Origin: Thermoflexus hugenholtzii JAD2 | Lineage (GTDB): Bacteria; Chloroflexota; Dehalococcoidia; UBA2979 | DNA: 64,000 bases | Assembly (NCBI GenBank): GCA_945903275.1 | Contig: CAMDNW010000006.1 | Coordinates: 1 to 64,000 of the forward strand | Direction: 5' to 3' | In this document: positions 1 through 64,000 of the stretch, one piece after another | How positions within the stretch are numbered: the stretch's first letter is position 1 | How the letters are laid out: the number at the start of each line of letters is the position of its first letter | Program-made: the position numbers and the translations under genes | The notes under the pieces: model-generated | What the model saw: only the letters and a program-made list of their open reading frames with translations | Database searches by the model: none | What the model was told of the DNA's origin: nothing

Positions 1-144
1 ACCGAGATGGTGATGCCCGGGGATAACGTGACCGTGAGCATCGAACTGATTACGCCAGTGGCGGTGGAAGCGGGCCTACGCTTCGCCATCCGCGAGGGCG
101 GACGCACCGTCGGCGCTGGCGTTATTACCGAAATTACTGCCTAA
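1..144 (+). CDS. tuf: Elongation factor Tu, C-terminal fragment
   Basis: Forty-seven codons remain of EF-Tu, the GTPase that delivers aminoacyl-tRNA to the ribosome; the rest lies upstream of the window. The residues are from the last beta-barrel (domain III): [10 protein letters not shown] near the left edge and [14 protein letters not shown] just before the TAA stop, both highly conserved in EF-Tu. It is followed at 70 bp by rpmG, a common bacterial order (tuf-rpmG-secE-nusG). Only the fragment can be judged, but the family call is safe. Confidence 0.95.
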
Positions 145-213
145 CCAGCGTAGAGTAGGTGTGCATGCGCCCCGACTCAACACCGAGGCGGCACGCAGGA
201 GAGGAGGGGCATC

Positions 214-381
214 ATGCCCAAGGCCCGAGCAGACCGCGAGCACATCACATTGGCTTGTGCCGAGTGCCGCCATCGGAACTACCACACAGTCAAGAACCGC
301 CGGAACGACGCCGAGCGCATTGAACTGAAAAAATACTGCCCGCGATGCCGGGCACACCACGCGCACCGCGAGACACGCTAA
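214..381 (+). CDS. rpmG: 50S ribosomal protein L33, zinc-binding form
   Basis: A 55-residue protein of the large ribosomal subunit, the usual length for L33. Two CxxC pairs (Cys15/Cys18 and Cys42/Cys45) make this the zinc-binding (C+) form rather than the cysteine-free paralogue. The core around KKYCPRC is typical. The ATG is preceded by a GGAGGGG Shine-Dalgarno sequence at about 203-209. It lies between tuf and secE, and the 69 bp to secE contain no tRNA gene, although some bacteria carry tRNA-Trp there. Confidence 0.95.
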
Positions 382-450
382 CCGCGTTCGCGATAGCGCA
401 GTAGGCCGTCTCGGCTTCCGGGCCGGGACAACAAACGAAGGAGCACCTTC

Positions 451-762
451 ATGGGCCGAGCGGCCCGACGGCAGCAAGACCGCCAATCGAAGCGTCAGCC
501 GCTACCCACCCGGGCACGCGGCCTGACGACCTCGCCATCCGTCGCGCTGCCCGCAGGCGCGCAGGCGGTCGCCGGACCGTGGTGGAAGCCGCGCTGGGCG
601 ATGGACATCATCAGCGAACTACGGAAGGTAACTTGGCCAACGCGCCAGGAGACCGTACACCTGACCGTAGTAGTAGTCGTGATATCGCTGCTCTTCGGCA
701 TCGTGCTGGGAACGGCAGACTTCGCGTTCTCGTGGCTTGTCGAAGAGACGATCCTCCGGTAG
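451..762 (+). CDS. secE: Preprotein translocase subunit SecE
   Basis: A 103-residue single-span subunit that stabilises SecY in the Sec translocon. The hallmark ELRKVTWPTRQE lies at residues 56-67 and is followed by one hydrophobic segment at about 71-90. The first 50 residues form a basic, disordered extension (many Arg and Gln) longer than in minimal SecE proteins. The ATG follows a GAAGGAGC ribosome binding site at about 437-444. The gene is directly before nusG, the usual pairing. Confidence 0.95.
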   Translation: MGRAARRQQDRQSKRQPLPTRARGLTTSPSVALPAGAQAVAGPWWKPRWAMDIISELRKVTWPTRQETVHLTVVVVVISLLFGIVLGTADFAFSWLVEETILR

Positions 763-800
763 CGGTTCAGACCCGGCGCGTCAGCGCGCTGGGCCAGGCA

Positions 801-814
801 GGAGTGCTCCACTG
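801..814 (+). promoter_or_regulatory. Shine-Dalgarno and CTG start codon of nusG
   Basis: GGAG at 801-804 lies 7 bases before CTG at 812-814, in frame with nusG. No ATG or GTG is in frame near the expected N-terminus. The only conventional alternative is TTG at 737, which overlaps secE by 26 bp and has no visible Shine-Dalgarno. Translation from CTG would give MTNVAIDHDQH as the N-terminus. This is an inference from spacing. Confidence 0.5.
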
Positions 815-1426
815 ACGAACGTAGCGATCGATCACGACCAGCACACTACCCCGCCCGAGGGAGAGATCGAGACGCCCGCGGACGACGACAGCCGCCGCTG
901 GTACATCGTGCAGACCTACTCGGGATACGAGAACAAGGTCCAGAAAAACCTGGATCAGCGCATCAAGCACATGGACATGAGCGACAAGATCTTCCAGGTG
1001 GTCATCCCCATCGAGAAGGAGATCGAAATCCACGACGGGCAGCGGCGCGAAGTCTCGCGGAAGCTGTTCCCGGGCTACGTGCTGGTGCAAATGGTGATGG
1101 AAGACGACTCCTGGTACGTAGTTCGTAACACTCCAGGAGTCACCGGGTTCGCGGGGAACACCAACGAGAACGACCACTCGCGGCCGATGCCGCTGGGCGA
1201 CGACGAGGTGGCGCGGATCCTGCGGCAGATGAACACCGCTGCGCCGCGCATCAATATCGGCTTCAAGGTGGGCGAGTCTGTGCGAGTCACAGACGGCCCA
1301 TTTATCGATTTCGTAGGCCAGGTAGACGAGATCAACCTCGACAAGGGGAAGGTTCGCGTCATGGTCTCGATGTTCGGCCGCGAGACGCCGGTCGAACTCG
1401 ACTTCTTGCAGGTCGAGAAGCAGTAG
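812..1426 (+). CDS. nusG: Transcription termination/antitermination factor NusG
   Basis: About 204 residues. NusG binds the RNA polymerase clamp, raises processivity, and links polymerase to Rho (encoded at 43872-45242) and to ribosomes. The NGN domain begins at RRWYIVQTYSGYENKVQKNL and contains the FPGYVLVQM strand; the C-terminal KOW domain includes VGESVRVTDGPF and ends VELDFLQVEKQ. I place the start at CTG 812, after GGAG; the longest reading frame with a conventional start begins at TTG 737 inside secE and would add 25 residues. The gene lies between secE and rplK, as in most bacteria. Confidence 0.93.
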   Translation: MTNVAIDHDQHTTPPEGEIETPADDDSRRWYIVQTYSGYENKVQKNLDQRIKHMDMSDKIFQVVIPIEKEIEIHDGQRREVSRKLFPGYVLVQMVMEDDSWYVVRNTPGVTGFAGNTNENDHSRPMPLGDDEVARILRQMNTAAPRINIGFKVGESVRVTDGPFIDFVGQVDEINLDKGKVRVMVSMFGRETPVELDFLQVEKQ

Positions 1427-1492
1427 CGTCCAGCCAGCAGCGCGGGAGTGCGCGTCAACGCACGTCAGTACCGCACCAGCAAGTAGGGTGAG

Positions 1493-1915
1493 ATGGCCAA
1501 GAAAGTCCGCGCAGTGGTGACACTGCAAATCCCGGCGGGGAAAGCGAACCCCGCGCCGCCAGTGGGTACCGCACTCGGCCCCCACGGCATCAACATCATG
1601 GACTTCGTGAAGGGGTACAACGAGCGTACGGCCGGCATGGACGGCCAGATCATCCCGGCGCAGATCACGATCTTCGAAGATCGCTCGTTCACCTTCGTGC
1701 TGAAAACACCGCCAGCGTCCGACCTACTGCGCAAGGCAGCCGGCGTACCGAAGGGATCGGCTAGTCAGCTACAGCAGGTCGCAGGCAAAGTGACGGCGGA
1801 GCAGGTGCGGCAGATCGCAACGCAAAAACTGCCCGACCTGAACACCAGCGACGTAGAGCAGGCAATCAAGAGCATCGAGGGGACTGCCCGCTCGATGGGC
1901 ATTGAGGTGGTGTAG
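1493..1915 (+). CDS. rplK: 50S ribosomal protein L11
   Basis: A 140-residue protein of the GTPase-associated centre. The N-terminal [37 protein letters not shown] is almost invariant in L11, and the C-terminal rRNA-binding domain ends [14 protein letters not shown]. The ATG follows an AGGGTGAG ribosome binding site. L11 is the substrate of PrmA, whose gene is in this window at 35222-36169. rplA follows after 2 bp, so translation is probably coupled. Confidence 0.97.
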
Positions 1916-1917
1916 CC

Positions 1918-2634
1918 GTGGCAAAAGAAGGCAAGCGCATCATCTCCGCACGCGAGAAGGTCGAAAAGGGCCGTGCCTACGACCCAGCAGCGGCTGTCTC
2001 GCTGGTAAAAGAAGCGGCCACCGCCAAGTTCGACGAGACCGTGGAGCTGCACCTGAGGACAGGCCTCGATGGGCGACACGCTGACCAGCAGATCCGCGGC
2101 ACGGTCGTGCTGCCACATGGCCTAGGCAAGAACATGCGAGTGGTCGTCTTCGCCGAAGGCGAAGCGGCGTCCCTCGCCATGCAGGCGGGCGCCGACGAAG
2201 TCGGCGGCGACGAATTGATCGAACGGGTCGCCGGCGGCTACACCGCCTTCGACGTGGCGCTGGCGCAGCGGGACTTGATGGGCAAGGTCGGGCGGCTCGG
2301 GCGTGTGCTCGGCCCGCGCGGCCTGATGCCGAACCCGCGTTCCAGCACGGTCGTGGAAACGCAGGACATGGCCCGCGCGGTGCGGGAGGCTAAAGCAGGA
2401 CGTGTCGAATTCCGCCTCGACCGCACCAACCTAGTACACGTCCCAATCGGCAAGGCCTCATTCAGCCAGGAGACGCTGCTGGACAATCTGACAGCGCTGG
2501 TGAGCGAGATCGTGAAGGCCCGGCCATCAGCCGCGAAGGGCCAGTACATCAAGGGCGCGACGCTGACCTCAACAATGGGGCCGGGCGTGCCGGTGGAAGT
2601 AGCGCCCATGCTGGCCCTGTCGACTGAGGCGTAG
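1918..2634 (+). CDS. rplA: 50S ribosomal protein L1
   Basis: A 238-residue protein of the L1 stalk, which moves with E-site tRNA and in many bacteria represses its own operon. Recognisable segments are HLRTGLDGRHADQQIRGTVVLPHG, GRVLGPRGLMPNPRSSTV and the C-terminal IKGATLTSTMGPGVPVE. It starts at GTG, 2 bp after the rplK stop. It is the last gene before the roughly 280-bp L10 leader. Confidence 0.97.
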   Translation: MAKEGKRIISAREKVEKGRAYDPAAAVSLVKEAATAKFDETVELHLRTGLDGRHADQQIRGTVVLPHGLGKNMRVVVFAEGEAASLAMQAGADEVGGDELIERVAGGYTAFDVALAQRDLMGKVGRLGRVLGPRGLMPNPRSSTVVETQDMARAVREAKAGRVEFRLDRTNLVHVPIGKASFSQETLLDNLTALVSEIVKARPSAAKGQYIKGATLTSTMGPGVPVEVAPMLALSTEA

Positions 2635-2648
2635 CCAGCAACCGCAGG

Positions 2649-2677
2649 CTGCGGATAGCACCGCAAGCCTGTAGAAT
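2649..2677 (+). promoter_or_regulatory. Probable promoter of the rplJL leader
   Basis: A TAGAAT -10 box at 2672-2677 lies 17 bp after CTGCGG (2649-2654), a weak -35. It is just past rplA and just before the conserved L10 leader, where rplJL promoters usually lie. Confidence 0.45.
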
Positions 2678-2681
2678 ACGT

Positions 2682-2902
2682 AATCGGTCGCGGCCTTCGG
2701 GCCGCAAGGAACCGCCAGAGACCACGGGTTCCCCCGGCTATGCCGCAGGAACAAAGGCCACAAGGCTGCCCGTGCAGGTGGGAACGGCACCCGAGCATCT
2801 CGCCAGCGCATCTGCGTATGGCTCCGCTCGCGCCCTCCCGCCACACCAGAACGGCGGAGCGGGCGCGATCTGTTTTCTCAACTGCGGAAACGGATCTTGC
2901 GG
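2682..2902 (+). ncRNA. L10-type ribosomal protein leader (autoregulatory RNA)
   Basis: This stretch before rplJ contains the signature AACCGCCAGAGACCACGGGTT (about 2709-2729), which resembles the kink-turn region bound by L10 or the L10-L12 complex in L10 leaders. It is preceded by a GGCC/GGCC stem near 2691-2704. At the 3' end a GC-rich hairpin (2830-2842 with 2853-2866) is followed by TGTTTT, so the leader can also act as an attenuator. Known of the family: excess L10 binds the leader and lowers rplJL expression. A covariance search against RF00557 would confirm it. Confidence 0.7.
2830..2877 (+). terminator. Attenuator hairpin in the rplJ leader
   Basis: GCGCCCTCCCGCC (2830-2842) pairs with GGCGGAGCGGGCGC (2853-2866) with one mismatch or bulge, followed by TGTTTT at 2871-2876. 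The position, 38 bases before the rplJ start, fits premature termination controlled by the L10 leader. Confidence 0.55.
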
Positions 2903-2914
2903 ATGGAGGTGCGA

Positions 2915-3445
2915 TTGCCAACGCAACACAAAATCGACCAAGTGGCGGACCTGACCGCCCTGCTGCGTGACGCCGAGATCACCATCGGCGCCGCATATCA
3001 GGGGCTCAAGGTGTCCGACCTCACCTCGCTGCGCCGCACTCTCAACGGCGAAGGCGTACAGGTGCGGGTGGTGAAAAACACTCTGCTCCGGCGCGCGGCC
3101 ACCGATGCGGGACGAGAAGAGATCGCTCAACTGGCCAACGGGCCAACCGCGATCCTCGTGGGAACCGACCCGGTAGGCACTGCCCGCGTGGTGATGCAGT
3201 ACTGCCGCGAACACGCGCAGTCACCGTTCCAGGTACGGGGCGCAGTCGTCGGCGGCTCTGTCGTCGACGCGGCGTACGTGGAAGACCTGTCCACAGTGCC
3301 GCCGCGCGACCAGTTGCTCGCCCGCATAGCAGGGAACCTCACGGGCAAGATCGCGGAACTCGCCGGGCTGTTGCAGGCGACCACACGCGACTTCGCAAGC
3401 CTTATCGATGCTCGAGCAAATCAGCTCGAGGGCCAGCAATCCTAG
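2915..3445 (+). CDS. rplJ: 50S ribosomal protein L10
   Basis: About 176 residues. L10 anchors L7/L12 dimers to the ribosome. The N-terminal half shows YQGLKVSDLTSLRRTL and the RVVKNTLLRRA rRNA-binding segment; the C-terminal helix (about 130-170) binds L12. I chose TTG 2915, which follows GGATGGAGG with a 5-base gap and gives the usual MPTQHKIDQV opening. In-frame alternatives are ATG 2903 and TTG 2897, which would lie inside or before that ribosome binding site. rplL follows. Confidence 0.95.
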   Translation: MPTQHKIDQVADLTALLRDAEITIGAAYQGLKVSDLTSLRRTLNGEGVQVRVVKNTLLRRAATDAGREEIAQLANGPTAILVGTDPVGTARVVMQYCREHAQSPFQVRGAVVGGSVVDAAYVEDLSTVPPRDQLLARIAGNLTGKIAELAGLLQATTRDFASLIDARANQLEGQQS

Positions 3446-3481
3446 TAGACGACCGGCGATGCCGGACAGAAGGAGATAGAG

Positions 3482-3871
3482 ATGCCCAAGGTTGAAGAAG
3501 CGCTGGATATCATTCAGGGGATGACCATCCTTGAACTCCGTGACCTGAACAAGGCCATCGAGGAGAAGTTTGGCGTCACAGCGGCAGCGCCGATGATGAT
3601 GGCGGCAGCGATGCCTGGCATGGCCGGCGGCGGAGCCGCAGCGGTGGCCGAGGAGGAGCAGACCGAATTCGACCTGATCCTCACGGACTTCGGCGCCAAC
3701 AAGATCAACGTCATCAAGGTCGTGCGCGAACTGACGAGCTTGGGCCTGAAAGACGCCAAGGACTTGGTCGAGGCTGCGCCGAAGTCGGTCAAGGACGCGA
3801 TGCCTAAGGCCGAGGCCCAGGCCGCCAAGGCCAAGCTCGAAGAGGCCGGCGCGAAGGTGGAACTCAAGTAG
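3482..3871 (+). CDS. rplL: 50S ribosomal protein L7/L12
   Basis: A 129-residue stalk protein that recruits translation factors. The N-terminal dimerisation helices (residues 1-35) are followed by an Ala/Met/Gly-rich hinge (about 38-58) and the conserved C-terminal domain with EKTEF-like [46 protein letters not shown]. An AGAAGGAGATAGAG ribosome binding site precedes the ATG. A strong terminator follows; rpoB, the usual next gene, is absent here. Confidence 0.97.
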
Positions 3872-3895
3872 CACTCTCCCGTCATCCAGCGGTGG

Positions 3896-3941
3896 ACGCA
3901 GCCGCGCCCGTGCCCTGGCATAGGCGCGGCTGCGTGTTTGT
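3896..3941 (+). terminator. Rho-independent terminator after rplL
   Basis: A perfect 13-bp stem, ACGCAGCCGCGCC (3896-3908) with GGCGCGGCTGCGT (3923-3935), is followed by GTTTGT. It closes the ribosomal protein cluster. Confidence 0.8.
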
Positions 3942-3976
3942 GCCGCGCGGCTGTAGGGCGTGCCAGCCGTCCGTGA

Positions 3977-3982
3977 TAGGCT
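3977..3982 (+). promoter_or_regulatory. -10 box, leaderless promoter
   Basis: TAGGCT at 3977-3982 ends 6 bases before the ATG at 3989, so transcription would start at or next to the A of ATG. No Shine-Dalgarno sequence is present and no convincing -35 is seen. Confidence 0.4.
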
Positions 3983-3988
3983 GACTGT

Positions 3989-4555
3989 ATGCAGTGCTTC
4001 CGGTGCGACCAGCCGGCCGTCCAGGAGTGCCCCCGCTGCGGCGCCCTGTACTGTGACGACCACGGCGATGCGCTGTGCGAGCGCTGCATGGACCCCGCGT
4101 CCGCCATGCCGTCGTATCGCGTCTACCGAGGATCGTTGGCCGCGCTAATGATTGGGTCGATCTTCGCGGTCTGGCTGCTGGTACGTCCTGGCGGCGAGGC
4201 CGACCAGGACGGGCCACCGGCAGCCTTGGCGGCCGTGCTGCCAACAGCCACACCAACCACTCGGCCAGCACGGCCAGCCGGAACCAGCACACCAGCGAGC
4301 ACGAGCACGGCCCCAGCCGGATCGCCCACCCCAGCCGCTTCGACGGCAACACCGCGCCTCACGGCCGCCCCAGCTACCGCGACGGCATCGGCCGAACGGT
4401 CGCATACCGTGAAAACCGGGGACACCCTGTACGGCATCGCCGACCAGTACCGCGGCAGCACTGATCTCCAGACGTTCCTCGAGCGTATCTACTCGGCCAA
4501 CGGTTTACGCGAAAACAGCCTTCTGTCGCTCGGCGATGTGGTAAAACTCCCCTAA
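3989..4555 (+). CDS. Zinc-finger, membrane-anchored LysM protein
   Basis: A 188-residue protein with an unusual order of parts. Residues 3-36 form a compact Cys/His cluster (CFRCDQ, CPRCGALYCDDHGDALCERC) that resembles a B-box or ZnF-type finger. One membrane span follows at about 49-65, then a 70-residue Thr/Pro/Ala/Ser linker, and a C-terminal LysM domain (HTVKTGDTLYGIADQYRG to LSLGDVVKLP). Topology suggests a cytoplasmic finger and an outside peptidoglycan-binding LysM. The function is unknown to me. It appears to have a leaderless promoter. Confidence 0.8.
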   Translation: MQCFRCDQPAVQECPRCGALYCDDHGDALCERCMDPASAMPSYRVYRGSLAALMIGSIFAVWLLVRPGGEADQDGPPAALAAVLPTATPTTRPARPAGTSTPASTSTAPAGSPTPAASTATPRLTAAPATATASAERSHTVKTGDTLYGIADQYRGSTDLQTFLERIYSANGLRENSLLSLGDVVKLP

Positions 4556-4556
4556 C

Positions 4557-5057
4557 GTGAACGACGGGCCTCGGTACCTTGAAGAGAATCCAGACCACCG
4601 CCGCACACTGATGCGGATAGCGGTGCTGAACACGCCGTGTGCGCTTGGTGCAGGTGCGCTGTTTTCCATGTCCCTCGCCAGCTTCCTCGGAGGCTCGCTC
4701 GGCGCAATTCTTCCCATGATCCTGCTGGCTGTGATCACGCTCTCGTTCGCAAGCGAGGCTTACTCAGCCAGCCGAGACTTACGCGCGACTCCGGTCGCGA
4801 TGACCGGCGAGGTGCGGCGGACATGGTCGCGCGGCAGCCTCATGTGGTTCTTCCGTTCACACTACATGCTCGTAGACAAGGTCGTGTTCACGGTCTCGCC
4901 GGTCACATCGCTCAGCGTGCAGCCAGGGGACACCGTCGAAGTCGAGCACTGGCCGTACTCCAAGACCGTGATTCGCGTTCACATGGTCAGCCAGGCGCAC
5001 CGCGAACTGCCACAGCGCCAGGACAACACACGGCGGTTGCCCGGACGCGATCGGTGA
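4557..5057 (+). CDS. Small membrane protein, unknown function
   Basis: A 166-residue protein that starts at GTG one base after the preceding stop, so the two genes are probably co-translated. Two hydrophobic stretches (about 21-45 and 50-70) form a hairpin in the membrane. The rest (about 75-150) is soluble and beta-rich (AMTGEVRRTW, HYMLVDKVVFTVSP, VQPGDTVEVEHWPYSKTVIRVH), with a basic tail. I do not recognise the family. Its stop overlaps the GTG of the broken radC. Confidence 0.65.
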   Translation: MNDGPRYLEENPDHRRTLMRIAVLNTPCALGAGALFSMSLASFLGGSLGAILPMILLAVITLSFASEAYSASRDLRATPVAMTGEVRRTWSRGSLMWFFRSHYMLVDKVVFTVSPVTSLSVQPGDTVEVEHWPYSKTVIRVHMVSQAHRELPQRQDNTRRLPGRDR

Positions 5058-5748
5058 ACGAGCCGGCGCATACCGGCTCCGGGCCTCCGACCGTCCCTTC
5101 ACCGAACGTCCTCGCGAGCGCCTTGCACGAGTGGGCCGCAAGCCCTCACGACTGCGGAATTGATCGCCATCCTGCTGCGCACAGGGACACCCGCAGAGTC
5201 AGTGCTGCAACTAGCAGGACGACTGCTGGCGGAACAGCAAGGATTGCGCGGCCTCGCGTCGCTCGACACCACGCAACTCATCGACGAACACGGCATGGGG
5301 CTGGCCAAGGCTACCACCACCGCGGCGGCGTTCGAACTGGGACGGCGGCTCGCAGTAGAAGGCGACGTTCCCCGCCCGACAGTGACAACGCCCGCCGACA
5401 TCGCTCGGCAATTGCAGGCGGAGATGGGATTGCTGCCGCAGGAAGAGGTGCTCACGCTGACACGCGGCACCGGCTGCTATCAAAAACAACGCTGTACCAT
5501 GGCTCGCTCAACTCGACTCCGGCTCGGGTGGCCGACCTGTTCCGGGAGGCCGTGCGGCAGAACGCGTTCGCGATCGCCATAGCGCACAACCACCCGAGCG
5601 GCGACCCCGCGTCGAGCCTTGATGACATCCAGTTCACCAAGACCATCGTGGCAGCCGGACAGTTGATGCAGATAGAAGTACTAGACCACCTTGTCTTCGG
5701 ACACGGACGCTACGTCTCGTTGCGAGAGCGGCGCTCGGGTTCGAATAG
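5054..5748 (+). pseudogene. radC: DNA repair protein RadC, frameshifted
   Basis: The full length of a RadC-type protein (about 225 residues expected; 695 bp present) can be read only by changing frame. The segments are: AYRLRASDRPFTERPRERLARVG (5062-5132); GPQALTTAELIAILLRTGT through LLPQEEVLTL (5130-5463), with the HhH-like region; and DTRHRLLSKTTLYHGSLNST through YVSLRER (5460-5735), with the metal-binding HNHPSGD motif intact near 5587-5607. At least three frame changes (near 5062, 5132 and 5463) are needed and the last segment has no stop. The likely start is GTG 5054, overlapping the upstream stop. It is either a recent pseudogene or a cluster of base errors. Confidence 0.8.
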
Positions 5749-5754
5749 CCGCCT

Positions 5755-5762
5755 GCTAAACT
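5755..5762 (+). promoter_or_regulatory. Extended -10, leaderless promoter of cvpA
   Basis: TGC immediately before TAAACT (5757-5762) makes an extended -10. The box ends 6 bases before the ATG at 5769, which implies a leaderless mRNA. Confidence 0.45.
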
Positions 5763-5768
5763 ACGGCT

Positions 5769-6326
5769 ATGTCGTGGATCGACCTCGCCATCGCCGGAGC
5801 CATCGCCTGGCCCACGTTCACCGCGTTCCGGACGGGACTGATCCGCCAGATCGTGTCGCTCGCGAGCGTGATCGCAGGCGGATTGGCGGCGTCTCGGCTA
5901 TACGACCGGCTCTCCGCGAATATCGACTTCCTCATCGCCGACCCGCAGTTACGGAACCTCGCGTCGTTCGTGGCGATCTTCGCCGGATGCATCGTAATCG
6001 GGCAGGTTGTGGGGATGCTGGCTCGGTCAGTAGCGAGCCTGCTCTTCCTAGGGCCAATCGATCACATCGGCGGAGCGGTGTTCGGATTCGTACAAGGTGT
6101 GCTTTCCGCCGCGTTCCTGCTCTTCGCGCTAACGGCGTTCCCAGCAGTCGGGCCGGTCACTGAAGCACTTGCCCAGTCGCGCATCGCTCCGATATTCCTC
6201 AATCGGCTGCCACTGCTGGAACGACTGTTACCGGGCGACTTTCGCGAGGCGCTCAACACATTCGGCGGCGAGATCCCATTGCCAGAGATACCGTCACTGC
6301 CTTCGGGCATTCCGGGCATCCAATGA
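5769..6326 (+). CDS. CvpA family membrane protein
   Basis: A 185-residue integral membrane protein of the CvpA (colicin V production) family. MSWIDLAIAGAIAWPTFTAFRTGLIRQIVSLASVIAGGLAA is the typical first part: a short amphipathic start, then a glycine-rich helix. Further spans lie at about 63-83 and 95-122 (IGGAVFGFVQGVLSAAFLLFAL). The C-terminal 60 residues are soluble and end in a Pro/Ser-rich tail (PLPEIPSLPSGIPGIQ). In the family, CvpA affects colicin secretion and envelope or membrane organisation; the molecular role is unsettled. It is followed by the HNH gene. Confidence 0.85.
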   Translation: MSWIDLAIAGAIAWPTFTAFRTGLIRQIVSLASVIAGGLAASRLYDRLSANIDFLIADPQLRNLASFVAIFAGCIVIGQVVGMLARSVASLLFLGPIDHIGGAVFGFVQGVLSAAFLLFALTAFPAVGPVTEALAQSRIAPIFLNRLPLLERLLPGDFREALNTFGGEIPLPEIPSLPSGIPGIQ

Positions 6327-6346
6327 CGGCCTCGGACGGGATGGAG

Positions 6347-6352
6347 TAAACT
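6347..6352 (+). promoter_or_regulatory. -10 box of the HNH gene
   Basis: TAAACT, the same hexamer as upstream of cvpA, lies 25 bases before the TTG start at 6378. This leaves room for a short leader with an AGGAG ribosome binding site at about 6364-6368. Confidence 0.4.
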
Positions 6353-6377
6353 CCGGTCACGGCAGGAGCGGCGCCAG

Positions 6378-6923
6378 TTGGCTATCGAGCGACGTGCCCT
6401 CGTCCTAAATCAGAACTACGAACCGTTGAACGTGTGCGCGGTCCGGCGGGCCTTTGTGCTCGTCTACCACGGCAAGGCCGAGATACTGCAAGCCTCGGAT
6501 GAGTGCATCCACGGGGTAGACACCGACTATCCGCTGCCTTCAGTCATCCGGCTGCACCAGCCGGTGCGGCGGCCCTGGCCGCGAGTGCGGCTGACACGCA
6601 AAGAGGTCTTCGCACGCGACGAGCAGCGTTGCCAGTACTGTGGAACGGCAGGCGGCGAACTGACGCTCGACCACGTCATCCCCCGGCATCGAGGCGGGCC
6701 ACACGCCTGGGAGAACCTCGTTACAGCGTGCCGCCCGTGCAATCACCGGAAGGGCGGCCGCACGCCCAGCGAGGCGCGAATGCGCTTGCTTCACCAGCCG
6801 ACGAGGCCAGCCGCGACCACAGCGACGCTCTTCGGCCAGTACTTGGAGCGGTACAGGGAGTGGCATCCGTTCCTGTTCGGCTGGCTCGACCGCGGGTCGC
6901 GGGCGGCCGTCGCCGCTTCGTAG
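6378..6923 (+). CDS. HNH endonuclease
   Basis: A 181-residue protein. The N-terminal part (ERRALVLNQNYEPLNVCAVRRAFVLVYHGKAEIL) is typical of a widespread stand-alone HNH family in high-GC bacteria and Chloroflexota. The nuclease core is CQYCG (about residues 87-91), LTLDHVIPRHRGGPHAWENLVTACRPCNHRKGGRTP: two CxxC zinc pairs, the catalytic DH and the final Asn/His. The C-terminus is Trp/Phe-rich (REWHPFLFGWLDRG). Start TTG 6378 after AGGAG. The cellular role of these HNH proteins is not established. Confidence 0.88.
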   Translation: MAIERRALVLNQNYEPLNVCAVRRAFVLVYHGKAEILQASDECIHGVDTDYPLPSVIRLHQPVRRPWPRVRLTRKEVFARDEQRCQYCGTAGGELTLDHVIPRHRGGPHAWENLVTACRPCNHRKGGRTPSEARMRLLHQPTRPAATTATLFGQYLERYREWHPFLFGWLDRGSRAAVAAS

Positions 6924-7118
6924 TAACTGGTAACCGGCATCGGGAGTTTCCGGGCCTGAGATCAGTCCGCGTCCCAAGTGCGTGCGCGCCACAAACTGGG
7001 CATCTTCGATGGCATGAGTGCGCCGGCAGCAGGGTCACAGCGAGCAGCAGTAACCCGGCGGCCGGAGCAAGTGGCAATCCGCCGTTCCCGAAAGCCTTAG
7101 GCCGACCAGCGACGGCGT

Positions 7119-7565
7119 GTGGCGGCACGTGACGTGCTCGCCACCATGCCTCCCATGGCCGCAGAACAGATACTGAAAGGCCGTCCAGTCGGCGGAGTCA
7201 GCGAGTTATTCACCGTGCTCAAGAGCGGCGAGTTCGTACCGAACGCTGAACAACTATCGGCGAATGAGTGCCTGCCAGCAACGACCGCACGAGCGGCGGA
7301 AGTACTCGAAACGCCCGCACAGATGTGGGACACCATGCGAGAGATGCTGCGTGCACCGGGCGTGACCGACGCAGTGCAGCACGCGATGGCGTTGCGCCGC
7401 GAGCAGTCGGCCGTGAGCACGCCTGCACAACTCAGCCAGACAGAAACGATCTTCAGCGGGGTGCTCCCGCTGCACCAGACAAACTGGTGGGAGATCGCGA
7501 TCCAGTTCCTGCTGCCTGGCAAGATGGCGAACGCCACCAATGGAAAGGACGCAACCAGCGGCTAG
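7119..7565 (+). CDS. Hypothetical protein
   Basis: A 148-residue reading frame from GTG 7119 to TAG 7565. I do not recognise it. It looks soluble and mostly helical (AAEVLETPAQMWDTMREMLRAPGVTDAVQHAMALRREQ), with a Trp pair near the C-terminus (HQTNWWEIAIQFLLPG). The opposite-strand frame at 7097-7540 has a Ser/Cys-rich composition typical of a shadow, so I prefer the plus strand. No clear ribosome binding site is seen. It converges on the minus-strand gene 7562-8272 with a 4-bp overlap. The 195 bp before it (6924-7118) hold nothing I can identify. Confidence 0.5.
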   Translation: MAARDVLATMPPMAAEQILKGRPVGGVSELFTVLKSGEFVPNAEQLSANECLPATTARAAEVLETPAQMWDTMREMLRAPGVTDAVQHAMALRREQSAVSTPAQLSQTETIFSGVLPLHQTNWWEIAIQFLLPGKMANATNGKDATSG

Positions 7566-8272
7566 TGCTCGTTGCCACCGGCATCCTCGATGCGGACGAG
7601 GTCGCCGATGTCCAGTTCGTCGCGGACGTAACAGAATGAGTCGAGCGCGTTGGTCGCGCTGCCCCAGCGGCGGCGTTTCACCGCGAGCAATGCACGCGCA
7701 CCAACCGTGGCGGCAGCAGGCAGTACCTCACCGGTGCTCTTCTCCAGTGCCTTCCACATCTCGGGCGGATGTGTCAGCGCCATGCGCGCGTACTGCAATC
7801 CAATGAAGAGGTTGCCGAGCGAGCCTTCTTCGTTCCAATCAGCTGGCGGCGACTTGAGTAAGGCTTTCATGCCCTGATGCCGTTGCTCTACTTCCCACTC
7901 GCGGTCGAGCGCGAGGCCATTCAACTGCGACTCAGCGTCTGGCTCAAGCACGAGTTCACGCAGAGCCGCTCGGACAAGATCGGAACCTTCAGACTGACGC
8001 CCCTTCGGCTTCAGCACGCTCGGGTAGCCATCGAGCGACTGCCGGACGTGCTGGAGCGCGACCCCAAGGACGTGCGGTAGTGCGTGCGTCGGGATGCCGG
8101 TGTGGAGCGAAATGGTCACTGTCTTCGGCGCCCACTGCACGTCCGACAAGCCTTCACCGCCGCCATCAAACGCAACAACGCGTAACTCGCGCTCCGCGGT
8201 GCCGACACGCCCTGCGACGAGTTGATACATCGAGTTCAGGACACCGCCGATGTCTTTGCCGATCACTTTCAA
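7562..8272 (-). CDS. Hypothetical protein
   Basis: A 236-residue protein at the end of the minus-strand run that contains pheA and the broken fpg. I see no signal peptide, membrane span or known catalytic motif. The N-terminal half has beta-type segments (VVAFDGGGEGLSDVQWAPKTVTISLHTG); the second half is helical, with Trp residues and a basic patch (AVKRRRWGSATNAL). A His pair, HVLGVALQHV near residue 67, does not match a known metal motif. The start is ATG, with an AACC-rich upstream and a weak GGGGGAACC ribosome binding site. The function is unknown. Confidence 0.6.
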   Translation of the reverse strand: MKVIGKDIGGVLNSMYQLVAGRVGTAERELRVVAFDGGGEGLSDVQWAPKTVTISLHTGIPTHALPHVLGVALQHVRQSLDGYPSVLKPKGRQSEGSDLVRAALRELVLEPDAESQLNGLALDREWEVEQRHQGMKALLKSPPADWNEEGSLGNLFIGLQYARMALTHPPEMWKALEKSTGEVLPAAATVGARALLAVKRRRWGSATNALDSFCYVRDELDIGDLVRIEDAGGNEH

Positions 8273-8350
8273 GGTTCCCCCTCCATCGAGCAGTACGACG
8301 ATGCCCGGCCCATAGAGTAGTGCCTTTGGGTCTCGTATTGGCGCAAGTCG

Positions 8351-9061
8351 TCAGAGCATGAGCGGCTGACAGTGGAGACAGTAATTTGTCTCGCTCCCGC
8401 CACGGGTCTGACCCCGGATCGGAGCACCGCAGCGGGGACACGGCATATCCATCTTCCGGTGGACACGGAGATGCTCACGTCACTCCTCATTGCTTTGGTA
8501 GAGGCGGTCGGCGACCTCGGCCTGCAGGATGGGGATAGCCCATTCGATCGTGGATCGCATCGCCCGGTACAAGCCCAGCAGGTCATCCTCGGTCATGGTG
8601 GCACGGCGGCGGTGCGGGTGGAGGCCGCCTCCCAGAGGATCTCATCGGAGTACGCATTCCCAACCCCAGCGATGAACTTCTGGTTGGTGAGGGTGCTCTT
8701 GATCTGTCCGGGATGGCGCCTGAGGCGAGCGATGAAGGTCTCCTCGTCGACGCAAGCGCGTCCGGGCCAAGTTCTGGCCACTGCGGGACGGCAGCGAGGC
8801 CATCGACAGTAACGAGGTACCAGCGGCCCATGCGGCGAGCATCGGGTTCACCACGAGCAACCGGCTGTCATCGGTGGTAACGAGCAGAAACTTGCCATGG
8901 CGGCGAAGGGCGGTGAACTCGTGCCCCGCGAGAGTTTCGAGGTCAGCCGCACCCGTACGGACGAGCCAAGGAATGCCACTCGTAACAGCGGTGAGGAGAT
9001 TACCCCGCAGCCGAGGTTCCAGAAATCCTCGAATCGCTTCGAGGTCTGGGATTTCAGGCAC
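8351..9061 (-). pseudogene. fpg: Formamidopyrimidine-DNA glycosylase (Fpg/MutM), decayed
   Basis: Pieces of an Fpg-family base-excision glycosylase lie in order but in changing frames. They are PEIPDLEAIRGFLEPRL (N-terminus, catalytic Pro/Glu region, from GTG 9061), a stretch to NPMLA, then GRWYLVTVDGLAAVPQWPELGPDAL, DEETFIARLRRHPGQIKSTLTNQKFIAGVGNAYSDEILWEA, TEDDLLGLYRAMRSTIEW and the zinc finger PCPRCGAP with YCLHC. Frame changes fall near 8830, 8750 and 8625. An in-frame TGA (8480-8482) precedes REHLRVH, and about 30 residues seem missing after NPMLA. Total length is 711 bp against about 810 expected. The start overlaps the pheA stop by 8 bp, showing former coupling. Confidence 0.85.
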
Positions 9062-9887
9062 GCTTTGTCCAGCGCGGATAGGAACCAAGTACTCGCAACC
9101 AGAGCGTGACCGCCAGAGCGGCGTCGAGGCCCTCAGCGACGGTCTGGTCAGTGCGGTGGCCATGCATGTCGACGAGGAAGACATAGGTACCGAGCGCGCG
9201 GCGCGTGGGACGCGACTCAACACGCGTCAGATTAAGGCCGCGCGAGGCAAAGATATTGAGTACCTCGACCAGCGAGCCGGGACGGTCGTGGTGCGTCGTG
9301 AAAGCGATCGAGGTCTTGTCGTCACCGGTGTGCGCAGCGTCCTCCCGCGCGAGCACTACAAAACGGGTCTCATTGCCGGGTTCGTCGGCGATGTCATCGG
9401 CATAAATAGTCGCGCCGTAGAGATCGGCGGCAACATGGCTCCCAATAGCGAGGGCTCCAGGCTCATTCAACGCTGACTCAATAGCGGCAGCAGTAGACAG
9501 CGCCGCAGCAGCGCGGGCGTGAGGAGCGAGTGCAGCGAGATGGCGCTGACACTGCGCCAGCGCCTGTGGATGCGAGTAGACCACCGAGGCGTGCGTAAGG
9601 TCGAGACCTGAGGCGCCAACCAGTACGTGACGGATGGGGAGGACAACTTCCCCGCAAATCTGAACACGCGAATCATCGCGGAGCAGCAAATCACGGGTCT
9701 CATGGACTGGGCCTTCGATGGAGTTTTCAACGGCGCAAACCGCAGCGTCCGCAGCTCCGGCTTCAGCAGCCTCCACTGCAGCTGTGAAGGAAGCGAGCGG
9801 GATCAGTTCGGCGGTGGGGTCATACGCGACCGCAGCCGCCTCTGTATACGTACCGCGAGGACCGAGGTGTGCGAGGCGAAGCCCCAC
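9054..9887 (-). CDS. pheA: Prephenate dehydratase
   Basis: A 277-residue monofunctional prephenate dehydratase, which makes phenylpyruvate for phenylalanine synthesis. The catalytic domain (1-180) opens LAHLGPRGTYTEAAA and contains the conserved VENSIEGPVHETRD and NETRFVVL with the Thr-Arg-Phe motif. A C-terminal ACT domain (about 195-270) carries GSLVEVLNIFASRGLNLTRVESRPT, the ESRP Phe-binding motif, so feedback inhibition by Phe is expected. The start is GTG 9887, 5 bp after the TrkA gene. The stop overlaps the broken fpg. Confidence 0.93.
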   Translation of the reverse strand: MGLRLAHLGPRGTYTEAAAVAYDPTAELIPLASFTAAVEAAEAGAADAAVCAVENSIEGPVHETRDLLLRDDSRVQICGEVVLPIRHVLVGASGLDLTHASVVYSHPQALAQCQRHLAALAPHARAAAALSTAAAIESALNEPGALAIGSHVAADLYGATIYADDIADEPGNETRFVVLAREDAAHTGDDKTSIAFTTHHDRPGSLVEVLNIFASRGLNLTRVESRPTRRALGTYVFLVDMHGHRTDQTVAEGLDAALAVTLWLRVLGSYPRWTKRA

Positions 9888-9892
9888 TGTGG

Positions 9893-10570
9893 CTACTCGG
9901 CCTGATGCGGGGCAGCGATAAGGCTACGCAACGCGGGTTCGGATTCCTGCAGGATCACAGCGATCACCTCATCTCCGGCGCGAAGGACGGTATCACCGTT
10001 GGGCACCTCGGGCTCGCCGGTGATACGAACGACCAGTGAGATGATAGTGCTGGGCGGCAAGGTGAGGGAGCGAATGGTGCGACCGTCGGCCTGTGAGCCT
10101 TCGAGCACGTGGAGGTCGACGAGTTGTAACCCAGAACCATGTAAACGCATGAGTGGGATAAGCGTGTGCTCAGGCAGATCGACCTCGATCTGCGCCATGA
10201 TCGCGCCGGTGGCAGAGACCGTGGAGTCGATGCCGAGGAGCCGAAAGAGGCGCTCGTTGCGCGGGTTGTTTACGCGGGCGACGGCGCGGGCGACCTTAAA
10301 CCAGTGCTTAGCAACCTGACAGGCGACCAAGTTGGCGCCGTCGTCGCCGGTGACGGCGATGACTAGATCAGCACGCCGTGCCCCAACCGTCTCCAGGAAC
10401 ACGACCTCCGTGCCATCACCATGCACGACCATCTCGCCAAGCTCTTCGCGGAGCTCCGCGGCACGTGCACGATCGCGGTCGATCAGCACGACCTCGTGAT
10501 CGCTCATCGACTGCAATTCCAGAGCTAGGCCATAACCGACTGTACCTGCGCCAACAACGATGATGTACAT
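9893..10570 (-). CDS. TrkA family potassium uptake regulator (TrkA-N plus TrkA-C)
   Basis: A 225-residue protein with an N-terminal Rossmann RCK domain (VVGAGTVGYGLALEL, acidic VLIDRDR at the end of beta-2 for NAD(H), VIAVTGDDGANLVACQVAK) and a C-terminal TrkA-C domain (about 140-220). Such proteins gate Trk/Ktr potassium transporters on the cytoplasmic side. It follows another TrkA-N gene with a 3-bp gap, so the two may act as a heteromer. No TrkH/KtrB-type membrane subunit is in the window. Confidence 0.88.
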   Translation of the reverse strand: MYIIVVGAGTVGYGLALELQSMSDHEVVLIDRDRARAAELREELGEMVVHGDGTEVVFLETVGARRADLVIAVTGDDGANLVACQVAKHWFKVARAVARVNNPRNERLFRLLGIDSTVSATGAIMAQIEVDLPEHTLIPLMRLHGSGLQLVDLHVLEGSQADGRTIRSLTLPPSTIISLVVRITGEPEVPNGDTVLRAGDEVIAVILQESEPALRSLIAAPHQAE

Positions 10571-10573
10571 GCG

Positions 10574-10975
10574 CTACTCCCGCGTCAGCGCGTCGTACGC
10601 CATGTCAGCGCCGATGTTGGTAGGACTGAACGTACGCAGGCCGAGGTTCGCAAAAATCTCGCCTCGAAACGGATCGTAAACCCGGACAACAACGGCGCGC
10701 ACGTTGAAAATGTGTTTGGCGATCTGGGCTGCGAGCAAATTGCGGTTGTCACCTTGGGTGAGAGATAGGAACGCCTCAGCGCGACGAATGCCAGCGGACT
10801 CGAGGACGTGCTCATCAACACCGGAACCGACAAGCTTCTCCCCGCGAAAGTCGGATGGCAGGCGCCGGAACGCGTATGGGTCAGTGTCGATGACCACGAC
10901 CTCATGCCCTTCATGGTCTAGCCGCGATGCAAGCGTGGAGCCCACGCGGCCACAACCCATGATTACGATGTGCAC
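10574..10975 (-). CDS. TrkA-N domain protein (potassium transport regulator)
   Basis: A 133-residue protein that is essentially one RCK/TrkA-N domain: MHIVIMGCGRVGSTLASRLDHEGHEVVVIDTDPYAF with the GxGxxG nucleotide site and acidic residue, then FLSLTQGDNRNLLAAQIAKHIF. It has no TrkA-C domain, unlike its downstream neighbour. I place the start at GTG 10975; a longer frame to 11053 would add a 26-residue tail of no family character. It lies between a universal stress protein gene and the second TrkA. Confidence 0.85.
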   Translation of the reverse strand: MHIVIMGCGRVGSTLASRLDHEGHEVVVIDTDPYAFRRLPSDFRGEKLVGSGVDEHVLESAGIRRAEAFLSLTQGDNRNLLAAQIAKHIFNVRAVVVRVYDPFRGEIFANLGLRTFSPTNIGADMAYDALTRE

Positions 10976-11010
10976 AGCAGCGACTCTCTGCGTATATCCA
11001 GCATCACTGC

Positions 11011-11472
11011 CTACGACGGGCTGACGGAATCTGGCGGATAGCGGATGAGCCAAACCTGAGCACTGGCATTCTCAAGCACATAGAGCGGTAATACGCCAAG
11101 TTCGAAGCGTCCATATGGTCGATGGTAGTCCAGCCCGAGCACGATCGCATCCGGCTGGAGGGCCACAGCCTCATCGACGATGGCGGCTCCCACGTTGCGT
11201 GCCTGAAGGATACGGGCGTCCAGTTTTACGTCATAACGGCCTGCGAGCTGTTCAGCATCGCCAAGGATGACCTCGCCGCTTTCGAGTTCCTCCATGAGTT
11301 CTGCGTCGAGCGGGAGCGATCGTGGCACCTCGATCACATGAATTACGGACACAGCTGCCCGGCTGCGGCGGGCGATCTCACAGGCAACGGCAAGGGCATT
11401 CGTGGCAGCCTGGGTGCCATCGATGGCGACAAGAAACGAACGAATCGACTCCAGCGGAGCGGTACGAACCAT
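11011..11472 (-). CDS. Universal stress protein (UspA family)
   Basis: A 153-residue single-domain Usp. FLVAIDGTQAATNALAVACEIARRSRAAVSVIHVIEVP is the usual first beta-alpha-beta unit. The ATP-type motif of the family (G-2x-G-9x-G-S) is only partly present (VLGLDYHRPYGRFELGVLPLYVLENA), so nucleotide binding is uncertain. The start is ATG 11472 after GAGG with a 9-base gap. The longer frame to 11637 would add a non-homologous tail. First gene of the minus-strand run with two TrkA genes; Usp proteins often accompany ion transporters. Confidence 0.82.
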   Translation of the reverse strand: MVRTAPLESIRSFLVAIDGTQAATNALAVACEIARRSRAAVSVIHVIEVPRSLPLDAELMEELESGEVILGDAEQLAGRYDVKLDARILQARNVGAAIVDEAVALQPDAIVLGLDYHRPYGRFELGVLPLYVLENASAQVWLIRYPPDSVSPS

Positions 11473-11687
11473 GGTTCTAGTACCTCGGTGCGACTGTCGC
11501 TGGGCGGAGTGCGGATAAGACCCCACTAGCCGGAACAGCCGAACGGTAAGGAAATCGCTGCATTTGAAGGCATGGCTCCTCAGCCTAGCACGCCACCGCG
11601 GACGCACCATGAACCTGCGGGATGCTAGGATTGGCATCAGCCAATGTCAACACATGCCCCAGCAGGTGAGCGCCGCTAGGGCTGCGG

Positions 11688-11693
11688 TACAAT
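11688..11693 (+). promoter_or_regulatory. -10 box of pdxS
   Basis: TACAAT at 11688-11693, 45 bases before the pdxS ATG, in the gap between divergent usp and pdxS. I see no good -35. Confidence 0.4.
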
Positions 11694-11738
11694 GAGAAAT
11701 GTGCAGGCCCGTCTGGGCCGCAAGGATCCGGGGGATAT

Positions 11739-12830
11739 ATGCCGGCGGTAAACAAGACGAGTCGAAACGGCCGTGCACGCGGAGCGAGCACCGCACGAGT
11801 GGTTGCCGCACGCACGACCGCCAGTAAGACGACCGCAAAGCCAGCCGCACGGGTTTCGGCCAGCCGGAACGGCCGCGCGAACGCCACTGGACACACCCAC
11901 GGACACGGCGGGCAGTACGGCGAGCACGCGACGTGGACACTGAAAAGCGGCCTTGCGCAGATGCTCAAGGGCGGTGTGATCATGGACGTGGTCACCGCTG
12001 AGCACGCCAAGATCGCCGAAGAGGCTGGCGCGTGCGCGGTGATGGCGCTGGAGCGCGTCCCGAGCGACATCCGCGCCGCCGGCGGCGTGGCGCGCATGAG
12101 CCGCGTAGATCTGATCGAAGAGATATGCCGAACAGTGACGATTCCGGTGATGGCGAAAGCGCGCATCGGGCACTTTGTCGAGGCGCAAATCCTTGAGGCG
12201 ATCGGCGTAGACTACGTCGACGAATCGGAGGTGCTGACACCGGCCGACGACGTGAACCACATCGATAAGAACAAGTTCAGTGTGCCTTTCGTCTGTGGCT
12301 GCCGCGACCTAGGTGAGGCACTCCGGCGCATCGCCGAAGGCGCCGCGATGATCCGCACGAAAGGCGAGGCAGGTACGGGCGACATCGTGGAAGCCGTACG
12401 TCACATGCGCGCGGTGTGGGACGGTATCCGGCGCGTGCAACACTCGCCCGACGACGAGTTGCCGACGATCGCGAAGAACCTACAGGTGCCGCTCAATCTG
12501 GTGCAGGACGTGAAGCGGTTGGGCAAACTGCCCGTCGTGAATTTCTCGGCCGGCGGCGTGGCCACGCCAGCCGACGCGGCGCTCATGATGCAGCTGGGCG
12601 CCGAGGGTGTATTCGTTGGCTCTGGCGTCTTCAAGTCCGGCGAGGATCTCGCACCGCAAGCGCGCGCGCGCGCGCAGGCACGGATGGCGTCTGCGATCGT
12701 GAAAGCGGTGACGCACTACAGCGACCCGTCGATGCTGGCGGAAGTCTCGCGCGGCCTCGGTGACGCGATGCGCGGACAGTCGGTGGCATCCTTGCCAGCG
12801 TCTGAACTGCTCGCCGCCCGAGGGAACTGA
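11739..12830 (+). CDS. pdxS: Pyridoxal 5'-phosphate synthase subunit PdxS, with N-terminal extension
   Basis: Synthase subunit that forms PLP from ribose 5-phosphate, glyceraldehyde 3-phosphate and ammonia from PdxT. The core starts near residue 65 ([21 protein letters not shown]). Catalytic lysines are present in [10 protein letters not shown] and [10 protein letters not shown]. At 363 residues it is about 65 longer than usual. The extra N-terminus is Arg/Ala/Thr-rich, contains SRNGRA twice (residues 8-13 and 43-48) and ends in a His/Gly stretch ([13 protein letters not shown]). GGGGG five bases before ATG 11739 supports this start. pdxT follows. Confidence 0.95.
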
Positions 12831-12843
12831 GGGGGCCGTTCTG
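12829..12843 (+). promoter_or_regulatory. Shine-Dalgarno and CTG start codon of pdxT
   Basis: GAGGGGG (12829-12835), overlapping the pdxS stop, lies 5 bases before CTG 12841. No ATG, GTG or TTG in the pdxT frame is suitably placed. ATG 12760 would overlap pdxS by 71 bp and add 27 residues with no family character. Confidence 0.55.
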
Positions 12844-13461
12844 GCGCTTGAGCCACGCATCGGCGTCCTTGCCCTGCAGGGCGACTTTCGGGAGCACCTT
12901 GACCGGCTGCGCGCGGTCGGCGCCGATGCAGTGGAGGTGCGTACGCTCGGCCAACTGGACGCAGTCGACGGATTGATCATTCCAGGCGGCGAGAGCACAA
13001 CGATCGCCCGGTTGCTCATCGCCTTCGATCTTTTGGAGCCCCTGCGCACACGCATCAAAGCCGGACTGCCGGTCTGGGGCACCTGCGCCGGAGCCATTCT
13101 GCTGGCAAAACGGGTACCCAATCTCGACAGACCGCCAATCGGCGTGCTGGACGTAACGATCGAGCGAAACGCGTTCGGGCGGCAGATCGACTCATTCGAG
13201 ATAGACCTCAATGTCACAGGCGTGGAGGGGCCACCAATGCATGCGGTATTCATCCGCGCCCCTGTCATCACAAAGCCGGGACGGAATGTCGAGGTGCTCG
13301 CATCGCTGGACGATGGGCGGATCGTCGCCTGCCGCGAAGGGCATCTGCTGGCGACCTCGTTCCACCCCGAATTGACGGGCGACGGCCGGATGCACGAAAT
13401 GTTCGTCACGATGGTGCGCGAAGCAACCGCACGAGCAAAGGCGGTACCGCCCCGTGGCTAG
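12841..13461 (+). CDS. pdxT: PdxT glutaminase subunit of PLP synthase
   Basis: A 206-residue class I glutamine amidotransferase that feeds ammonia to PdxS. Motifs: RIGVLALQGDFREHL at the N-terminus, IIPGGESTT, WGTCAGAILLA with the nucleophile Cys, and TSFHPELTGD with the catalytic His and Glu. The start is placed at CTG 12841 after GAGGGGG; translation gives MALEPRIGVLALQG, the expected opening. It is adjacent to pdxS as in most bacteria with this pathway. Its stop overlaps the next gene by 8 bp. Confidence 0.94.
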   Translation: MALEPRIGVLALQGDFREHLDRLRAVGADAVEVRTLGQLDAVDGLIIPGGESTTIARLLIAFDLLEPLRTRIKAGLPVWGTCAGAILLAKRVPNLDRPPIGVLDVTIERNAFGRQIDSFEIDLNVTGVEGPPMHAVFIRAPVITKPGRNVEVLASLDDGRIVACREGHLLATSFHPELTGDGRMHEMFVTMVREATARAKAVPPRG

Positions 13462-15082
13462 CGATCCGCTGATGGCTGAGCCTATGCCACAGGATGAAGC
13501 CGAATTGCTGCTCACGACACTGCCTGAGCGCATTGCAACAGCGGTGCGCGCGCATGGACTCGACGGTCTGATCGAGGTCGTGCTCGATCTTGGGCGGGTG
13601 GCGACCGCACGGTACAGCGGTGGACGCGAGAAGGTGCTCGATGTCCCCGATATCACCGACCAAGATCTCGACCAAGTGGTTGCTCGCATCTCGGAGTTCG
13701 GCGAAGACAACCGGGCGGGAATCCCGCGGACGCTGCACCGCATCTCAGCGATTCGGAACCGGCGCGGACGCATCGTTGGCCTCACGTGCCGCGTGGGACG
13801 CAGCGTCAGCGGCTCAGCAGGAGCGATCCGCGACCTGATCAAAGACGGTCGGAGCGTCTTACTACTCGGGCCTCCGGGTGTCGGCAAGACAACCATGCTG
13901 CGCGAGGCGGCACGCGTGCTGGCCGAAGAATTGCACAAGCGCGTAGTGATCGTGGACACCTCGAATGAGATCGGTGGCGACGGAGATATCCCCCACCCCG
14001 GTGTGGGGCGAGCACGGCGCATGCAGGTGCCGCGGCCGGAATTGCAGCACCAGATCATGATCGAGGCGGTCGAGAACCACACACCGGAAGTCATCGTGAT
14101 CGATGAGATTGGTACAGCCCTCGAAGCGTTGGCGGCGCGAACGATCGCAGAACGCGGCGTGCAGTTGATTGGCACGGCACACGGCAACACGCTCACAAAC
14201 CTCATGCAAAACCCGACACTCTCCGACCTGATCGGTGGCATCGAGTCAGTCACCCTGTCCGACGAAGAAGCAAGGCGGCGCGGGACACAAAAGACCGTAC
14301 TGGAACGGCGCGCACCGCCAACATTCGGTTCGCTGGTGGAGATCCAGACGTTCGACCGGGTAGCGGTTCACGAAGACATCGCCAGCACGGTCGACGCTCT
14401 ATTGCGCGGGTTCGACGCCGAAGCAGAGGTGCGGACAGTCGGCGCCGACGGCGAAGTCGCTGAGGTCGAGCGAGTATCCCTAGCACCCGAGCACGAGGAT
14501 CGCGGTGACGACTACTTCGAGCGGTCGGAGCGTGGCGAGCGGGCACGATCACGGCGCGTGCCACCAGCGCCGGGCGCGCCTCAGCGGCGGCTACTGGCAT
14601 TCGGAATCAGCCGGAACCGCCTGCAAGAGGCAATCGAGCAGACACGGTCTGCCGCGGTGATCGTGGACTCGATCCAGGATGCGGACGCGGTGCTGACACT
14701 GCGGCCGTATTTCCGGAGGCGCGCAGGCCCGCTACAGGACGCGGAGTCGCGAGGCATCCCGATCTACGTACTGCGAAACAACACCGTTAGCCAGATCGAG
14801 CAATCGCTGCTCCAGATGCGCGCCCCGGGGGCGACAGACGACCCGACGACTGCGGCGCTACGCGAGGCCGAGGATGCGATCGCTTCGGTCGCCTTTGACG
14901 GCAAGATGTCGATCGAACTCGCGCCCCAGAACGCATACATTCGGCGGCTCCAGCATGAACTGGCGACCCGGCACGGCGTCGAATCAATGTCGCGAGGCCG
15001 CGAACCGTTCCGACATGTGATGGTGAGCGCCGCCGGAGCACCCGGAATGCCTCAACCCGCACGCGGCGACGGCTGGAAATAG
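13454..15082 (+). CDS. R3H-domain AAA ATPase (Ycf45/SpoIIIAA-like)
   Basis: A 542-residue cytoplasmic ATPase. Residues 120-300 contain Walker A GPPGVGKTTM (about 138-147), Walker B VIVIDEIGT and a sensor-like TAHGNTL; the family is related to SpoIIIAA and to chloroplast Ycf45. A charged linker (about 345-385) follows, then a second alpha/beta domain and an R3H single-stranded nucleic-acid-binding motif near the end (YIRRLQHELATRHGVES, RxxxH). The biochemical role is unknown; nucleic-acid remodelling is inferred. It starts at GTG inside the pdxT end and is followed at 8 bp by tmk. Confidence 0.85.
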   Translation: MASDPLMAEPMPQDEAELLLTTLPERIATAVRAHGLDGLIEVVLDLGRVATARYSGGREKVLDVPDITDQDLDQVVARISEFGEDNRAGIPRTLHRISAIRNRRGRIVGLTCRVGRSVSGSAGAIRDLIKDGRSVLLLGPPGVGKTTMLREAARVLAEELHKRVVIVDTSNEIGGDGDIPHPGVGRARRMQVPRPELQHQIMIEAVENHTPEVIVIDEIGTALEALAARTIAERGVQLIGTAHGNTLTNLMQNPTLSDLIGGIESVTLSDEEARRRGTQKTVLERRAPPTFGSLVEIQTFDRVAVHEDIASTVDALLRGFDAEAEVRTVGADGEVAEVERVSLAPEHEDRGDDYFERSERGERARSRRVPPAPGAPQRRLLAFGISRNRLQEAIEQTRSAAVIVDSIQDADAVLTLRPYFRRRAGPLQDAESRGIPIYVLRNNTVSQIEQSLLQMRAPGATDDPTTAALREAEDAIASVAFDGKMSIELAPQNAYIRRLQHELATRHGVESMSRGREPFRHVMVSAAGAPGMPQPARGDGWK

Positions 15083-15090
15083 CGCCCACC

Positions 15091-15708
15091 GTGCGAGGCA
15101 CCTTTGTCACACTCGAAGGCGGCGAGCACGCAGGGAAATCGACGCAGGTGGCAGCGCTCGTGGAACGGGCTCGCGATGCTGGCATTGAAACCATTACGTG
15201 CCGGGAGCCAGGCGGCACAGAGATCGGAGAACGGCTGCGCGCGGCATTATTCGGCCTTGGCCGGGCACCTACCGCGCTCACCGAGCTACTGACGTTCTCA
15301 GCAGCGCGGGCAGAGCTGGTGGCAACTGTCATCCAGCCAGCACTCGAAGGCGGAGCATCATTGGTGCTCTGCGATCGCTTCACGGACTCAACCGTCGCAT
15401 ACCAAGGCTACGGACGCGGATTGGACCTCGACACCATCGCGGCGGTGAATCGCGCGGCGACAGGCGGGTTGGTGCCCGACCTCACCGTTCTCCTCGATGT
15501 CGCAACTGAGACAGCGCTCACGAGGCAAGCAGACGGTAGCGACTACCTCGAACGCGAAGCGAAGGAGTTCCACGAACGAGTGAGAACGGGCTTTCTGCGG
15601 TGTGCAGAGAAAGAACCAGAGCGATGGCTCGTACTCGACGGGGCAAGTGAGCGCGCTGCAATCACCTCGTCCATATGGGAGCGGATCGAGGCATTGCTCA
15701 AGCGCTAG
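15091..15708 (+). CDS. tmk: Thymidylate kinase
   Basis: A 205-residue dTMP kinase, needed for dTTP synthesis. The P-loop reads TLEGGEHAGKSTQ (residues 7-19), the dTMP-binding DRFTDSTVAYQGYGRGLD follows near 92-109, and CREPGGTEIGERLR is the standard segment before it. The LID region is short and lacks an extra Arg cluster. It starts at GTG 15091, 8 bp after the R3H ATPase. A bidirectional terminator follows. Confidence 0.95.
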   Translation: MRGTFVTLEGGEHAGKSTQVAALVERARDAGIETITCREPGGTEIGERLRAALFGLGRAPTALTELLTFSAARAELVATVIQPALEGGASLVLCDRFTDSTVAYQGYGRGLDLDTIAAVNRAATGGLVPDLTVLLDVATETALTRQADGSDYLEREAKEFHERVRTGFLRCAEKEPERWLVLDGASERAAITSSIWERIEALLKR

Positions 15709-15721
15709 CGAATCCCATCCT

Positions 15722-15768
15722 CACCAAAAACAGAGGCGGCGCATCCAGCGCCGCCTCTGTTGGTTTGC
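15722..15768. terminator. Bidirectional terminator between tmk and the thiolase gene
   Basis: A 13-bp perfect stem, ACAGAGGCGGCGC (15730-15742) and GCGCCGCCTCTGT (15748-15760). An A-tract (15725-15730) lies on the left, giving U's for minus-strand transcripts, and TTGGTTT lies on the right. It serves the two convergent genes. Confidence 0.85.
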
Positions 15769-15780
15769 GGACTGTCAAGA

Positions 15781-16962
15781 TTACTCGACGCGCTCGAAGA
15801 TGCTGGCGATACCCTGACCTCCACCAATGCAGAGCGAGACCAGCGCGTAACGGCCCTGAATGCGCTCCAACTCGTACATGGCCTTCACAGCGAGGATCGC
15901 GCCGGTTGCCCCGACGGGGTGACCGAGAGCGATAGCGCCACCGTTCGGATTGGTCTTGTCAGTCGGGAGGCCGAGCACCGTCGAACAAGCGGCTGCCACA
16001 GCGGCGAACGCCTCGTTCAGTTCGATGACATCCATATCCTCGACGGTCAGGCCGGCCTTCTTGAGCGCGTTCTGGATCGCGGGAATGGGGCCTTCGCCCA
16101 TCGTCTCCGGCGCGACCCCAGCCTCGGCGCGAGCAACGAGGCGCATGCGCGGCTTCACGCCGAGTTCACGCGCGTGGCCCTCGGTTGTGAGGACGAGCGC
16201 AGCTGCGCCGTCATTGATGCCGGAAGAGTTACCAGCCGTGACAACGCCATCCGGCTTGAACGCGGGGCGCAGCCGGCCGAGTGCTTCCATGCTCGTCGAG
16301 CGTGGGTGCTCGTCGGTGTCGAACATGACCTTCTCGCGTCCCTTCGGAACTTCGAGCGCGAGGATCTGCTCCTTGAAGCGGCCTGCATCAATGGCAGCGC
16401 GGGCACGCTCCTGCGAGCGCACAGAAAACTCGTCTTGCAGTTCACGCGAGACCTCGAACTTCTGGGCAAGGTTCTCGGCCGTGATACCCATCGGCACCTT
16501 CTCGAACGGGTCGGTGACGAGGTGCATCGTGGCGTCCTCGAGGGTCGAGTGACCAAGGCGGTAGCCGAAGCGTGCCTTGCGGAGCAGGTACGGCATCATC
16601 GACATATTCTCAGCGCCACCGGCAACGACGACTTGCGCATCGCCGGTCTGCAACCAACGTGCGCCTGTATTGATCGCCTCAAGACCGGAGCCGCAGATAC
16701 GGTTCACGGTGTAGGCGGGAGTGCTGATCGGCATACCGGCCTTCACCGAGGCGTGACGGGCGATATACCCGTCCTCGGCGACCTGCCCGACACAGCCAAG
16801 GATCACCTGGTTCACGACCTCGGGCGAGATGCCCGCGCGCTGTACCGCTTCGCGAATGACGGCTGCGCCAAGGTCGGAGGCGGAAGTCTCGCTCAGGCTA
16901 CCGCCGAGCGCCCCGATCGCCGTACGCACCCCGCTGAGGATGACGACATCGTCCTGTGCCAT
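15781..16962 (-). CDS. Acetyl-CoA C-acetyltransferase (thiolase)
   Basis: A 393-residue thiolase that condenses or cleaves acetoacetyl-CoA. The N-terminal acyl-enzyme Cys is in NRICGSGLEAIN (about residue 90), the catalytic His in GGAIALGHPVGATG, and the second Cys in LCIGGGQGIASIFERVE at the C-terminus. MAQDDVVILSGVRTAIG gives the usual opening, with ATG at 16962 after GAGG (8-base gap); the longer frame to 17004 is not needed. Whether it serves fatty-acid breakdown or biosynthesis cannot be told from context; no other beta-oxidation gene is near. Confidence 0.93.
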   Translation of the reverse strand: MAQDDVVILSGVRTAIGALGGSLSETSASDLGAAVIREAVQRAGISPEVVNQVILGCVGQVAEDGYIARHASVKAGMPISTPAYTVNRICGSGLEAINTGARWLQTGDAQVVVAGGAENMSMMPYLLRKARFGYRLGHSTLEDATMHLVTDPFEKVPMGITAENLAQKFEVSRELQDEFSVRSQERARAAIDAGRFKEQILALEVPKGREKVMFDTDEHPRSTSMEALGRLRPAFKPDGVVTAGNSSGINDGAAALVLTTEGHARELGVKPRMRLVARAEAGVAPETMGEGPIPAIQNALKKAGLTVEDMDVIELNEAFAAVAAACSTVLGLPTDKTNPNGGAIALGHPVGATGAILAVKAMYELERIQGRYALVSLCIGGGQGIASIFERVE

Positions 16963-17008
16963 TGGTATACCTCTCCCACCGGGCGGCGATTGCGACGGCT
17001 GCATTGTC

Positions 17009-17014
17009 AGTGTA
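17009..17014 (-). promoter_or_regulatory. -10 box of the thiolase gene
   Basis: Read on the minus strand, TACACT at 17014-17009, 46 bases before the ATG at 16962. The same hexamer serves the divergent thrB at 17039-17044. Confidence 0.35.
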
Positions 17015-17038
17015 TCGCGCTGTATCTGACCTCACCAC

Positions 17039-17044
17039 TACACT
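17039..17044 (+). promoter_or_regulatory. -10 box, leaderless promoter of thrB
   Basis: TACACT ends 7 bases before the ATG at 17052, and no Shine-Dalgarno sequence is present, so the mRNA would begin at or next to the start codon. Confidence 0.45.
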
Positions 17045-17051
17045 AGCGGCC

Positions 17052-17951
17052 ATGCCAGAACGAAGTGTCCTTATACGAGTACCCGCCACCTCGGCCAACC
17101 TCGGGCCGGGATTCGACAGTATCGGTGTCGCACTGGACTGGACGGCCGACGTACGGCTAGTAATAGCCGACCATCCGCTGGAACAGCCAGACGGGCCGGT
17201 AGAGCGCATGGTAGTGAGTGCAGCGCTCGCGCTGTACACGCGGGCTGGGGTGCCGCCACCGGCGGGCATCGCAGCATGGTACGAAGGCGACATCCCTGTG
17301 GGCCGCGGTCTTGGCGTCTCGGCGGCTGCACGGGTAGCGGGCCTTATGGCGGCCAACGCGCTAATCGAGGGTGGCGACGAAAAGCGTGGGCCGGAGGTGC
17401 TCCTAGCGCTGGCGACAGCGCTGGAGCGGCACGCGGACAACGCGGCCCCGGCGCTGCTCGGCGGGCTACAGGTAGTCGTCGAGGACGAAGACACCATCGT
17501 GCATGCGGGCGTTCGGCCACCGAGCGACTTGCAAATCGCGTTACTGATCCCGGAGTTCTCGATGCCGACCGAGGAGTCGCGTCAGAAACTACCGGAGCGT
17601 CTGACGCGAAACCAGGCGGTACACAACATTGGACGAGCGGCGCTGCTCGTCGCGGCGCTGACCGAAGGCCGGTACGATCTGTTACGGACAGCGACCGAGG
17701 ATGTCCTACACCAGCCGGCGAGAGCAACGATTTTCACAGCGATGTACCCAATCTTCCAGGCGGCACGGGACGCGGGCGCCCTCGGGGTATTCCTCTCGGG
17801 CGGCGGACCGACGATTGCGGCGTTCGTGCAGGACGGAGCGGAGTACGTCGCCGGTGCAATGCGAGAAGCCGCGGCTGCACGAGGGGTCGAGGCGACAACG
17901 CGCGTAGTACAGATGCGCGCGACCGGGGCCGAGATCATCGGCCGCGAATAG
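17052..17951 (+). CDS. thrB: Homoserine kinase
   Basis: A 299-residue GHMP kinase that phosphorylates homoserine on the way to threonine. Motif 1 is RVPATSANLGPGFDSIGVAL (residues 9-28), motif 2 VGRGLGVSAAARVAGLMAANAL and motif 3 GALGVFLSGGGPTIAAF. In motif 2 the family's GLGSSAA reads GLGVSAA. I use ATG 17052, since the longer frame from 16956 lies in the divergent promoter region. lysC follows at 15 bp, linking two steps of the aspartate pathway; asd, dapA and dapB are elsewhere in the window. Confidence 0.93.
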   Translation: MPERSVLIRVPATSANLGPGFDSIGVALDWTADVRLVIADHPLEQPDGPVERMVVSAALALYTRAGVPPPAGIAAWYEGDIPVGRGLGVSAAARVAGLMAANALIEGGDEKRGPEVLLALATALERHADNAAPALLGGLQVVVEDEDTIVHAGVRPPSDLQIALLIPEFSMPTEESRQKLPERLTRNQAVHNIGRAALLVAALTEGRYDLLRTATEDVLHQPARATIFTAMYPIFQAARDAGALGVFLSGGGPTIAAFVQDGAEYVAGAMREAAAARGVEATTRVVQMRATGAEIIGRE

Positions 17952-17966
17952 TCAGGAGCAACCACG

Positions 17967-19187
17967 TTGGCACTGGTCGTACAGAAGTACGGCGGCTCAT
18001 CAGTCGCCGACCCGGCGAAAATCAAGCGCGTGGCGCAGCGCATCGCCGCACGTGTGCGCACAGGTGACCGCGTGACCGCGGTCGTCTCCGCGATGGGCGA
18101 CACCACCGACAACCTCATCGAACTCGCGCGCGGGGTGAGCGAGCGACCATCGGCGCGTGAGATGGATGTGCTGATGCACACGGGCGAGATCGTGTCAGCC
18201 GCGTTGATGACAATGGCGCTACATGAACTCGGACTTGAGGCGATCAGCCTCACCGGGCAGCAGGCGGGTATCCGGACAGACGCGGTGTATCGCCGCGCAA
18301 GGATCGCAGGCATCGATACGACCCGGCTGGAAAGTGAACTCTCAGCGGGTCGCGTGGTAATCGTAGCGGGGTTCCAGGGGGTCTCCGAAGACCTCGAAGT
18401 CACAACGTTCGGGCGGGGCGGGTCGGACACAACAGCTGTGGCGCTGGCAGCGGCGCTGCATTCCGACCGCTGCGAGATATACACAGACGTGGCGGGCGTG
18501 TATTCCGCCGACCCCCGTATCTGCCCGAAGGCACGCCCGCTGCGCGACATCGGGTACGAAGAGATGCTGGAACTGGCGACGACCGGCGCCGTGGTAATGC
18601 ACCCCCGCGCCGTCGAGGTAGGGGCGCTTTACGGCGTCGAAATCCTGGTCGCGAGCACGTTTGACGAGTCAGCACCCGGTACGGTGATTCACGGGGAGAC
18701 CACGATGGAACAAACAAACAAAGTTCGCGGGATTGCCCATCAGATGCAGGTCGGAAAAGTCACCGTCCGGGCCGTACCGGATCGGCCGGGCATCGCAGCC
18801 CAACTCTTCGAACCGCTGGCCGCCGCAAACGTCTCCGTGGACACGATCGTCCAGAACGCGAGCGTCGAAGGGCTAACTGACCTCACGTTCACAGTAGCTA
18901 AGGACGATATCGACCACGCGCTGGAGGTCGTCCGGAACACGCTGCCAGCACTGGGAGCGACACAGGTCGTCACAGACTCGGAACTGGGGACGGTGTCGAT
19001 CGTCGGGACGGGGATGGCCTCAGCCCCCGGCTATGCGGCTCAGATGTTCCGGACGCTGTTCGACCACGGAATCAACATCGAGTTGATCTCGACCTCGGAC
19101 ATCCGCATCACGTGCCTCGTGAGGCGAGAGCAGGTGCCGGACGCCGTGCGTGCCCTACATGACACGTTCGCGCTCGACCAGACGTAG
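17967..19187 (+). CDS. lysC: Aspartate kinase
   Basis: A 406-residue monofunctional aspartokinase, the first step of Lys/Thr/Met synthesis. VQKYGGSSVAD (residues 4-14) binds ATP; TTFGRGGSDTTAVALAAAL and EIYTDVAGVYSADPRI are the catalytic-domain signatures. Two ACT domains fill about 265-406 (VTVRAVPDRPGIAAQLFEPL and VSIVGTGMASAPGYAAQMFRTL), so feedback control by Lys and/or Thr is expected. Start TTG 17967 follows AGGAG with a 7-base gap. It is co-directional with thrB. Confidence 0.95.
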   Translation: MALVVQKYGGSSVADPAKIKRVAQRIAARVRTGDRVTAVVSAMGDTTDNLIELARGVSERPSAREMDVLMHTGEIVSAALMTMALHELGLEAISLTGQQAGIRTDAVYRRARIAGIDTTRLESELSAGRVVIVAGFQGVSEDLEVTTFGRGGSDTTAVALAAALHSDRCEIYTDVAGVYSADPRICPKARPLRDIGYEEMLELATTGAVVMHPRAVEVGALYGVEILVASTFDESAPGTVIHGETTMEQTNKVRGIAHQMQVGKVTVRAVPDRPGIAAQLFEPLAAANVSVDTIVQNASVEGLTDLTFTVAKDDIDHALEVVRNTLPALGATQVVTDSELGTVSIVGTGMASAPGYAAQMFRTLFDHGINIELISTSDIRITCLVRREQVPDAVRALHDTFALDQT

Positions 19188-19236
19188 CCCTGGAAACCCA
19201 CGTCGCCGGGTAGTGGGCAGCCTAAAGCCGATGGGG

Positions 19237-19242
19237 TATAGT
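19237..19242 (+). promoter_or_regulatory. -10 box of dnaE
   Basis: TATAGT at 19237-19242, 44 bases before the dnaE ATG. The AT-rich leader carries a second possible box, TACACAT (19273-19279), close to the start codon. Confidence 0.4.
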
Positions 19243-19286
19243 TCCCCGCACGCCCGTTCGCGTATTTGTACATACACATTAGCAAA

Positions 19287-22200
19287 ATGTTTACGCACCT
19301 CCACACCCACTCGGAATACTCGCTGCTGGACGGCCTGAGCCGCATTCCGGACTTGGTCGCTCGCGCGAAAGCGCTCGGCCAGACCTCACTAGCGATTACC
19401 GACCACGGGAACCTCTACGGAGCCATCGAGTTCTACGAGGAGGCCCACAGCGCGGGAATCAAACCGATTCTGGGTATCGAGGCCTACATGGCGCAGGGGA
19501 GTCGGTTCAGCCGGGGCGCCTCGGATCGCTCGCAGTTCCATCTGACGCTACTGGCGACGAATGAAACCGGCTACAAGAACCTGCTCAAGTTGTCGTCTGC
19601 GTCGCACCTCGAAGGCTTCTACTACAAGCCACGTATCGACCGGGAACTGCTAGAGCAGCACAGCGCGGGATTGATCGCACTTTCGGCCTGCCCCTCAGGC
19701 GAATTGATGTCTGCGTTTGAACGCGGAGATCTCCAAGAGGCAGAGGCGGTCGCAGGATGGTACCGCGATGTCTTCCCAAGCCGGTATTACATTGAGTTGC
19801 AGGAACACGGACAGGAGCAGTTCAGCCGGTTCAATGTTCCGCTCGTCGATCTCGCGCGGCGCTTTGATCTGCCGCTAGTGGTGACAAACGACTCGCACTA
19901 TACGACGCCAGAGCAGCACAAGTACCACGACATCCTGCTGTGCATCGGCACGAACTCTACGGTGACCGACCCCAACCGCATGCGCATGGAGAGCGCCTCG
20001 TTCTACCTGAAGAGCGAGCAGGAAATGCGTGCGCTCTTCCCGGAGTTGCCGGAGGCATTCGACAACACCGCGCGGATCGCTGAGCAGACCGAAATTTCAC
20101 TTCAGTTCGGACGCGCCCTCTTGCCCGATGTTGGTATCCCAGCGGGAATCACACCAATCGACCACCTGCGCGCACTCTGCGAAGCAGGACTGACACGCCG
20201 ATACCCGCAGGTGACGGACGAGCACCGCGAGCGGTTGCGCTACGAACTTCATGTCGTCGAAGAAACAGGTTTCGTCGAGTATCTGCTGATCGTGAGCGAC
20301 ATCGCAGCATTCGCGAAGTCGCGCAAAATCCCGATGGGTGTACGCGGATCAGCTGCGGCCTCGATCATTCTGTACTGCCTCGGGGTCACAGACATCGAAC
20401 CAATGCAGTACAAACTGGTATTCGAGCGCTTCCTCAACCTCGAACGGCGCGAGATGCCCGATGTTGACTTCGATTTCGCCGACGAGCGCCGCGAGGAGGT
20501 CATCCGCTACGTAGCAGAGCGATTCGGGCGCGACCGAGTGGCGCAGATCGTCACCTTCGGAACGCTGGGCGCGAAAGCGGCGATCCGTGACTCCGGCCGA
20601 GCGTTGGGCATGTCATACGGCGACGTTGACCGTGTGGCGCGGCTCATCCCGAACACACCGCACGTGTCACTCGACCAAGCAGTCAAAGAGGTCGAAGAAC
20701 TCCGCACCTTGGCGGCGGAGGACGCACAGGTCGCAGAACTGCTGGACACCGCACGTGGCCTCGAAGGAGTCGCGCGGCACGCGAGTACGCACGCGGCAGG
20801 CATCGTCATTTCACGCGAGCCGCTGACCGAGGTCGTACCGCTTCAGCGCGCGACTTCCTCGAAGGACGAAAACGACCAGACACTGCCAACAACCCAGTAC
20901 GCTATGGAGGCCGTGGCAAAAATCGGCCTCGTGAAAATGGATTTCTTGGGACTGGCGAACCTCACCATCCTCGGTCGCGCGGTCGAAATCACCCGCGAGC
21001 AGACCGGCACCGAGATCGACTTAACGGCCCTGCCCGACGGCGACCCTGCCACTGCGAAACTGCTGGCAAACGCCGAAATGTTTGGGGTCTTCCAGATGGA
21101 ATCCTCAGGGATGCGGCGGTACGTCGCGGAATTGCAGCCACAGGACATCCGCGAACTCGCGGCTATGGTCGCGCTCTACCGGCCCGGCCCTATGGAACAC
21201 ATCCCGCGTTACATCGAGGTGAAGCACGGCCGGGCCGCGGCTCACTACCCCCACGCCGACCTCTCGTCGATCCTTGACGAGACGTACGGGGTGATCACGT
21301 ACCAAGATCAGGTACTTCAGATCGCGCAGAAGTTCGCCGGCTATACGCTGGGCCAGGCGGACATCATGCGAAAAGCGATGGGAAAGAAGATTTCCTCCGT
21401 CATGCTGGCGGAACGCGAGCGATTTCTTGCTGGCGCGGTCGGGAACGGCTACGAGCAGCGCTTAGCCGAAGAAGTATTCGACCTAATCGAACCGTTCGCT
21501 GGCTATGCGTTCAATAAGGCGCATGCATTCTCATACGGGACGATCGCGTACCAGACCGCATATCTGAAGGCGCACTACCCCGTTGAGTACATGACCGCGG
21601 TACTCATAGCCGCTGCAGGCGGCCTAGAACGCGTGGCGGCAGCGATTGCCGAGTGCACGCGTCTCGGTATCCATGTGCTGCCTCCAGACGTGAACCACTC
21701 GAAACCGACGTTCACTGTAGAACGGCAAGACGACCAGACTCGTGCAATCCGATTCGGACTGGCACAGATCAAGCACGTTGGCGGCGGCGCGGTAGACGTA
21801 CTGATCGCCGAGCGCGAGTCGCACGGAACGTTCACCAGCCTCGAAGACTTCGCACGCCGCCTCAACTCACGTGAGGTGAACAAGCGCGTGCTGGAGTCCC
21901 TCGCGAAAGCAGGAGCGCTGGACAACCTTGGCGATCGAGCGCGCATTGTGTTCGGACTTGACCGGATCATGGCGCTGGCACAACAAGAACAGCGGCTGCG
22001 CGAAACCGGGCAGACCTCGATGTTCGACCTGTTCGGAGCACAGGTGGACACGCCCCTACCGGCTCTCGACCTACCCGAAGCGCCAACAACTCCCGGCGAG
22101 TTGCTGGCATGGGAACGCGAGCTGCTCGGCACCTACCTATCGGAGCATCCATTCCGGCGCGCAGCCACCAACCTCGCGCACTACGTGACGGCACAACTCA

Positions 22201-23009
22201 GCGAACTCACCGCCGACCTCGCCGGACAAGAAGCCGTGGTTGCTGGCACAGTGACGACCGCTCGCCGGCTGACGACGCGGCAGGGAAAACCGTTCGCAGC
22301 GGTGACGATTGAGGATCTGAGTGGGACAGCAGAATTGACCGTGTGGCCCGAGCAGTATGCGCAATACCAAGCGCTACTCGCCGATGGCAACGTGATCCTC
22401 GCAAAAGTCAGCGTCCGCGATCGCGGCGACCGCTTGACAGTCGCGGTCGACCGCATCGCCGGATACGACATGGACTCGGGGCAGTTAGTGAGCACCGACC
22501 CCTCCATGCTACGAGTGCAGACGATCCGACCCGAGCGAACTGAGCCTGCCTCAACACCACCAGAGAACGACCCTCCACCGGGCGGGTTCGGCGATGCCTC
22601 TCGGGAGCAAAATCAGCCAGCGTCAGCGCGTCCGGTGCTGCGCGCAGTCGAGCGGCTTGATACCGCTCCGGCGCAGACTCCCACCCCGCCCGCCCGCGCA
22701 TCAACGGCAGAGGAACGCACAGGACTGCCTCGCTTGCGAATCGCGATGGAAGAGACAACGGACGAGCCAGCCGACCGGCGGCGATTCCAACGGATCGTAG
22801 GCATCCTCGGACAACATGGTGGCGAGATGCCGGTGGAGTTGGCGATCCAGCTGCGAAGCGGCCGGACAGAGACGCTGCGGCTGCCAGGGGTCGCAGATGC
22901 GGAGCCGCTGATCGCGCAAATCCAACCGCTGCTAGGCGTACTCGGTCATATCCGGCTTGTGGGTGACCCCGCGTACGCCTCCCAATACAGCATCGCAGCA
23001 GCGGGGTAA
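19287..23009 (+). CDS. dnaE: DNA polymerase III subunit alpha
   Basis: A 1240-residue replicative polymerase of the C family (DnaE1 type). The PHP domain begins at once (MFTHLHTHSEYSLLDGLSRI, ITDHGNLYGAIEF). The palm carries MPDVDFDFADERR (about residue 389) with the catalytic Asp pair, and GVRGSAAASIILY lies before it. HAFSYGTIAYQTAYLKAHYP is typical of the fingers and helix-hairpin-helix region. An OB fold is seen near 980-1040 (VVAGTVTTARRLTTRQGKPFA), then a Pro-rich linker and a tau-binding-like C-terminus. No intein is present. Start ATG 19287, not the TTG at 19266. Confidence 0.96.
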   Translation: MFTHLHTHSEYSLLDGLSRIPDLVARAKALGQTSLAITDHGNLYGAIEFYEEAHSAGIKPILGIEAYMAQGSRFSRGASDRSQFHLTLLATNETGYKNLLKLSSASHLEGFYYKPRIDRELLEQHSAGLIALSACPSGELMSAFERGDLQEAEAVAGWYRDVFPSRYYIELQEHGQEQFSRFNVPLVDLARRFDLPLVVTNDSHYTTPEQHKYHDILLCIGTNSTVTDPNRMRMESASFYLKSEQEMRALFPELPEAFDNTARIAEQTEISLQFGRALLPDVGIPAGITPIDHLRALCEAGLTRRYPQVTDEHRERLRYELHVVEETGFVEYLLIVSDIAAFAKSRKIPMGVRGSAAASIILYCLGVTDIEPMQYKLVFERFLNLERREMPDVDFDFADERREEVIRYVAERFGRDRVAQIVTFGTLGAKAAIRDSGRALGMSYGDVDRVARLIPNTPHVSLDQAVKEVEELRTLAAEDAQVAELLDTARGLEGVARHASTHAAGIVISREPLTEVVPLQRATSSKDENDQTLPTTQYAMEAVAKIGLVKMDFLGLANLTILGRAVEITREQTGTEIDLTALPDGDPATAKLLANAEMFGVFQMESSGMRRYVAELQPQDIRELAAMVALYRPGPMEHIPRYIEVKHGRAAAHYPHADLSSILDETYGVITYQDQVLQIAQKFAGYTLGQADIMRKAMGKKISSVMLAERERFLAGAVGNGYEQRLAEEVFDLIEPFAGYAFNKAHAFSYGTIAYQTAYLKAHYPVEYMTAVLIAAAGGLERVAAAIAECTRLGIHVLPPDVNHSKPTFTVERQDDQTRAIRFGLAQIKHVGGGAVDVLIAERESHGTFTSLEDFARRLNSREVNKRVLESLAKAGALDNLGDRARIVFGLDRIMALAQQEQRLRETGQTSMFDLFGAQVDTPLPALDLPEAPTTPGELLAWERELLGTYLSEHPFRRAATNLAHYVTAQLSELTADLAGQEAVVAGTVTTARRLTTRQGKPFAAVTIEDLSGTAELTVWPEQYAQYQALLADGNVILAKVSVRDRGDRLTVAVDRIAGYDMDSGQLVSTDPSMLRVQTIRPERTEPASTPPENDPPPGGFGDASREQNQPASARPVLRAVERLDTAPAQTPTPPARASTAEERTGLPRLRIAMEETTDEPADRRRFQRIVGILGQHGGEMPVELAIQLRSGRTETLRLPGVADAEPLIAQIQPLLGVLGHIRLVGDPAYASQYSIAAAG

Positions 23010-23038
23010 CTCGCCACACAGGCTTTACATTCGTCCGC

Positions 23039-23044
23039 TAGACT
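23039..23044 (+). promoter_or_regulatory. -10 box of the plus-strand MoxR operon
   Basis: TAGACT, 53 bases before the ATG at 23098 and 29 bp after the dnaE stop. Confidence 0.35.
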
Positions 23045-23097
23045 TGTGGCATCGCACGGCAACAGCCGCGCCCGCTTCCGCCGGGCAAGGGTGGGTC

Positions 23098-24096
23098 ATG
23101 GCTCAGCAGCTCGAGCGCGATGTGACGCCGGATGCCGTTAACCCCCGGCACCATGAGGTCGTACAGGCGATCAAAGCACAGATTGCCCGGGTTATCGTGG
23201 GCCAAGAGGCCTTGATCGACCGTCTCCTGATCGCGCTGCTGACGAGCAACCACGCGCTCATCGAAGGCGTTCCCGGGCTCGCAAAAACACTTACCGTCTC
23301 AACGCTCGCACAGACCTTGCGCTGCACGTTCACACGCGTGCAGTTTACACCAGACCTACTGCCCGCAGATATCACTGGCACCTTGATCTTCAACCCACGA
23401 GACAGCAATTTCCATGTGCGGCGTGGGCCACTGTTCTCGAACATCGTGCTGGCGGACGAGATCAACCGGGCGCCTGCCAAGGTGCAGTCAGCGCTATTGG
23501 AAGCGATGCAGGAGCGGCAGGTCTCGATCGGCGGCGAGACACTGCGGCTGCCCTCTCCGTTCGTCGTGCTGGCGACACAGAACCCCATCGAGCATGAGGG
23601 CACGTACCCACTGCCCGAGGCGCAACTCGACCGCTTCATGCTAAAGATTCTCGTGCGCTATCCGGAGCGCGAGCAAGAGCGCGCCATCCTGCAGCGCGCC
23701 CTCGATGGTAATAACATCTCCATCGAACCTGTTACGGACGCCGAAGAGATATACAAACTCGGCCAGACGGTTGCACGGGTGCACGTAAACGACCGGCTAC
23801 GCGAGTATGTCGTGCGCATCATCGAGGCAACCCGCGAGCCGGGTATGTACCGCATGCCGGAGTTGAAGGCGCTGCTGGAGTATGGCGCATCGCCGCGTGC
23901 GGCGGTGGCCCTCGCACGAGCGGCGCAGGCCTACGCGTTTATCCAGGGACGTAGCTATGTCATCCCTGAGGACGTGAAGACGCTCGCACCGGACGTCCTG
24001 CAGCACCGTCTGGTGACAACGTACGAGGCGGAAGCACAGGCAGTCACTGCTGAGGATATCGTCACGCGGATCCTCGAAGGCGTCGGGATTCCTTAG
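23098..24096 (+). CDS. MoxR family AAA ATPase
   Basis: A 332-residue MoxR-type AAA ATPase, thought to act as a chaperone that activates von Willebrand (VWA) proteins. Walker A is EGVPGLAKTL (the GLAKT form common in MoxR), Walker [29 protein letters not shown], sensor 1 [24 protein letters not shown], and the C-terminal lid is GASPRAAVALARAAQAYAFIQGRSYVIPEDVK. ATG 23098 is preceded by a GGGTGGG stretch. It begins a tightly packed operon with DUF58, BatD-like, BatA and BatBC genes. A second MoxR is at 32329-33285. Confidence 0.92.
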   Translation: MAQQLERDVTPDAVNPRHHEVVQAIKAQIARVIVGQEALIDRLLIALLTSNHALIEGVPGLAKTLTVSTLAQTLRCTFTRVQFTPDLLPADITGTLIFNPRDSNFHVRRGPLFSNIVLADEINRAPAKVQSALLEAMQERQVSIGGETLRLPSPFVVLATQNPIEHEGTYPLPEAQLDRFMLKILVRYPEREQERAILQRALDGNNISIEPVTDAEEIYKLGQTVARVHVNDRLREYVVRIIEATREPGMYRMPELKALLEYGASPRAAVALARAAQAYAFIQGRSYVIPEDVKTLAPDVLQHRLVTTYEAEAQAVTAEDIVTRILEGVGIP

Positions 24097-24098
24097 CC

Positions 24099-25043
24099 AT
24101 GGCGGCAGCCGTCGCCACGACCAGCAGCGGACACATCGAGGCCGACCGGCCGGCGATCACCGCTGACGCCCTCGACCCAGAGTTGCTGGCACAGGTGCGG
24201 CGCATCGAGATCCGGGCGCGTCGGCTCGCGATCACCCTGCTCGCAGGTGATTACCGAAGCGCGTTTCGCGGCTCCGGCATAGAATTCGCCGAGGCTCGTG
24301 AGTACACCCCGGGTGACGATATCCGCGACATCGACTGGAACGTGACCGCCCGCATGGGGACACCGTGGGTGAAGCAGTTCATCGAAGAACGAGAGCTACC
24401 CGTCGTGTGTGCGGTAGACGTGTCGGCTTCGCAGTCCGTCTCGAGATCGCCAGCAGGGCGCACCGCGACGGCTGCCGAGGTCACAGCGCTGCTGTCGTTC
24501 GCGGCGGTATCCCAGCATGACCGGGCGGCGTTGCTCACCTTCACGGACACCACCGAGCAGTTCATCCCGCCACAACAAGGGACGCGCCATGTGCTTCGGC
24601 TGGTACGTGAAGTGCTCCGGGGGCAACGAACACAGCGTGGCACCTCGATTGCGGGAGCATGCGAATACCTGGCGCGTGTGCTGCGCCGGCGCTCGGTCGT
24701 ATTCCTGATCTCAGATTTCGTCGACAGTGACTACGAGCAGGCATTGCGTACGCTGGCAAGCCACCACGACGTAATCGCCGTGACGCTCGTCGACCCACGC
24801 GACCTCGAATTTCCGAATCTCGGCGTCGTAGAAGTCGCCGATGCCGAAAGCGGTAGGCGTGTGTTAGTCGACACCAGCAACGGCGCGTTCCGCCAGCGGT
24901 ATGCGACGGCGACGGCCGAGCGCGCACGCATACGGCGAGCGGTACTGACTGGCGCCGGTGTAGACGAAATTCTCGTCAGGCTCGACGGCGACATCGTGCA
25001 GCCATTCGTCACGTACTTCCGCACAAGAGCAGCACATCGATGA
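24099..25043 (+). CDS. DUF58 protein with VWA-like fold
   Basis: A 314-residue soluble protein. The DUF58 core is FRGSGIEFAEAREYTPGDDIRDIDWNVTARMGTPWVKQFIEERE (about 48-90), followed by a VWA-like part with the metal-site motif DVSASQS (about residue 107) and FLISDFVDSDYEQAL. Such proteins pair with MoxR ATPases. The start ATG is 2 bp after the MoxR stop and the end overlaps the next gene by 4 bp. Unlike the minus-strand DUF58 protein, this one has no membrane spans. Confidence 0.88.
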   Translation: MAAAVATTSSGHIEADRPAITADALDPELLAQVRRIEIRARRLAITLLAGDYRSAFRGSGIEFAEAREYTPGDDIRDIDWNVTARMGTPWVKQFIEERELPVVCAVDVSASQSVSRSPAGRTATAAEVTALLSFAAVSQHDRAALLTFTDTTEQFIPPQQGTRHVLRLVREVLRGQRTQRGTSIAGACEYLARVLRRRSVVFLISDFVDSDYEQALRTLASHHDVIAVTLVDPRDLEFPNLGVVEVADAESGRRVLVDTSNGAFRQRYATATAERARIRRAVLTGAGVDEILVRLDGDIVQPFVTYFRTRAAHR

Positions 25044-25990
25044 GAAAGCTGCCCGTTGCACTGCTCGTAGTTGTAGGCGTAATCCTCAGCATGTTCGCCA
25101 TCAGCAACCCTGTGCACGCCCAAGCTCCAGCGGACATCCGGGTCGATCTAAGTATCACAGACGTACGGCTGGGAGAGCGGTTCACCGTGGCGGTCACGAT
25201 CGCGCACGGAACGGACATGCTAGTCAATGTGGCGCCGCCCGAACGATCGGCGACGTTGCAACTCGTCGAGATACGCCCGCCGGCGCGAATGCCGGACAGC
25301 ACAGGAGTCGTGACCCGGTTCGAATACGTGCTCGCCGTGTTCGCACTCGGAGACATACGGTTACAGCCGCTACGCGTGTCATGGCTCCATGCGGACGGTG
25401 CAACTGGTTTCGCGCTCACCCATCTGCCGCCGCTCACAGTGGTGACAGCATCCGTACCGAACGACACAAACCTACGACCGCTCAAACCACAACTCGATGT
25501 CACAGGCGCGCCACCCTCATGGCAGCAGCCTGCAATCACCGCAGGGACAGCGGCGTTGACGATCGCGCTGATCGCCATCCTCGTCCTGCGGTGGCGGCAC
25601 TCTGTCGCACCACTCAACATACCGGCAATTGAGGCGTCCACCGCGGAGAGCGAGGCGCGCCAACGGCTGGATACACTCTCGGCAGAACAACCACTCACGC
25701 GCGGCGACTACGACACCTACTACGGCACGATTGCCGCAGTCGTGCGGGATTACCTCGAAGAACGATTCGAATTCGGAGCGCGCTCGCTGACAACGACCGA
25801 ACTCCAGCAGCAGATGGTGCTGCGCGGGGTAGAGCGGTGGCAGGCCCGGCTGGTCGGTGGCTTGCTGGATCGCTGCGACAGTGCGGTCTATGCGGGGAAA
25901 CATCCGGATCCAGCGTCGGCAGACCACGACCTGACCGTGGCATTCGAGATCGTCGAACTGTCGCGACCGGCGGCGGAGGCGCGAGGGTGA
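25040..25990 (+). CDS. BatD/DUF4381-like membrane protein
   Basis: A 316-residue exported membrane protein. A signal peptide occupies residues 1-28 (LPVALLVVVGVILSMFAISNPVHA, cut after AHA-like VHA). A beta-rich periplasmic or external domain follows to about 160, then one transmembrane helix (about 174-193, AGTAALTIALIAILVLRW) and a cytoplasmic helical tail (RGDYDTYYGTIAAVVRDYLEERFEFGARSLTTTELQQQM), the part typical of DUF4381/BatD-type proteins. It overlaps its neighbours by 4 and 3 bp, so the operon is translated as a unit. Confidence 0.75.
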   Translation: MRKLPVALLVVVGVILSMFAISNPVHAQAPADIRVDLSITDVRLGERFTVAVTIAHGTDMLVNVAPPERSATLQLVEIRPPARMPDSTGVVTRFEYVLAVFALGDIRLQPLRVSWLHADGATGFALTHLPPLTVVTASVPNDTNLRPLKPQLDVTGAPPSWQQPAITAGTAALTIALIAILVLRWRHSVAPLNIPAIEASTAESEARQRLDTLSAEQPLTRGDYDTYYGTIAAVVRDYLEERFEFGARSLTTTELQQQMVLRGVERWQARLVGGLLDRCDSAVYAGKHPDPASADHDLTVAFEIVELSRPAAEARG

Positions 25991-26943
25991 TCTTCGCGAC
26001 GCCGTGGCTCCTCGGCCTGTTGCCGACTGTCGCGATACTCATCGCTTGGCGGTGGTGGTGGCGGCCAAGAGCGACCACCGCACTCACTGTAACTGACATC
26101 CACCTACTCACTGCGGTACAAGGCCCGCGACTGGGTTGGCGCATCCGGATGCGGTGGGTACCGCGAGCACTGCGCGTCATCGCATTGCTTCTACTGGTAA
26201 TCGCGATCGCCCGGCCGCAACGAGGACTGGCGTTGACCTTCCTCCCCGAGCAGGGCATCGATATCGTCCTTGTCCTCGACCTGTCGGGGTCGATGTCACA
26301 GCCGACGGGTGGCCCCGGCGAGAGATCCGGAACGTCGAAACTCGAGGCCGCACGCACAGTAGTTGAGCAGTTCATCAATACACTCGAAGGCAATCGCGTA
26401 GGCCTCGTCATCTTCCAGGCGCGGTCGCTGGTGATGTCACCACTGACAGTCGACCGTGCTGCCGTGCAACGGAACGTGAAGACGCTAGAACCGGGATTAC
26501 TGCCGGACGGTACCGCGATCGGTCTCGGCATAACGGAGGGGCTGAACTTGCTCCGCACTTCCGAAGCGCGTAGCCGCGTTGTCGTGCTGCTCACGGACGG
26601 GCAGAACAACGCAGGCGAGGTGCAACCATTGCAGGCCGCACAACTCGGCAAGGCGCTTGGTATCCGTATCTATACCATCGGCTTCGTGCAGCGCGCAGGC
26701 GATGTAGACGAGACGGTGTTGCAGCGGATCGCCACAGAGACAGGCGGCTCCTACTACAACGCCTCAACACAGGAAGAACTGGGGAAGGTCTACGACGAAA
26801 TCGGTGCGCTGGAGCGCAGCTTCATCGGAGAACGGCGCTTCACGCGCTATCAGGAACTCAGTCCGTGGCTGGTCGCCGTGTCTCTCGCAATCCTCACAGC
26901 CGAGGCAGCCCTCCGTGCCAGCGTATGGCGGCGATACCCATGA
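25987..26943 (+). CDS. VWA-domain membrane protein, BatA type
   Basis: A 318-residue protein with two N-terminal spans (about 5-20 and 58-75), a VWA domain with a complete MIDAS (VLDLSGSMS near residue 97, TDG in LLTDGQNNAG) and one C-terminal span. The topology matches BatA of Bacteroides aerotolerance loci. Start GTG 25987 overlaps the upstream stop and gives MIFATPWLLGLLP; the longer frame from 25837 lies inside the upstream gene. It overlaps BatBC by 4 bp (ATGA). Confidence 0.88.
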   Translation: MIFATPWLLGLLPTVAILIAWRWWWRPRATTALTVTDIHLLTAVQGPRLGWRIRMRWVPRALRVIALLLLVIAIARPQRGLALTFLPEQGIDIVLVLDLSGSMSQPTGGPGERSGTSKLEAARTVVEQFINTLEGNRVGLVIFQARSLVMSPLTVDRAAVQRNVKTLEPGLLPDGTAIGLGITEGLNLLRTSEARSRVVVLLTDGQNNAGEVQPLQAAQLGKALGIRIYTIGFVQRAGDVDETVLQRIATETGGSYYNASTQEELGKVYDEIGALERSFIGERRFTRYQELSPWLVAVSLAILTAEAALRASVWRRYP

Positions 26944-28712
26944 ACCCAGTGACCTTCGGAGAGCCGCGCGCGCTACTGGCCCTGCTCGTTCTGATTCCGA
27001 TCGCAGCGGCGTGGGCCTACACGGCAATGCAGCGCCGGCGAGCAGACTCGGCCTACGGCGGAGCACAGACACTGCGGGTCGGATGGAATCAGCGCCGCGC
27101 CCAGCTACACGGGGTGCTGGTCATCGCGTCAGTTGTGTGCGCCGCAATCGCAATGGCGCGGCCGCAGTGGGGAACTGCAGACTCGCTCGTGCAGCGCACC
27201 GGCAGCGATATAGTGATCGTCCTCGACATCTCCCGGTCGATGCTCGCAACAGACGTACTGCCATCACGGGCGGCGGCGATCGATGGGGGGCTGCAAACCA
27301 TGCTCGAATACCTCGGCGGAGACCGGGTGGCTCTCGTGACGTTCGGCGGCACAGCGTTTCCCAGATCCCCCCTCACCCTCGACCTCGACGCCATCCGCGA
27401 CCTTGTGAGCCGGTCGCAACGCGAGAGCGCGCTCGTGCGGCCTGGCTCAGACATCGGCACAGCCATCAACGAGGCGTTACGCCTATTGGACGTGCCTGAC
27501 CGCGCGCGCGCGCAAGTGATCGTGCTGATCTCAGACGGCGAAGAAGTGCTCAGTGCCGGAGCAGCCTCGAACGTCACAGCATCTATCGAGGCTGCGAAAC
27601 GGGATGGCGTGCGCATCCACACCATCACCGCGGGCACCGAACAAGGCGCAGCCGTGCCCGGAGGTGAGGGCGTGCGACCGGGGCCAACGCCGGTGATCAG
27701 CCGCGCCGACCGGGCGCTGATGATGCGTATCGCTACCGAAGCAGGCGGTACCGCCCGCGATGTTCGCGCGTTGCCGGGGCTCGCCGTTGAGTTCTCACGA
27801 CTACAGCAATCACAGTTCGATTCCGGCACCGAGCGCATTCCCACCGAGCGGTTCCAGTGGCTGCTCGGCATCGGTCTGGTGCTGCTATTAGCGCAGACGT
27901 TACTCGCCGAGGCGAGCGCGCCAGCCACAACCCATGTACGTACTGGCAGCCGGCGCGTGCTCGGCATCGCGATGCTGTTCGGGAGCATTGTCGTAACAGG
28001 ATGCAGCGGCACGGATGCGTACCAGCGAGTGACCACCGGAAATAGCGCGTTCGAGCGTAGACAGTTCGAACAGGCGCTTGCGGCATATAACGAGGCGAAA
28101 CAGATCACGCCGGACGACGCAGCCGTCGACTACAACATCGCCAACGCCCTCCACCGCCTCGAACGCTACGAGGAGGCAGCGGCTGCGGCCAAGACGGCAG
28201 CGACCTCGGCCAAGGAAGGCAGTCTGTTCGCGCACGCCACCTACACGATTGGGAACAGTGCGTTCCGCCGAAGCGCCCTCACCGAGGCTCGCGAAGCCTA
28301 TGTCGCCGTGCTGCAACGCGACCCGCAGGATGACGACGCGCGGCATAACTTCGAGATTGTCCTCCGTGCGCTCAATGCGCAGACCCCCGCACCACCACCC
28401 AACGGCGCTGAGCAGCCAAGACAGCCCGCACCAGGGATAGGGGCGCCGCCACCCCGAGCGATACCGCAGCCCGGCACGCCTCAGCCGGGTGCCGCCCCGG
28501 GCGGGCCGGGACAACCCGGAACACAACCGAGTACCGGAGGCTCAACAACCGAGGCCAAGGCGATCGGCGACCTCGAGCGCATCCTGGGCGAACTCGGCGA
28601 GGCTGTGACTGCGGAAGAGGCAGTCCGCGTACTCGACGCCGTGCGGGCAGCCAGCGAACGCGGAGTGCTCCGCCCCAACACACCGGGGATGCAGGATCCG
28701 AACGACCGCTAG
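26940..28712 (+). CDS. BatB-BatC fusion: VWA membrane protein with TPR domain
   Basis: A 590-residue protein. Residues 1-345 match BatB: spans at 8-28 and 57-73, MIDAS VLDISRSML (Asp96), LISDGEEV, and a further span near 330-348. Residues 356-480 contain TPR repeats (NSAFERRQFEQALAAYNEAKQITPDDAAVDYNIANALHRLERYEEA), as in BatC. A Pro/Gly/Gln-rich linker and a short helical end follow. At the junction, LFGSIVVTGC (Cys355) is a lipobox-like segment that would be the signal of a separate BatC. The last codons overlap the convergent transglutaminase gene by 4 bp. Confidence 0.88.
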   Translation: MNPVTFGEPRALLALLVLIPIAAAWAYTAMQRRRADSAYGGAQTLRVGWNQRRAQLHGVLVIASVVCAAIAMARPQWGTADSLVQRTGSDIVIVLDISRSMLATDVLPSRAAAIDGGLQTMLEYLGGDRVALVTFGGTAFPRSPLTLDLDAIRDLVSRSQRESALVRPGSDIGTAINEALRLLDVPDRARAQVIVLISDGEEVLSAGAASNVTASIEAAKRDGVRIHTITAGTEQGAAVPGGEGVRPGPTPVISRADRALMMRIATEAGGTARDVRALPGLAVEFSRLQQSQFDSGTERIPTERFQWLLGIGLVLLLAQTLLAEASAPATTHVRTGSRRVLGIAMLFGSIVVTGCSGTDAYQRVTTGNSAFERRQFEQALAAYNEAKQITPDDAAVDYNIANALHRLERYEEAAAAAKTAATSAKEGSLFAHATYTIGNSAFRRSALTEAREAYVAVLQRDPQDDDARHNFEIVLRALNAQTPAPPPNGAEQPRQPAPGIGAPPPRAIPQPGTPQPGAAPGGPGQPGTQPSTGGSTTEAKAIGDLERILGELGEAVTAEEAVRVLDAVRAASERGVLRPNTPGMQDPNDR

Positions 28713-31069
28713 CGACGGCCCAAGCCGAAGAAGCGGCGCACCAGACGGCGGGTCAGCCGTGACCGCGCATCCACGTAGAGCGCGGCCATCTGATTGGCCT
28801 CCTCCTCGGTCTCAGTCATTGCCCGCCCGCCGTAGCGCTCAACGACGTACGCGTGGGCCAGCGGCGCAAGGTCGATCGGCGGACGGGCGAGAGCGGTGTT
28901 TAGTAAGGCCGCTTCTTCAAACGGTGTGCGGTCGCGCCGGACAGTGACGCCTGCCCATCCTGCCAATGTCTGCACTTTTGCCCACCGCTGCGACGCATCG
29001 GAAAGTCCGCGGAACATCGCGGTCCAGACGATACGACCCACAACGAACGCCGAGACGACGGCGAGCGAGGCGACAAACAGCCATGTCCCGGCCTTCGCTA
29101 GGATTCCGGCCAGCTCGCCGCCGGCCTCTTCTCCCAGGCTCGCGCTGGGTTCAATGAATTCTTCCTCAAGCAACAGATCATTAGGCAACAACCCTAGATC
29201 GAGGGCATTCGCCTCCGGAGTCGCCAGATCATCAGGGTTGCCAATGCGCGGGATCAGCGCACGCGAGGGCGTAGGGTTGAAGTCAACCCAGCCAGAGCCG
29301 GGGAAATAGACCTGTGGCCACACCCACGAGTTCTGGTCGGTGACCTTGAACTCCTTGGTGACGGGATCGCGCTCACCCACCTCCATCGCGAACCCGACAG
29401 CGACCCGTGCAGGCACGTTCATCGCGCGAAGCAGCACAACCATCGACGACGCGAAGTAGTCCGAGTAGCCCCGCTTGGCATCGAAGAGGAAGTACTTAAC
29501 CGCGTCCTCACGCTGGGAGCGAGTACCGACCTCTAGCGAATAGACGTAGTTCGTCCGCAGGTAGTCCTCGACCTTGGTCGCAAGCTTGTACGGGATGCGC
29601 TCTTCACCAGCGATCTGCCGGGCAAGCGCGCGTACCTCCGGAGGAAGGTCAGCGAGAAGCTGCAGGTACCGGTCGCGCATCCAGGGGGCGTAGTCAGTGC
29701 TCGATGTGAGCAGGCGGTCGATGCTAGCCGCCGTGACGGTGCCGACAGTCTGGTACTGATCGCCCTTCTCCATTGGCGTTGCCGGTTCGAGGCCCACGAG
29801 ATCCTCGGGCGCGCCGCCACTGACCATGCGCGCTCCAACGCTCGCGGCGAGCGGCTCGCCGAACGAGAAGAGCCTCCGCCGCGCTGGCACTTCATCTAGC
29901 CGGATCGAGCCCAGCACCGGTTGCCGCGCCTGCGCGCGCGTCTGTTGGGTGCCGAACGAGGCGGTCTCCACGGTGGTGCCCAGCAGCGGCCGTGTCGTGA
30001 ACGAACCTTGCTTCCAGCCGTAACCAGTGTACTGGTCGTACACCGCACCACGCAGGTACAGCACCGCCGGAGCGTCATCGCCAACACTCACCCCCAACAG
30101 TGGAGCTGAGCCGAGGCCAACCGACCCCTGCAGCGGAAGCGCACTCTCAAAGCGATGCAGGCCGAGCGACTGTTTAGAACCAACGCCGATGAACAGCTGG
30201 CCGATCCGGTCGACGCGCTGCGAAACCGGCGTGAGCGCCCACGACCAGGCACTCGCGAACGGCCCCCAGTGATTCGCCGTAGGGATCATCCATGCGACAA
30301 CGATAAGGAAAATACCAACCCACGTCGCAAGGTTGAGCACTTCGAGAGACAGGAGTGACGGTGTAACAGCGGCTTCAGACGGTGCCGTTGTCCATCGCTC
30401 GATGGTACGCAGCAGGTGAACGCGCGCGAACAAAAGGATCGCAGCGAAGAGGAATATGACCAACTCCGCAGCGGGCTGTCCCGGTAAATACGAGATGTTC
30501 GTCAGCAGTGCGATCGACCCGGGGACAAGCGCCAGCCAGGGATTCCGCCAACGGGCAACCGACCAGGCGGCGAGGTAGGCGAGCAGCCACGCCCCAAAGA
30601 CCACCATGAGCACGAAGGGCAACGGATCGGTAGAAAAGTCGCCCTTCAGGAGCGCCTGGCCCCACGCTGCATTCCGCGCATACAACTCTTCCCAGCGGTC
30701 GCGAATGCCATCTGGCAGGCCGGGTGCGATACGAAGCGACCGCAGCACCATGCTCAGCACAACGGCAACACCCGCGATGATGCCCGGCGGATGGAGCAAC
30801 CACCCGGAAACGCGAGTGCGCGCAAGCACCCAACCGGAAACGAGCCCGACGATAGCGGCGTTCGAGAGCGAGGGCATCTCGACCACCCAGTTCGCACGCT
30901 CGATGGAAGCCACAACTGCAGCAAGCGCCACATACGTGAGGAAGAACGTCAGCAGTTCCTCACCAGCGTTCAGCCATACACGCCAGCGCCCGGACAGGAA
31001 CGGGGCAGGCGCATCTGAGTCCGGTGTGCGGCGGCCAAACATCTGATCCCAACTGACACGCATCGCCAT
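28709..31069 (-). CDS. Transglutaminase-like membrane protein with substituted active site
   Basis: A 786-residue TgpA-type protein: about six N-terminal membrane spans (to about 270), an external transglutaminase-like domain (about 470-605), a further span near 660 and a cytoplasmic tail. The fold signature is clear (DYFASSMVVLLRAMNVPARVAVGF, WPQVYFPGSGWVDFNPTP). The catalytic Cys position is Ser536 (RGYSDYF, family RGYCDYF) and the His position is Asn580 (DQNSWVW, family HAW or HSW). The third position is Asn598. Enzyme activity is therefore unlikely. It is last in the minus-strand MoxR-DUF58 operon; ATG overlaps the DUF58 stop. Confidence 0.88.
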   Translation of the reverse strand: MAMRVSWDQMFGRRTPDSDAPAPFLSGRWRVWLNAGEELLTFFLTYVALAAVVASIERANWVVEMPSLSNAAIVGLVSGWVLARTRVSGWLLHPPGIIAGVAVVLSMVLRSLRIAPGLPDGIRDRWEELYARNAAWGQALLKGDFSTDPLPFVLMVVFGAWLLAYLAAWSVARWRNPWLALVPGSIALLTNISYLPGQPAAELVIFLFAAILLFARVHLLRTIERWTTAPSEAAVTPSLLSLEVLNLATWVGIFLIVVAWMIPTANHWGPFASAWSWALTPVSQRVDRIGQLFIGVGSKQSLGLHRFESALPLQGSVGLGSAPLLGVSVGDDAPAVLYLRGAVYDQYTGYGWKQGSFTTRPLLGTTVETASFGTQQTRAQARQPVLGSIRLDEVPARRRLFSFGEPLAASVGARMVSGGAPEDLVGLEPATPMEKGDQYQTVGTVTAASIDRLLTSSTDYAPWMRDRYLQLLADLPPEVRALARQIAGEERIPYKLATKVEDYLRTNYVYSLEVGTRSQREDAVKYFLFDAKRGYSDYFASSMVVLLRAMNVPARVAVGFAMEVGERDPVTKEFKVTDQNSWVWPQVYFPGSGWVDFNPTPSRALIPRIGNPDDLATPEANALDLGLLPNDLLLEEEFIEPSASLGEEAGGELAGILAKAGTWLFVASLAVVSAFVVGRIVWTAMFRGLSDASQRWAKVQTLAGWAGVTVRRDRTPFEEAALLNTALARPPIDLAPLAHAYVVERYGGRAMTETEEEANQMAALYVDARSRLTRRLVRRFFGLGRR

Positions 31070-32325
31070 CAGTGGCGCTCTTCAGCAGCAGCAGCCTCAG
31101 CACCAGTGGAGAGGACCTGCCCGACATCGTCTGAACGCTTGATCATGTACGTATAGATGCCACCTGCAGCGAGCGTGCCGTAGACGCCGAGAGCGCTTTC
31201 TGCCTCGTCGAACGTCTCAGCTTCAAGCAGTACAGCCGCGACTTTCACACCCCGCGAAGCGAGACCCATGAGCGTGAGTGCCCATGCGTCGTCGGTCGAT
31301 GACGTGATGACCACCAGTGTCGTATGCCGGCCAAACCGCCGAGACTCCTCGACCAACAGGCTCTCCAGCGAAACATCGCCGGTAGCACGGGCGAGCGCGA
31401 GCGATTCGAGGATGCGCGTGTAATGGTTCATTCCGCGATCGGGTTCGTCGACTCTGAGGTCTTCACCGAACGAGAGGAACCCCACTGTGCGGTTTGCCTG
31501 AATGAAATAGCGGGCGATGGCTGCGCCAATCTTGACGGCCGCTTCCTCCGTACTGTCATCGCCCTCGCCCGCCTGCACCGAAGCCTGCAAATCGAGCACG
31601 ATCCAGATGTCCGATGCCGGGTCAAGTTCGAACAGTTTCACCATCAGGTTGCCCGTGCGGGCGGTCGCAGGCCAATGGATACGATTATATGAGTCGCCCG
31701 GTTCGTAGCCGCGAAGGCCAGCCACGTTGGGTGTCACGTTGTGCGTACGGCGCCGGAAGCGGCCATCACCGGGCAGGTTCGCGGGAGGGATATAGAAGTT
31801 GGGGAGCTCCGGAGCACTCGGATAGACGAGGATCGGCACTATCGAACCAAAGACGCGAGTGAACCGGAAGAAGCCGAACGGATCGGTCGCGGTGACCGTC
31901 ACCGGGCCAAGTTCATATAGGCCCCGGCGCGTGGTGGGCGTCTCGTACCGCCAGACCTGCACCGCACGGCCACCCAACGTCATCACCCGGCGCGTAGCGT
32001 GACGAGGCAGTGTCGAACGATCTTCCACCTCCAGCCACACTTTCGGGAGCCGTGAGGTGGAACGGAGCACGATGCGGCCCTCGACCAGTTGGCCCTGCGC
32101 GACGCGCTGCGTGCGGCGGATGACTTCAACATCCAGATCCTCAATCATCGAGCGCGTCCAGAGATACACAAGCGGAATTACGAGGACGAGCAGATACGCA
32201 AGCCGGAACAGCAACCAGAAGCCGGTCGCGAAGCCACCGATAAAACAGATGACGGCGACCACTACGGCCGCTGTGACGTTCGGATACCGCTGTGCCCCGC
32301 GCCAGAGGCGACCGAGGCCGGTCAT
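31069..32325 (-). CDS. DUF58 membrane protein
   Basis: A 418-residue protein with two N-terminal spans (about 16-32 and 33-52) and a cytoplasmic DUF58 domain (TPNVAGLRGYEPGDSYNRIHWPATARTGNLMVKLFELDPASDIWIVLDL, about 195-245). Its VWA-like part lacks a clean MIDAS: LDLQASVQ replaces DxSxS. It is the middle gene of the MoxR-DUF58-transglutaminase operon, 3 bp after MoxR and overlapping the next gene by 1-4 bp. In this set the membrane form of DUF58 goes with the transglutaminase-like protein. Confidence 0.88.
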   Translation of the reverse strand: MTGLGRLWRGAQRYPNVTAAVVVAVICFIGGFATGFWLLFRLAYLLVLVIPLVYLWTRSMIEDLDVEVIRRTQRVAQGQLVEGRIVLRSTSRLPKVWLEVEDRSTLPRHATRRVMTLGGRAVQVWRYETPTTRRGLYELGPVTVTATDPFGFFRFTRVFGSIVPILVYPSAPELPNFYIPPANLPGDGRFRRRTHNVTPNVAGLRGYEPGDSYNRIHWPATARTGNLMVKLFELDPASDIWIVLDLQASVQAGEGDDSTEEAAVKIGAAIARYFIQANRTVGFLSFGEDLRVDEPDRGMNHYTRILESLALARATGDVSLESLLVEESRRFGRHTTLVVITSSTDDAWALTLMGLASRGVKVAAVLLEAETFDEAESALGVYGTLAAGGIYTYMIKRSDDVGQVLSTGAEAAAAEERH

Positions 32326-32328
32326 GAC

Positions 32329-33285
32329 TCAGGCGCCGCCGCGTGCGCGTGCGCCTGGCACAGGGACACGACCAATGCATTCGTCGATGATCTGCGCGCT
32401 TTCGATATTCCGGACGCGCGCACCGGGACTCACGATCACGCGGTGGCCGAGCGTGGGATACGCGAGCAACTTGATATCGTCCGGCTGGACAAAATCGCGG
32501 CCTTCAAGCATGGCGTACGACTGTGCGGCGCGCATGAGCGCGAGAGAGCCCCGCGGCGAAGCGCCAAGGTACACACTCTCATGCTCACGAGTCGCGTTCA
32601 CCAGCGTGACGATGTACTGCTTCACCAGTGCGTCCACGTATATCTCACGCACCGCACTCTGGAGTTCAAGCAATTCTGCAGCAGACGCCACCTGATCGAG
32701 CGAATCGATTGGGTGCGCGGACTGCTGAGCATCCATGATCAACACTTCGTCGGTCGGCGATGGGTAGCCAAGATGCACGCGCATCAGAAAGCGATCCAGT
32801 TGCGCCTCAGGCAGCGGGAACGTGCCTTCATACTCGATGGGGTTCTGAGTGGCCATCACCATGAACGGCTCAGTAATGGGATGCGTGATGCCATCCACAG
32901 TGACTTGGCGCTCTTCCATCGCTTCCAGCAGTGCTGACTGCGTCTTGGGCGTAGCGCGGTTGATTTCATCGGTCAGCACAACCTGAGCCATGATTGGCCC
33001 GGGGCGAAACTCAAAGTCGCGAGTGGCCGGGTTGAAAATCGACACGCCCGTCACATCGGATGGCAACAGGTCGGGAGTGAACTGGATGCGCTGAAACAGG
33101 CACCCGGTCGAACGGGCAAGGGCCCGCGCGAGCATAGTTTTTCCAACGCCAGGGACATCCTCGATGAGCAGATGGCCACGAGAGAGCAGGCAGACGAGCG
33201 CCAGTCTAGTCTCGAAGGATTTACCAAAAATGACACAATCAACATTCGCAAGGATGCGCTCTGCGGCGATCCGGGGGTCTAGCAC
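32329..33285 (-). CDS. MoxR family AAA ATPase (second copy)
   Basis: A 318-residue MoxR ATPase. Walker A is [15 protein letters not shown], Walker [28 protein letters not shown], sensor 1 [28 protein letters not shown], and the lid [33 protein letters not shown] start at GTG 33285, which has AGGAGG 5-6 bases upstream and gives [15 protein letters not shown]; the same frame runs open to 33810 only because it shadows the divergent M23 gene. It differs from the plus-strand MoxR in its Walker A (GVGKT, not GLAKT). Confidence 0.92.
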
Positions 33286-33343
33286 GCGGCCCTCCTGTCG
33301 AGGCTGCGCAGAGTGTGGGAGACCCGCTATGCGGCGGGCGCAC

Positions 33344-33352
33344 AGTATAGCA
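33344..33352 (-). promoter_or_regulatory. Extended -10 of the minus-strand MoxR operon
   Basis: On the minus strand TGCTATACT (33352-33344) is an extended -10, about 58 bases before the GTG at 33285. The divergent M23 gene has its own -10 at 33394-33399. Confidence 0.5.
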
Positions 33353-33393
33353 ACGCAATGTGACCGCAAGCGGATCGTCAGCAAAACCGCCAG

Positions 33394-33399
33394 TACGAT
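33394..33399 (+). promoter_or_regulatory. -10 box of the M23 peptidase gene
   Basis: TACGAT, 28 bases before ATG 33428. It leaves a short leader with an AGGAGG ribosome binding site. Confidence 0.4.
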
Positions 33400-33427
33400 A
33401 GACATACAAACCTCAAGGAGGCCGCGT

Positions 33428-34501
33428 ATGCGACGCCCACCCCCTGATAGACGCCCCCCACAGGCACGCTGGCCTCGCCGGCGAGTGCTGCAATTGGCGG
33501 CTGGTGCGGCCGGAGCCCTCCCGGTAATCGTGTTCTTCGCCACCCGCGGCGGACCCAGCGATGACCCACTGCTCGTGACGACACCCGGTACAGAGGGCAG
33601 TCCCGTCCCAACAGGGACACCAACCGTCACGCAGAGTCCAACCCCAACCGTGCGCCCGCCCACTACACCAGCGTCACCACGCCCGTCACCGGTCGCCACG
33701 GCGCTCACAGTGCAGTTCGAGCCACCTGAAGTCGGCACCGGCGAGGCAATGCGAGTCATCGCACAGGCGGAGGGCGCGGCCAGCGGCACGGTGCAGTTCA
33801 ACGGTGCCACGTACCTAATGGCGCCGCTCGGAGACGGGCAGTTCTGGACAGTCGTTGCCGCGCCGCTGGGTCAGGGGCCGGGGACACGCCCGCTCGTGAT
33901 AACCGTGCGAAACACGGCTGGCGCAGTCGTAGGCACAAACACCACGCAGACGGCGGTCGTGACTGTCGACCGACCGGTGCAGTATCTCCAAGCGACGGCA
34001 GAACAGGTCTCCGTCCTGACTGCGGACGCGCAGGCCAGAGAAGACATGCTGCGGGCGCAGCACTTCTCAGCCTTCGACCGCGCCCCGCAATGGCGCGGAT
34101 TCTTCGAGCGTCCCACACCGGGCAAAATTTCAACGTACTTCGGGCAGGGGCGATCGATCAACGGAGGACCGGTAGGCGGGGTTCACTCGGGCGTCGATTT
34201 CGCCGATGACCACGGGACGAGTGTGCGCTTACCGGCGGCGGGCCGCATCGACTGGGTCAGCGAGATGCCGATCCGCGGGAACTCGGTAATCGTCGATCAC
34301 GGCGGTGGGGTGAAAAGCGGCTACCACCATCTGAGCACGGTGAGCGTAGTGGTTGGCGACGCAGTTCTCCCGGCGGGCACACCGCTCGGCGCGGTGGGCA
34401 TGACCGGGTTCGCAACCGGCCCGCACCTCCATTGGGAAGTGACTGTGACCGGCACCAACGTCGATCCGATGACGTGGCTTACAACCAGGTTTGCGCCCTG
34501 A
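33428..34501 (+). CDS. M23 family metallopeptidase (LytM type), exported
   Basis: A 357-residue envelope protein. An Arg-rich start ([18 protein letters not shown]) leads into a hydrophobic segment (about 20-37) that acts as signal or anchor; the RR pair is suggestive of, but does not match, a Tat motif. A Thr/Pro linker (about 45-85), a beta-rich domain and the C-terminal M23 domain follow. Zinc ligands are seen in HSGVDF (HxxxD) and GPHLHWEV. It would cut peptidoglycan cross-links. ATG 33428 has AGGAGG 6 bases before it. Its 3' end overlaps rsmE by 23 bp. Confidence 0.9.
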
Positions 34502-35222
34502 CGCCAGACACCGGCGCGAGGCCGCCTGTCGCCTCGATGACCTGCGCGGCGGCGACGATAGCGGCAGTCTCAACCCGCATCAGGCGCGGCCCCAGCGAGC
34601 ATCGCAGCGCCCCACGCGCATCGAGCACGGCCAGTTCGTCTGCCGTCCAGCCGCCTTCCGGACCGATGTAGAGCGCGACACTCGACGGCGGCGCAACGAG
34701 GCTGGCTAGGCACGCCCGGATCGTCAGCGCGGCATCCGGGTCGCCGACGATCACCGTAGCGTCTGCGGGAACCTCACCTCCGATGGCAGGCACGAGCGCA
34801 CGGCCACACTGCTCGGCTGCCTCGATGGCAATGCGTTGCCAGCGGGCGAGACGGCCGTCGCCGGGGCGCATCACCGAACGATCCGTATCAAGCGGGATGA
34901 GGCGAGCGACGCCAACCTCGGTGGCCTTCTCCACCAGCCAGTCGCCGCGCGTGGCGCGTGGGAAGGCGCAGGCGAGCACCACCGGCACAGGCGGCTCGAG
35001 CAACGAGGCGAGCACGGAACCGATTGCAATCACGACGCCAGCGGCCTGCATCGAGACGACGCTCGCCTCGTGCTCGAGACCGAGGCCATCGAAAACAGCG
35101 AGGGTCGCGCCTGCGCGGAGGCGTAACACTTCACGCAAGCGGCGCGCACGCGGGCCGGTCAGGCGCACCTCGCCGCCCTCACATGCGGCGAGCTCGGCAG
35201 GTTCAAGGTAGAGGCGGCGCAC
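34479..35222 (-). CDS. rsmE: 16S rRNA (uracil-1498-N3)-methyltransferase
   Basis: A 247-residue SPOUT methyltransferase that modifies U1498 of 16S rRNA. The PUA-like N-terminus includes GPRARRLREVLRLRAGATLAVFDG; the knot region contains KATEVGVARLIPLDTDRSV, AAEQCGRALVPAI, YIGPEGGWTADELAVLDARG and the closing LGPRLMRVETAAIVAAAQV. Last gene of the heat-shock operon; its start abuts the prmA stop. It converges on the M23 gene. Confidence 0.94.
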   Translation of the reverse strand: MRRLYLEPAELAACEGGEVRLTGPRARRLREVLRLRAGATLAVFDGLGLEHEASVVSMQAAGVVIAIGSVLASLLEPPVPVVLACAFPRATRGDWLVEKATEVGVARLIPLDTDRSVMRPGDGRLARWQRIAIEAAEQCGRALVPAIGGEVPADATVIVGDPDAALTIRACLASLVAPPSSVALYIGPEGGWTADELAVLDARGALRCSLGPRLMRVETAAIVAAAQVIEATGGLAPVSGVRAQTWL

Positions 35223-36169
35223 TAGTGCGCCGCTTTCATCGCGATGAGGCAGCGCCAGTCGCCGTCAGCGGTGGTGGCGATGGGACGCAGGCCAGCAGCG
35301 CGCACGGCGGCCACAACGGTCCCATAGGCACTCTCGATGAAGCCGCTGCCGATCCACAGGCCATCGGGACGAAGCGTCTCAGCACACGCTGGTAGCAAGG
35401 CGATCGCGGCGTTCGAGGAGATATTGGCAACCACGAGATCGGCCGTTGCGGCAGCAGAGCCTGGCCACGGCCAGTCGGGACCGAGCGAGCCGGTGGCAAG
35501 TACCACAAGGTTCTCGACACCGTTGCGGCGCACGTTCTCACGGGCGACCTTGACAGCCTCAGCATCGATATCGATCGCGCGGATTGTGGCAGCACCGAGG
35601 CGAGCGGCGGCGAGCGAGAGGATGCCGGAGCCAGTGCCCACATCGAGGATGTGCATACCCGGGCGGAGGTACGTATCGAGCGCCGCGAGGCAGAGACGAG
35701 TGGTCTCGTGCTGGCCGGTGCCGAACGCCGCACCGGGGTCAAGGTCGATCACGAGGTCACCAGGGGCTGCCTCGACTTCCTCCCACGAAGGGCGCACGAC
35801 GAGACGACCGACGCGGAGGACATGGAAGAAGCGTTTCCATTCGTCGGACCAGTCAGTCGTGCGCACATCGGCGTAACGAAGGCGACCAAGCGGCGCACTG
35901 AGCGAGAGCGCAGTCAGGCGACGGCGCAGGGCACGACGCGACATAGCATCAAACGGCGCAGCCACACAGCTGCGCAACAGGCTTGGAGCGTCGAGGTACT
36001 CATAGACAAAGTTGTCATGATCAAGCGTGCGGATCACCGGCTCGATCGAGACGCCGTCCGGTGCGAACTCGCCAAGAACATCCGCGACTGCATCCACATC
36101 GACGGGCCAGACGTGCACGATGACCTCGACCCACTGAGGTGGACTGGCAGATGGCGTCGTGGGAGACAT
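35222..36169 (-). CDS. prmA: Ribosomal protein L11 methyltransferase
   Basis: A 315-residue SAM-dependent methyltransferase that trimethylates L11 (rplK at 1493-1915). The N-terminal substrate domain (1-125) includes RTTDWSDEWKRFFHVLRVGRLVVRPSW, and the catalytic domain shows DPGAAFGTGQHETTRLCLAAL, ILDVGTGSGILSLAAARLGA and the NISSNA form of the PrmA NILA/NPPY-type motif. It sits between dnaJ and rsmE, a frequent order in Gram-positive-type and Chloroflexota genomes. Confidence 0.94.
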   Translation of the reverse strand: MSPTTPSASPPQWVEVIVHVWPVDVDAVADVLGEFAPDGVSIEPVIRTLDHDNFVYEYLDAPSLLRSCVAAPFDAMSRRALRRRLTALSLSAPLGRLRYADVRTTDWSDEWKRFFHVLRVGRLVVRPSWEEVEAAPGDLVIDLDPGAAFGTGQHETTRLCLAALDTYLRPGMHILDVGTGSGILSLAAARLGAATIRAIDIDAEAVKVARENVRRNGVENLVVLATGSLGPDWPWPGSAAATADLVVANISSNAAIALLPACAETLRPDGLWIGSGFIESAYGTVVAAVRAAGLRPIATTADGDWRCLIAMKAAH

Positions 36170-36174
36170 GGGCG

Positions 36175-37296
36175 CTAGCCGAACGCCTCGCGGATACGGC
36201 CGAAGAGCGAAGCATCGCCCTCGCCGTTCGCCGGCGTGCCGAGCGAGTCGGCGAGCCGTTCGAGCAGTTCGCGCTGCTCACCGGTCAGCTTGGTCGGCGT
36301 GACCACGTTGGTGCGAACCAGCAAACTGCCGCGCCCGGAACCGCGCAGATATGGGACGCCGCGGTCGCGGATCGTAAAGACATGACCATGCTGCGTGCCC
36401 GGCTCGATCTTCAGTGTGACGGGATCGCCTTCGAGCGTCGGCACCTCGACGGTCGCGCCGAGGGCGGCCTGGGCAACGTTGATTGGCAGTTCGTAGATGA
36501 GTTCATTCTCATCACGCTCAAATTGCTTGTGAGGCTGGACGCGCAGCAGGACGTAGAGGTTGCCGGCTGGGCCACCGCGGCTCCCGGAGTCGCCTTCGCC
36601 GGAGACTCGGATCTGGGAGCCATCGTCGATGCCGGCGGGGATCTTGACCATGCGCTTCGCGGTGACGCGCCGTGCCCCTCGGCCGCGGCAAGCGCCGCAG
36701 GGGTCGGTGACAATCAGGCCTTCACCGTGACAGCGGTCGCAGGTAGCAACATTCACGAACTGGCCGAAGAGCGACTGCTGCACGCGGCGTATTTCCCCGC
36801 TGCCCTGGCACTCGGGACATGACTGTGGGCGGCTGCCCCGCATCGCTCCGGTGCCGTTGCAGTCACTGCAACCCTCGGTTCGCTCGAACTCGAGTTCCTT
36901 CTCGACGCCGAAGATGGCCTGAGCGAACTCTAGATCGAGGGCGGTGCGCAGGTCGGAGCCGCGTTGCGACCCCGCTCGCCGCGAAGCGGTACCGCGGAAG
37001 AACGCATCGAAGATGTCCCCGAAACCGCCGAAGCCATCAAAACCGTTGAAGCCCTGCTGGCCGTTGCCGTTGACGCCAGCCAAGCCGAAGCGGTCATAGG
37101 AGGAGCGCTTCTCCGGATCGGAAAGCACCTCATAGGCAGCGGCGACTTCCTTAAATTTGTCCTCGGCGCCTGCCTCTTTGTTGCGGTCGGGGTGGTACTC
37201 CATCGCCAGCTTACGGAAGGCGCGCTTAATGTCCTCCTGCGAGGCACCGCGGGCGACTCCCATTGTCGCGTAAAAGTCTTGCTGGGCGTTCGTCAT
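36175..37296 (-). CDS. dnaJ: Chaperone DnaJ
   Basis: A 373-residue type I J-protein. The J domain (residues 5-70) has the HPD motif in [14 protein letters not shown] Gly/Phe region follows ([19 protein letters not shown]), then four CxxCxGxG-type repeats ([32 protein letters not shown]) that bind two zinc ions, and the C-terminal substrate-binding domains. It stimulates DnaK ATPase. It is separated from dnaK by 110 bp that contain a hairpin, unlike the close spacing of the other genes in the operon. Confidence 0.96.
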
Positions 37297-37342
37297 CAGC
37301 GAATCATGTTACCGCTGCAGCCGGTTACCCGGCGGGTGCTCC

Positions 37343-37383
37343 CTTAGAAACACCCGGAAGCGCATCGATTGGTGCGCTTCCGG
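37343..37383 (-). terminator. Hairpin between dnaK and dnaJ
   Basis: CCGGAAGCGCA (37354-37364) pairs perfectly with TGCGCTTCCGG (37373-37383). On the minus strand it is followed by GTGTTTCTAA. It may terminate part of the transcripts after dnaK and lower dnaJ-prmA-rsmE expression, or stabilise dnaK mRNA. Confidence 0.55.
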
Positions 37384-37406
37384 AACCTGAGCAGCAGTCG
37401 ATCTGG

Positions 37407-39302
37407 CTATACCTCGCGGAATTCGCCTTCAACGGTGCTGGGGTCTTCCCGGCCTGCTGATTCCCCACCCGGAGCGCCGCCGTCGGTCGCACCGTTAGGG
37501 GACGCCCCGTAGATGGCCTGGCCGATCTCCTGCATACGCAGAGAGAGTTCCTCCATCGCCTCGCGGATGCGGTCGACATCCTCAGTGGCGAGAGCATCGC
37601 GCACATCCTTGATGCCCGCCTCGACACGCTCCTTGAGGTCGGCAGGAATCTTCTCGGCGTTCTCGCGGAGCGTCTTCTCGGCCGAGTAGGCTAGCGTGTC
37701 GGCGGAGTTGCGAATCTCCACTGATTCGCGGCGCTTAGCATCCTCAGAGGCGTGTGACTCAGCCTCGCGCCGCAACCGCTCGACCTCATCCTTCGACAAC
37801 CCTGAAGCGGGCTGGATCGAGATATGTTGCTCTTTGGCGGTGGCCTTGTCGCGGGCGGCGACCGTCACCATGCCGTTGGCATCGATGTTGAACTCGACCT
37901 CGATCTGCGGAACGCCACGAGGAGCGGGCAAGATGCCGTCTAGGATGAAGCGCGCCATCGACTTGTTATCGGCAGCCATCGAACGCTCTCCCTGCAAGAC
38001 ATGAATCTCCACCGACGGCTGATTATCCGCAGCGGTAGAAAAGGTCTGCTTCGCGCTAGTCGGGATGGTCGTATTGCGCTCGATAAGCGGGGTCATCACG
38101 CCACCGAGGGTCTCAATACCGAGCGTCAGTGGCGTGACGTCCAGCAGCAGGACATCCTTCACCTCACCACGAAGAACGCCAGCCTGAATAGCCGCGCCGA
38201 CCGCGACAACCTCGTCCGGGTTGACACCCTTGTGCGGCTCCTTGCCAAAGAAATCCTGCACGCGCTTCTGGACGAGCGGCATACGTGTCATGCCACCGAC
38301 AAGCACCACCTCATCGATCTGCGCGGCCGGGACACCTGCGTCCTCGATCGCCTGCTTACAGGGGCCGAGCGAGCGCTCAACTAGATCGCCGATCAACTGC
38401 TCCAGCTTGGAGCGCGAGATGCTGATCGCCATGTGCTTGGGGCCAGATGCGTCCGCTGTGATAAACGGCAGGTTCACCTCGGTCTGTTGTGTAGTAGACA
38501 GTTCGATCTTGGCCTTCTCAGCGGCTTCCTTGAGGCGTTGCAGCGCCATCCGATCCTGCGCGAGATCGATACCCTGATCGCGCTTGAACTCTGCGATCAA
38601 AAAGTCAATCAGGAGGCTGTCGAAGTCATCGCCACCGAGGAAAGTGTCACCGTTAGTCGACTTGACCTGGAACGTACCTTCGCCGAGTTCCAACACCGAA
38701 ATGTCGAAGGTGCCGCCACCAAGGTCGTAAACCGCAATAGTCTCGTCGGCGCTCTTGTCGAGGCCATAGGCGAGTGCAGCGGCCGTCGGCTCGTTGATGA
38801 TGCGGAGCACTTCAAGACCAGCGATGCGACCGGCGTCGCGGGTAGCCTGCCGCTGTGCGTCGTTGAAGTACGCGGGGACGGTGACCACCGCCTCGGTGAC
38901 CTCCTCGCCGAGGTAGGCCTCGGCATCCGCCTTCAACTTCTGCAGAATCATGGCGCTGATCTCAGCCGGGGAGTACCGCCGGTCGCCCAGCACCACTGCC
39001 GCGTCACCGTTGGAGGCGCGCTCGATCGCAAAAGAGGCGATCGCCTTCATCCGCTGCACTTCTGGGTCGTCAAACTTGCGGCCCATCAGGCGCTTCACGG
39101 AATAGATTGTGTTCTCCGGGTTGGTCACAGCCTGCCGCTTGGCGACCGTGCCGACTAGGCGCTCGCCGGTCTTGCTCACCGCCACGATGGACGGCGTGGT
39201 TCGCCCGCCTTCCAGGTTGGGGACGACTTGCGGCTCACCGCCTTCCATCACCGCAACACACGAGTTGGTCGTGCCGAGGTCGATGCCGATCACCTTTGCC
39301 AT
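37407..39302 (-). CDS. dnaK: Chaperone DnaK (Hsp70)
   Basis: A 631-residue Hsp70. The nucleotide-binding domain starts [24 protein letters not shown] and contains [19 protein letters not shown] and [16 protein letters not shown]; the linker [19 protein letters not shown] leads to the substrate-binding domain and helical lid. The C-terminus is Gly/Pro/Glu-rich and ends EGEFREV. I start at ATG 39302; the open frame continues to 39554 through the grpE region but has no family character there. Co-transcribed with hrcA, grpE and dnaJ. Confidence 0.97.
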
Positions 39303-39363
39303 ATCCGTACCTTCTCTTTCCGGGCGCTCCCATGTGCGGCGCGCCGCCGAACTGACTGCATTA

Positions 39364-39876
39364 CTACGCGGGGCCACCGGCAGCGGGGCCGTTCCCAACC
39401 ACGACACGGGCAGGCCGGATGACCTTCCCATCGAGCACATAGCCTGCCTGCACGACCGCAACCACCTGACCATCCGGGCCAGACGCATGCGCGATTGCCT
39501 CATGCATCGCTGGGTCGAAGATCTGGCCCTCCACCGCAATGGATTGCACGCCACTGGACTCCAGCACGCTGCGGAACTTGCGCTCTACCATCCGGATGCC
39601 TTCAACCCAGTCGCGGTCTGCGATGTCCGCGTCGACAGACTCCAGCGCGCGCGACAGGTCATCGAGCACGGGTAAGTAGTTCACGATCAGCGCGGTGAGG
39701 GTGTAGTGGGCATACTCCTTGCGCTCCTCCTCCGAGCGGCGGCGCAGGTTCTGATAGTCCGCAACAGCGCGCAGATACTTCGCGCGCAAGTCTTCAACCT
39801 CAGCGCTCAGGTCGGGTGTGGCAGCGCCAGGTGTTTCGGCCTCCGGAGCGAGGCCATCTGGGTATCCAGTAGTCAT
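39364..39876 (-). CDS. grpE: Nucleotide exchange factor GrpE
   Basis: A 170-residue cochaperone that releases ADP from DnaK. A disordered, Pro/Glu-rich start (1-25) leads into the long dimer helix ([29 protein letters not shown]), and the beta-wing domain ends [20 protein letters not shown], the standard GrpE signature. It lies between hrcA and dnaK in the CIRCE-controlled operon. Confidence 0.95.
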
Positions 39877-39900
39877 TGCAATCCCCAGCCGGGCGTTGGC

Positions 39901-40920
39901 TCAGCGGCCCAGCCCGTGTAGCAACGTATTGATAAGCGAAGCGACGTAGCGCACGCGGGGAATGGTGTACCCGTAACGCATACGAGTAGGACCAAGCACG
40001 GCGATGGTGCCGGCCGGCGCCTCGCGGTCGCCAAAAGGCGAGACCACCACGCTCCAGTCGTGCATCCAGTCGTCGAAGTTCTCACTCCCAATCATCACCC
40101 GAGCTGTCCCCGGGTCGATGTCATCGGGGGCTGGAAGCGCGTGCGTGAGTTCGTACGCCTGTAGGTGGCGCACTGCCTCCAGCATCCGGTCGACCGAGGC
40201 GAACTCCGGCTGCTCCAGCGCTGAACGGATGCCGTCCACGTATGCCTCGCCGCTGATGCGGTGCGCCTCGATCAACTCGGCGATCGCCCGGAGCAGTCGC
40301 ACATCATCGTGGTCAAGGGTCTCGTCGGTTGCCAGCGCCCGCACCGCCAGCGCGTCATACCCGGCGATGTGAGCATTGAGACGCTCTGCACGAGCGGCTA
40401 GGGCAGCGCGATCCTCAGGGCGCGAGAGCACGACGACCCGCTGCTGAACACGGCTGTCGTCCATGACGGCGACCAGCAAGGCGGTCTCACCCTGCAGTTC
40501 TACGAGCTGGACGTGCCGAAGCCGAGCGGCGGGGCCGCGCTGACGGACGATCACCGCCACGTTGGCCACCGAGGAGGAGAGCACGTTGGCCGCCAGACTG
40601 AGCCAGTCCTCAACACGGGCGGGTGCTTGGTGGAACTGGTGCTCAATCGTCCGCTGCTCCTCTGCGCCGACGGGATACTCCGCCATCAACTCCTCGACGT
40701 AGACGCGATAACCGCGGTCGAGCGGCACGCGGCCAGCAGAGGTGTGCGGCTGGGCGATGTAACCCTCGTCCTCCAAGCGGGCGAGTTCGTTGCGGATGGT
40801 GGCCGTAGAGACGCGGAGGCCGTGGCGGTCGACCAGAGCGCGCGAACTGACGGGCGCAGCCGTGTCGATGTATTCGTTGACAACCAGTCCCAGAATCTCG
40901 GCGCGACGTGAGGTGAGCAC
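39901..40920 (-). CDS. hrcA: Heat-inducible transcription repressor HrcA
   Basis: A 339-residue repressor that binds CIRCE and is kept active by GroEL in well-studied species. The N-terminal winged helix is MLTSRRAEILGLVVNEYIDTAAPVSSRALVDRHGLRVSTATIRNELARLEDEGYIAQPHTSAGRVPLDRGYR, and the rest is the GAF-like and dimerisation part ending YVASLINTLLHGLGR. I start at GTG 40920, because GGAGG (40926-40930) lies 5 bases upstream. The alternative GTG at 40932 abuts CIRCE and has no ribosome binding site. Confidence 0.95.
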   Translation of the reverse strand: MLTSRRAEILGLVVNEYIDTAAPVSSRALVDRHGLRVSTATIRNELARLEDEGYIAQPHTSAGRVPLDRGYRVYVEELMAEYPVGAEEQRTIEHQFHQAPARVEDWLSLAANVLSSSVANVAVIVRQRGPAARLRHVQLVELQGETALLVAVMDDSRVQQRVVVLSRPEDRAALAARAERLNAHIAGYDALAVRALATDETLDHDDVRLLRAIAELIEAHRISGEAYVDGIRSALEQPEFASVDRMLEAVRHLQAYELTHALPAPDDIDPGTARVMIGSENFDDWMHDWSVVVSPFGDREAPAGTIAVLGPTRMRYGYTIPRVRYVASLINTLLHGLGR

Positions 40921-40932
40921 CGTTTCCTCCAC

Positions 40933-40959
40933 TTAGCACTCTCACCACGCGAGTGCTAA
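40933..40959 (-). promoter_or_regulatory. CIRCE operator
   Basis: A perfect CIRCE element: TTAGCACTC, 9-base spacer, GAGTGCTAA, identical to the consensus. It begins 7 bases after the hrcA -10 box, so HrcA bound there would cover the transcription start and the ribosome binding site region. Confidence 0.97.
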
Positions 40960-40966
40960 CTGCTAG

Positions 40967-40996
40967 ATTGTAGTAGCCCTCCATGAACCGGGTCAA
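40967..40996 (-). promoter_or_regulatory. Promoter of hrcA-grpE-dnaK
   Basis: On the minus strand, TTGACC (40996-40991) and TACAAT (40972-40967) with an 18-bp spacer. A sigma-70-type promoter placed to be blocked by HrcA at CIRCE. Confidence 0.75.
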
Positions 40997-41018
40997 TGCC
41001 GGACTCAGTGCAGACGCT

Positions 41019-41024
41019 TATACT
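41019..41024 (+). promoter_or_regulatory. -10 box of the ECF sigma factor gene
   Basis: TATACT at 41019-41024, 45 bases before GTG 41069, divergent from the hrcA promoter. Confidence 0.4.
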
Positions 41025-41068
41025 CCGGGCCGCTTGAGCGACCGATCCCGCCATCCACAGGAGCACTC

Positions 41069-41632
41069 GTGGCCACCCGTGCCCCCGAACCGTCGCCCAC
41101 CTCTCGGCCGTCCGATCAGGCATCGCCCCCGGATGACGATGCCTTCGCGCGGCTGTACGAGGCCTACGCCGACCGGGTCTATCGCTACCTGCTCTCCCGC
41201 ACTAGCAGCCCGGTTGACGCCGAAGAACTGACCTCGCGGACGTTTCTCAACGCCCTCGCCAACCTCGATGGATATCGCGGGGGGGGGGCGAAATTCGGGT
41301 CGTGGCTGATGAGCATCGCCCACAACCTGCTGGCCAATTGGTACCGCTCGCGGGGCCGCAGGCCACCGACGGCCAGCCTCGACGACGCAATGGGAGTGCC
41401 AGCGAACACGCCGGGGCCAGAGGCGAGCCTAGAGACAAGCGAGGATATCCAGCGGGTACGAAAGGCAGTACGGCGGCTCTCGGCCGACCGGCAGCGGCTG
41501 CTGGCGCTCAAATACGTAGAAGGTGCAACCAACATGGAGATCGGCCGACAGATGGGGCGCACCGAGGGCGCAATCAAGGCACTGCACCACCGGACGCTCC
41601 TCCAATTGCAAGAGGCTCTGCGCGAGCGATAA
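41069..41632 (+). CDS. RNA polymerase sigma factor, ECF family
   Basis: A 187-residue two-domain sigma factor. Sigma region 2 (about 25-95) includes FARLYEAYADRVYRYLLSRTSSPVDAEELTSRTFLNAL and FGSWLMSIAHNLLANWYRSRGRR; region 4 (about 125-180) reads LSADRQRLLALKYVEGATNMEIGRQMGRTEGAIKALHHRTLLQL, a good helix-turn-helix. The N-terminus is a Pro/Ser-rich tail. A run of ten G (41279-41288) codes for GlyGlyGly in region 2. No anti-sigma gene is adjacent; the next gene is an MBL-fold protein. GTG start after AGGAG. Confidence 0.92.
   Translation: MATRAPEPSPTSRPSDQASPPDDDAFARLYEAYADRVYRYLLSRTSSPVDAEELTSRTFLNALANLDGYRGGGAKFGSWLMSIAHNLLANWYRSRGRRPPTASLDDAMGVPANTPGPEASLETSEDIQRVRKAVRRLSADRQRLLALKYVEGATNMEIGRQMGRTEGAIKALHHRTLLQLQEALRER
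41279..41288 (+). repeat. Ten-base G homopolymer inside the sigma factor gene
   Basis: Ten consecutive G's, in frame as Gly codons (YRGGGAKF). Such runs slip during replication and in sequencing. A one-base change would truncate the sigma factor before region 4. Confidence 0.9.
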
Positions 41633-41671
41633 CAGTCGTTCGGAGCGGTGGCGACAGGCCAACCTGACCGC

Positions 41672-41677
41672 TACGAT
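41672..41677 (+). promoter_or_regulatory. -10 box of the MBL-fold gene
   Basis: TACGAT, 27 bases before GTG 41704, which also has CGGAGG nearby. The same hexamer is found upstream of the M23 gene at 33428. Confidence 0.35.
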
Positions 41678-41703
41678 CCCTCTCCAGTGATCCGGAGGCG
41701 TAC

Positions 41704-42330
41704 GTGGATATCTCCTGGCTTGGCCATGCCTGTGTGCGCGTGCGTACGCGTCAGGCCGCGCTGCTCATGGATCCATACCAGCGTGAGGGCAGCCTAGACA
41801 TGGGGCGGCCAAACGCAGACATCGTAACGGTGAGCCACGACGACGAACGCCACGGACACATCGCCGGAGTGCGAGGCACACCGCTAGTAATCCAAGGCCC
41901 CGGCGAGTACGAGGTGCAAGGCGTCCAAATCATCGGTCTGCCCACCTCACTGCTCGGGACGCCTCGTGATCAGCGCGACCGGAACACTGCATTCCTGATC
42001 GAGGCCGAGGGCCTGCATCTGGCTCAGCTAGGTGCAATCGGCGGCCCGCCGACCGAAAAAGAAGCGGAGATGCTCTCGAACGCGGATATTCTGGTGGTGC
42101 CGATTGGCGAGCACGGACTCAGCGCAGACGACGCCGCTCGCACCGTACGCATGTTGGAGCCAGCAATCACGATCCCGGTGGGATACGGCAGCGCAAGCGA
42201 CGACCCGGCCCTGAAGGCCTTTCTGACCGCAGCCGGCATCGAGTCCGAAGCCGCCGTGGCACGGTTCTCGATCCAGCCGCGAGGCGTCGGCGAGACGCAG
42301 CGCATTGTACTGCTCGACCTGCGCGGCTAA
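41704..42330 (+). CDS. MBL-fold protein, UlaG/COG2220-like, metal site degenerate
   Basis: A 208-residue protein with the fold of UPF0173/UlaG-like hydrolases: MDISWLGHACVRV, MDPYQREGS, VIQGPGEYEVQGVQI and LVVPIGEHGLSADDAARTVRML. The metal motif HxHxDH is changed to HDDERH (residues 45-50): the second His is Asp47 and the Asp is Arg49. Near the C-terminus the usual PMHY reads PVGY, losing another ligand. A binding or structural role is more likely than hydrolysis. GTG start after CGGAGG. No partner is evident. Confidence 0.8.
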   Translation: MDISWLGHACVRVRTRQAALLMDPYQREGSLDMGRPNADIVTVSHDDERHGHIAGVRGTPLVIQGPGEYEVQGVQIIGLPTSLLGTPRDQRDRNTAFLIEAEGLHLAQLGAIGGPPTEKEAEMLSNADILVVPIGEHGLSADDAARTVRMLEPAITIPVGYGSASDDPALKAFLTAAGIESEAAVARFSIQPRGVGETQRIVLLDLRG

Positions 42331-42385
42331 CGCATCCACTGCTGCATGAACGTCGACGAAACGAACCGACTGAGTCAGGGAAGCG

Positions 42386-43603
42386 CTACGGCATATAGAG
42401 CATCGGGTTCTGAATCGCACCGTTGAGCAGCACCTCGAAGTGCAGGTGCGGGCCCGTCGACCGGCCGCTGGAGCCGCTCACGCCGATCAACTGGCCAACT
42501 TCGACCCACTGGCCGAGCTTCACGCCAATGGACGAGAGGTGCGCGTAGCGCGTCTCAAAGCCCTGGTCGTGGCGGATGACGATATTGAGGCCGTAGGAGC
42601 AGCAGGGATCGCCGCCGGCGAATACCACTTGTCCGGCACGGGCAGAGGACACCGGGACGTAGGGTGCCTCAATGTCGATACCCAGCGGGTGCGTGGGGCC
42701 GTAGAAAGATGTCACTGAGTTCATGACCGGCCAGACGAAGCCGGAGCGGGATTGCGGGCGGCTAGCAATAGAGGGCGCAGGCTGCTGCGGAGCGCCACCG
42801 GGAGCGGCAGCCGCCACTATGACTGGCGGAGCCGGCCGGACGGCAGGAGCGGGCTTCGGAATGACCTTGCCGCCCGGAACGACGATGGTGGAACCCTCCT
42901 GCAGAAGGTTCGGGTTGTTGGATAAACCATTAGCGCCAAAGCCGATGATCTCGGAGGTCTTCGCCTCATACAGGCTGGCAATGTCAGTAAGCGTCTGGCC
43001 AACCTTCACCTGGTGCAGGATGCCTTCAACGCTCGGAACTTGCAGCTTCTCGCCGGCAGCAAGGACGTGCTGGTCAGAAATAATGTCGACGTTGTTCCAA
43101 ATGATGTACTGCGAATCGATGCCGAAGCGAGAGGCAATGCCCGAGATTGTGTCGCCTCGCTGTACATCGTATCGGTAGAAGAGCGGCAACTGCTCCTGCA
43201 CACGAGCGGCTGCGACGCGGTCGCCGCCGTTGCTGCCAGCGGCCTGACGCTCGCCAAGGGCACTAATGGCCTGCTGCGTACCGTCAGAGGCGCGGAGCAC
43301 CGTCTCCTGACGGACAGCCGGTGAGACGACAGTCAGCGGGACAGCAGCGGCCTCAAGCTTCGTGACCGTAAGGGTCGGCGCTGCGGCAGCAATGCCCGGC
43401 AGCGAGAACGCAGCGACCTGCAGCACCGGGGCGGTGCTGGTGGCACCAGTCGCAGCCGGGTACTGCGCACCAACAAAGGTCAGGGCGAAGAGCACAACCG
43501 CAACAATAGCGTGGATGCCGATGCGGAATTGGAGTGTCCGAGAGTGAGTGACCTCAGGAGCGAGGGACGGGAACCTTTGCGCACGCAGTAGCGTGCGACT
43601 CAA
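42386..43603 (-). CDS. LysM and M23 peptidase protein, envelope
   Basis: A 405-residue exported protein. A hydrophobic segment (about 26-46) anchors or exports it. Two LysM domains follow (YDVQRGDTISGIASRFGIDSQYIIWNN and HQVKVGQTLTDIASLYEAKTSEIIGFG), then a Pro/Ala linker, and an M23 domain with HPLGIDIEAP, a paired Cys (GGDPCCSYG) and TGPHLHFEV. It binds and cuts peptidoglycan. The 268 bp upstream (43604-43871) carry no convincing gene; they hold its leader. It lies between the MBL gene (convergent) and rho (same strand). Confidence 0.92.
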   Translation of the reverse strand: MSRTLLRAQRFPSLAPEVTHSRTLQFRIGIHAIVAVVLFALTFVGAQYPAATGATSTAPVLQVAAFSLPGIAAAAPTLTVTKLEAAAVPLTVVSPAVRQETVLRASDGTQQAISALGERQAAGSNGGDRVAAARVQEQLPLFYRYDVQRGDTISGIASRFGIDSQYIIWNNVDIISDQHVLAAGEKLQVPSVEGILHQVKVGQTLTDIASLYEAKTSEIIGFGANGLSNNPNLLQEGSTIVVPGGKVIPKPAPAVRPAPPVIVAAAAPGGAPQQPAPSIASRPQSRSGFVWPVMNSVTSFYGPTHPLGIDIEAPYVPVSSARAGQVVFAGGDPCCSYGLNIVIRHDQGFETRYAHLSSIGVKLGQWVEVGQLIGVSGSSGRSTGPHLHFEVLLNGAIQNPMLYMP

Positions 43604-43871
43604 TCGTCGCCTCTCTGGCGGAATAAGGGTAGGTGAACCAGAAATCGGCAGGCCTCTTCACCGGCTTCCGCGACGCCACACTGCCCACCTTGTGAACCGG
43701 CGCACACACGTTCGACTGCTGGATCGTAGCACGGTCAAACCACTTAGAACCGCCTGAATATCCACAGGCCATTACGTTAGAAATGAGTAGGTTTTGCTGA
43801 ACATCGATACTCAGCAATGCGGGTAAAACAGCCTCAGAAAGCCGATCTCCGCATAGAGGCACTCCCGACAG
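43604..43871 (-). other. Intergenic region and leader of the LysM-M23 gene
   Basis: This gap has lower GC than its surroundings near rho (an AT-rich part at 43741-43830). On the minus strand a TACGAT box (43729-43724) could start a leader of about 115 bases before the M23 gene. Several short inverted repeats are visible, for example GCC TGTGGATATTCA GGC near 43752-43770. The 102-codon frame across it (43554-43862) is Ser/Cys/Val-rich and has no family character. I cannot assign a riboswitch class. Confidence 0.4.
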
Positions 43872-45242
43872 CTAGATGACTTCGGATTTGAGTGTGTCCA
43901 AGAATTCTTGGTTGTTCTTGGTCTTCGAGAGGCGTTCGAGCACTCGCTCGGTGGCGTCGGTGCCCTGATCGCCGATCATGGCAGCCATGCGGCGGAGCAG
44001 CCAAACCTGACGGAGCGTTTCATCGTCGAAGAGCAGATCTTCGCGGCGGGTCGATGACGCAAAGATGTCCATCGAAGGGAAGACACGCTTCTCTTGCAGG
44101 CGTCGGTCGAGACGAAGCTCCATGTTCCCGGTACCCTTGAACTCCTCGAAGATCACATCGTCCATGCGCGAGCCGGTCTCAACGAGGCAGGTGGCGATGA
44201 TCGTGAGCGATCCGCCCTCCTCCGTGTTGCGGGCGGAGCCGAAGAACCGCTTCGGTGGATAGAGCGCGATGGGATCCATACCTCCTGAGAGGGTGCGTCC
44301 ACTCGTCGGAATGGCGAGGTTGTAGGCACGTGCGAGGCGAGTGATGGAGTCGAGCAGAATCACCACATCAACGCCGCCCTCCACAAGGCGGCGGGCACGC
44401 TCAATGGCGACCTCGGCAACGCGTGTGTGATCCTCGACCGGCTCGTCGAAGGTCGAGGCCACCACTTCACCCCGGACGGAGCGCTGCATATCAGTGACCT
44501 CCTCGGGGCGCTCACCAATGAGCAGCACCATGAGGTGGATGTCCGGGTAGTTCATCGCGATGCCGTGGGCGATCGACTTGAGCAGCATCGTCTTACCAGC
44601 CTTGGGCGGCGAGACGATCAGGCCGCGCTGACCCCGGCCGATGGGGGCAAAGAGGTCGACGATACGCTGGCTCAGTTCGATGGAGTCGGTCTCAAGCCGA
44701 AGTTGCTTGTCAGGGAAGATCGGAGTCAGGTTCTCGAAGTACGGACGGCGCTTCGCGACTTCCGGGTCAAGACCGTTCACGCCGTCGACGCGGAGCAGAC
44801 CGTAATACTTCTCAGAGTCCTTCGGCTGACGCACCTGGCCGGTGACATAGTCACCGTTGCGGAGGCCAAAGCGGCGAATCTGCGTCTGCGAGACGTAGAC
44901 ATCGTTCGGGCCGGGAATCAGCCGCTGGCCGCGGAGGAAGCCGAAACCGTCATCGACAATCGCGAGGACGCCGCCGGAGAAAATGTTGCCCTGACGCTCG
45001 GCTTGGTGCTGGAGGATGCGGAAAATCAGTTCTGGCTTCGCCAGCACAGTCGCGTTCTCGATGTTGAGGCTGTCGGCCCAGTCGACCAACTCCTCACGAG
45101 GGCGGCTCTCGAGTTCGGTGATGTTGAGCGCGACTATGCCGCTACGCTCGGGGCGCTCTACACCACGGCGTTCGACCTGTGGTTCGTCTGGGAATTCTGG
45201 GGCATCGCCGGTGGCGCTGCTGCGGGAAGGACCTCGTGCCAT
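43872..45242 (-). CDS. rho: Transcription termination factor Rho
   Basis: A 456-residue hexameric RNA helicase. The N-terminal 40 residues are a short basic/acidic tail, without the long inserts of actinobacterial Rho. The primary RNA-binding domain contains [15 protein letters not shown] and the cold-shock-like [24 protein letters not shown]; the ATPase domain has the P-loop [11 protein letters not shown], Walker [17 protein letters not shown] and the R-loop. It works with NusG (812-1426). Transcribed from a good promoter at 45325-45353. Confidence 0.97.
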
Positions 45243-45324
45243 ATGTTTATGTAATACCGTGCTCTAAGAGCCCACGCCGAAAGGTGTGTGGCGCGGCCGA
45301 CCGAGGGTTGTTTGGACAATCATG

Positions 45325-45353
45325 ATTATAGCGAACCCTCTCCATAACAACAA
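45325..45353 (-). promoter_or_regulatory. Promoter of rho
   Basis: On the minus strand, TTGTTG (45353-45348) and a perfect TATAAT (45330-45325) with 17-bp spacing. It gives a leader of about 75 bases before the rho ATG at 45242. The best-matched promoter in the window. Confidence 0.8.
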
Positions 45354-45361
45354 GCAGCTAC

Positions 45362-46009
45362 CTAGACCGGAGTGTACTTAGCCGCATCGGCGAGGAAGCG
45401 CTGGATGCCCAAGTCGGTGAGTGGGTGCTTCACCATCTGGAAGAGCACGTCGGGCGGCAGAGTCGCGACATGCGCGCCAGCCAGCGCGGCGAGGGTCACG
45501 TGACGCGGGCTGCGGATACTGGCGGCAAGCACCTGACACGGCAGGTGGTACGTCTCAAAAATCTGGACAGCGTCGCGGACGACTTCCATACCGTCTTCGC
45601 CCGCGTCGTCGAGACGGCCGATGAACGGGGATACGTACGTCGCGCCGGCAAGTGCGGCGAGCAACGCCTGGTTCGCGGAGAAGATCAGAGTCGTGTTGAC
45701 CTTGATGCCCTCCGCCGAAAGACGGCTGATGGCGTTCAGACCCGCCTCGGTCATAGGAACCTTGACAACCACATTGGGATGCCAGGCAGCAATACGCCTG
45801 CCCTCAGCCACCAGATCGTCGGCGCTCATCGAGATGCACTCGGCAGAGATGGGGCCGTCCACGACCTCCGCGATTTCGAGGACGCGACCCTTGTACTCGA
45901 CGCCCTCTTTGGCAAGCAGCGACGGGTTGGTGGTCACGCCAGCCACCACGCCCATCGCGGCGGCGCGGCGGATATCGGCGGTGTTCGCCGTGTCGATGAA
46001 GATGCGCAC
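45362..46009 (-). CDS. tal: Transaldolase / fructose-6-phosphate aldolase family protein
   Basis: A 215-residue short transaldolase (TalC/MipB/FSA type). Hallmarks are MRIFIDTANTADIRRA, VAGVTTNPSLLAKEG, NVVVKVPMTEAGLNA with the Schiff-base Lys, GIKVNTTLIFSANQALLAALAGATYVSPFIGRLDD, and the C-terminal tail. Enzymes of this length are either transaldolases of the pentose phosphate pathway or fructose-6-phosphate aldolases; sequence alone does not decide. ATG 46009. It lies between a membrane protein gene and rho. Confidence 0.92.
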   Translation of the reverse strand: MRIFIDTANTADIRRAAAMGVVAGVTTNPSLLAKEGVEYKGRVLEIAEVVDGPISAECISMSADDLVAEGRRIAAWHPNVVVKVPMTEAGLNAISRLSAEGIKVNTTLIFSANQALLAALAGATYVSPFIGRLDDAGEDGMEVVRDAVQIFETYHLPCQVLAASIRSPRHVTLAALAGAHVATLPPDVLFQMVKHPLTDLGIQRFLADAAKYTPV

Positions 46010-46033
46010 AAATGCCCCCTTCGGGCGCCTCCC

Positions 46034-46501
46034 CTAGAAGGGGCGGACAATCGCCAACGCGGCAAGTACCGGAATCGTAACGGCGAGTACCGTACCAAAG
46101 ACTACCGGCACATTGTCATCCAGAGCACTCTGAAGTTCTGGGGTCATCGCGCCGGTCTTCTGAGCCTGCAACGCTAAGAGGCGCACCCGCCGAAGACCGA
46201 CGCCCATCAGCGGGATGAAGATGAAAACATCAAGCGCAAAGATCAGCTCCTTGGCAAGCAGCCAGCCGGTGAGCACCAGATTGACGTCCGCAGCCGCCGC
46301 CCAGCCAAAACCGGTGAATACCGTGGCAATCACCCCGGGAATCAGCCAGCGCGCCTCATTCTGCTGAGCCTCACTCAGCAGAATGACCTTGATCTCAAGT
46401 TCCTTCGCGGTCCAGGCACGCCAGATCGGGACGACGACCGCGCCGATGCCAACCGTCATCCAGAGCAGCGCCAGCACATGCAGCAGCCGGAACAGTGTCA
46501 C
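46034..46501 (-). CDS. Predicted integral membrane protein, DUF2269-like
   Basis: A 155-residue protein with four predicted spans (about 5-25, 50-68, 75-100 and 130-152). The pattern of FRLLHVLALLWMTVGIGAVVVPIW at the start and VPVVFGTVLAVTIPVLAALAIV at the end resembles DUF2269/CopD-like small membrane proteins. It resembles in size and layout the gene at 53867-54385. GTG 46501 overlaps the pyrG stop by 4 bp, so it is translationally coupled to pyrG. The function is unknown. Confidence 0.7.
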   Translation of the reverse strand: MTLFRLLHVLALLWMTVGIGAVVVPIWRAWTAKELEIKVILLSEAQQNEARWLIPGVIATVFTGFGWAAAADVNLVLTGWLLAKELIFALDVFIFIPLMGVGLRRVRLLALQAQKTGAMTPELQSALDDNVPVVFGTVLAVTIPVLAALAIVRPF

Positions 46502-48135
46502 GCGATCGAGCCGGCAGCAGCTCGCTGCCGTCTCCCGGAGTATTCCAGCGCCGCCCCGATGAATCCACGGAACAGCGGATTCGGGTGGTTGGGCCGGGAG
46601 GTGAACTCCGGGTGGAACTGGGCACCCACCATCCACGGGTGGTCGCGTAGTTCCACGATCTCCACTAGGCGGCCGTCGGGCGACCAGCCAGAGGCAATAA
46701 GTCCTTTCTTCTCCAACTGCGGAAGCAGCGCGTTGTTCACCTCATAGCGGTGGCGATGCCGCTCGCGAACCACTGGCGCACCGCCATAGGCGGCGTGCGC
46801 CTTCGTGTCCGCCACGAGGCGGCACGGGTAACCGCCGAGGCGCATGGTACCGCCGAGATCTGCGACTCCACGCTGCTCAGAAAGCAGCGATATCACTGGG
46901 AACGGCGTACGCGGGTCAGCCTCAGTGGTATTGGCACCGGGCATTCCCGCGACGTTGCGGGCAAACTCACAGACAAGCATCTGCATGCCGAGGCAGTCAC
47001 CCAGATATGGAATCAGTTGCTCGCGGGCGTAGCGGACGGCTGCGATCTTACCTTCCAGCCCCCGGTCGCCGAAGCCCGGACAGAGCAGGATGCCATCCAC
47101 GTCACCGATGACTTCCTCGGCAGTGCGGGTTTCGAGATCCTCGGAGTGAACCCAGTGCAGATCGACACCTGCGTGGTGGTCGACTCCTGCGTGGATGAGC
47201 GCCTCTTTGATAGAGAGGTACGCGTCATGCAACTCGACGTACTTACCGACGACGGCGATACGGACGGTCGCCTTGGGGCTGCGGAGACGCTCCACAAAGG
47301 AGCGCCATTCCTCTAGGTCGGACCGGCCGGCGGGCAGCGCCAAGTGACGCTCGATGATCCCGGACATTCCGGCAGCCTCAAGGTACAGTGGCACCTCGTA
47401 GATAGACTCCGCCGTCTCCAGCGCGATCACGGCGTCAAGCTCCACGTTACAGAAGAGCGAAATCTTCTCGCGGAGCGCGCGTGCCACCGGAAAGTCGGAA
47501 CGGGTCACGATCACGTCCGGCTGTACGCCAAACGAGCGCAGTTCACGGACGGAGTGCTGGGTCGGTTTGGTCTTCAGTTCCTTGGTCGCGCCGAGATACG
47601 GCAGCAACGTGACGTGAATCGAGAGTGTGTCCTCCGGCGGGACGGCGTAACGCATCTGGCTGATCGCTTCGAGGAACGGCTGGCCCTCCATGTCACCCAC
47701 CGTGCCGCCAACCTCGACCAGCACGATATCGGCGCCCATTGCCTGCCCGGCAGCGCGAATACGCCGTTTAATCTCGTTCGTGATGTGCGGGATCGGCTGG
47801 ATAGTGCCGCCGAGGAAGTCGCCGCGGCGCTCCTTGCGGATGACCTCTTCGTACACCTGGCCGGTCGAGGTGGAGTTGGAACGGGCGAGATCGACGCCGA
47901 GGAACCGCTCGTAGTGGCCAAGATCTAGGTCGGTCTCAGCGCCGTCGTCGGTCACATAGACCTCGCCGTGCTGGTAGGGCGACATCGTGCCGGGGTCGAC
48001 GTTGATATAGGGGTCGAGTTTGAGGATGGAGACGCGGAGGCCTCGTGACTTCAGGATGCGGCCTACCGAGGCCGTGACAATGCCTTTGCCGACGGACGAA
48101 ACAACGCCGCCGGTCACGAAGATGTACTTCGTCAT
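46498..48135 (-). CDS. pyrG: CTP synthase
   Basis: A 545-residue enzyme that aminates UTP to CTP with glutamine. The synthase domain (1-270) opens MTKYIFVTGGVVSSVGKGIVTASVG and has the ILKLDPYINVDPGTMSPYQHGEVYVTDDG segment. The glutaminase domain (about 295-535) contains LLCPGFGDRG, GDCLGMQMLV with the nucleophile Cys, and GAQFHPEFTSRP. I start at ATG 48135; the open frame to 48324 runs into the divergent peptidase promoter. Confidence 0.97.
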   Translation of the reverse strand: MTKYIFVTGGVVSSVGKGIVTASVGRILKSRGLRVSILKLDPYINVDPGTMSPYQHGEVYVTDDGAETDLDLGHYERFLGVDLARSNSTSTGQVYEEVIRKERRGDFLGGTIQPIPHITNEIKRRIRAAGQAMGADIVLVEVGGTVGDMEGQPFLEAISQMRYAVPPEDTLSIHVTLLPYLGATKELKTKPTQHSVRELRSFGVQPDVIVTRSDFPVARALREKISLFCNVELDAVIALETAESIYEVPLYLEAAGMSGIIERHLALPAGRSDLEEWRSFVERLRSPKATVRIAVVGKYVELHDAYLSIKEALIHAGVDHHAGVDLHWVHSEDLETRTAEEVIGDVDGILLCPGFGDRGLEGKIAAVRYAREQLIPYLGDCLGMQMLVCEFARNVAGMPGANTTEADPRTPFPVISLLSEQRGVADLGGTMRLGGYPCRLVADTKAHAAYGGAPVVRERHRHRYEVNNALLPQLEKKGLIASGWSPDGRLVEIVELRDHPWMVGAQFHPEFTSRPNHPNPLFRGFIGAALEYSGRRQRAAAGSIA

Positions 48136-48309
48136 GTTCGGGCTACCTTGTGGTGGGGAGGAGGGGACACGGACAATCCTCGTCCACGTCAGGCGGGGCG
48201 TCAACGGAAACGCGTCACCTTGCCGCCCTCGAACAGCCCACCGTATTCTATCCTTCCGCAATTCCAGCGCACACAGCCGCCATCGCATCCGGCCCGAGAG
48301 GGGACTCAA

Positions 48310-49584
48310 GTGGCGAACACCCAACAGGTCACGACGCTCGCCAACGGCCTGCGCGTACTCACCACATCGCTGCCGAGCGCGGAGGCAACCACTGCCTCGT
48401 TCTTCACAGGCATCGGCTCACGAGGCGAAAACACCCGGACGAACGGCCTCTCGCACTACTTGGAGCACATGCTGTTCAAGGGCACGACGCAGCGGCCGAC
48501 GGCCCAGTTGATCAGTCAGGCAATCGAGGGCGCTGGCGGGACCCTGAACGCCTTCACCACACACGAACTGACCTGCTACTGGAACATCGTTCCGTACGAG
48601 GCCTCCGGCATGAGCATCGAAGTGGTCGCCGACACGATCCAGCACTCGCTCATCGCGCAGGAAGAGATTGACCGCGAGCGGACGGTCGTGCAGCAGGAGA
48701 TCCGGCGCAGCCACGATAACCCGGGAGCGTGGGTCGGCGAACTATTGGGCAAGGCTACATTCGGCGACCAGCCGATCGGCTGGCCGGTGGCAGGCTCGCT
48801 GGAAACCGTCGAGGCGCTACAACGGCCCGACTTCATGGATCACATGGCGCAGTACTACACGGCGAATAATGCAGTGTTCTCGGTCGCCGGAAACATCGAG
48901 CATGGCCAAGTCGTTGAGACGGCCGAGCGGGCCTTCCGCGATCTGCCGCGAGGGGTTGCTGCCACCATCTCACCCGCAACGCAAGGGTTGCCCCAGGAAT
49001 GCATCGTCGTCGAGCAGCGCGAAACCGAGCAGACACAGGTCGCACTCTCGATGCACGCGCTACCTAGGCGCGACCCAGACCGTTACGCGCTGGAGATACT
49101 GCACACCGTTCTAGGGCGCGGGATGTCCTCCCGCCTCTTCGAAGAGGTGCGCGAGCGGCGCGGACTGGCGTACTCCGTCGGCTCGCGGATCTCGAGGTTC
49201 AAGGACATCGGCTCGTTCACCGTCTCCGCTGGCGTCACCCGCGCCCAGCAGGAAGAGGCACTCCAGGTCATCGTGGAACAGTTGCGGCGGATGGTGGACG
49301 AGACAGTCGAGGCCGACGAGTTACGGCGGGCGATCGACTACGCGTCGGGCAGCTTCCGCCTGTCGTTCGAGACCGCGATGTCCTACGGCCAGCGCTTCGG
49401 CGAACAACTGCTGCAAGACGGCGTGATGGAGACCATCGAAGAGACCGTCGCATCATTGCGCGCAGTGACCGCCGCTGATGTCCAGCGCGTCGCGAGGCGT
49501 GTGATCGGGCCACGCCAGTTCGCGATTGCGGTAGTCGGCCCCTCGGCTAACGAAGACCGGCTCGCGACGATCCTCGCGGGCTAG
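48310..49584 (+). CDS. M16 family zinc peptidase
   Basis: A 424-residue processing-peptidase-like protein. The inverted zinc motif HYLEHMLFKGT (HxxEH, about residue 50) and the downstream ERTVVQQEI Glu are intact, so it is an active-type M16B member. The second half holds the RGLAYSVGSRISRFKDIGSF segment typical of the C-terminal domain. No signal peptide is seen, so it is probably cytoplasmic. Start GTG 48310 follows GAGGGG. It is divergent from pyrG and leads a run with the next two genes. Confidence 0.92.
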   Translation: MANTQQVTTLANGLRVLTTSLPSAEATTASFFTGIGSRGENTRTNGLSHYLEHMLFKGTTQRPTAQLISQAIEGAGGTLNAFTTHELTCYWNIVPYEASGMSIEVVADTIQHSLIAQEEIDRERTVVQQEIRRSHDNPGAWVGELLGKATFGDQPIGWPVAGSLETVEALQRPDFMDHMAQYYTANNAVFSVAGNIEHGQVVETAERAFRDLPRGVAATISPATQGLPQECIVVEQRETEQTQVALSMHALPRRDPDRYALEILHTVLGRGMSSRLFEEVRERRGLAYSVGSRISRFKDIGSFTVSAGVTRAQQEEALQVIVEQLRRMVDETVEADELRRAIDYASGSFRLSFETAMSYGQRFGEQLLQDGVMETIEETVASLRAVTAADVQRVARRVIGPRQFAIAVVGPSANEDRLATILAG

Positions 49585-49586
49585 CG

Positions 49587-50279
49587 ATGCCCTCGGTCGC
49601 CCGGCCGGGTGGCGTGCAGATCGCGTACGAGGCGGTTGGCGAAGGGCCCGCGATTGCTCTGGCGCACGGCTTCGGCGTCGATAGCGGGATGTGGTGGCCA
49701 CAGCGCGCGCCGCTCTCCGAGCGGCACCGGCTCATCCTCTGGGACGCACGTGGCCACGGTGGATCGAGCACGCCCGCGGCGCCCGAGGCGTACTCCATGC
49801 CGTTATTCGCGACCGACCTCGACGCGGTGCTCACGGATGCAGGCATCGATAGCAATACGATCATCGGCGGGATGTCGTTCGGCGGGCAGATTGCCTTGCA
49901 GTACGCCGTGGACTACCCGGCACGGACGCGGGCGCTGATCCTCTCCGACTCGGCGCCACGCGGCCCAAGCCAACCGGACAGCATCGAACCGCCGGGAGTG
50001 AGCGGCGCGTTCCTCGCGATGGCCCAGCGGCCAGACCTGACCCCAGCCTTGCCGTCGCTCACGGTGCCTGTGCTGGTGCTATACGGTGAGCATGATCAGC
50101 GGCTGATCGGGGGCGTCGCACGTCTCGCAAATGGACTACCGCAGCGACGCGTCGTCTGCCTGACCGGCTGCACACACGGGACATCGGCGCAGCGGCCACG
50201 AGAGTGGACACAGGCGGTGCTGGACTTTCTCGGAGATATCGAGGCAGGCAGGCCAATCAGCGGAGAGGTCACGATTTAG
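49587..50279 (+). CDS. Alpha/beta hydrolase
   Basis: A 230-residue hydrolase. HGFGVDSGMW forms the oxyanion-hole region, the nucleophile elbow is GGMSFGGQIAL (Ser near residue 96), the acid is likely in YGEHDQRL, and the His in GCTHGTSA near the C-terminus. The cap is short. The substrate cannot be predicted. It lies 2 bp after the M16 gene and directly abuts the CitE-like gene. Confidence 0.88.
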   Translation: MPSVARPGGVQIAYEAVGEGPAIALAHGFGVDSGMWWPQRAPLSERHRLILWDARGHGGSSTPAAPEAYSMPLFATDLDAVLTDAGIDSNTIIGGMSFGGQIALQYAVDYPARTRALILSDSAPRGPSQPDSIEPPGVSGAFLAMAQRPDLTPALPSLTVPVLVLYGEHDQRLIGGVARLANGLPQRRVVCLTGCTHGTSAQRPREWTQAVLDFLGDIEAGRPISGEVTI

Positions 50280-51176
50280 ATGAGCACACTCGCCCTCCGC
50301 ACCAGTCTACTTGTCGATGCGCGCGACGCGCGCGCACTCAATGCCGCATGCAACAGCACGGCGGACGCGGTGATCATCGATCTCGCAAGTCCTGCAGCCT
50401 ACGCGGATCGCGCAAACGCACGACGTAGCGCGAACCGGGCAGCCGAGGCGTTCGCCTCCGCCGGCCGCATCGTGTTCGCACGGGTGTCCGATGCCCGTTC
50501 CGGCGCAACCGAAGGCGACATCCAGTCGATCGTGCGGGCCAACCTCGCCGCAGTCGTGCTGGCAGGCACGGTCGAGCCTCAGGATTCGCGCGCCGTGGAC
50601 GTGGCCATCCGGAAACAAGAAATGCGCCGCAGCATTGAACCGGGAACCGTGCGGCTTATCGCGGATATCGACTCAGCGGCGGGGCTACGGCTGCTGCCCG
50701 CGATCATCGAGGCGATCGACCGACACTCCGCTGTAGTGCTCGATGTGACTGCGCTGGCACGCGACCTCGGGCTACTCGGCGCTGCGGCAGCACACTTCAA
50801 CACGCTAGAACATGCCATGAGCGAACTGGCGCTAACCTGCACGGCGGCAGGCATCGTCTGGCTGCTGGCCGCACCGGGCATCGATGCGGGAGCTCGGGCA
50901 GCGCTGGCGACGAGCGCACATGCTCACGGTGCAGCAGGCGTAGTGGTCGCGTCGGACGCCGAGGCGCAAGGGTTCAACCGGCTATTCACGCCCGACCCCG
51001 AGACAGTCGCGACCGCCCGCCTCGTAGCCGCAGAGTGGGACGCGCTACGCAAACGGGGCGACGAGTCCAGCGTTGTGGCGGGGCACATCGTCGACCGCCG
51101 CACAAAGAATGCAGCACGCGCGGTGATCTCGCGAGCCGAGGCGATCGCCGTGAGAGAGAAAGTAGCCGTCCGCTAA
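50280..51176 (+). CDS. HpcH/HpaI aldolase / CitE-like protein, divergent
   Basis: A 298-residue protein with the TIM-barrel outline of CitE/HpcH lyases: LRTSLLVDARDARALNAACNSTADAVIIDLASPAAYADRANAR (family VIxDLEDxVxxxxKxxAR) and a late LFTPDPETVATARLVAAEWD. Key metal and CoA residues are altered: LEDAV reads LASPA, the IETA Glu reads IADIDSA, and the AEDL Asp reads VTALARDL. Activity on the usual CoA substrates is doubtful. ATG 50280 directly follows the hydrolase stop. Confidence 0.72.
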   Translation: MSTLALRTSLLVDARDARALNAACNSTADAVIIDLASPAAYADRANARRSANRAAEAFASAGRIVFARVSDARSGATEGDIQSIVRANLAAVVLAGTVEPQDSRAVDVAIRKQEMRRSIEPGTVRLIADIDSAAGLRLLPAIIEAIDRHSAVVLDVTALARDLGLLGAAAAHFNTLEHAMSELALTCTAAGIVWLLAAPGIDAGARAALATSAHAHGAAGVVVASDAEAQGFNRLFTPDPETVATARLVAAEWDALRKRGDESSVVAGHIVDRRTKNAARAVISRAEAIAVREKVAVR

Positions 51177-51658
51177 CGGATCGGTGCCCCGGCGTCCAAC
51201 AGTGTCCGCCGCACTTCCGCCACGACGCGCGTGTGTCCACGCGTCAGCACCGACCGCGCCCGCTCCACAATCGCGAGGTCCCTGGCCGTGATCTTGCCCG
51301 CGGTGACCGCCTCGGCAAGTTCGTCCTCGTCCTGCCATTCGAGGTTGTCCCCAACCACCCAGAGATCGAGATACAGATCCATGTACGCGATCTCGTCGGC
51401 GGTGACACGCGTGTCGCGTAATACGTCGAAGCGGGCGGATGTCGGCTGCGTCGCATCGCGCGGTACGACGTAGTAGCAGTTGTAGGCCCGCCGCGGCCAG
51501 AACATGCCATACGAGTCGCACCGCCCCCACTTCCGGTGATCGAAAGTGAATCCGCGCACCGCCACCATCGAGGCAGTCCGCCGCAATACCGGACACTCGA
51601 ATCGAGCCTCGCTGCCATTCGGATGCCGCTTTACCTCGGTGATCAGTTCGGCGCTCAC
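51173..51658 (-). CDS. DUF402 domain protein
   Basis: A 161-residue protein of the DUF402/FomD-like type, a beta-barrel family related to nucleoside diphosphate phosphatases. Characteristic parts are FTFDHRKWGRCDSYGMFWPRRAYNCYYVVPRDATQPTSARFDV, MDLYLDLWVVGDNLEWQDEDELAEAV and the helical end. Start GTG 51658 overlaps the lipoprotein stop by 4 bp; the longer frame to 51772 is not family-like. It converges with the CitE-like gene (4-bp overlap). Confidence 0.8.
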   Translation of the reverse strand: MSAELITEVKRHPNGSEARFECPVLRRTASMVAVRGFTFDHRKWGRCDSYGMFWPRRAYNCYYVVPRDATQPTSARFDVLRDTRVTADEIAYMDLYLDLWVVGDNLEWQDEDELAEAVTAGKITARDLAIVERARSVLTRGHTRVVAEVRRTLLDAGAPIR

Positions 51659-52329
51659 GAGACAGGGATAATCCACGCAGCGATGGGGATGGCGCTGGCG
51701 CTGCCGCTTGGGTCGTACGCAACCATCACGCGCGATCCGGGCGCAGCGGCCTGCCCTCCTGTCGGGAACCACTGCGTGCCGGGAACGAGGCGCAGGATGA
51801 GCACGCGGCTACCCGTCTCCACCGTGACTCGCTGCGCCGCGCGGTCGACCGAGGTCACCACTGCCTGTGACCGCGTCTCGCCCGCCCACCGCGCACCGCC
51901 GCTGCCAGCGTCGAGGTGCACCGTATGGATACCGCCCTGCCGATCCTGCAACAACACTTTGAAACCGGGCGTAATCACGCTCGCGCATGCCACGCCGGGA
52001 TGCTCAACACCAAGGCATGCGCTCGGCCATGCGACCGCCTCGGCAGCGATAACGACGAGTTCGCGCTGGGGAACCGCAAGCCACTCAGCAAGCAGCGCGG
52101 TGGCCCGGCCCGCCGCCGGCTCGACCTCGGCGGCGGGCGGCGGAGACTCGCCGCGCACCGTGGGGACGGCGGTGACGAGCGGCGGCAATGTAGCGAACGT
52201 CCCGTGCGGCTCGGCGAGCGGGCTACGAACCGGCGATGGAACCTGCGCCGCACAGCCGAGGAGCACCGCGGCAGTCAGGGCGACCGCCAGCATCATTCCC
52301 GTACGCGTGAGTATCAGACGGATATCCAT
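51655..52329 (-). CDS. Hypothetical lipoprotein
   Basis: A 224-residue protein with a type II signal peptide: basic start, hydrophobic core MMLAVALTAAVLLGC, lipobox LLGC with Cys26. A Pro/Val-rich stretch (about 28-70) leads to a soluble domain with AWPSACLGVEHPGVACASVITPGFKVLLQDRQGGIHTVHLDAG, which resembles the small Cys-containing repeats found in some Chloroflexota secreted proteins. The end contains a beta-rich part. The function is unknown. It is coupled to the DUF402 gene and divergent from purA. Confidence 0.7.
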   Translation of the reverse strand: MDIRLILTRTGMMLAVALTAAVLLGCAAQVPSPVRSPLAEPHGTFATLPPLVTAVPTVRGESPPPAAEVEPAAGRATALLAEWLAVPQRELVVIAAEAVAWPSACLGVEHPGVACASVITPGFKVLLQDRQGGIHTVHLDAGSGGARWAGETRSQAVVTSVDRAAQRVTVETGSRVLILRLVPGTQWFPTGGQAAAPGSRVMVAYDPSGSASAIPIAAWIIPVS

Positions 52330-52373
52330 GACACCTCACATAGCAGTGTGTCTCTTTTCGGCGAGGGCTGCTG

Positions 52374-52379
52374 TATGAT
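52374..52379 (+). promoter_or_regulatory. -10 box of purA
   Basis: TATGAT at 52374-52379 with TCTCTT 17 bp before it, a weak -35. It leaves a GC-rich leader of about 135 bases before the purA ATG at 52520, in which I recognise no riboswitch. Confidence 0.4.
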
Positions 52380-52519
52380 CCCGCGGGCCGCGACCAGCGG
52401 CATCCCCAGACTGTCTCTGCTTATCCGCCGTATACCTCGGTGGACTGTGCGTGAAACGAACCCGGCGTTGGGCCGGACTGTGTGCGAGAGGAGCCTGGCT
52501 TCACCGCCAGGACAGGGCC

Positions 52520-53854
52520 ATGCCAGCAACGGTAGTGATCGGCGGCCAGTGGGGCGACGAAGGCAAGGGCCGCGTCGTCGACTTCTTTGCGCGGAACTGC
52601 ACGATGATCGCGCGGTACTCGGCGGGCAGCAACGCGGGCCACACGATTGTGAACGGCCTCGGCCGCTTCGCGTTGCACCTAGTGCCCGCGGGAATCTTCT
52701 ACGCCGACAAGACCTGCATCATGGGCAACGGCATGGTGATCGCCCCGCAGGGACTGATCGACGAGATCTCGATGCTCGAAAGCCGCGGCGTGGACATGTC
52801 GCGCCTCAAGATCAGCGACCGCGCGCAACTCGTGATGCCGTGGCACCCCGTCATCGACCGCCTGGACGAGGCGATGCGAGGCGAAAACGCCATCGGCACC
52901 ACCGGCACTGGCACCGGCCCCGCATTCATCGACAAGGCCGCGCGCCTCGGGTTTCGCATGATCGATCTCGTCAGCCCCGACCCCTTCGAGTCCGACGAAT
53001 TCGACCGCAAACTCAAGTGGGTGCTCGACTACAAGAACCTAGTCATCACGCAACTCTACGACGGCGAGCCGCTAGCCTTCGAGGCGATTCGCGACCAGTT
53101 CCACTACTACTCAGATCGGCTGCGCCAGTACATCACCGACACTTCGATCCTCGTGCAAGATGCGCATGAGCGCGGCGAACAAATTCTGCTCGAAGGCGCG
53201 CAAGGTGCGCTCCTCGACCTTGATAGCGGCACCTACCCATACGTCACCTCGTCGTCGCCGGCCTCGGTGGCAGCGGGCGCGTGTATCGGCGTCGGCATCG
53301 GCCCAACAGCGATTCGCCGCGTGGTCGGCGTCTACAAGGCCTATCAGACGCGCGTCGGCAACGGCCCGATGCCCACCGAACTCTTCGACCAGGACGGCTC
53401 CGCGCTGCGCGAGCACGGCGTCGACCGCGGCGCAGGCGAGTACGGCGCGACTACCGGCCGCCCGAGGCGCACCGGCTGGTTCGATGGCGTCCTAGCCCGT
53501 TCGACCGCGAGGCAGAACGGTGTGACCTCGGTCGCGCTCACGCGCCTCGATGTCCTCTCGCAGTTCAAAAGCATCAAAGTCTGTGTCGCCTACGAACTAA
53601 ACGGCCAGCGCATAGACGCGCTGCCAGCCTCACTCCACGGGATGCAGAGCGTGCAGCCGATCTACGAAGAACTCCCCGGCTGGGGCGACGAGGTCACCGA
53701 AGCGCGCAGCATGAGCGATCTACCGCAGCGCGCACGCGAGTACGTCCGCCGTATCGAGCAGTTGATTGGGGCGCCCATCGACATGATCTCCGTCGGACCC
53801 GAGCGCGAGCAGGCAATCGTCACGCGCGATATTTTCGGCCAGGCCCTCGGCTAG
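52520..53854 (+). CDS. purA: Adenylosuccinate synthetase
   Basis: A 444-residue GTP-dependent enzyme that joins IMP and aspartate. VVIGGQWGDEGKGRVVDFF is the P-loop and catalytic Asp/His region; RYSAGSNAGHTIVNG, GTTGTGTGPAFIDKAAR and YGATTGRPRRTGWFDGVL are the other signatures. I use ATG 52520; the frame is open from 52451 but the extra 23 residues are not conserved in the family. Neighbouring genes are not purine genes. Confidence 0.97.
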   Translation: MPATVVIGGQWGDEGKGRVVDFFARNCTMIARYSAGSNAGHTIVNGLGRFALHLVPAGIFYADKTCIMGNGMVIAPQGLIDEISMLESRGVDMSRLKISDRAQLVMPWHPVIDRLDEAMRGENAIGTTGTGTGPAFIDKAARLGFRMIDLVSPDPFESDEFDRKLKWVLDYKNLVITQLYDGEPLAFEAIRDQFHYYSDRLRQYITDTSILVQDAHERGEQILLEGAQGALLDLDSGTYPYVTSSSPASVAAGACIGVGIGPTAIRRVVGVYKAYQTRVGNGPMPTELFDQDGSALREHGVDRGAGEYGATTGRPRRTGWFDGVLARSTARQNGVTSVALTRLDVLSQFKSIKVCVAYELNGQRIDALPASLHGMQSVQPIYEELPGWGDEVTEARSMSDLPQRAREYVRRIEQLIGAPIDMISVGPEREQAIVTRDIFGQALG

Positions 53855-53866
53855 AACGGCTCCCCA

Positions 53867-54385
53867 ATGGACACACTCGTTCTCAGCTTCCACGTACTGC
53901 TGGCCGCGATTCTCGTCGGGCCACAGTTCCTGCTGTTCTTCGCAGTCATTCCTTCGACTTGGCTCATCGAGGATGAGGGCCTACGGCGAAGCGTCACACG
54001 CGTGGTGACGCAGCGCTTCGGCTTTCTCTCCGGGGTCTCGCTGGCCGGACTGGTGCTCACCGGGATGTACCAGTTGAACTCGTCACTCATCGATCCCGAC
54101 GTACGCGAGAACATGATGGACTTCCGCTTTGGCACGATCTTCGTGACGAAGATGACGATGCTGCTCGTGCTGATCGCCCTCATCGGCATCCACGGTGCAG
54201 TCTTCGGCCGCCGCATCCGCGCGGCCTCCGAGGCGGTCGAGCGTGGCGAGGCCGACCCGGGCGCGCTGGAGGCAGCCCGCCGCGCGTCGATGCTGTTCTC
54301 CATGTTGATCCTGCTGACCTCGGTGGCGATGATCTTCCTCGGCGTGGCGCTCGGGAATCACATGTTCTCGTTCGAACCGCGCTGA
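53867..54385 (+). CDS. Integral membrane protein, CopD/DUF2269-like
   Basis: A 172-residue protein with four spans (about 5-28, 45-68, 95-115 and 142-165). The layout, with a polar loop RAASEAVERGEADPGALEAARRAS before the last span, resembles CopD-like and DUF2269-type proteins and the gene at 46034-46501. ATG follows the purA stop by 12 bp. The mug gene starts 1 bp after its end. The function is unknown. Confidence 0.72.
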   Translation: MDTLVLSFHVLLAAILVGPQFLLFFAVIPSTWLIEDEGLRRSVTRVVTQRFGFLSGVSLAGLVLTGMYQLNSSLIDPDVRENMMDFRFGTIFVTKMTMLLVLIALIGIHGAVFGRRIRAASEAVERGEADPGALEAARRASMLFSMLILLTSVAMIFLGVALGNHMFSFEPR

Positions 54386-54386
54386 C

Positions 54387-54938
54387 GTGGCAATGCTACC
54401 GACGCGCCCCGACCTGCTGCGCCCCGGCCTCGACCTTGTCTTCGTCGGCATCAACCCCGGCGAAGAATCGGCCCGCCGCGGTCACTACTACGCCCACTCC
54501 GGCAACCGCTTCTGGCGCGCCCTCTCCACGAGCGGCCTCGCCCCGCGCGACGTGACGTTCGAGGACGACTCGTGGCTCAGCGAGGCGTGCGGCATCGGCT
54601 TTACCGACGTGGTGAAGCGCGTCGTCACCGATAGCAGCAAGGTCACCGGCGCCGAGGTCATCAAGGCGATACCACGGTTCCGCGAGCGCATCGCGGCGGC
54701 AAGCCCGCGCATCATCTGCTTCACCGGCGGCCGCCAGTGCGATGATGTGTTCCCCGACCTTCGCGCCGCAACCGGCTGGGGACAGCAGCTACCCGCTACT
54801 CTCGAAGGGGCCGAGGTCTGGGTGATGCCCTTCACTTCGGGCCTCGCCGCCCGCTGGCGAGACGAAGGCCAGCGCGTGCCCGAAGCACTCGCCATGCACC
54901 TCAGCCGCACCCGCGAACTGACCGAGACAGCCTCGTGA
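54387..54938 (+). CDS. mug: G/U mismatch-specific DNA glycosylase (Mug/TDG family)
   Basis: A 183-residue uracil-DNA-glycosylase-superfamily protein. The catalytic GINPGEESARRGHYYAHSGNRFWRALSTSGL carries the Mug GINPG motif with the catalytic Asn; the second motif, normally near MPSSS, reads VMPFTSGLAARW. It removes uracil and thymine from G mismatches in the family. With radC and fpg broken, this is one of the few intact repair glycosylases in the window. GTG start; ATG 54393 is an alternative. Confidence 0.9.
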   Translation: MAMLPTRPDLLRPGLDLVFVGINPGEESARRGHYYAHSGNRFWRALSTSGLAPRDVTFEDDSWLSEACGIGFTDVVKRVVTDSSKVTGAEVIKAIPRFRERIAAASPRIICFTGGRQCDDVFPDLRAATGWGQQLPATLEGAEVWVMPFTSGLAARWRDEGQRVPEALAMHLSRTRELTETAS

Positions 54939-55438
54939 GCGTGGAACAGCGTTACCAGCCGCACGACGAGTGCCCGTTATTCAGCGAGAGTCTCGAAGCG
55001 CATATCGTCGCCGTCACGCGCGGCACAGCGCCGAACCACGGCACCTTCTGCGGCAACTGCTACACGCCGCTCGCCCGCGACTCCGAACGTTGCCCCCACT
55101 GCGGCGAGACGACCGCAACCCGCGCGCCCGTCGACGAGATTCCCGCCGAAGTGATCGAGATGCTGCGTCAGCAGCGCAAGACTGAGAGCAGCATCGTGAA
55201 CTCGTTCGCCTACGCGGGCTTCATCATCGCCATCATCGGCGGTCTTGCCATCGTCCTCGGCATCCCATATCTACGCGCGCACTTGCTGCCCGCGACCATC
55301 GTCTACACGCTCATCCTGCTCATCGGTGGCCGCACGCTCGCGGGCGTCCTCGGCGGCTACTACGGCGACCACATCGCCTTCGATCGCGCCCGCACGCGGC
55401 TACGAGCGCAGTGGGCGGAGTGGGTTCGCGAACCTTAA
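54935..55438 (+). CDS. Zinc-ribbon membrane protein
   Basis: A 167-residue protein. Residues 38-58 form a zinc ribbon (FCGNCYTPLARDSERCPHCG), followed by a helical linker and two spans (about 90-109 and 117-140). The C-terminal tail is basic (FDRARTRLRAQWAEWVREP). The N-terminal 35 residues have a Cys/His pair of unknown meaning. It overlaps mug by 4 bp. No function can be assigned. The 130 bp beyond it hold no gene I can support, apart from a short minus-strand frame ending CNKCGELLID. Confidence 0.7.
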   Translation: MSVEQRYQPHDECPLFSESLEAHIVAVTRGTAPNHGTFCGNCYTPLARDSERCPHCGETTATRAPVDEIPAEVIEMLRQQRKTESSIVNSFAYAGFIIAIIGGLAIVLGIPYLRAHLLPATIVYTLILLIGGRTLAGVLGGYYGDHIAFDRARTRLRAQWAEWVREP

Positions 55439-55567
55439 TCGATAAGGAGCTCGCCGCATTTATTACAGCGGAATCGCGGCAGGGGACGCTGCGTTCGTTA
55501 GCAGGCACGCCTTAACGTGACTTGGGGCTTCCCGATGGAAATGCTCTACCGAGAAGTCTAGGCCGCA

Positions 55568-56479
55568 CTACACCCGCACCGCCACATCGAGGCGGTGCTT
55601 CGCCATCTCCGCGCTCACCTTCGCCTGCACGGCTTCCGAGGCCTCAATCATCGGTAGCCGCAGCCCGCCTACGCGAACGCCTGCGTGGTTCAGCGCGAAC
55701 TTCACCGGGATCGGGTTCGTCTCGATGAACAGCACGTCGAACAGTGGCATCAACCGCGCCTCGATCGCCCGCGCGCCTGCGACATCGCCGCGCACGTAGG
55801 TCGCGATCATCTCGCCGATCTGCGCGCCTACGAGGTGGCTCGCGACGGAGACCACGCCCCACCCACCTTGCTCCAGCACGTTCAGCGTGGCGGAGTCGTC
55901 GCCGGACCAGACGCGGAAGCCTTCCGGGGCGGCGTTGGTGATCGCACGCACCTGCTCCATGATGCCGCTGGCTTCCTTGATGCCGACGATGTTCGGTATC
56001 TCACGCGCCAACCGCAGCGTGGTCTCCGCCGTCATGTTGAGCGAGGTGCGCCCGGGAATGTTGTAGAGGATGCACGGCAGCGGGGTCGCCTCGGCCAGCA
56101 CCTTGAAGTGACGGAACAGCCCTTCTTGAGGCGGCTTGTTGTAGTACGGCACCGTGAACATCAGGCCCGTCATCCCAGCGCTGGCGCCCTCGCGCACCAT
56201 CTCCAGCGACTCCGACGTTGAGTTCGTCGAGGCACCCGCGATCAACGTCGCATCCGGCCCGACGGCCTTGCGCACCGTACGCCAGACCTCCACCTGCTCC
56301 TCGATGCTTAATGTCGGTGTCTCGCCTGTCGTCCCCGTGAGCACCAGCCCCTCGGAGCCCGAGGCGAGCAGCGCCCGCGCGAGGTCGCCAATCGCCTCGT
56401 GGTCGAGCGACCCGTCCGCGCTGAATGGGGTCACCATCGCGGTGAGCACACGCCCGAAGTTTGCTTCCTTCGCCATCAC
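55568..56479 (-). CDS. dapA: 4-hydroxy-tetrahydrodipicolinate synthase
   Basis: A 303-residue aldolase that condenses pyruvate with aspartate semialdehyde, the first step toward diaminopimelate and lysine. GRVLTAMVTPF, the GTTGETPTLS pyruvate-binding loop, LYNIPGRTSLN with the catalytic Tyr, and NIVGIKEASG with the Schiff-base Lys are present. AGGAGG lies before the double Met start. It is downstream of asd and the DinB fragment, on the same strand as dapB. Confidence 0.95.
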   Translation of the reverse strand: MMAKEANFGRVLTAMVTPFSADGSLDHEAIGDLARALLASGSEGLVLTGTTGETPTLSIEEQVEVWRTVRKAVGPDATLIAGASTNSTSESLEMVREGASAGMTGLMFTVPYYNKPPQEGLFRHFKVLAEATPLPCILYNIPGRTSLNMTAETTLRLAREIPNIVGIKEASGIMEQVRAITNAAPEGFRVWSGDDSATLNVLEQGGWGVVSVASHLVGAQIGEMIATYVRGDVAGARAIEARLMPLFDVLFIETNPIPVKFALNHAGVRVGGLRLPMIEASEAVQAKVSAEMAKHRLDVAVRV

Positions 56480-56583
56480 ATACCTCCTAGGAAGTCGGCT
56501 GCGTAAGCAACCGGACTAGCATGGTAGCGCGCCCGCTACCTGGATTGGTACGTCAGGTACGGGGCAGGCACCGGCAGGTACTG

Positions 56584-56805
56584 TCAGTGCCATTCCGGTA
56601 CGTCGGTGCGTGCATCGCGCCCACTCAACTGTCGTTCAAGCAGCAGCTTCGCGAATTGATCCCCAAACGCCATGTGCGCAAGTGCCGAACTCACGATCCG
56701 CACGTCACCAGCAGCCACAGAAAGATCGTCATCCGAACAATCGCGCACGAGCGCGACCAACCGCTCACGCTCCTCGTTTATTCGCTCGATCGCCTCGTGA
56801 CTCAC
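56584..56805 (-). CDS. DinB-like protein, short or truncated
   Basis: A 73-residue frame between asd and dapA. ERINEERERLVALVRDCSDDDLSVAAGDVRIVSSALAHMAFGDQFAKLLLERQLSG resembles the first two helices of DinB-superfamily proteins (family W-x-V-x-x-x-LAHLAFWD). Full-length members have about 160 residues, and the metal-binding His residues of later helices are missing. It may be a remnant or a genuinely small protein. The start is ATG 56805. I am not certain it is translated. Confidence 0.45.
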   Translation of the reverse strand: MSHEAIERINEERERLVALVRDCSDDDLSVAAGDVRIVSSALAHMAFGDQFAKLLLERQLSGRDARTDVPEWH

Positions 56806-56864
56806 AACTGCCTCCGCTCCGAGTCCCTCCCCCAGCGCGTGGACAGATCTGGAGGCGCTGCTGT

Positions 56865-57887
56865 CTAGAGCCGCCCGCGCTTGATGAGCTCCTCGGCGAT
56901 CTGGATGGCGTTGGTGGCCGCGCCCTTGCGCAGGTTATCCGTGACGCACCAGAACGCGATGCCGTAGTCGGTGGACTCGTCCACCCGCAGCCGGCCCACG
57001 AACGCCCGGTCATCTCCTGCCGTGTTCAGCGGCATCGGGTAAACCGAATTCGCCGGGTCGTCCATCACCACGAGACCGGCCTGCTTCGAGAGTGCCTCGC
57101 GAATCGCGGCCAGCGGCGCTGGGCCGGTGAACTCGACGTGTACCGCCTCGGCGTGCCCGACGATGGTCGGGACGCGTGCGCAGGTTGCCGAGAACTGCAG
57201 GCCGTCCAAGTGCAGAATCTTGCGCGTCTCGTTGCGCATCTTCGCTTCCTCGGCGGTGTAGCCGTCCTCACCAAAGACATCGACCTGCGGCAGCACGTTC
57301 ATCGCGATCTGGTGCGGGTACACCGAGGGCAGCGGGATCGGCTCGCCACGACCGAACGCCGCGAGTTGCGACCGCAACTCCTCAACGGCTGCCGCACCTG
57401 TCCCCGAGGTCGCCTGATACGTCGCGACCGTGACACGACGCAGCGGCGCGACCTGGCGCATCGCATGCAGCGCCATCGCGAGCGGCGTCGTGGTGCAGTT
57501 GGGGATCGAGATGATCCCCTCGTGCCACTCCACGTCCTCACCGTTCACCTCGGGAATCACAAGGGGCACGTTGGCCTGCATCCGGAACGCCGAGCCATCG
57601 TCGATCATCACCGCGCCCTCGCCGATGATGAACGGCGCGTACTGCCTCGATGCCGCCGAAGTCGCCGAACAGAACACAAGGTCAGCGCCCTTCAGCGCAG
57701 CCTCAGTCGTCTCTTCGACCACGATGTCCGCGTCGAGGAAGCGCAGGCGCTTGCCGGCGGAGCGGGCGGTCGCGAGCAGCTTCAGGCTGTTCAGCGGGAA
57801 GTTGCGCTCCTCCGCGACGCGCAGGAACACATCCCCAACTGCACCAGTGGCGCCGATGACGGCTACGTTTGGTCGTGACTTCGGCAT
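56865..57887 (-). CDS. asd: Aspartate-semialdehyde dehydrogenase
   Basis: A 340-residue enzyme making aspartate semialdehyde, the branch point to Thr/Met and Lys. PNVAVIGATGAVGDVFLRVAEERNFP binds NADP; the catalytic Cys is in IISIPNCTTTPLAMAL (about residue 131); GTGAAAVEELRSQL is conserved. ATG 57887 follows GAGGGG, which lies in a hairpin (57892-57943). A Thr/Lys-rich leader reading frame is upstream. dapA is downstream in the same direction. Confidence 0.96.
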   Translation of the reverse strand: MPKSRPNVAVIGATGAVGDVFLRVAEERNFPLNSLKLLATARSAGKRLRFLDADIVVEETTEAALKGADLVFCSATSAASRQYAPFIIGEGAVMIDDGSAFRMQANVPLVIPEVNGEDVEWHEGIISIPNCTTTPLAMALHAMRQVAPLRRVTVATYQATSGTGAAAVEELRSQLAAFGRGEPIPLPSVYPHQIAMNVLPQVDVFGEDGYTAEEAKMRNETRKILHLDGLQFSATCARVPTIVGHAEAVHVEFTGPAPLAAIREALSKQAGLVVMDDPANSVYPMPLNTAGDDRAFVGRLRVDESTDYGIAFWCVTDNLRKGAATNAIQIAEELIKRGRL

Positions 57888-57891
57888 AAAA

Positions 57892-57943
57892 CTGCCCCTC
57901 TCCACCCCCTGCGTATCGAGGCAGGGGGCCTCGGAGCAGGGGC
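57892..57943 (-). promoter_or_regulatory. Hairpin over the asd ribosome binding site (candidate attenuator)
   Basis: Inner stem: CCCCCTGC (57905-57912) with GCAGGGGG (57921-57928). Outer stem: GCCCCTCTCC (57894-57903) with GGAGCAGGGGC (57933-57943), one bulge. On the mRNA the outer stem includes the GGAGAGGGG Shine-Dalgarno of asd and is followed by AGTTTT before ATG. An alternative stem, CGAGG with CCTCG (57917-57934), would exclude the inner one. Confidence 0.65.
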
Positions 57944-57947
57944 GCGG

Positions 57948-58004
57948 CTAGCGCTGCTTCTTGGTGACCTTGCTGGTCTTCGTGGTGAGCGCCTGATTCG
58001 TCAT
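57948..58004 (-). CDS. Thr/Lys-rich leader peptide upstream of asd
   Basis: An 18-codon reading frame, MTNQALTTKTSKVTKKQR, ends 4 bases before the hairpin that covers the asd ribosome binding site. Five Thr and four Lys codons make half of the residues, and these are the end products of the pathway asd feeds. Attenuation by ribosome stalling at Thr or Lys codons is inferred, by analogy with the Thr/Ile-rich thrL leader of enterobacteria. A TATCCT -10 box 9 bases before its ATG suggests leaderless translation. It may also be chance. Confidence 0.6.
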   Translation of the reverse strand: MTNQALTTKTSKVTKKQR

Positions 58005-58013
58005 AGCCGCGTC

Positions 58014-58019
58014 AGGATA
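58014..58019 (-). promoter_or_regulatory. -10 box of the asd leader transcript
   Basis: On the minus strand, TATCCT (58019-58014) ends 9 bases before the leader-peptide ATG at 58004. No good -35 is visible. Confidence 0.4.
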
Positions 58020-58047
58020 CACGAGGCGCACGCGATGTGCAGGCAAC

Positions 58048-58665
58048 CTACAAGCTGGCAGGCCGCGACCGCGCGACCGCCATCTCCTCCGCGGTGAACA
58101 GCGAGGCGAACGTCCCGTCCGAGACGAGCGCCTCGACACTCAAGTCGGCCCGCCCAGCAGCGGCCAGTTCACCGATGCCCCCCGCCAGTTCTGGCGTATC
58201 GAGGATCACCCGCGCCGCCCCGACACCCCCGTGGGCCTCGATCAGCCGCGCAAAGTGGCGGGCGTCGTAGTACAGATCGCGCTTCGCGGTGTCGTAGATG
58301 CCGCGCATCCGCTCCTCGAAGCGGGCCGTCAGTTCCGCCTCGGGCGTCTCGGCATCCTCCATCGGCTGACCGAGGCGACGGCGGGCAACGTTCAACTCGC
58401 GCACGCTGAAGAGCTGCGAGTAGGGGTGCTGGAGGACCAAGAACTCGACGGTAAGCGCCTCGCAGCCAGAAGCAACCAGTTCGTTGAACGCCTCGGTCGT
58501 GTTGGTGTTGCGAAGAATCGTCTGCGCGAGCGGGAAGCCATCCCCGGGGCCGAGCGTCGGCTGGTTACGCACCGCGAGGAACGCGGCATTCTGCCTCGCG
58601 GCCTCATACAACACGGCCATGCGCGTATTGAAGCGCTCAACAAGACCGGGATCCGCAGCGGTCAC
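58048..58665 (-). CDS. Hypothetical protein with tandemly duplicated domain
   Basis: A 205-residue soluble, helical protein made of two similar units. Unit 1 (about 10-98) has RFNTRMAVLYEAARQ and LTVEFLVLQHPYSQLFSVRELNVARRRL; unit 2 (about 114-201) has RFEERMRGIYDTAKR and LSVEALVSDGTFASLFTAEEMAVARSRP. Unit 2 also contains YYDARHFARLIEAHGGVGAARVIL, a module I recall as an unnamed C-terminal domain in many bacterial proteins. The function is unknown. GTG 58665 overlaps the dapB stop by 4 bp, so it is coupled to dapB. Confidence 0.75.
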   Translation of the reverse strand: MTAADPGLVERFNTRMAVLYEAARQNAAFLAVRNQPTLGPGDGFPLAQTILRNTNTTEAFNELVASGCEALTVEFLVLQHPYSQLFSVRELNVARRRLGQPMEDAETPEAELTARFEERMRGIYDTAKRDLYYDARHFARLIEAHGGVGAARVILDTPELAGGIGELAAAGRADLSVEALVSDGTFASLFTAEEMAVARSRPASL

Positions 58666-59450
58666 TTCAGCCCGATCAACGCGTCCAGCCCCTCGACAAG
58701 TGCGTCGCGCTGCATCACCTCGCGGATCGCGAGGATCACACCCGGCATGTAGCAGTCCCGCCCGATCGTGTCGTGCCGCAGCGTAAGCGTCTGCCCCTGC
58801 CCCCCGAAGATCACCTCCTGCGCGGCGACGTAGCCCGGTAGCCGCACCGAGTGCAGTCCGACGCCGCCCTCGGACGCCCCTCGCCCGCCCGGGATGTGCT
58901 CCAGCGTCGAATCAGGATGCACAAAGTCGCTGCCACGTGCGGCGCGCATCATGCGTGCAGTAGCAATGGCGGTGCCCGATGGCGAGTCCACCTTGCGGTC
59001 GTGGTGCAATTCGATGATCTCCGCGGTGTCGAAGTACTTCGCCGCGAGTTCCGACAAGTACATCAGCACCACTGCACCGAGTGCAAAGTTCGGCACGACC
59101 ACCCCGCCGAGGTGGTGCTGTGCGCACGCGGTGCGCATCACCTCAACAGTCGCAGCCTGGATGCCGGACGTGCCGATCACCGGGCGGACGCCCGCCGGGA
59201 TCGCGGCAGCCGTCAGCACCGGCGTGTACTGCGCGTTGGTGAAGTCGACGACGACATCTGGGTACGTCGCCGCAAAGCACGCCGCGGCATCAACATACAC
59301 CGCGTACGACGCGCCACTCGGTGAGCGGTACTCCGTCGCGCCGCCTTTCGGCTCAATGATGCCGGCGACCTCCATGTCCGGTTGCGCCTCCACCGCCACC
59401 ACGACGGTGTGGCCCATCTGCCCGTTCCCGCTGACTGCAACGCGGATCAT
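58662..59450 (-). CDS. dapB: 4-hydroxy-tetrahydrodipicolinate reductase
   Basis: A 262-residue reductase, the step after DapA in lysine and diaminopimelate synthesis. The nucleotide fold starts IRVAVSGNGQMGHTVV (family GxxGRMG); VVVDFTNAQY and IGTSGIQ follow; the catalytic segment is ELHHDRKVDSPSGTAIATA. ATG 59450 is preceded by GGAG with a 6-base gap; the frame open to 59525 is not needed. A hypothetical gene is coupled to it; asd and dapA lie further downstream on the same strand. Confidence 0.95.
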   Translation of the reverse strand: MIRVAVSGNGQMGHTVVVAVEAQPDMEVAGIIEPKGGATEYRSPSGASYAVYVDAAACFAATYPDVVVDFTNAQYTPVLTAAAIPAGVRPVIGTSGIQAATVEVMRTACAQHHLGGVVVPNFALGAVVLMYLSELAAKYFDTAEIIELHHDRKVDSPSGTAIATARMMRAARGSDFVHPDSTLEHIPGGRGASEGGVGLHSVRLPGYVAAQEVIFGGQGQTLTLRHDTIGRDCYMPGVILAIREVMQRDALVEGLDALIGLK

Positions 59451-59460
59451 GGTGGTGCTC

Positions 59461-59500
59461 CAAACACAACTGCGCCCCGGATATCCGGGGCGCAGTGTAA
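59461..59500 (-). terminator. Terminator after pnp
   Basis: A 28-bp perfect palindrome (59469-59496; half-site ACTGCGCCCCGG) is followed on the minus strand by TGTGTTTGG. It separates pnp from dapB. Confidence 0.7.
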
Positions 59501-59525
59501 ACGCTCGTGCATACCTCGAAGGCAA

Positions 59526-62096
59526 TTACCAGCGACGGCCGCCGGACGGCGGACGCTGAGCGGGCGGGCCGCTCGGGCGATCGTCGCCGCCGCCGTTACC
59601 GGAGTTACCGGCGTTGCCACCACCGTCACCCTGCGGGCCTCGGCCACGACCGTAGCCGCCGCCGCTGCCAAAACCGCCGCCGTTGCCGCCACCCTGAGGA
59701 CGGTCACCGCCCTGCGGGGCGCCGCCGCCGTAGCCACCACCACCACCGCCACCGGGACGCGGGCCACGATTACCGCCACCACCGCCGTAGCCGCCGCCTC
59801 CACCACCGCCACCGGGACGCGGGCCACGATTACCGCCACCACCGCCGTAGCCGCCGGAAGGACGCGAACCGACCATCGGCCGCGGCATATCACCCGGCAT
59901 CGGGCGGCGCGGAATCTCGTCTTCATCGAACTCGAACTGTTGAACTTCTTCGGGCTCGCCCATGTCACCCATGCCGACACGGCCGTCCGCGCCCTCGCCG
60001 CCTTCCAGTAGCGCGCGGCGCGAGAGGTTGATACGGCCCAGGTTGTCGATCTCGACGACCAGCACCTTCACCACATCGCCGATCTGAACCACGTCCTCCA
60101 CACGGTTCACACGCTCCTGCGCGAGTTCCGAAATGTGGACGAGACCGTCCTTACCGGGCAGAATTTCCACAAACGCGCCGAAGGTCATGATGCGCGTGAC
60201 GGGGCCTTCGTAGACCTCGCCAATCTGCACTTCCTTGGTCAAGCCGCGGATCATGTCGAGCGCACGGCGCACGCCCTCGGGGTCGCTGCCGCCGACACGG
60301 ATCGTACCGTCGTCTTCGACATCGATGGTCGCGCCAGTCGCCTCAACCATGCCACGGATGACACGGCCGCCGGGTCCAATCACCGCGCCGATCTTTTCGC
60401 GGTCGATCTTGATCACCTCAGTACGCGGGGCGTACGGCGAGAGCTCGTTGCGCGGCTCCGCAATCGCCTCGTGCATTTTGGCGAGGATGGCCATGCGCGC
60501 GACCCGCGCCTGCTCCAGCGCCGCCTCAAGCAGGCCAGCGGGCAGTCGCTGCAGCTTGATGTCCATCTGCAGGGCCGTGATGCCCTCAGCAGTACCGGCG
60601 ACCTTGAAGTCCATGTCGCCGAACGCATCCTCAATACCCGCGATGTCGGTCAACACGCGGTAGTTGTCGCCATTCGTGTCGGCCACAAGGCCCATCGCGA
60701 TGCCAGCGACCGGCGCGCTGATCGGCACGCCCGCGTCCATAAGCGCGAGCACCGACCCGCAGATCGAGGCCATCGATGTCGATCCGTTGGACGAGAGCAC
60801 ATCGGAGACACAGCGCAGCGTGTACGGGAAGTCCTCGACGCTCGGCAACACCGGCTCGATGGCGCGCTCGCCCAGCATACCGTGACCTATCTCGCGGCGG
60901 CCTGCGCCGCGGAGCGGACGCGCCTCACCGACCGAGAACGGCGGGAAGTTGTAATGGTGCATCCACCGCTTGAACGGCTCAGGCGAAATGTTGTCCAGTC
61001 GCTGACGGTCGGCCATGGGGCCAAGCGTGGCGACGGACAGCACCTGCGTCTGGCCGCGCTGGAACAGGCCGGAGCCGTGCGCACGAGGAAGCAAGCCAAC
61101 CATAGCGGTCAACTCGCGAATCTCGTCGCCTGCGCGGTCGTCCGGGCGCTTGTTCTCGTCGAGGATGCGCTTCCGAACGAACGGCTTCACGTAGGTATCG
61201 ATCGCGGCCTGCACATCACGCGAGGACGGCAACGGGTCAACGCCAGCGGCGGTCAGCGCCTCAAGCGCGCCACGCGTCAGTTCGTCGATGCCGCGCGAAC
61301 CCTCTGCCTTGACCGCATCCAGCATCTGCTGGTCGCGACCGGCGAGGAACTTCTCCACCTGCTGCCGCAACACCTCGGAGGTGCCCGCAGGCGCCTCGTA
61401 TGTGAGTTTCGGCTCGTTGATGGCGGCGATGATCTGTTTCTGGAGGTCGTTGAGCTGCTGGATGATGCCATTCGCGTACGCGATGGCCTCAAGGACAATA
61501 CTCTCGGGGACGCCGCTCGCGCCGGCCTCGATCATCACGACGGAGTGCTCGGTGGCGGCAACGGTGATGTCGAGTTCCGCGGCAGCGATCTCTTCGTACG
61601 TCGGGAACGCCCGGAATTCACCATCGATGCGCGCGACGCGCACGGACGAGACGGGGCCGCTGAACGGTATCTTCGACATACCCAGAACGATCGAGGCGGC
61701 CGTCGTACCCCAAGCGTCGCCGGGGTTCTGCCGGTCAGACGACATGAGCGTCAGGACAACCTGCACTTCGCGGCGGTAGCCCTTCGGGAAGAGAGGGCGG
61801 ATGGGTCGGTCGGTCATGCGTGCGGCAAGGGTGGCCTCGGTGCCCGGGCGGCCCTCGCGCCGGAAGAACGAGCCGGGGATTTTGCCGATGGCGTACATCC
61901 GCTCTTCGTAGTCAACCGTGAGCGGGAAAAAGTCGATTCCGGGGCGGGGCTCGCCGTCACAGACGGTGGCGAGAAGCATCGTGTCGCCGATGCGAATGGT
62001 GCAGGAAGCATCCGCGTTCTGTGCGAGGAGGCCGGTTCCAACCTCGACTTCTAATCCTTCAATGTTGGTAGTGAACGTTCGAACCTGTGGTGCCAA
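59526..62096 (-). CDS. pnp: Polyribonucleotide nucleotidyltransferase (PNPase) with Gly-rich tail
   Basis: An 856-residue 3'-5' phosphorolytic exonuclease. Two RNase PH domains (about 1-140 and 320-545) flank a helical domain; KH (about 555-620) reads [29 protein letters not shown], and S1 (about 622-695) reads [28 protein letters not shown]. The family usually ends near 700-750. Here an acidic patch ([14 protein letters not shown]) is followed by about 120 residues of Gly/Arg/Asn/Pro repeats ([11 protein letters not shown] units). Start ATG 62096. It follows rpsO, the common order. Confidence 0.96.
59740..59856 (-). repeat. Direct repeat in the pnp tail
   Basis: Two 57-bp identical copies (59740-59796 and 59800-59856) with a 60-bp period, encoding [13 protein letters not shown] and the adjoining Gly/Tyr residues. 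The repeat arose by duplication and can change length by slippage or recombination. Confidence 0.9.
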
Positions 62097-62276
62097 CTAT
62101 GCCTTCTTCCTTCGTCTCACAAGACGCATCAAGCCGCAGCAGTCCGCCGTGGTACAGGCAGACATGTCATGACGGCGAATCGAACTTCCGAAATGAACGT
62201 CCTCGATCCTCGAGGTTGCCGGCGAGATCGCTGGCCCTGCCGACCAGCGGCCAGCTCACGGGCACCGGACGGGTAC

Positions 62277-62543
62277 CTAGCGGCGCAGCCCGAGGCGGGC
62301 GAGGAGCGCGTGATAGCGCTCAACGTCAGTGTTGCTCAGGTAGCGGAGCTGTCGCCGGCGCTGGCCGACGAGCATGAGCAGACCACGGCGAGTGTCAAAG
62401 TCGTGGCGGTGCTGACGCAGGTGGTCGGTGAGAGTCTTGATGCGATCCGTCATGAGCGCGACCTGCACCTCGGGCGACCCGGTGTCACCCGGGAAGCGCG
62501 CGAATTCACTGATGATCGGGGCCTTTTGTTCAGTAGTCTGCAT
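62277..62543 (-). CDS. rpsO: 30S ribosomal protein S15
   Basis: An 88-residue protein, the usual length. It binds the central domain of 16S rRNA. Signatures are [59 protein letters not shown]. The start is ATG 62543. pnp lies downstream after 180 bp; the gap (62097-62276) contains inverted repeats but no gene I can support. Confidence 0.97.
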
Positions 62544-62723
62544 CGAGTCCGTATCAGTCCTAGGGGCGTCGGCGCGCTGAGGCCAGAGCCTGTGCCGTCT
62601 TCACATCCCACACGTCATGGAGCCGGTTGTCTACCGGCAGCGCTGCCCCGCTGGGCCTCTTGCGCAATCAGTACGCTAGCATAGCCAACCGAAGCAGGCA
62701 AACCCTAGGAGTACCCACCCACG

Positions 62724-63521
62724 TTGCCCCGCCTCGCCATCCTCACCGACGCCGACGCCTGCATCCCCGAGCAACTCCGCACCAATCTCGGGATCCTCAC
62801 CGCACCGCTGGAGCCTGAGCCATTCCGCGAGGAAGAGCCAGGACGCGATCTGCGCCGCGACATGGCCCCAGTGGAACCTGCCGGAGCGATCCAGGCGTTC
62901 GCACGCGCCTCCACCGAGGCAGCCGAAATCCTCTATCTCGGCCTCGGCGATGGCTACGGCGGCGGCCCTCGCATCCAGGGTGCCGTCGAGGCGGTAGGCC
63001 AAATGTCGCCGATGACACGGGCGCTCCGGCTGTACCGCTCCAACGCCACGCTAATGGGCTGCGGCTGGCAGGCCGTCGCCGCCGCGAACGCCGTCCAAGC
63101 TGGTGGCGGCCTCGACGAAGCGGAGCGAGCGGCGGCAGTGGTGCGCGATGCCGTAGAGGTGGTCGCCTTCCTCGAGCACCCGCAATTCGTAGAGATCACT
63201 GGAGCACCGGGGCTGTTCGGCGCACGGGCTATCGTCCGGCTCGCTGGCGAGCACATCGAGGTGCTCGCCCAACCACCGAGACGTGACCTCGGACTGAAAC
63301 TCCTCCGCGACCACCTCGGTGCCGCCGCTCAGGCAGGCGAGGGGGCGCTGCACGTCGCGGTACATCACGCCGGCACAACACCAGCTGCTGAAGCGCTAGC
63401 ACAGTGGGTCGCGCGAACGCTCGCACCCGTGTCAGTGGTGCTCGCACCACTGACACGGCACGCGGCAACACGCCTCGGGCCGGGAATGCTGGGCTTCGCC
63501 TGGTATCGGGATCCGGCCTGA
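62724..63521 (+). CDS. DegV family-like protein, divergent
   Basis: A 265-residue protein with the DegV outline: LAILTDADACIPEQL (family VAIVTDSTADIP), a central Gly-rich loop LYLGLGDGYGGGPRIQGAVEAV, a helical GCGWQAVAAANAVQAGGGLDEAERAA and a C-terminal domain. The residues that hold the fatty-acid head group in DegV/FakB (TSQPS and SSxLSGT) are not conserved, so lipid binding is uncertain. It starts at TTG 62724. It is divergent from rpsO. Confidence 0.7.
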   Translation: MPRLAILTDADACIPEQLRTNLGILTAPLEPEPFREEEPGRDLRRDMAPVEPAGAIQAFARASTEAAEILYLGLGDGYGGGPRIQGAVEAVGQMSPMTRALRLYRSNATLMGCGWQAVAAANAVQAGGGLDEAERAAAVVRDAVEVVAFLEHPQFVEITGAPGLFGARAIVRLAGEHIEVLAQPPRRDLGLKLLRDHLGAAAQAGEGALHVAVHHAGTTPAAEALAQWVARTLAPVSVVLAPLTRHAATRLGPGMLGFAWYRDPA

Positions 63522-63534
63522 CCAAGCGTTCGTG

Positions 63535-63563
63535 TTGTCGGGTCTGGCGGCCCTGCCTATGCT
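63535..63563 (+). promoter_or_regulatory. Promoter of the leucyl aminopeptidase gene
   Basis: TTGTCG (63535-63540) and TATGCT (63558-63563) with 17-bp spacing, 52 bases before ATG 63616. Confidence 0.6.
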
Positions 63564-63615
63564 CGCGCACACATCGAACGGCCGGGATGCCCCGCAGTGA
63601 ACTGGAGCCGGAACC

Positions 63616-64000
63616 ATGGACGTGACCGTCAGCGGTGGCTCAATCGTAAATCAGCAGGTCGACACCGTAGTCGTCGAGGTCGGCGACGGACAGCGGCGCC
63701 TTACCGGCGCGGCAGCACAGATCGATGCGGCACTCGACGGTGCGATCGCAGATATGCTTCGAAGCGGCTTCTTCGCGGGCCGCGCGGGCGAGGTCGTCAC
63801 GTTGCTAACGCGCGGGGCGCTCCCCGCGGCCCGTGTGGTCGTCCACGGCATTGGCGGCGCGACCGCGCGCACCGAGGACGGATTCCGGAACCGCGCGGGC
63901 AACCTCGGGAGAGCATTACGCGGGCTGAACGCCGGACGTGTGGCGACCTCGACACAGGCGGCCTCAGACGCCATCGGCGGCGAGGGAGCGGCGCGCGCAT
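63616..64000 (+). CDS. Leucyl aminopeptidase (M17), N-terminal part
   Basis: The first 128 codons of a cytosol aminopeptidase; the gene runs off the window. VDTVVVEVGDGQRRLTGAAAQIDAALDGAIADMLRSGFFAGRAGEVVTLLTRGALPAARVVVHGIG is the typical M17 N-terminal domain, and the metal-binding catalytic domain lies beyond the edge. GGAGCC precedes ATG 63616, with a good promoter upstream. It could be PepA, but the fragment does not allow a subtype. Confidence 0.85.
   Translation, partial: MDVTVSGGSIVNQQVDTVVVEVGDGQRRLTGAAAQIDAALDGAIADMLRSGFFAGRAGEVVTLLTRGALPAARVVVHGIGGATARTEDGFRNRAGNLGRALRGLNAGRVATSTQAASDAIGGEGAARA

Follow-up and report, generated by a model that had tools for sequence, protein, structure and literature searches.

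Here, we report that a gene on the minus strand of the window (the whole stretch of 64,000 nucleotides that was analysed), at 28709..31069, encodes a genuine full-length membrane protein of the TgpA type in a Chloroflexota genome, from the class that holds Dehalococcoides-like genomes. Overall, this protein is best explained as a conserved pseudoenzyme that is devoid of the catalytic triad and has a presumably plugged active site, and we regard this explanation as probable. The ancestral chemistry has very likely been lost, and a binding or structural role in a membrane complex, as suggested by the operon context and by the general behaviour of pseudoenzymes, is somewhat favoured. As the alignment and the tree show, the active site was abolished long before the genus of the window's genome arose, and purifying selection has acted on the replaced site ever since.

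Transglutaminase-fold pseudoenzymes as such are already known, and the role of MoxR-DUF58-TgpA machines is, to our knowledge, poorly understood. Since a large lineage keeps such a machine with its catalytic residues replaced, the TgpA part would be implied to have a task other than catalysis, and the triad-less lineage lets this task be studied separately from the chemistry. In the literature searched, no paper was found on TgpA proteins that lack the triad and belong to MoxR-DUF58 operons or on Dehalococcoidia together with transglutaminase, and nothing direct on pseudoenzymes, transglutaminases and Ser/Cys in combination, for which a single review of ubiquitin proteases came up.

The gene, its domains and its operon

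The open reading frame is complete, comprises 786 amino acids and coincides exactly with 28709-31069, and its product is the sole PF01841 match across the 1.75 Mb genome. In agreement with the earlier note, which had described a full-length TgpA-type protein, the Transglut_core profile (PF01841) matches residues 480-599 (E 1.3e-20, 74.2 bits against a cut-off of 23). The structure model, made up of N-terminal helices, a periplasmic domain and a C-terminal helix, aligns by VIA-align with the crystal structure of TgpA (6G4H) at Z 26.4 over 264 residues, with an rmsd of 3.0 Å and 24% identity. The TgpA-like part, model residues 303-607, represents a periplasmic domain of about residues 300-615 (29225..30172, minus strand like all features given here), and within it lies the transglutaminase core of residues 480-602 (29264..29632), modelled with a pLDDT of mostly 91-98. 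The helices at residues 27-261 (30287..30991) and 654-685 (29015..29110) are predicted to insert into the membrane. The protein has no match to PF11992 (TgpA_N), a profile found in 22 of the 52 aligned homologues and supporting the N-terminal membrane region. The C-terminal segment at residues 701-757 (28799..28969) is DUF4129-like; its match to PF13559 is weak, scoring 18.7 bits where the cut-off is 24.8, and 46 of the 52 homologues match this profile. NCBIfam scans of the protein, of its DUF58 neighbour and of one Ser-His-Glu protein (see below) gave no match.

Membership in a MoxR-DUF58 operon, as had been proposed, was confirmed, the gene lying downstream of both partners on the same strand. 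A DUF58 protein of 418 amino acids (31069..32325, PF01882, E 1.5e-19) is encoded directly upstream, preceded by a MoxR-type AAA+ ATPase (AAA_3; 32329..33810) with PF07726 at residues 213-343 (E 2.2e-64). The true MoxR start is probably later than listed, since the open reading frame begins far upstream of the domain. The order MoxR-DUF58-TgpA is present in the window and kept in relatives as far as their loci extend, many of them ending too soon on the upstream side to show DUF58 or MoxR. On the downstream side of the gene lies a convergent VWA (BatA-like) operon.

Replacement of the catalytic triad

Residue 536, a serine (TCG, 29462..29464), aligns with the nucleophilic Cys of P. aeruginosa TgpA (6G49) and of the Cys-His-Glu homologues, so this half of the Ser/Asn replacement that had been claimed for the protein holds. 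The other half, in which Asn580 (29330..29332) would stand for the catalytic His, is out of register. The DAHAW motif of TgpA is set against N580-S-W582-V-W584 in the alignment to 6G49, and the His position is therefore Trp582 (29324..29326). Column conservation likewise speaks against Asn580. Position 580 lies outside the triad and is variable (entropy rank 87 of 139 in the Cys-His-Glu homologues and 111 of 142 in the protein's own family), while column 582 is invariantly His in Cys-His-Glu and Ser-His-Glu proteins and invariantly Trp in the family. A third loss had been missed, as the Asp of VDPT in TgpA and the Glu of FEPT in Chloroflexota correspond to Asn598 (29276..29278). The alignments to TgpA and to the Chloroflexota homologues thus give the state Ser-Trp-Asn, with Cys-His-Asp/Glu absent. 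A migration of the catalytic Cys or His to other positions was ruled out, since there is no Cys in the entire protein and no His at residues 470-610.

A scan of genome contigs gave a single relative, and sampling was therefore done from a wider genome search. In a tree computed without the triad columns, the protein was placed with a support of 100 in a triad-less clade of 68 rows, and the change is thus not an isolated one. Within this clade, Cys-His-Glu has become Phe-(Trp/Tyr/Phe)-(Asn/Ser). All members of the protein's own family that were read are without both Cys and His; the nucleophile position is Phe in 36 of 38 members, all 38 carry Trp in place of the His and Asn in place of the acid, and no Cys occurs at residues 300-615 in any of them. 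The Ser is nested inside Phe-Trp-Asn with supports of 97 and 100, and a third member of the genus carries Phe. Ser is a late replacement of Phe within one genus, and apart from two genomes of that genus there is no Ser/Asn clade of the kind that had been suggested for a search. The neighbouring genome (G400) also has Ser at position 536 with a different codon (AGC), so that Ser536 is not a sequencing slip; together with the loss of the triad in the whole family, this ruled out a sequencing error or an isolated mutation.

The replaced positions are well conserved in the family, with columns 536, 582 and 598 ranking 27th, 14th and 19th in conservation among 142 columns. Among close triad-less pairs, dN/dS was 0.07-0.30 over the whole gene and 0.035-0.24 within the transglutaminase core, and the core value was the lower in most pairs. 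Other PF01841 proteins are absent from 20 of the 34 genomes of the triad-less families, so in most cases the protein does not accompany an active paralogue of the family as its inactive partner. One weakly placed partial row in the triad-less clade (L150) still reads Cys-His-Asn. Two genomes of the family (G405 and G419, 88 and 83% complete) gave no match at all, and a frame-broken copy in another genome (the f10 copy in G559) suggests that some genomes may be able to do without the gene.

Alternative explanations and the proposed role

The earlier note had offered, beside a pseudoenzyme scaffold, a different chemistry; this would make Ser536 an active nucleophile paired with an unusual base. 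The different codons in the two genomes of one genus might mean that Ser itself has been kept, and Cys has given way to Ser with His and Glu retained in 23 loci of relatives. Yet the partners that such a Ser would require are Trp and Asn, and the residue arose from Phe inside a clade that had already lost the triad, for which reasons we find this chemistry very improbable. With Trp and Asn as partners, no Cys in the protein and no His in the domain, Ser536 would have no general base available and would not be a nucleophile. Slow decay, with the gene gradually disappearing after an initial loss of catalysis, could draw on the broken copy and on the two genomes without a match. It is contradicted by dN/dS well under 1 in every close pair, by the invariance of Trp and Asn across 38 members and by full-length reading frames throughout and a retained operon, and is even harder to credit; the view that this is not decay was well founded. 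A sensor or receptor, whose filled site binds a specific peptide of the cell envelope or a small ligand and passes a signal across the membrane to DUF58 and MoxR, is conceivable though doubtful. It would fit the retained fold of the cleft in the model, the conservation of the replaced positions at the level of structural core positions and the tighter constraint on the core than on the remainder in most close pairs, whereas side chains as bulky as those of Phe and Trp should occupy a pocket rather than open one.

Loss of catalysis following loss of peptidoglycan might be suspected, as many small genomes of the class have neither mraY nor penicillin-binding transpeptidases. The survey of mraY and PF00905 refuted this cause, with a direction opposite to that expected, and we give it next to no credence: both have matches in the window's genome and in 43 of 43 tested genomes of the triad-less families, and it is the relatives without them that retain Cys/Ser-His-Glu. 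In these wall-less relatives the Ser-His-Glu state occurs at 23 loci in 17 families, and Cys and Ser have been exchanged several times at the nucleophile position with His and Glu invariant. A single origin of this state was rejected (p-AU 0.002, for a group named after the alignment was viewed). Trees also rejected membership of the window's protein, which does not combine its Ser with an intact His and acid. The Ser-His-Glu loci possibly represent a natural serine version of the transglutaminase fold and, if active, they would document that Cys and Ser have replaced each other repeatedly in nature within a fold usually deemed cysteine-based. We tentatively entertain a split of the class, in which the walled branch plugged the site of a pseudoenzyme and the wall-less branch has a natural serine-triad enzyme that switches between Cys and Ser while His and Glu stay invariant.

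For the protein of the window, a binding or structural part rather than an enzyme is the most likely reading, because the protein has been kept intact despite the clade-wide loss of the triad. In the pseudoenzyme explanation, Cys-His-Glu of an ancestral TgpA-type site was swapped for Phe-aromatic-Asn/Ser, as alignment and tree show, and Phe then changed to Ser in the genus of the window's genome. MoxR and DUF58 may act on the TgpA-like protein from the cytoplasmic side, and its periplasmic domain would have a binding or structural task without catalysis, perhaps recognising a partner in the cell envelope by way of the former substrate cleft or a neighbouring surface. On this view, the conserved function of MoxR-DUF58-TgpA in this lineage would be to assemble a complex or to bind clients and not to transfer acyl groups. 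As far as the sequence tells, the protein might still perform some chemistry in which no triad residue takes part.

Comparison with known systems

Proteins of the SERA5 type from Plasmodium have a papain-like fold with Ser for the active-site Cys and thereby resemble the Ser-His-Glu group (PMC2878606). They are a eukaryotic protease family, and the window's protein is without His and acid partners. Protein 4.2 of red cells (EPB42), a pseudoenzyme that has the transglutaminase fold and plays a structural part linked to the membrane, is classed as catalytically inactive (PMC10318531). Its likeness in fold to the core is distant (Z about 8) and, unlike the window's protein, it is eukaryotic and has no AAA+ ATPase as an operon partner. 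Disruption of RloB of P. aeruginosa (PMC12239564) and of HM2192 (PMC12096838) gives phenotypes; their operon partners are an aspartic protease and an ATP-grasp protein, in contrast to MoxR-DUF58. The Pfam profile of the inactive seven-transmembrane-helix transglutaminase (RloB type) was found neither in the window's protein nor in 51 homologues at E up to 1.

The nearest solved structure is that of TgpA (PA2873) of P. aeruginosa (PDB 6G49/6G4H). In TgpA the Cys-His-Asp triad is conserved, transglutaminase activity was assayed with the purified periplasmic domain, and the gene is the third of the co-transcribed PA2875-PA2874-PA2873 cluster; tgpA was reported to be essential, and the result for PA2874 was inconclusive (PMC3507681). 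The window's protein differs from TgpA in its low sequence identity and in the replacement of all three triad residues, and it resembles TgpA in combining membrane helices with a periplasmic transglutaminase domain and in being encoded by the third gene of its cluster.

Catalytic positions of the TgpA-like protein

The complete open reading frame at 28709-31069 on the minus strand encodes a protein of 786 amino acids with a Transglut_core domain (PF01841) at residues 480-599 (E 1.3e-20; 74.2 bits, cut-off 23) as well as a DUF4129 match below threshold. It is the sole PF01841 match in its 1.75 Mb genome, which belongs to the Chloroflexota, in a class that also holds small, wall-less, Dehalococcoides-like genomes; among named records, 'Chloroflexi bacterium isolate RH-chloro-G1' is the closest. 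Just one sequence relative has a solved structure, the periplasmic domain of P. aeruginosa TgpA (6G49/6G4H), and aligning the query with it pairs GFC with GYS536, DAHAW with N580-S-W582-V-W584 and VDPT with FN598PT. The catalytic Cys, His and Asp thus correspond to Ser536, Trp582 and Asn598. Column statistics agree with this register, as column 580 is variable and column 582 is an invariant His in Cys-His-Glu and Ser-His-Glu homologues. Of the three altered residues, the earlier note had rightly placed Ser536 at the nucleophile position, had taken Asn580, two residues off, for the catalytic His, and had missed Asn598. There is no Cys anywhere in the protein and no His at residues 470-610. In the AlphaFold model (pLDDT 87.5) Ser536 opens helix 536-549, Trp582 is part of strand 581-589 and Asn598 closely follows strand 593-596, a predicted placement as expected for the Cys-His-Asp arrangement of transglutaminases. 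The model matches TgpA with a Z of 26.4 across 264 residues (Foldseek E 2.6e-14).

Loss of the triad and maintenance of the protein

The comparison drew on proteins from about 145 loci of the phylum and class, and a tree of 127 rows was built with the three triad columns excluded. The triad-less proteins fall in a clade of 68 rows (support 100) in which the 38-member family of the query is nested (support 100). Outside the class, the 20 top-scoring homologues from the phylum that were placed in the tree all carry Cys-His-Glu. Phe-Trp-Asn is found in 36 of the 38 family sequences, while other families of the class show Phe-Tyr-Asn, Phe-Phe-Asn, Phe-Phe-Ser, Tyr-Tyr-Asp, Ala-Phe-Ser, Val-Met-Ala, Pro-Tyr-Ser and a few more. 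Ser-Trp-Asn occurs in the query and in genome G400 of the same genus, whose third member (G401) has Phe-Trp-Asn, and the pair (support 100) is nested among Phe-Trp-Asn relatives (97, then 100). The simplest reading of these sequences would be a single ancient loss with Phe, followed by a late Phe-to-Ser change in the genus of the query. A partial Cys-His-Asn protein (L150) also falls in the clade, weakly supported (86) and on a long branch, so that repeated loss within the clade is possible though less likely. The genome harbouring it, G447, has a second TgpA-like gene with Ser-Leu-Ala (L090). Two further loci, L109 (family f105) and L121 (f121), have Ala-His-Asn, so that His remains whereas the Cys and the acid are gone. 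Their genomes possess wall genes, and these two proteins may be intermediate between active and triad-less ones. The Ser536 codon is TCG in the query (29462-29464) and AGC in G400 (L032), separate Ser classes with no one-base step between them, which leaves two origins of Ser or a passage of the codon through another residue.

That the protein is maintained and not decaying, as proposed earlier, is borne out by dN/dS of close triad-less gene pairs (0.07-0.30 for the whole gene, 0.035-0.24 for the transglutaminase core) and by the replaced triad columns, which rank among the more conserved domain columns in the family. The query and G400 gave 0.29 (gene) and 0.23 (core), at a dS above 1. A TgpA-like gene of family f10 (L137; G559, C1, about 1903716-1905745) is broken across several frames in a single-contig genome, and is either a pseudogene or the result of sequencing errors.

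Ser-His-Glu relatives and cell-wall genes

Apart from the triad-less clade, the class holds a group of 33 rows (support 92/96 in the careful tree) in which Ser-His-Glu proteins are mixed with Cys-His-Glu ones; a single Ser-His-Glu clade was rejected (p-AU 0.002), and well-supported branches force at least three Cys/Ser changes. Ser-His-Glu is found at 23 distinct loci in 17 families (L094, L096, L097, L098, L099, L101, L102, L110, L113, L117, L118, L124-L129, L131, L132, L134, L138, L139 and L147), 20 of which have no Cys in the domain. The set is defined by Ser, His and Glu themselves, which persist together in widely diverged proteins, with a median column entropy of 1.34 bits, in contrast to the drift in the clade of the query. 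Had Ser merely inactivated the enzyme, drift at His and Glu would be expected too; its absence suggests, without proving, a serine nucleophile, and the group is possibly a natural serine version of the fold with repeated Cys/Ser exchange. The different chemistry once proposed for the query does not fit that protein and may instead fit these cousins.

No mraY over the cut-off was found in any of 18 Ser-His-Glu genomes tested (G439, G475, G483, G284, G453, G603, G649, G122, G675, G724, G727, G716, G696, G362, G326, G563, G736 and G194), with a single penicillin-binding transpeptidase match, in G736; neither was present in the eight Cys-His-Glu genomes of that 33-row group that were tested (G471, G726, G554, G256, G393, G039, G186 and G674). 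Both are present in 43 of 43 genomes tested from triad-less families, with mraY just under the cut-off in two. An origin of the pseudoenzyme after wall loss is thereby refuted, as triad-less genomes have wall genes and wall-less ones keep His and Glu. Within the class, the branch without a wall is also the one that keeps His and Glu in TgpA. As each contrast goes back to one or a few deep branches, the association is not independent evidence of cause.

Operon context and known inactive transglutaminases

The organization and importance of the TgpA operon have been described (PMC3507681). The order MoxR, DUF58, TgpA-like gene is shared by most triad-less, Ser-His-Glu and Cys-His-Glu loci with enough flank read, confirming the operon membership noted earlier for the query; in the same flank search neither MoxR nor DUF58 was found at L114, and DUF58 without MoxR at L117 and L118. 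A convergent operon with VWA (BatA-like) proteins abuts the operon end in the window and in several related families, and in the window its VWA-TPR gene (26865-28712) has a four-base stop-codon overlap with the query, CTAG, at 28709-28712. The TgpA-like protein is the sole PF01841 protein in 20 of 34 genomes of triad-less families, so that an active paralogue of this family is usually absent as a regulatory target. Operon context and the general pseudoenzyme repertoire (PMC10211241) point to a periplasmic part that would act as a binding or structural module of a MoxR-DUF58 membrane machine.

Inactive bacterial transglutaminases are already known, notably the seven-helix RloB type (PMC12239564, PMC12096838), but a Pfam-A scan of the query and 51 homologues at E up to 1 listed no family of this kind. 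The core fold is shared by a eukaryotic pseudoenzyme, protein 4.2 (PMC10318531), and Ser replacing Cys is known in the papain-like fold of SERA proteins (PMC2878606). The query is best read as a real, conserved pseudoenzyme that is conceptually familiar.

Follow-up and report, generated by a model that had tools for sequence, protein, structure and literature searches.

What is the function of the short, threonine- and lysine-rich reading frame that lies immediately in front of asd in this genome? The window (the whole 64,000-nucleotide stretch of DNA analyzed here, from genome G000) carries on its minus strand, in this order, the genes for ribosomal protein S15, polynucleotide phosphorylase, dapB, a 205-aa protein, asd and dapA. 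The asd gene (56865–57887, minus strand, with its ATG start codon at 57887–57885) encodes aspartate-semialdehyde dehydrogenase (Pfam PF02774 and PF01118), whose product is the common precursor of Lys and Thr. The dapA gene, 3' of asd (55568–56479, minus strand; PF00701), encodes the first lysine-specific step. The gene for the 205-aa protein (58048–58665, minus strand) sits between dapB and the leader described below and has no Pfam match. Relatives of this protein with 43–46% identity occupy the equivalent place in both other members of the genus, and no counterpart near asd was found at the remaining family loci. A gap of 160 bases separates the end of this gene (58048) from the asd ATG (57887), and it is in this gap that the putative regulatory element is found.

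The leader frame and its conservation

The gap contains the frame MTNQALTTKTSKVTKKQR followed by a stop codon (57948–58004, minus strand). Five of its 18 codons specify Thr and four specify Lys, so that both the coordinates and the counts given in a preliminary description, made from the sequence of the window alone, were correct. Most of these residues are clustered in codons 7–16 (TTKTSKVTKK; 57957–57986, minus strand). The two strands of the window contain 414 ATG frames of 14–40 codons, and no other among them reaches 30% Thr plus Lys; five of the 414, this one included, have a TAYNNT box shortly before the start. The box, TATCCT (58014–58019, minus strand), lies 9 nt 5' of the leader ATG and resembles a −10 element; a strict sigma-70 scan found no full promoter. 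The stop codon of the frame is separated from asd by about 60 GC-rich bases.

The asd gene was located in 92 of 99 related genomes. We read 30 of the asd upstream regions in full, and scanned these and 40 more for Thr/Lys-rich frames. Only four genomes had such a frame: that of the window, those of two further species of its genus (G001 and G002), and one from another genus of the same family (G004); it was missing from the 66 other regions scanned. The peptides are MTNQALTTKTSKVTKKQR, MTDFLTTTTKTTKKQR, MRCTPVTTTTSKVTKKQR and MQQTTGHELIANAALRAPQGGTPALVTTTTKKQS in the window, G001, G002 and G004, respectively. Their N-termini have diverged, while the Thr run and the ending T...KKQ(R/S)-stop are kept in all four, and the Thr codons differ synonymously between genomes. 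The frame is always located directly 5' of asd(-dapA), with dapA following asd in G001, G002 and G004 as well. A TATNNT-type box precedes the frame in every case, at a distance from the ATG of 9, 9, 10 and 9 nt (window, G001, G002 and G004). Because this spacing is conserved, the leader probably has a near-leaderless start, as the preliminary description had suggested from the 9 bases in the window.

The absence of the frame or of its Thr/Lys richness from relatives had been named in that description as evidence against its proposal. Both features were kept in G001, G002 and G004, but another closely related genus within the family (G005 and G019) retains dapB-asd without the leader. The asd tree is compatible with the two leader-bearing genera forming one branch or not, and fits either a gain of the leader or its loss in the G005/G019 genus. 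A covariance model of the element recovered the four asd loci with E-values of about 1e-18 to 1e-19 and no other element among 44 family and 393 class genomes; at E 0.001, a search of 400 genomes sampled from the phylum gave the window alone. The weaker matches that it gave among the family and class genomes (E = 0.004–0.09) fell mostly within coding sequence and look like chance. Among the genomes searched, the element is confined to two genera. The comparison confirms the original observation and makes it stronger than the sequence of the window alone could show, and it supports the interpretation of the element as a candidate attenuator.

Two alternative folds of the leader RNA

Six segments, denoted A to F in their order 3' of the leader stop codon, account for the pairing in the gap (all on the minus strand). 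Segment A (GCCCCTGCTCC, 57933–57943) can pair with either F or E, and segment E (GCAGGGGG, 57905–57912) with either C (CCCCCTGC, 57921–57928) or A, whereas B (CGAGG, 57929–57933) and D (CCTCG, 57917–57921) are partners of each other. These five were defined by folding and covariation, and segment F (GGAGAGGGGC, 57894–57903), which carries the Shine–Dalgarno sequence of asd, by sequence and folding. In the closed fold, A:F forms the outer and C:E the inner helix; in the open fold, A:E encloses B:D. The two folds are mutually exclusive. The Shine–Dalgarno-like sequence GGAGAGGGG is found in the 3' arm of the outer hairpin, and in all four genomes the Shine–Dalgarno sequence of asd lies in F, where it is paired in one fold, hidden by A, and free in the other. 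The nested hairpin noted in the preliminary description, with the asd Shine–Dalgarno sequence in its outer arm, is thus present in full. The CGAGG/CCTCG stem, which had been suggested as one that could exclude the inner one, is also present and conserved, but the main competing structure is A:E around B:D, a further pairing that had not been described, rather than B:D by itself.

Single-sequence folding favored the closed fold in three of the genomes and the open one in the fourth. The z-scores of the folds were −3.0, −4.2 and −3.6 for the three members of the genus and −1.7 for G004. In each of the four genomes, the best structurally distinct alternative was the other fold, with energy gaps of 1.3, 3.8, 1.2 and 2.6 kcal/mol. 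Some distinct alternative nearby is common in shuffled sequences, but in only 1 of 240 dinucleotide shuffles did an alternative reach the stability of the real one.

All four helices (A:F, C:E, A:E and B:D) are kept in the four genomes, each with at least one compensatory pair change, which bears out the proposal that the stems should co-vary. In B:D, CGAGG/CCTCG is replaced by CGAAGG/CCTTCG. The changes in C:E are C-G to T-A and C-G to G-C, that in A:E is C-G to T-A, and those in A:F, for which the pairs were taken by alignment column, are G-C to A-T and C-G to T-A. In G001, the two alternative partners of E, A and C, both carry a change that matches one substitution in E, a pattern that would be difficult to account for if only one of the folds were used. 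The number of changes behind the covariation is small, since the element is carried by four genomes, three of which belong to one genus.

Ribosome position and the proposed control of asd

How could translation of the leader choose between the two folds? Segment A starts 3–4 nt past the leader stop codon in all four genomes. To model this, an assumed ribosome footprint of 28 nt was masked at different positions along with all of the sequence on its 5' side, and the transcript was folded as far as E. With the last Thr, first Lys or last Lys codon in the A site, this assumed footprint led to A:E and B:D in all four genomes. When the A site held the stop codon, C:E was formed in G000, G001 and G002, while G004 gave a mixed structure. 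However, equilibrium folding of the full leader returned G000 and G001 to the closed fold even when the ribosome was placed on the Thr/Lys codons. Because such folding by itself separates the states poorly, the order in which events occur as the RNA is transcribed must be important, and the open state would have to be kinetic. The dependence on ribosome position is the weakest step in the argument.

We consider it likely that the element is a ribosome-mediated attenuator by which the supply of threonine and lysine would set the translation of asd. In the mechanism that we infer, transcription would begin at the leader ATG or within a few bases of it, with the ribosome trailing the polymerase. 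A shortage of Thr-tRNA or Lys-tRNA would stall the ribosome at the Thr/Lys codons, where its leading edge would stop just before A; A would then pair with E around B:D as these segments emerge, leaving F free and asd open to translation. When Thr and Lys are both plentiful, the ribosome would proceed to the stop codon and cover A, and C would take E. After departure of the ribosome from the stop codon, A would close on F and hide the Shine–Dalgarno sequence. The sensing of Thr and Lys would suit asd, because this gene supplies the precursor of both amino acids and is followed by dapA; the asd-dapA transcript is probably also under the predicted control.

The preliminary description had noted a TTTT run after the hairpin. 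This run is present before the asd ATG in the window, but it is missing from all three relatives, and the minus strand of the window yielded no terminator-like site. Considering that the Shine–Dalgarno sequence lies in F, and that there is neither a conserved U-run nor an intrinsic terminator, control probably acts on the translation of asd through sequestration of this sequence, and not on transcription. Transcriptional attenuation, in which the hairpin and the TTTT that follows its outer arm in the window would make up an intrinsic terminator governed by the leader, is quite unlikely given the relatives that lack the T-run and a minus strand devoid of terminator-like sites; in a variant of this reading, termination may be Rho-dependent. 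Nor do we favor direct occlusion of the kind seen in erm-type translational attenuation, where a stalled ribosome would itself cover A and thereby free the Shine–Dalgarno sequence, with A:E and B:D being incidental. The closed A:F helix hides this sequence in all four genomes, and any block of A would release F. However, a ribosome with a normal footprint at the Thr/Lys codons stops just before A, whereas at the stop codon it covers A, the reverse of what direct occlusion needs, and A:E and B:D are both preserved by compensatory changes. Such a mechanism, which we regard as unlikely, fits the geometry less well than pairing of A with E around B:D.

The remaining explanations give the peptide no regulatory role. 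A two-state fold would by itself suit a riboswitch, and the RNA might bind a metabolite or a protein while the short frame is untranslated or non-regulatory. We find this very improbable: the Thr and Lys residues of the frame are kept through synonymous change, there is no conserved aptamer-like domain beyond the six segments, and a search of Rfam up to E = 1 returned no match to Thr_leader (RF00506), the lysine riboswitch or the T-box. The only known RNA families matched were human microRNAs, with scores below the gathering thresholds, and these are chance matches. Frames of such length are plentiful in any window (414 in this one), and one of them could have come to lie beside a GC-rich stem-loop at random. 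With the position, the ending of the peptide and both folds conserved across four genomes, such a coincidence is extremely improbable.

Other leaders in the clade and comparison with known systems

Further short frames were seen in front of other amino acid genes. Frames ending in VLVLT-stop are located about 165–223 nt 5' of ilvB (L199 on contig C14 of G000, L197, L198 and L200), with the ATG 9–10 nt after a −10-like box. Hairpins follow, the second of which is terminator-like in G000. The DNA motif GTACTCGTACTTACNTAGGCG of the ilvB leader occurs once per genome in 20 of the 44 family genomes. Trp-rich short frames, which are candidate Trp leaders, precede a trpE-like gene in G002 (L187), G001 (L189) and G004 (L190), with the peptides GWWRAW, LWRVDWRVCEW and GRWSWHGWCWR; the corresponding frame in the genome of the window (L188) has only one Trp. 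No Thr-rich leader frame was found at hom in the four leader-bearing genomes. Because ilvB and trpE-like leaders occur in the same genomes, this clade would carry several leader-peptide elements, that of asd among them.

The region upstream of asd varies elsewhere in the family. In other genera (L018, L019, L022, L023, L027 and L030), the 100 nt before asd contain another GC-rich hairpin (for example GACGCCGCCCGACCGGGCGGCGTC in L018), located between a −10-like box and the gene, and no Thr/Lys frame; this hairpin is possibly another 5' UTR element. In one genus (L012, L013, L015 and L016), asd itself looks leaderless, with TATGAT, 6 nt and then the ATG in L012.

The best-known leader-peptide attenuators are those of proteobacteria and actinobacteria. 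We lean toward viewing the asd element as a two-input switch on a near-leaderless RNA, in which one peptide would read both Thr and Lys and four RNA pairings would open or hide the asd start, an arrangement not described for asd, in a Chloroflexota lineage that is uncultured. In line with the preliminary description, we found no account of a Thr/Lys attenuator before asd in the literature searched, which left out most subscription papers. If the proposal is true, it adds a target (asd), an amino acid pair (Thr and Lys) and a lineage to the leader-peptide attenuators. The ilvB and trpE leaders alongside that of asd suggest that uncultured Chloroflexota use such control in several amino acid pathways, and reporters could test it without culturing these bacteria.

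Leader-peptide attenuation is already known, including forms that sequester the Shine–Dalgarno sequence (PMC9413887), and the Thr/Lys leader on asd is a predicted new version of it. In actinobacterial leuA leaders, the Leu codons pair with the Shine–Dalgarno sequence, whereas in the survey that described them threonine and lysine operons were not preceded by conserved RNA structures (PMC1262725). The asd element shares with the actinobacterial and proteobacterial amino acid attenuators a leader peptide and competing folds, including the Shine–Dalgarno-sequestering versions, but it has another RNA architecture and belongs to another phylum, and those reports describe none for threonine or lysine operons or for asd. 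The lysine riboswitch (LYS element or L box) also provides lysine-responsive control of the aspartate pathway, partly at translation initiation (PMC12925634), but its aptamer senses free lysine, and it had no match at the asd leader. The Sinorhizobium meliloti trpL transcript starts with the leader-peptide ATG (PMC7298713) and is similar in its leaderless start, but it responds to Trp and its output is transcription termination. The E. coli thrL leader contains Thr and Ile codons and controls thrABC by transcription termination (PMC12925634). Like the proposed asd attenuator, thrL (Thr_leader, RF00506, unmatched here) encodes a short peptide with codons for end products that include Thr, and the position of the ribosome chooses the RNA fold. 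While thrL combines Thr and Ile codons with thrABC and termination, the asd leader would combine Thr and Lys codons with sequestration of the Shine–Dalgarno sequence and a near-leaderless start.
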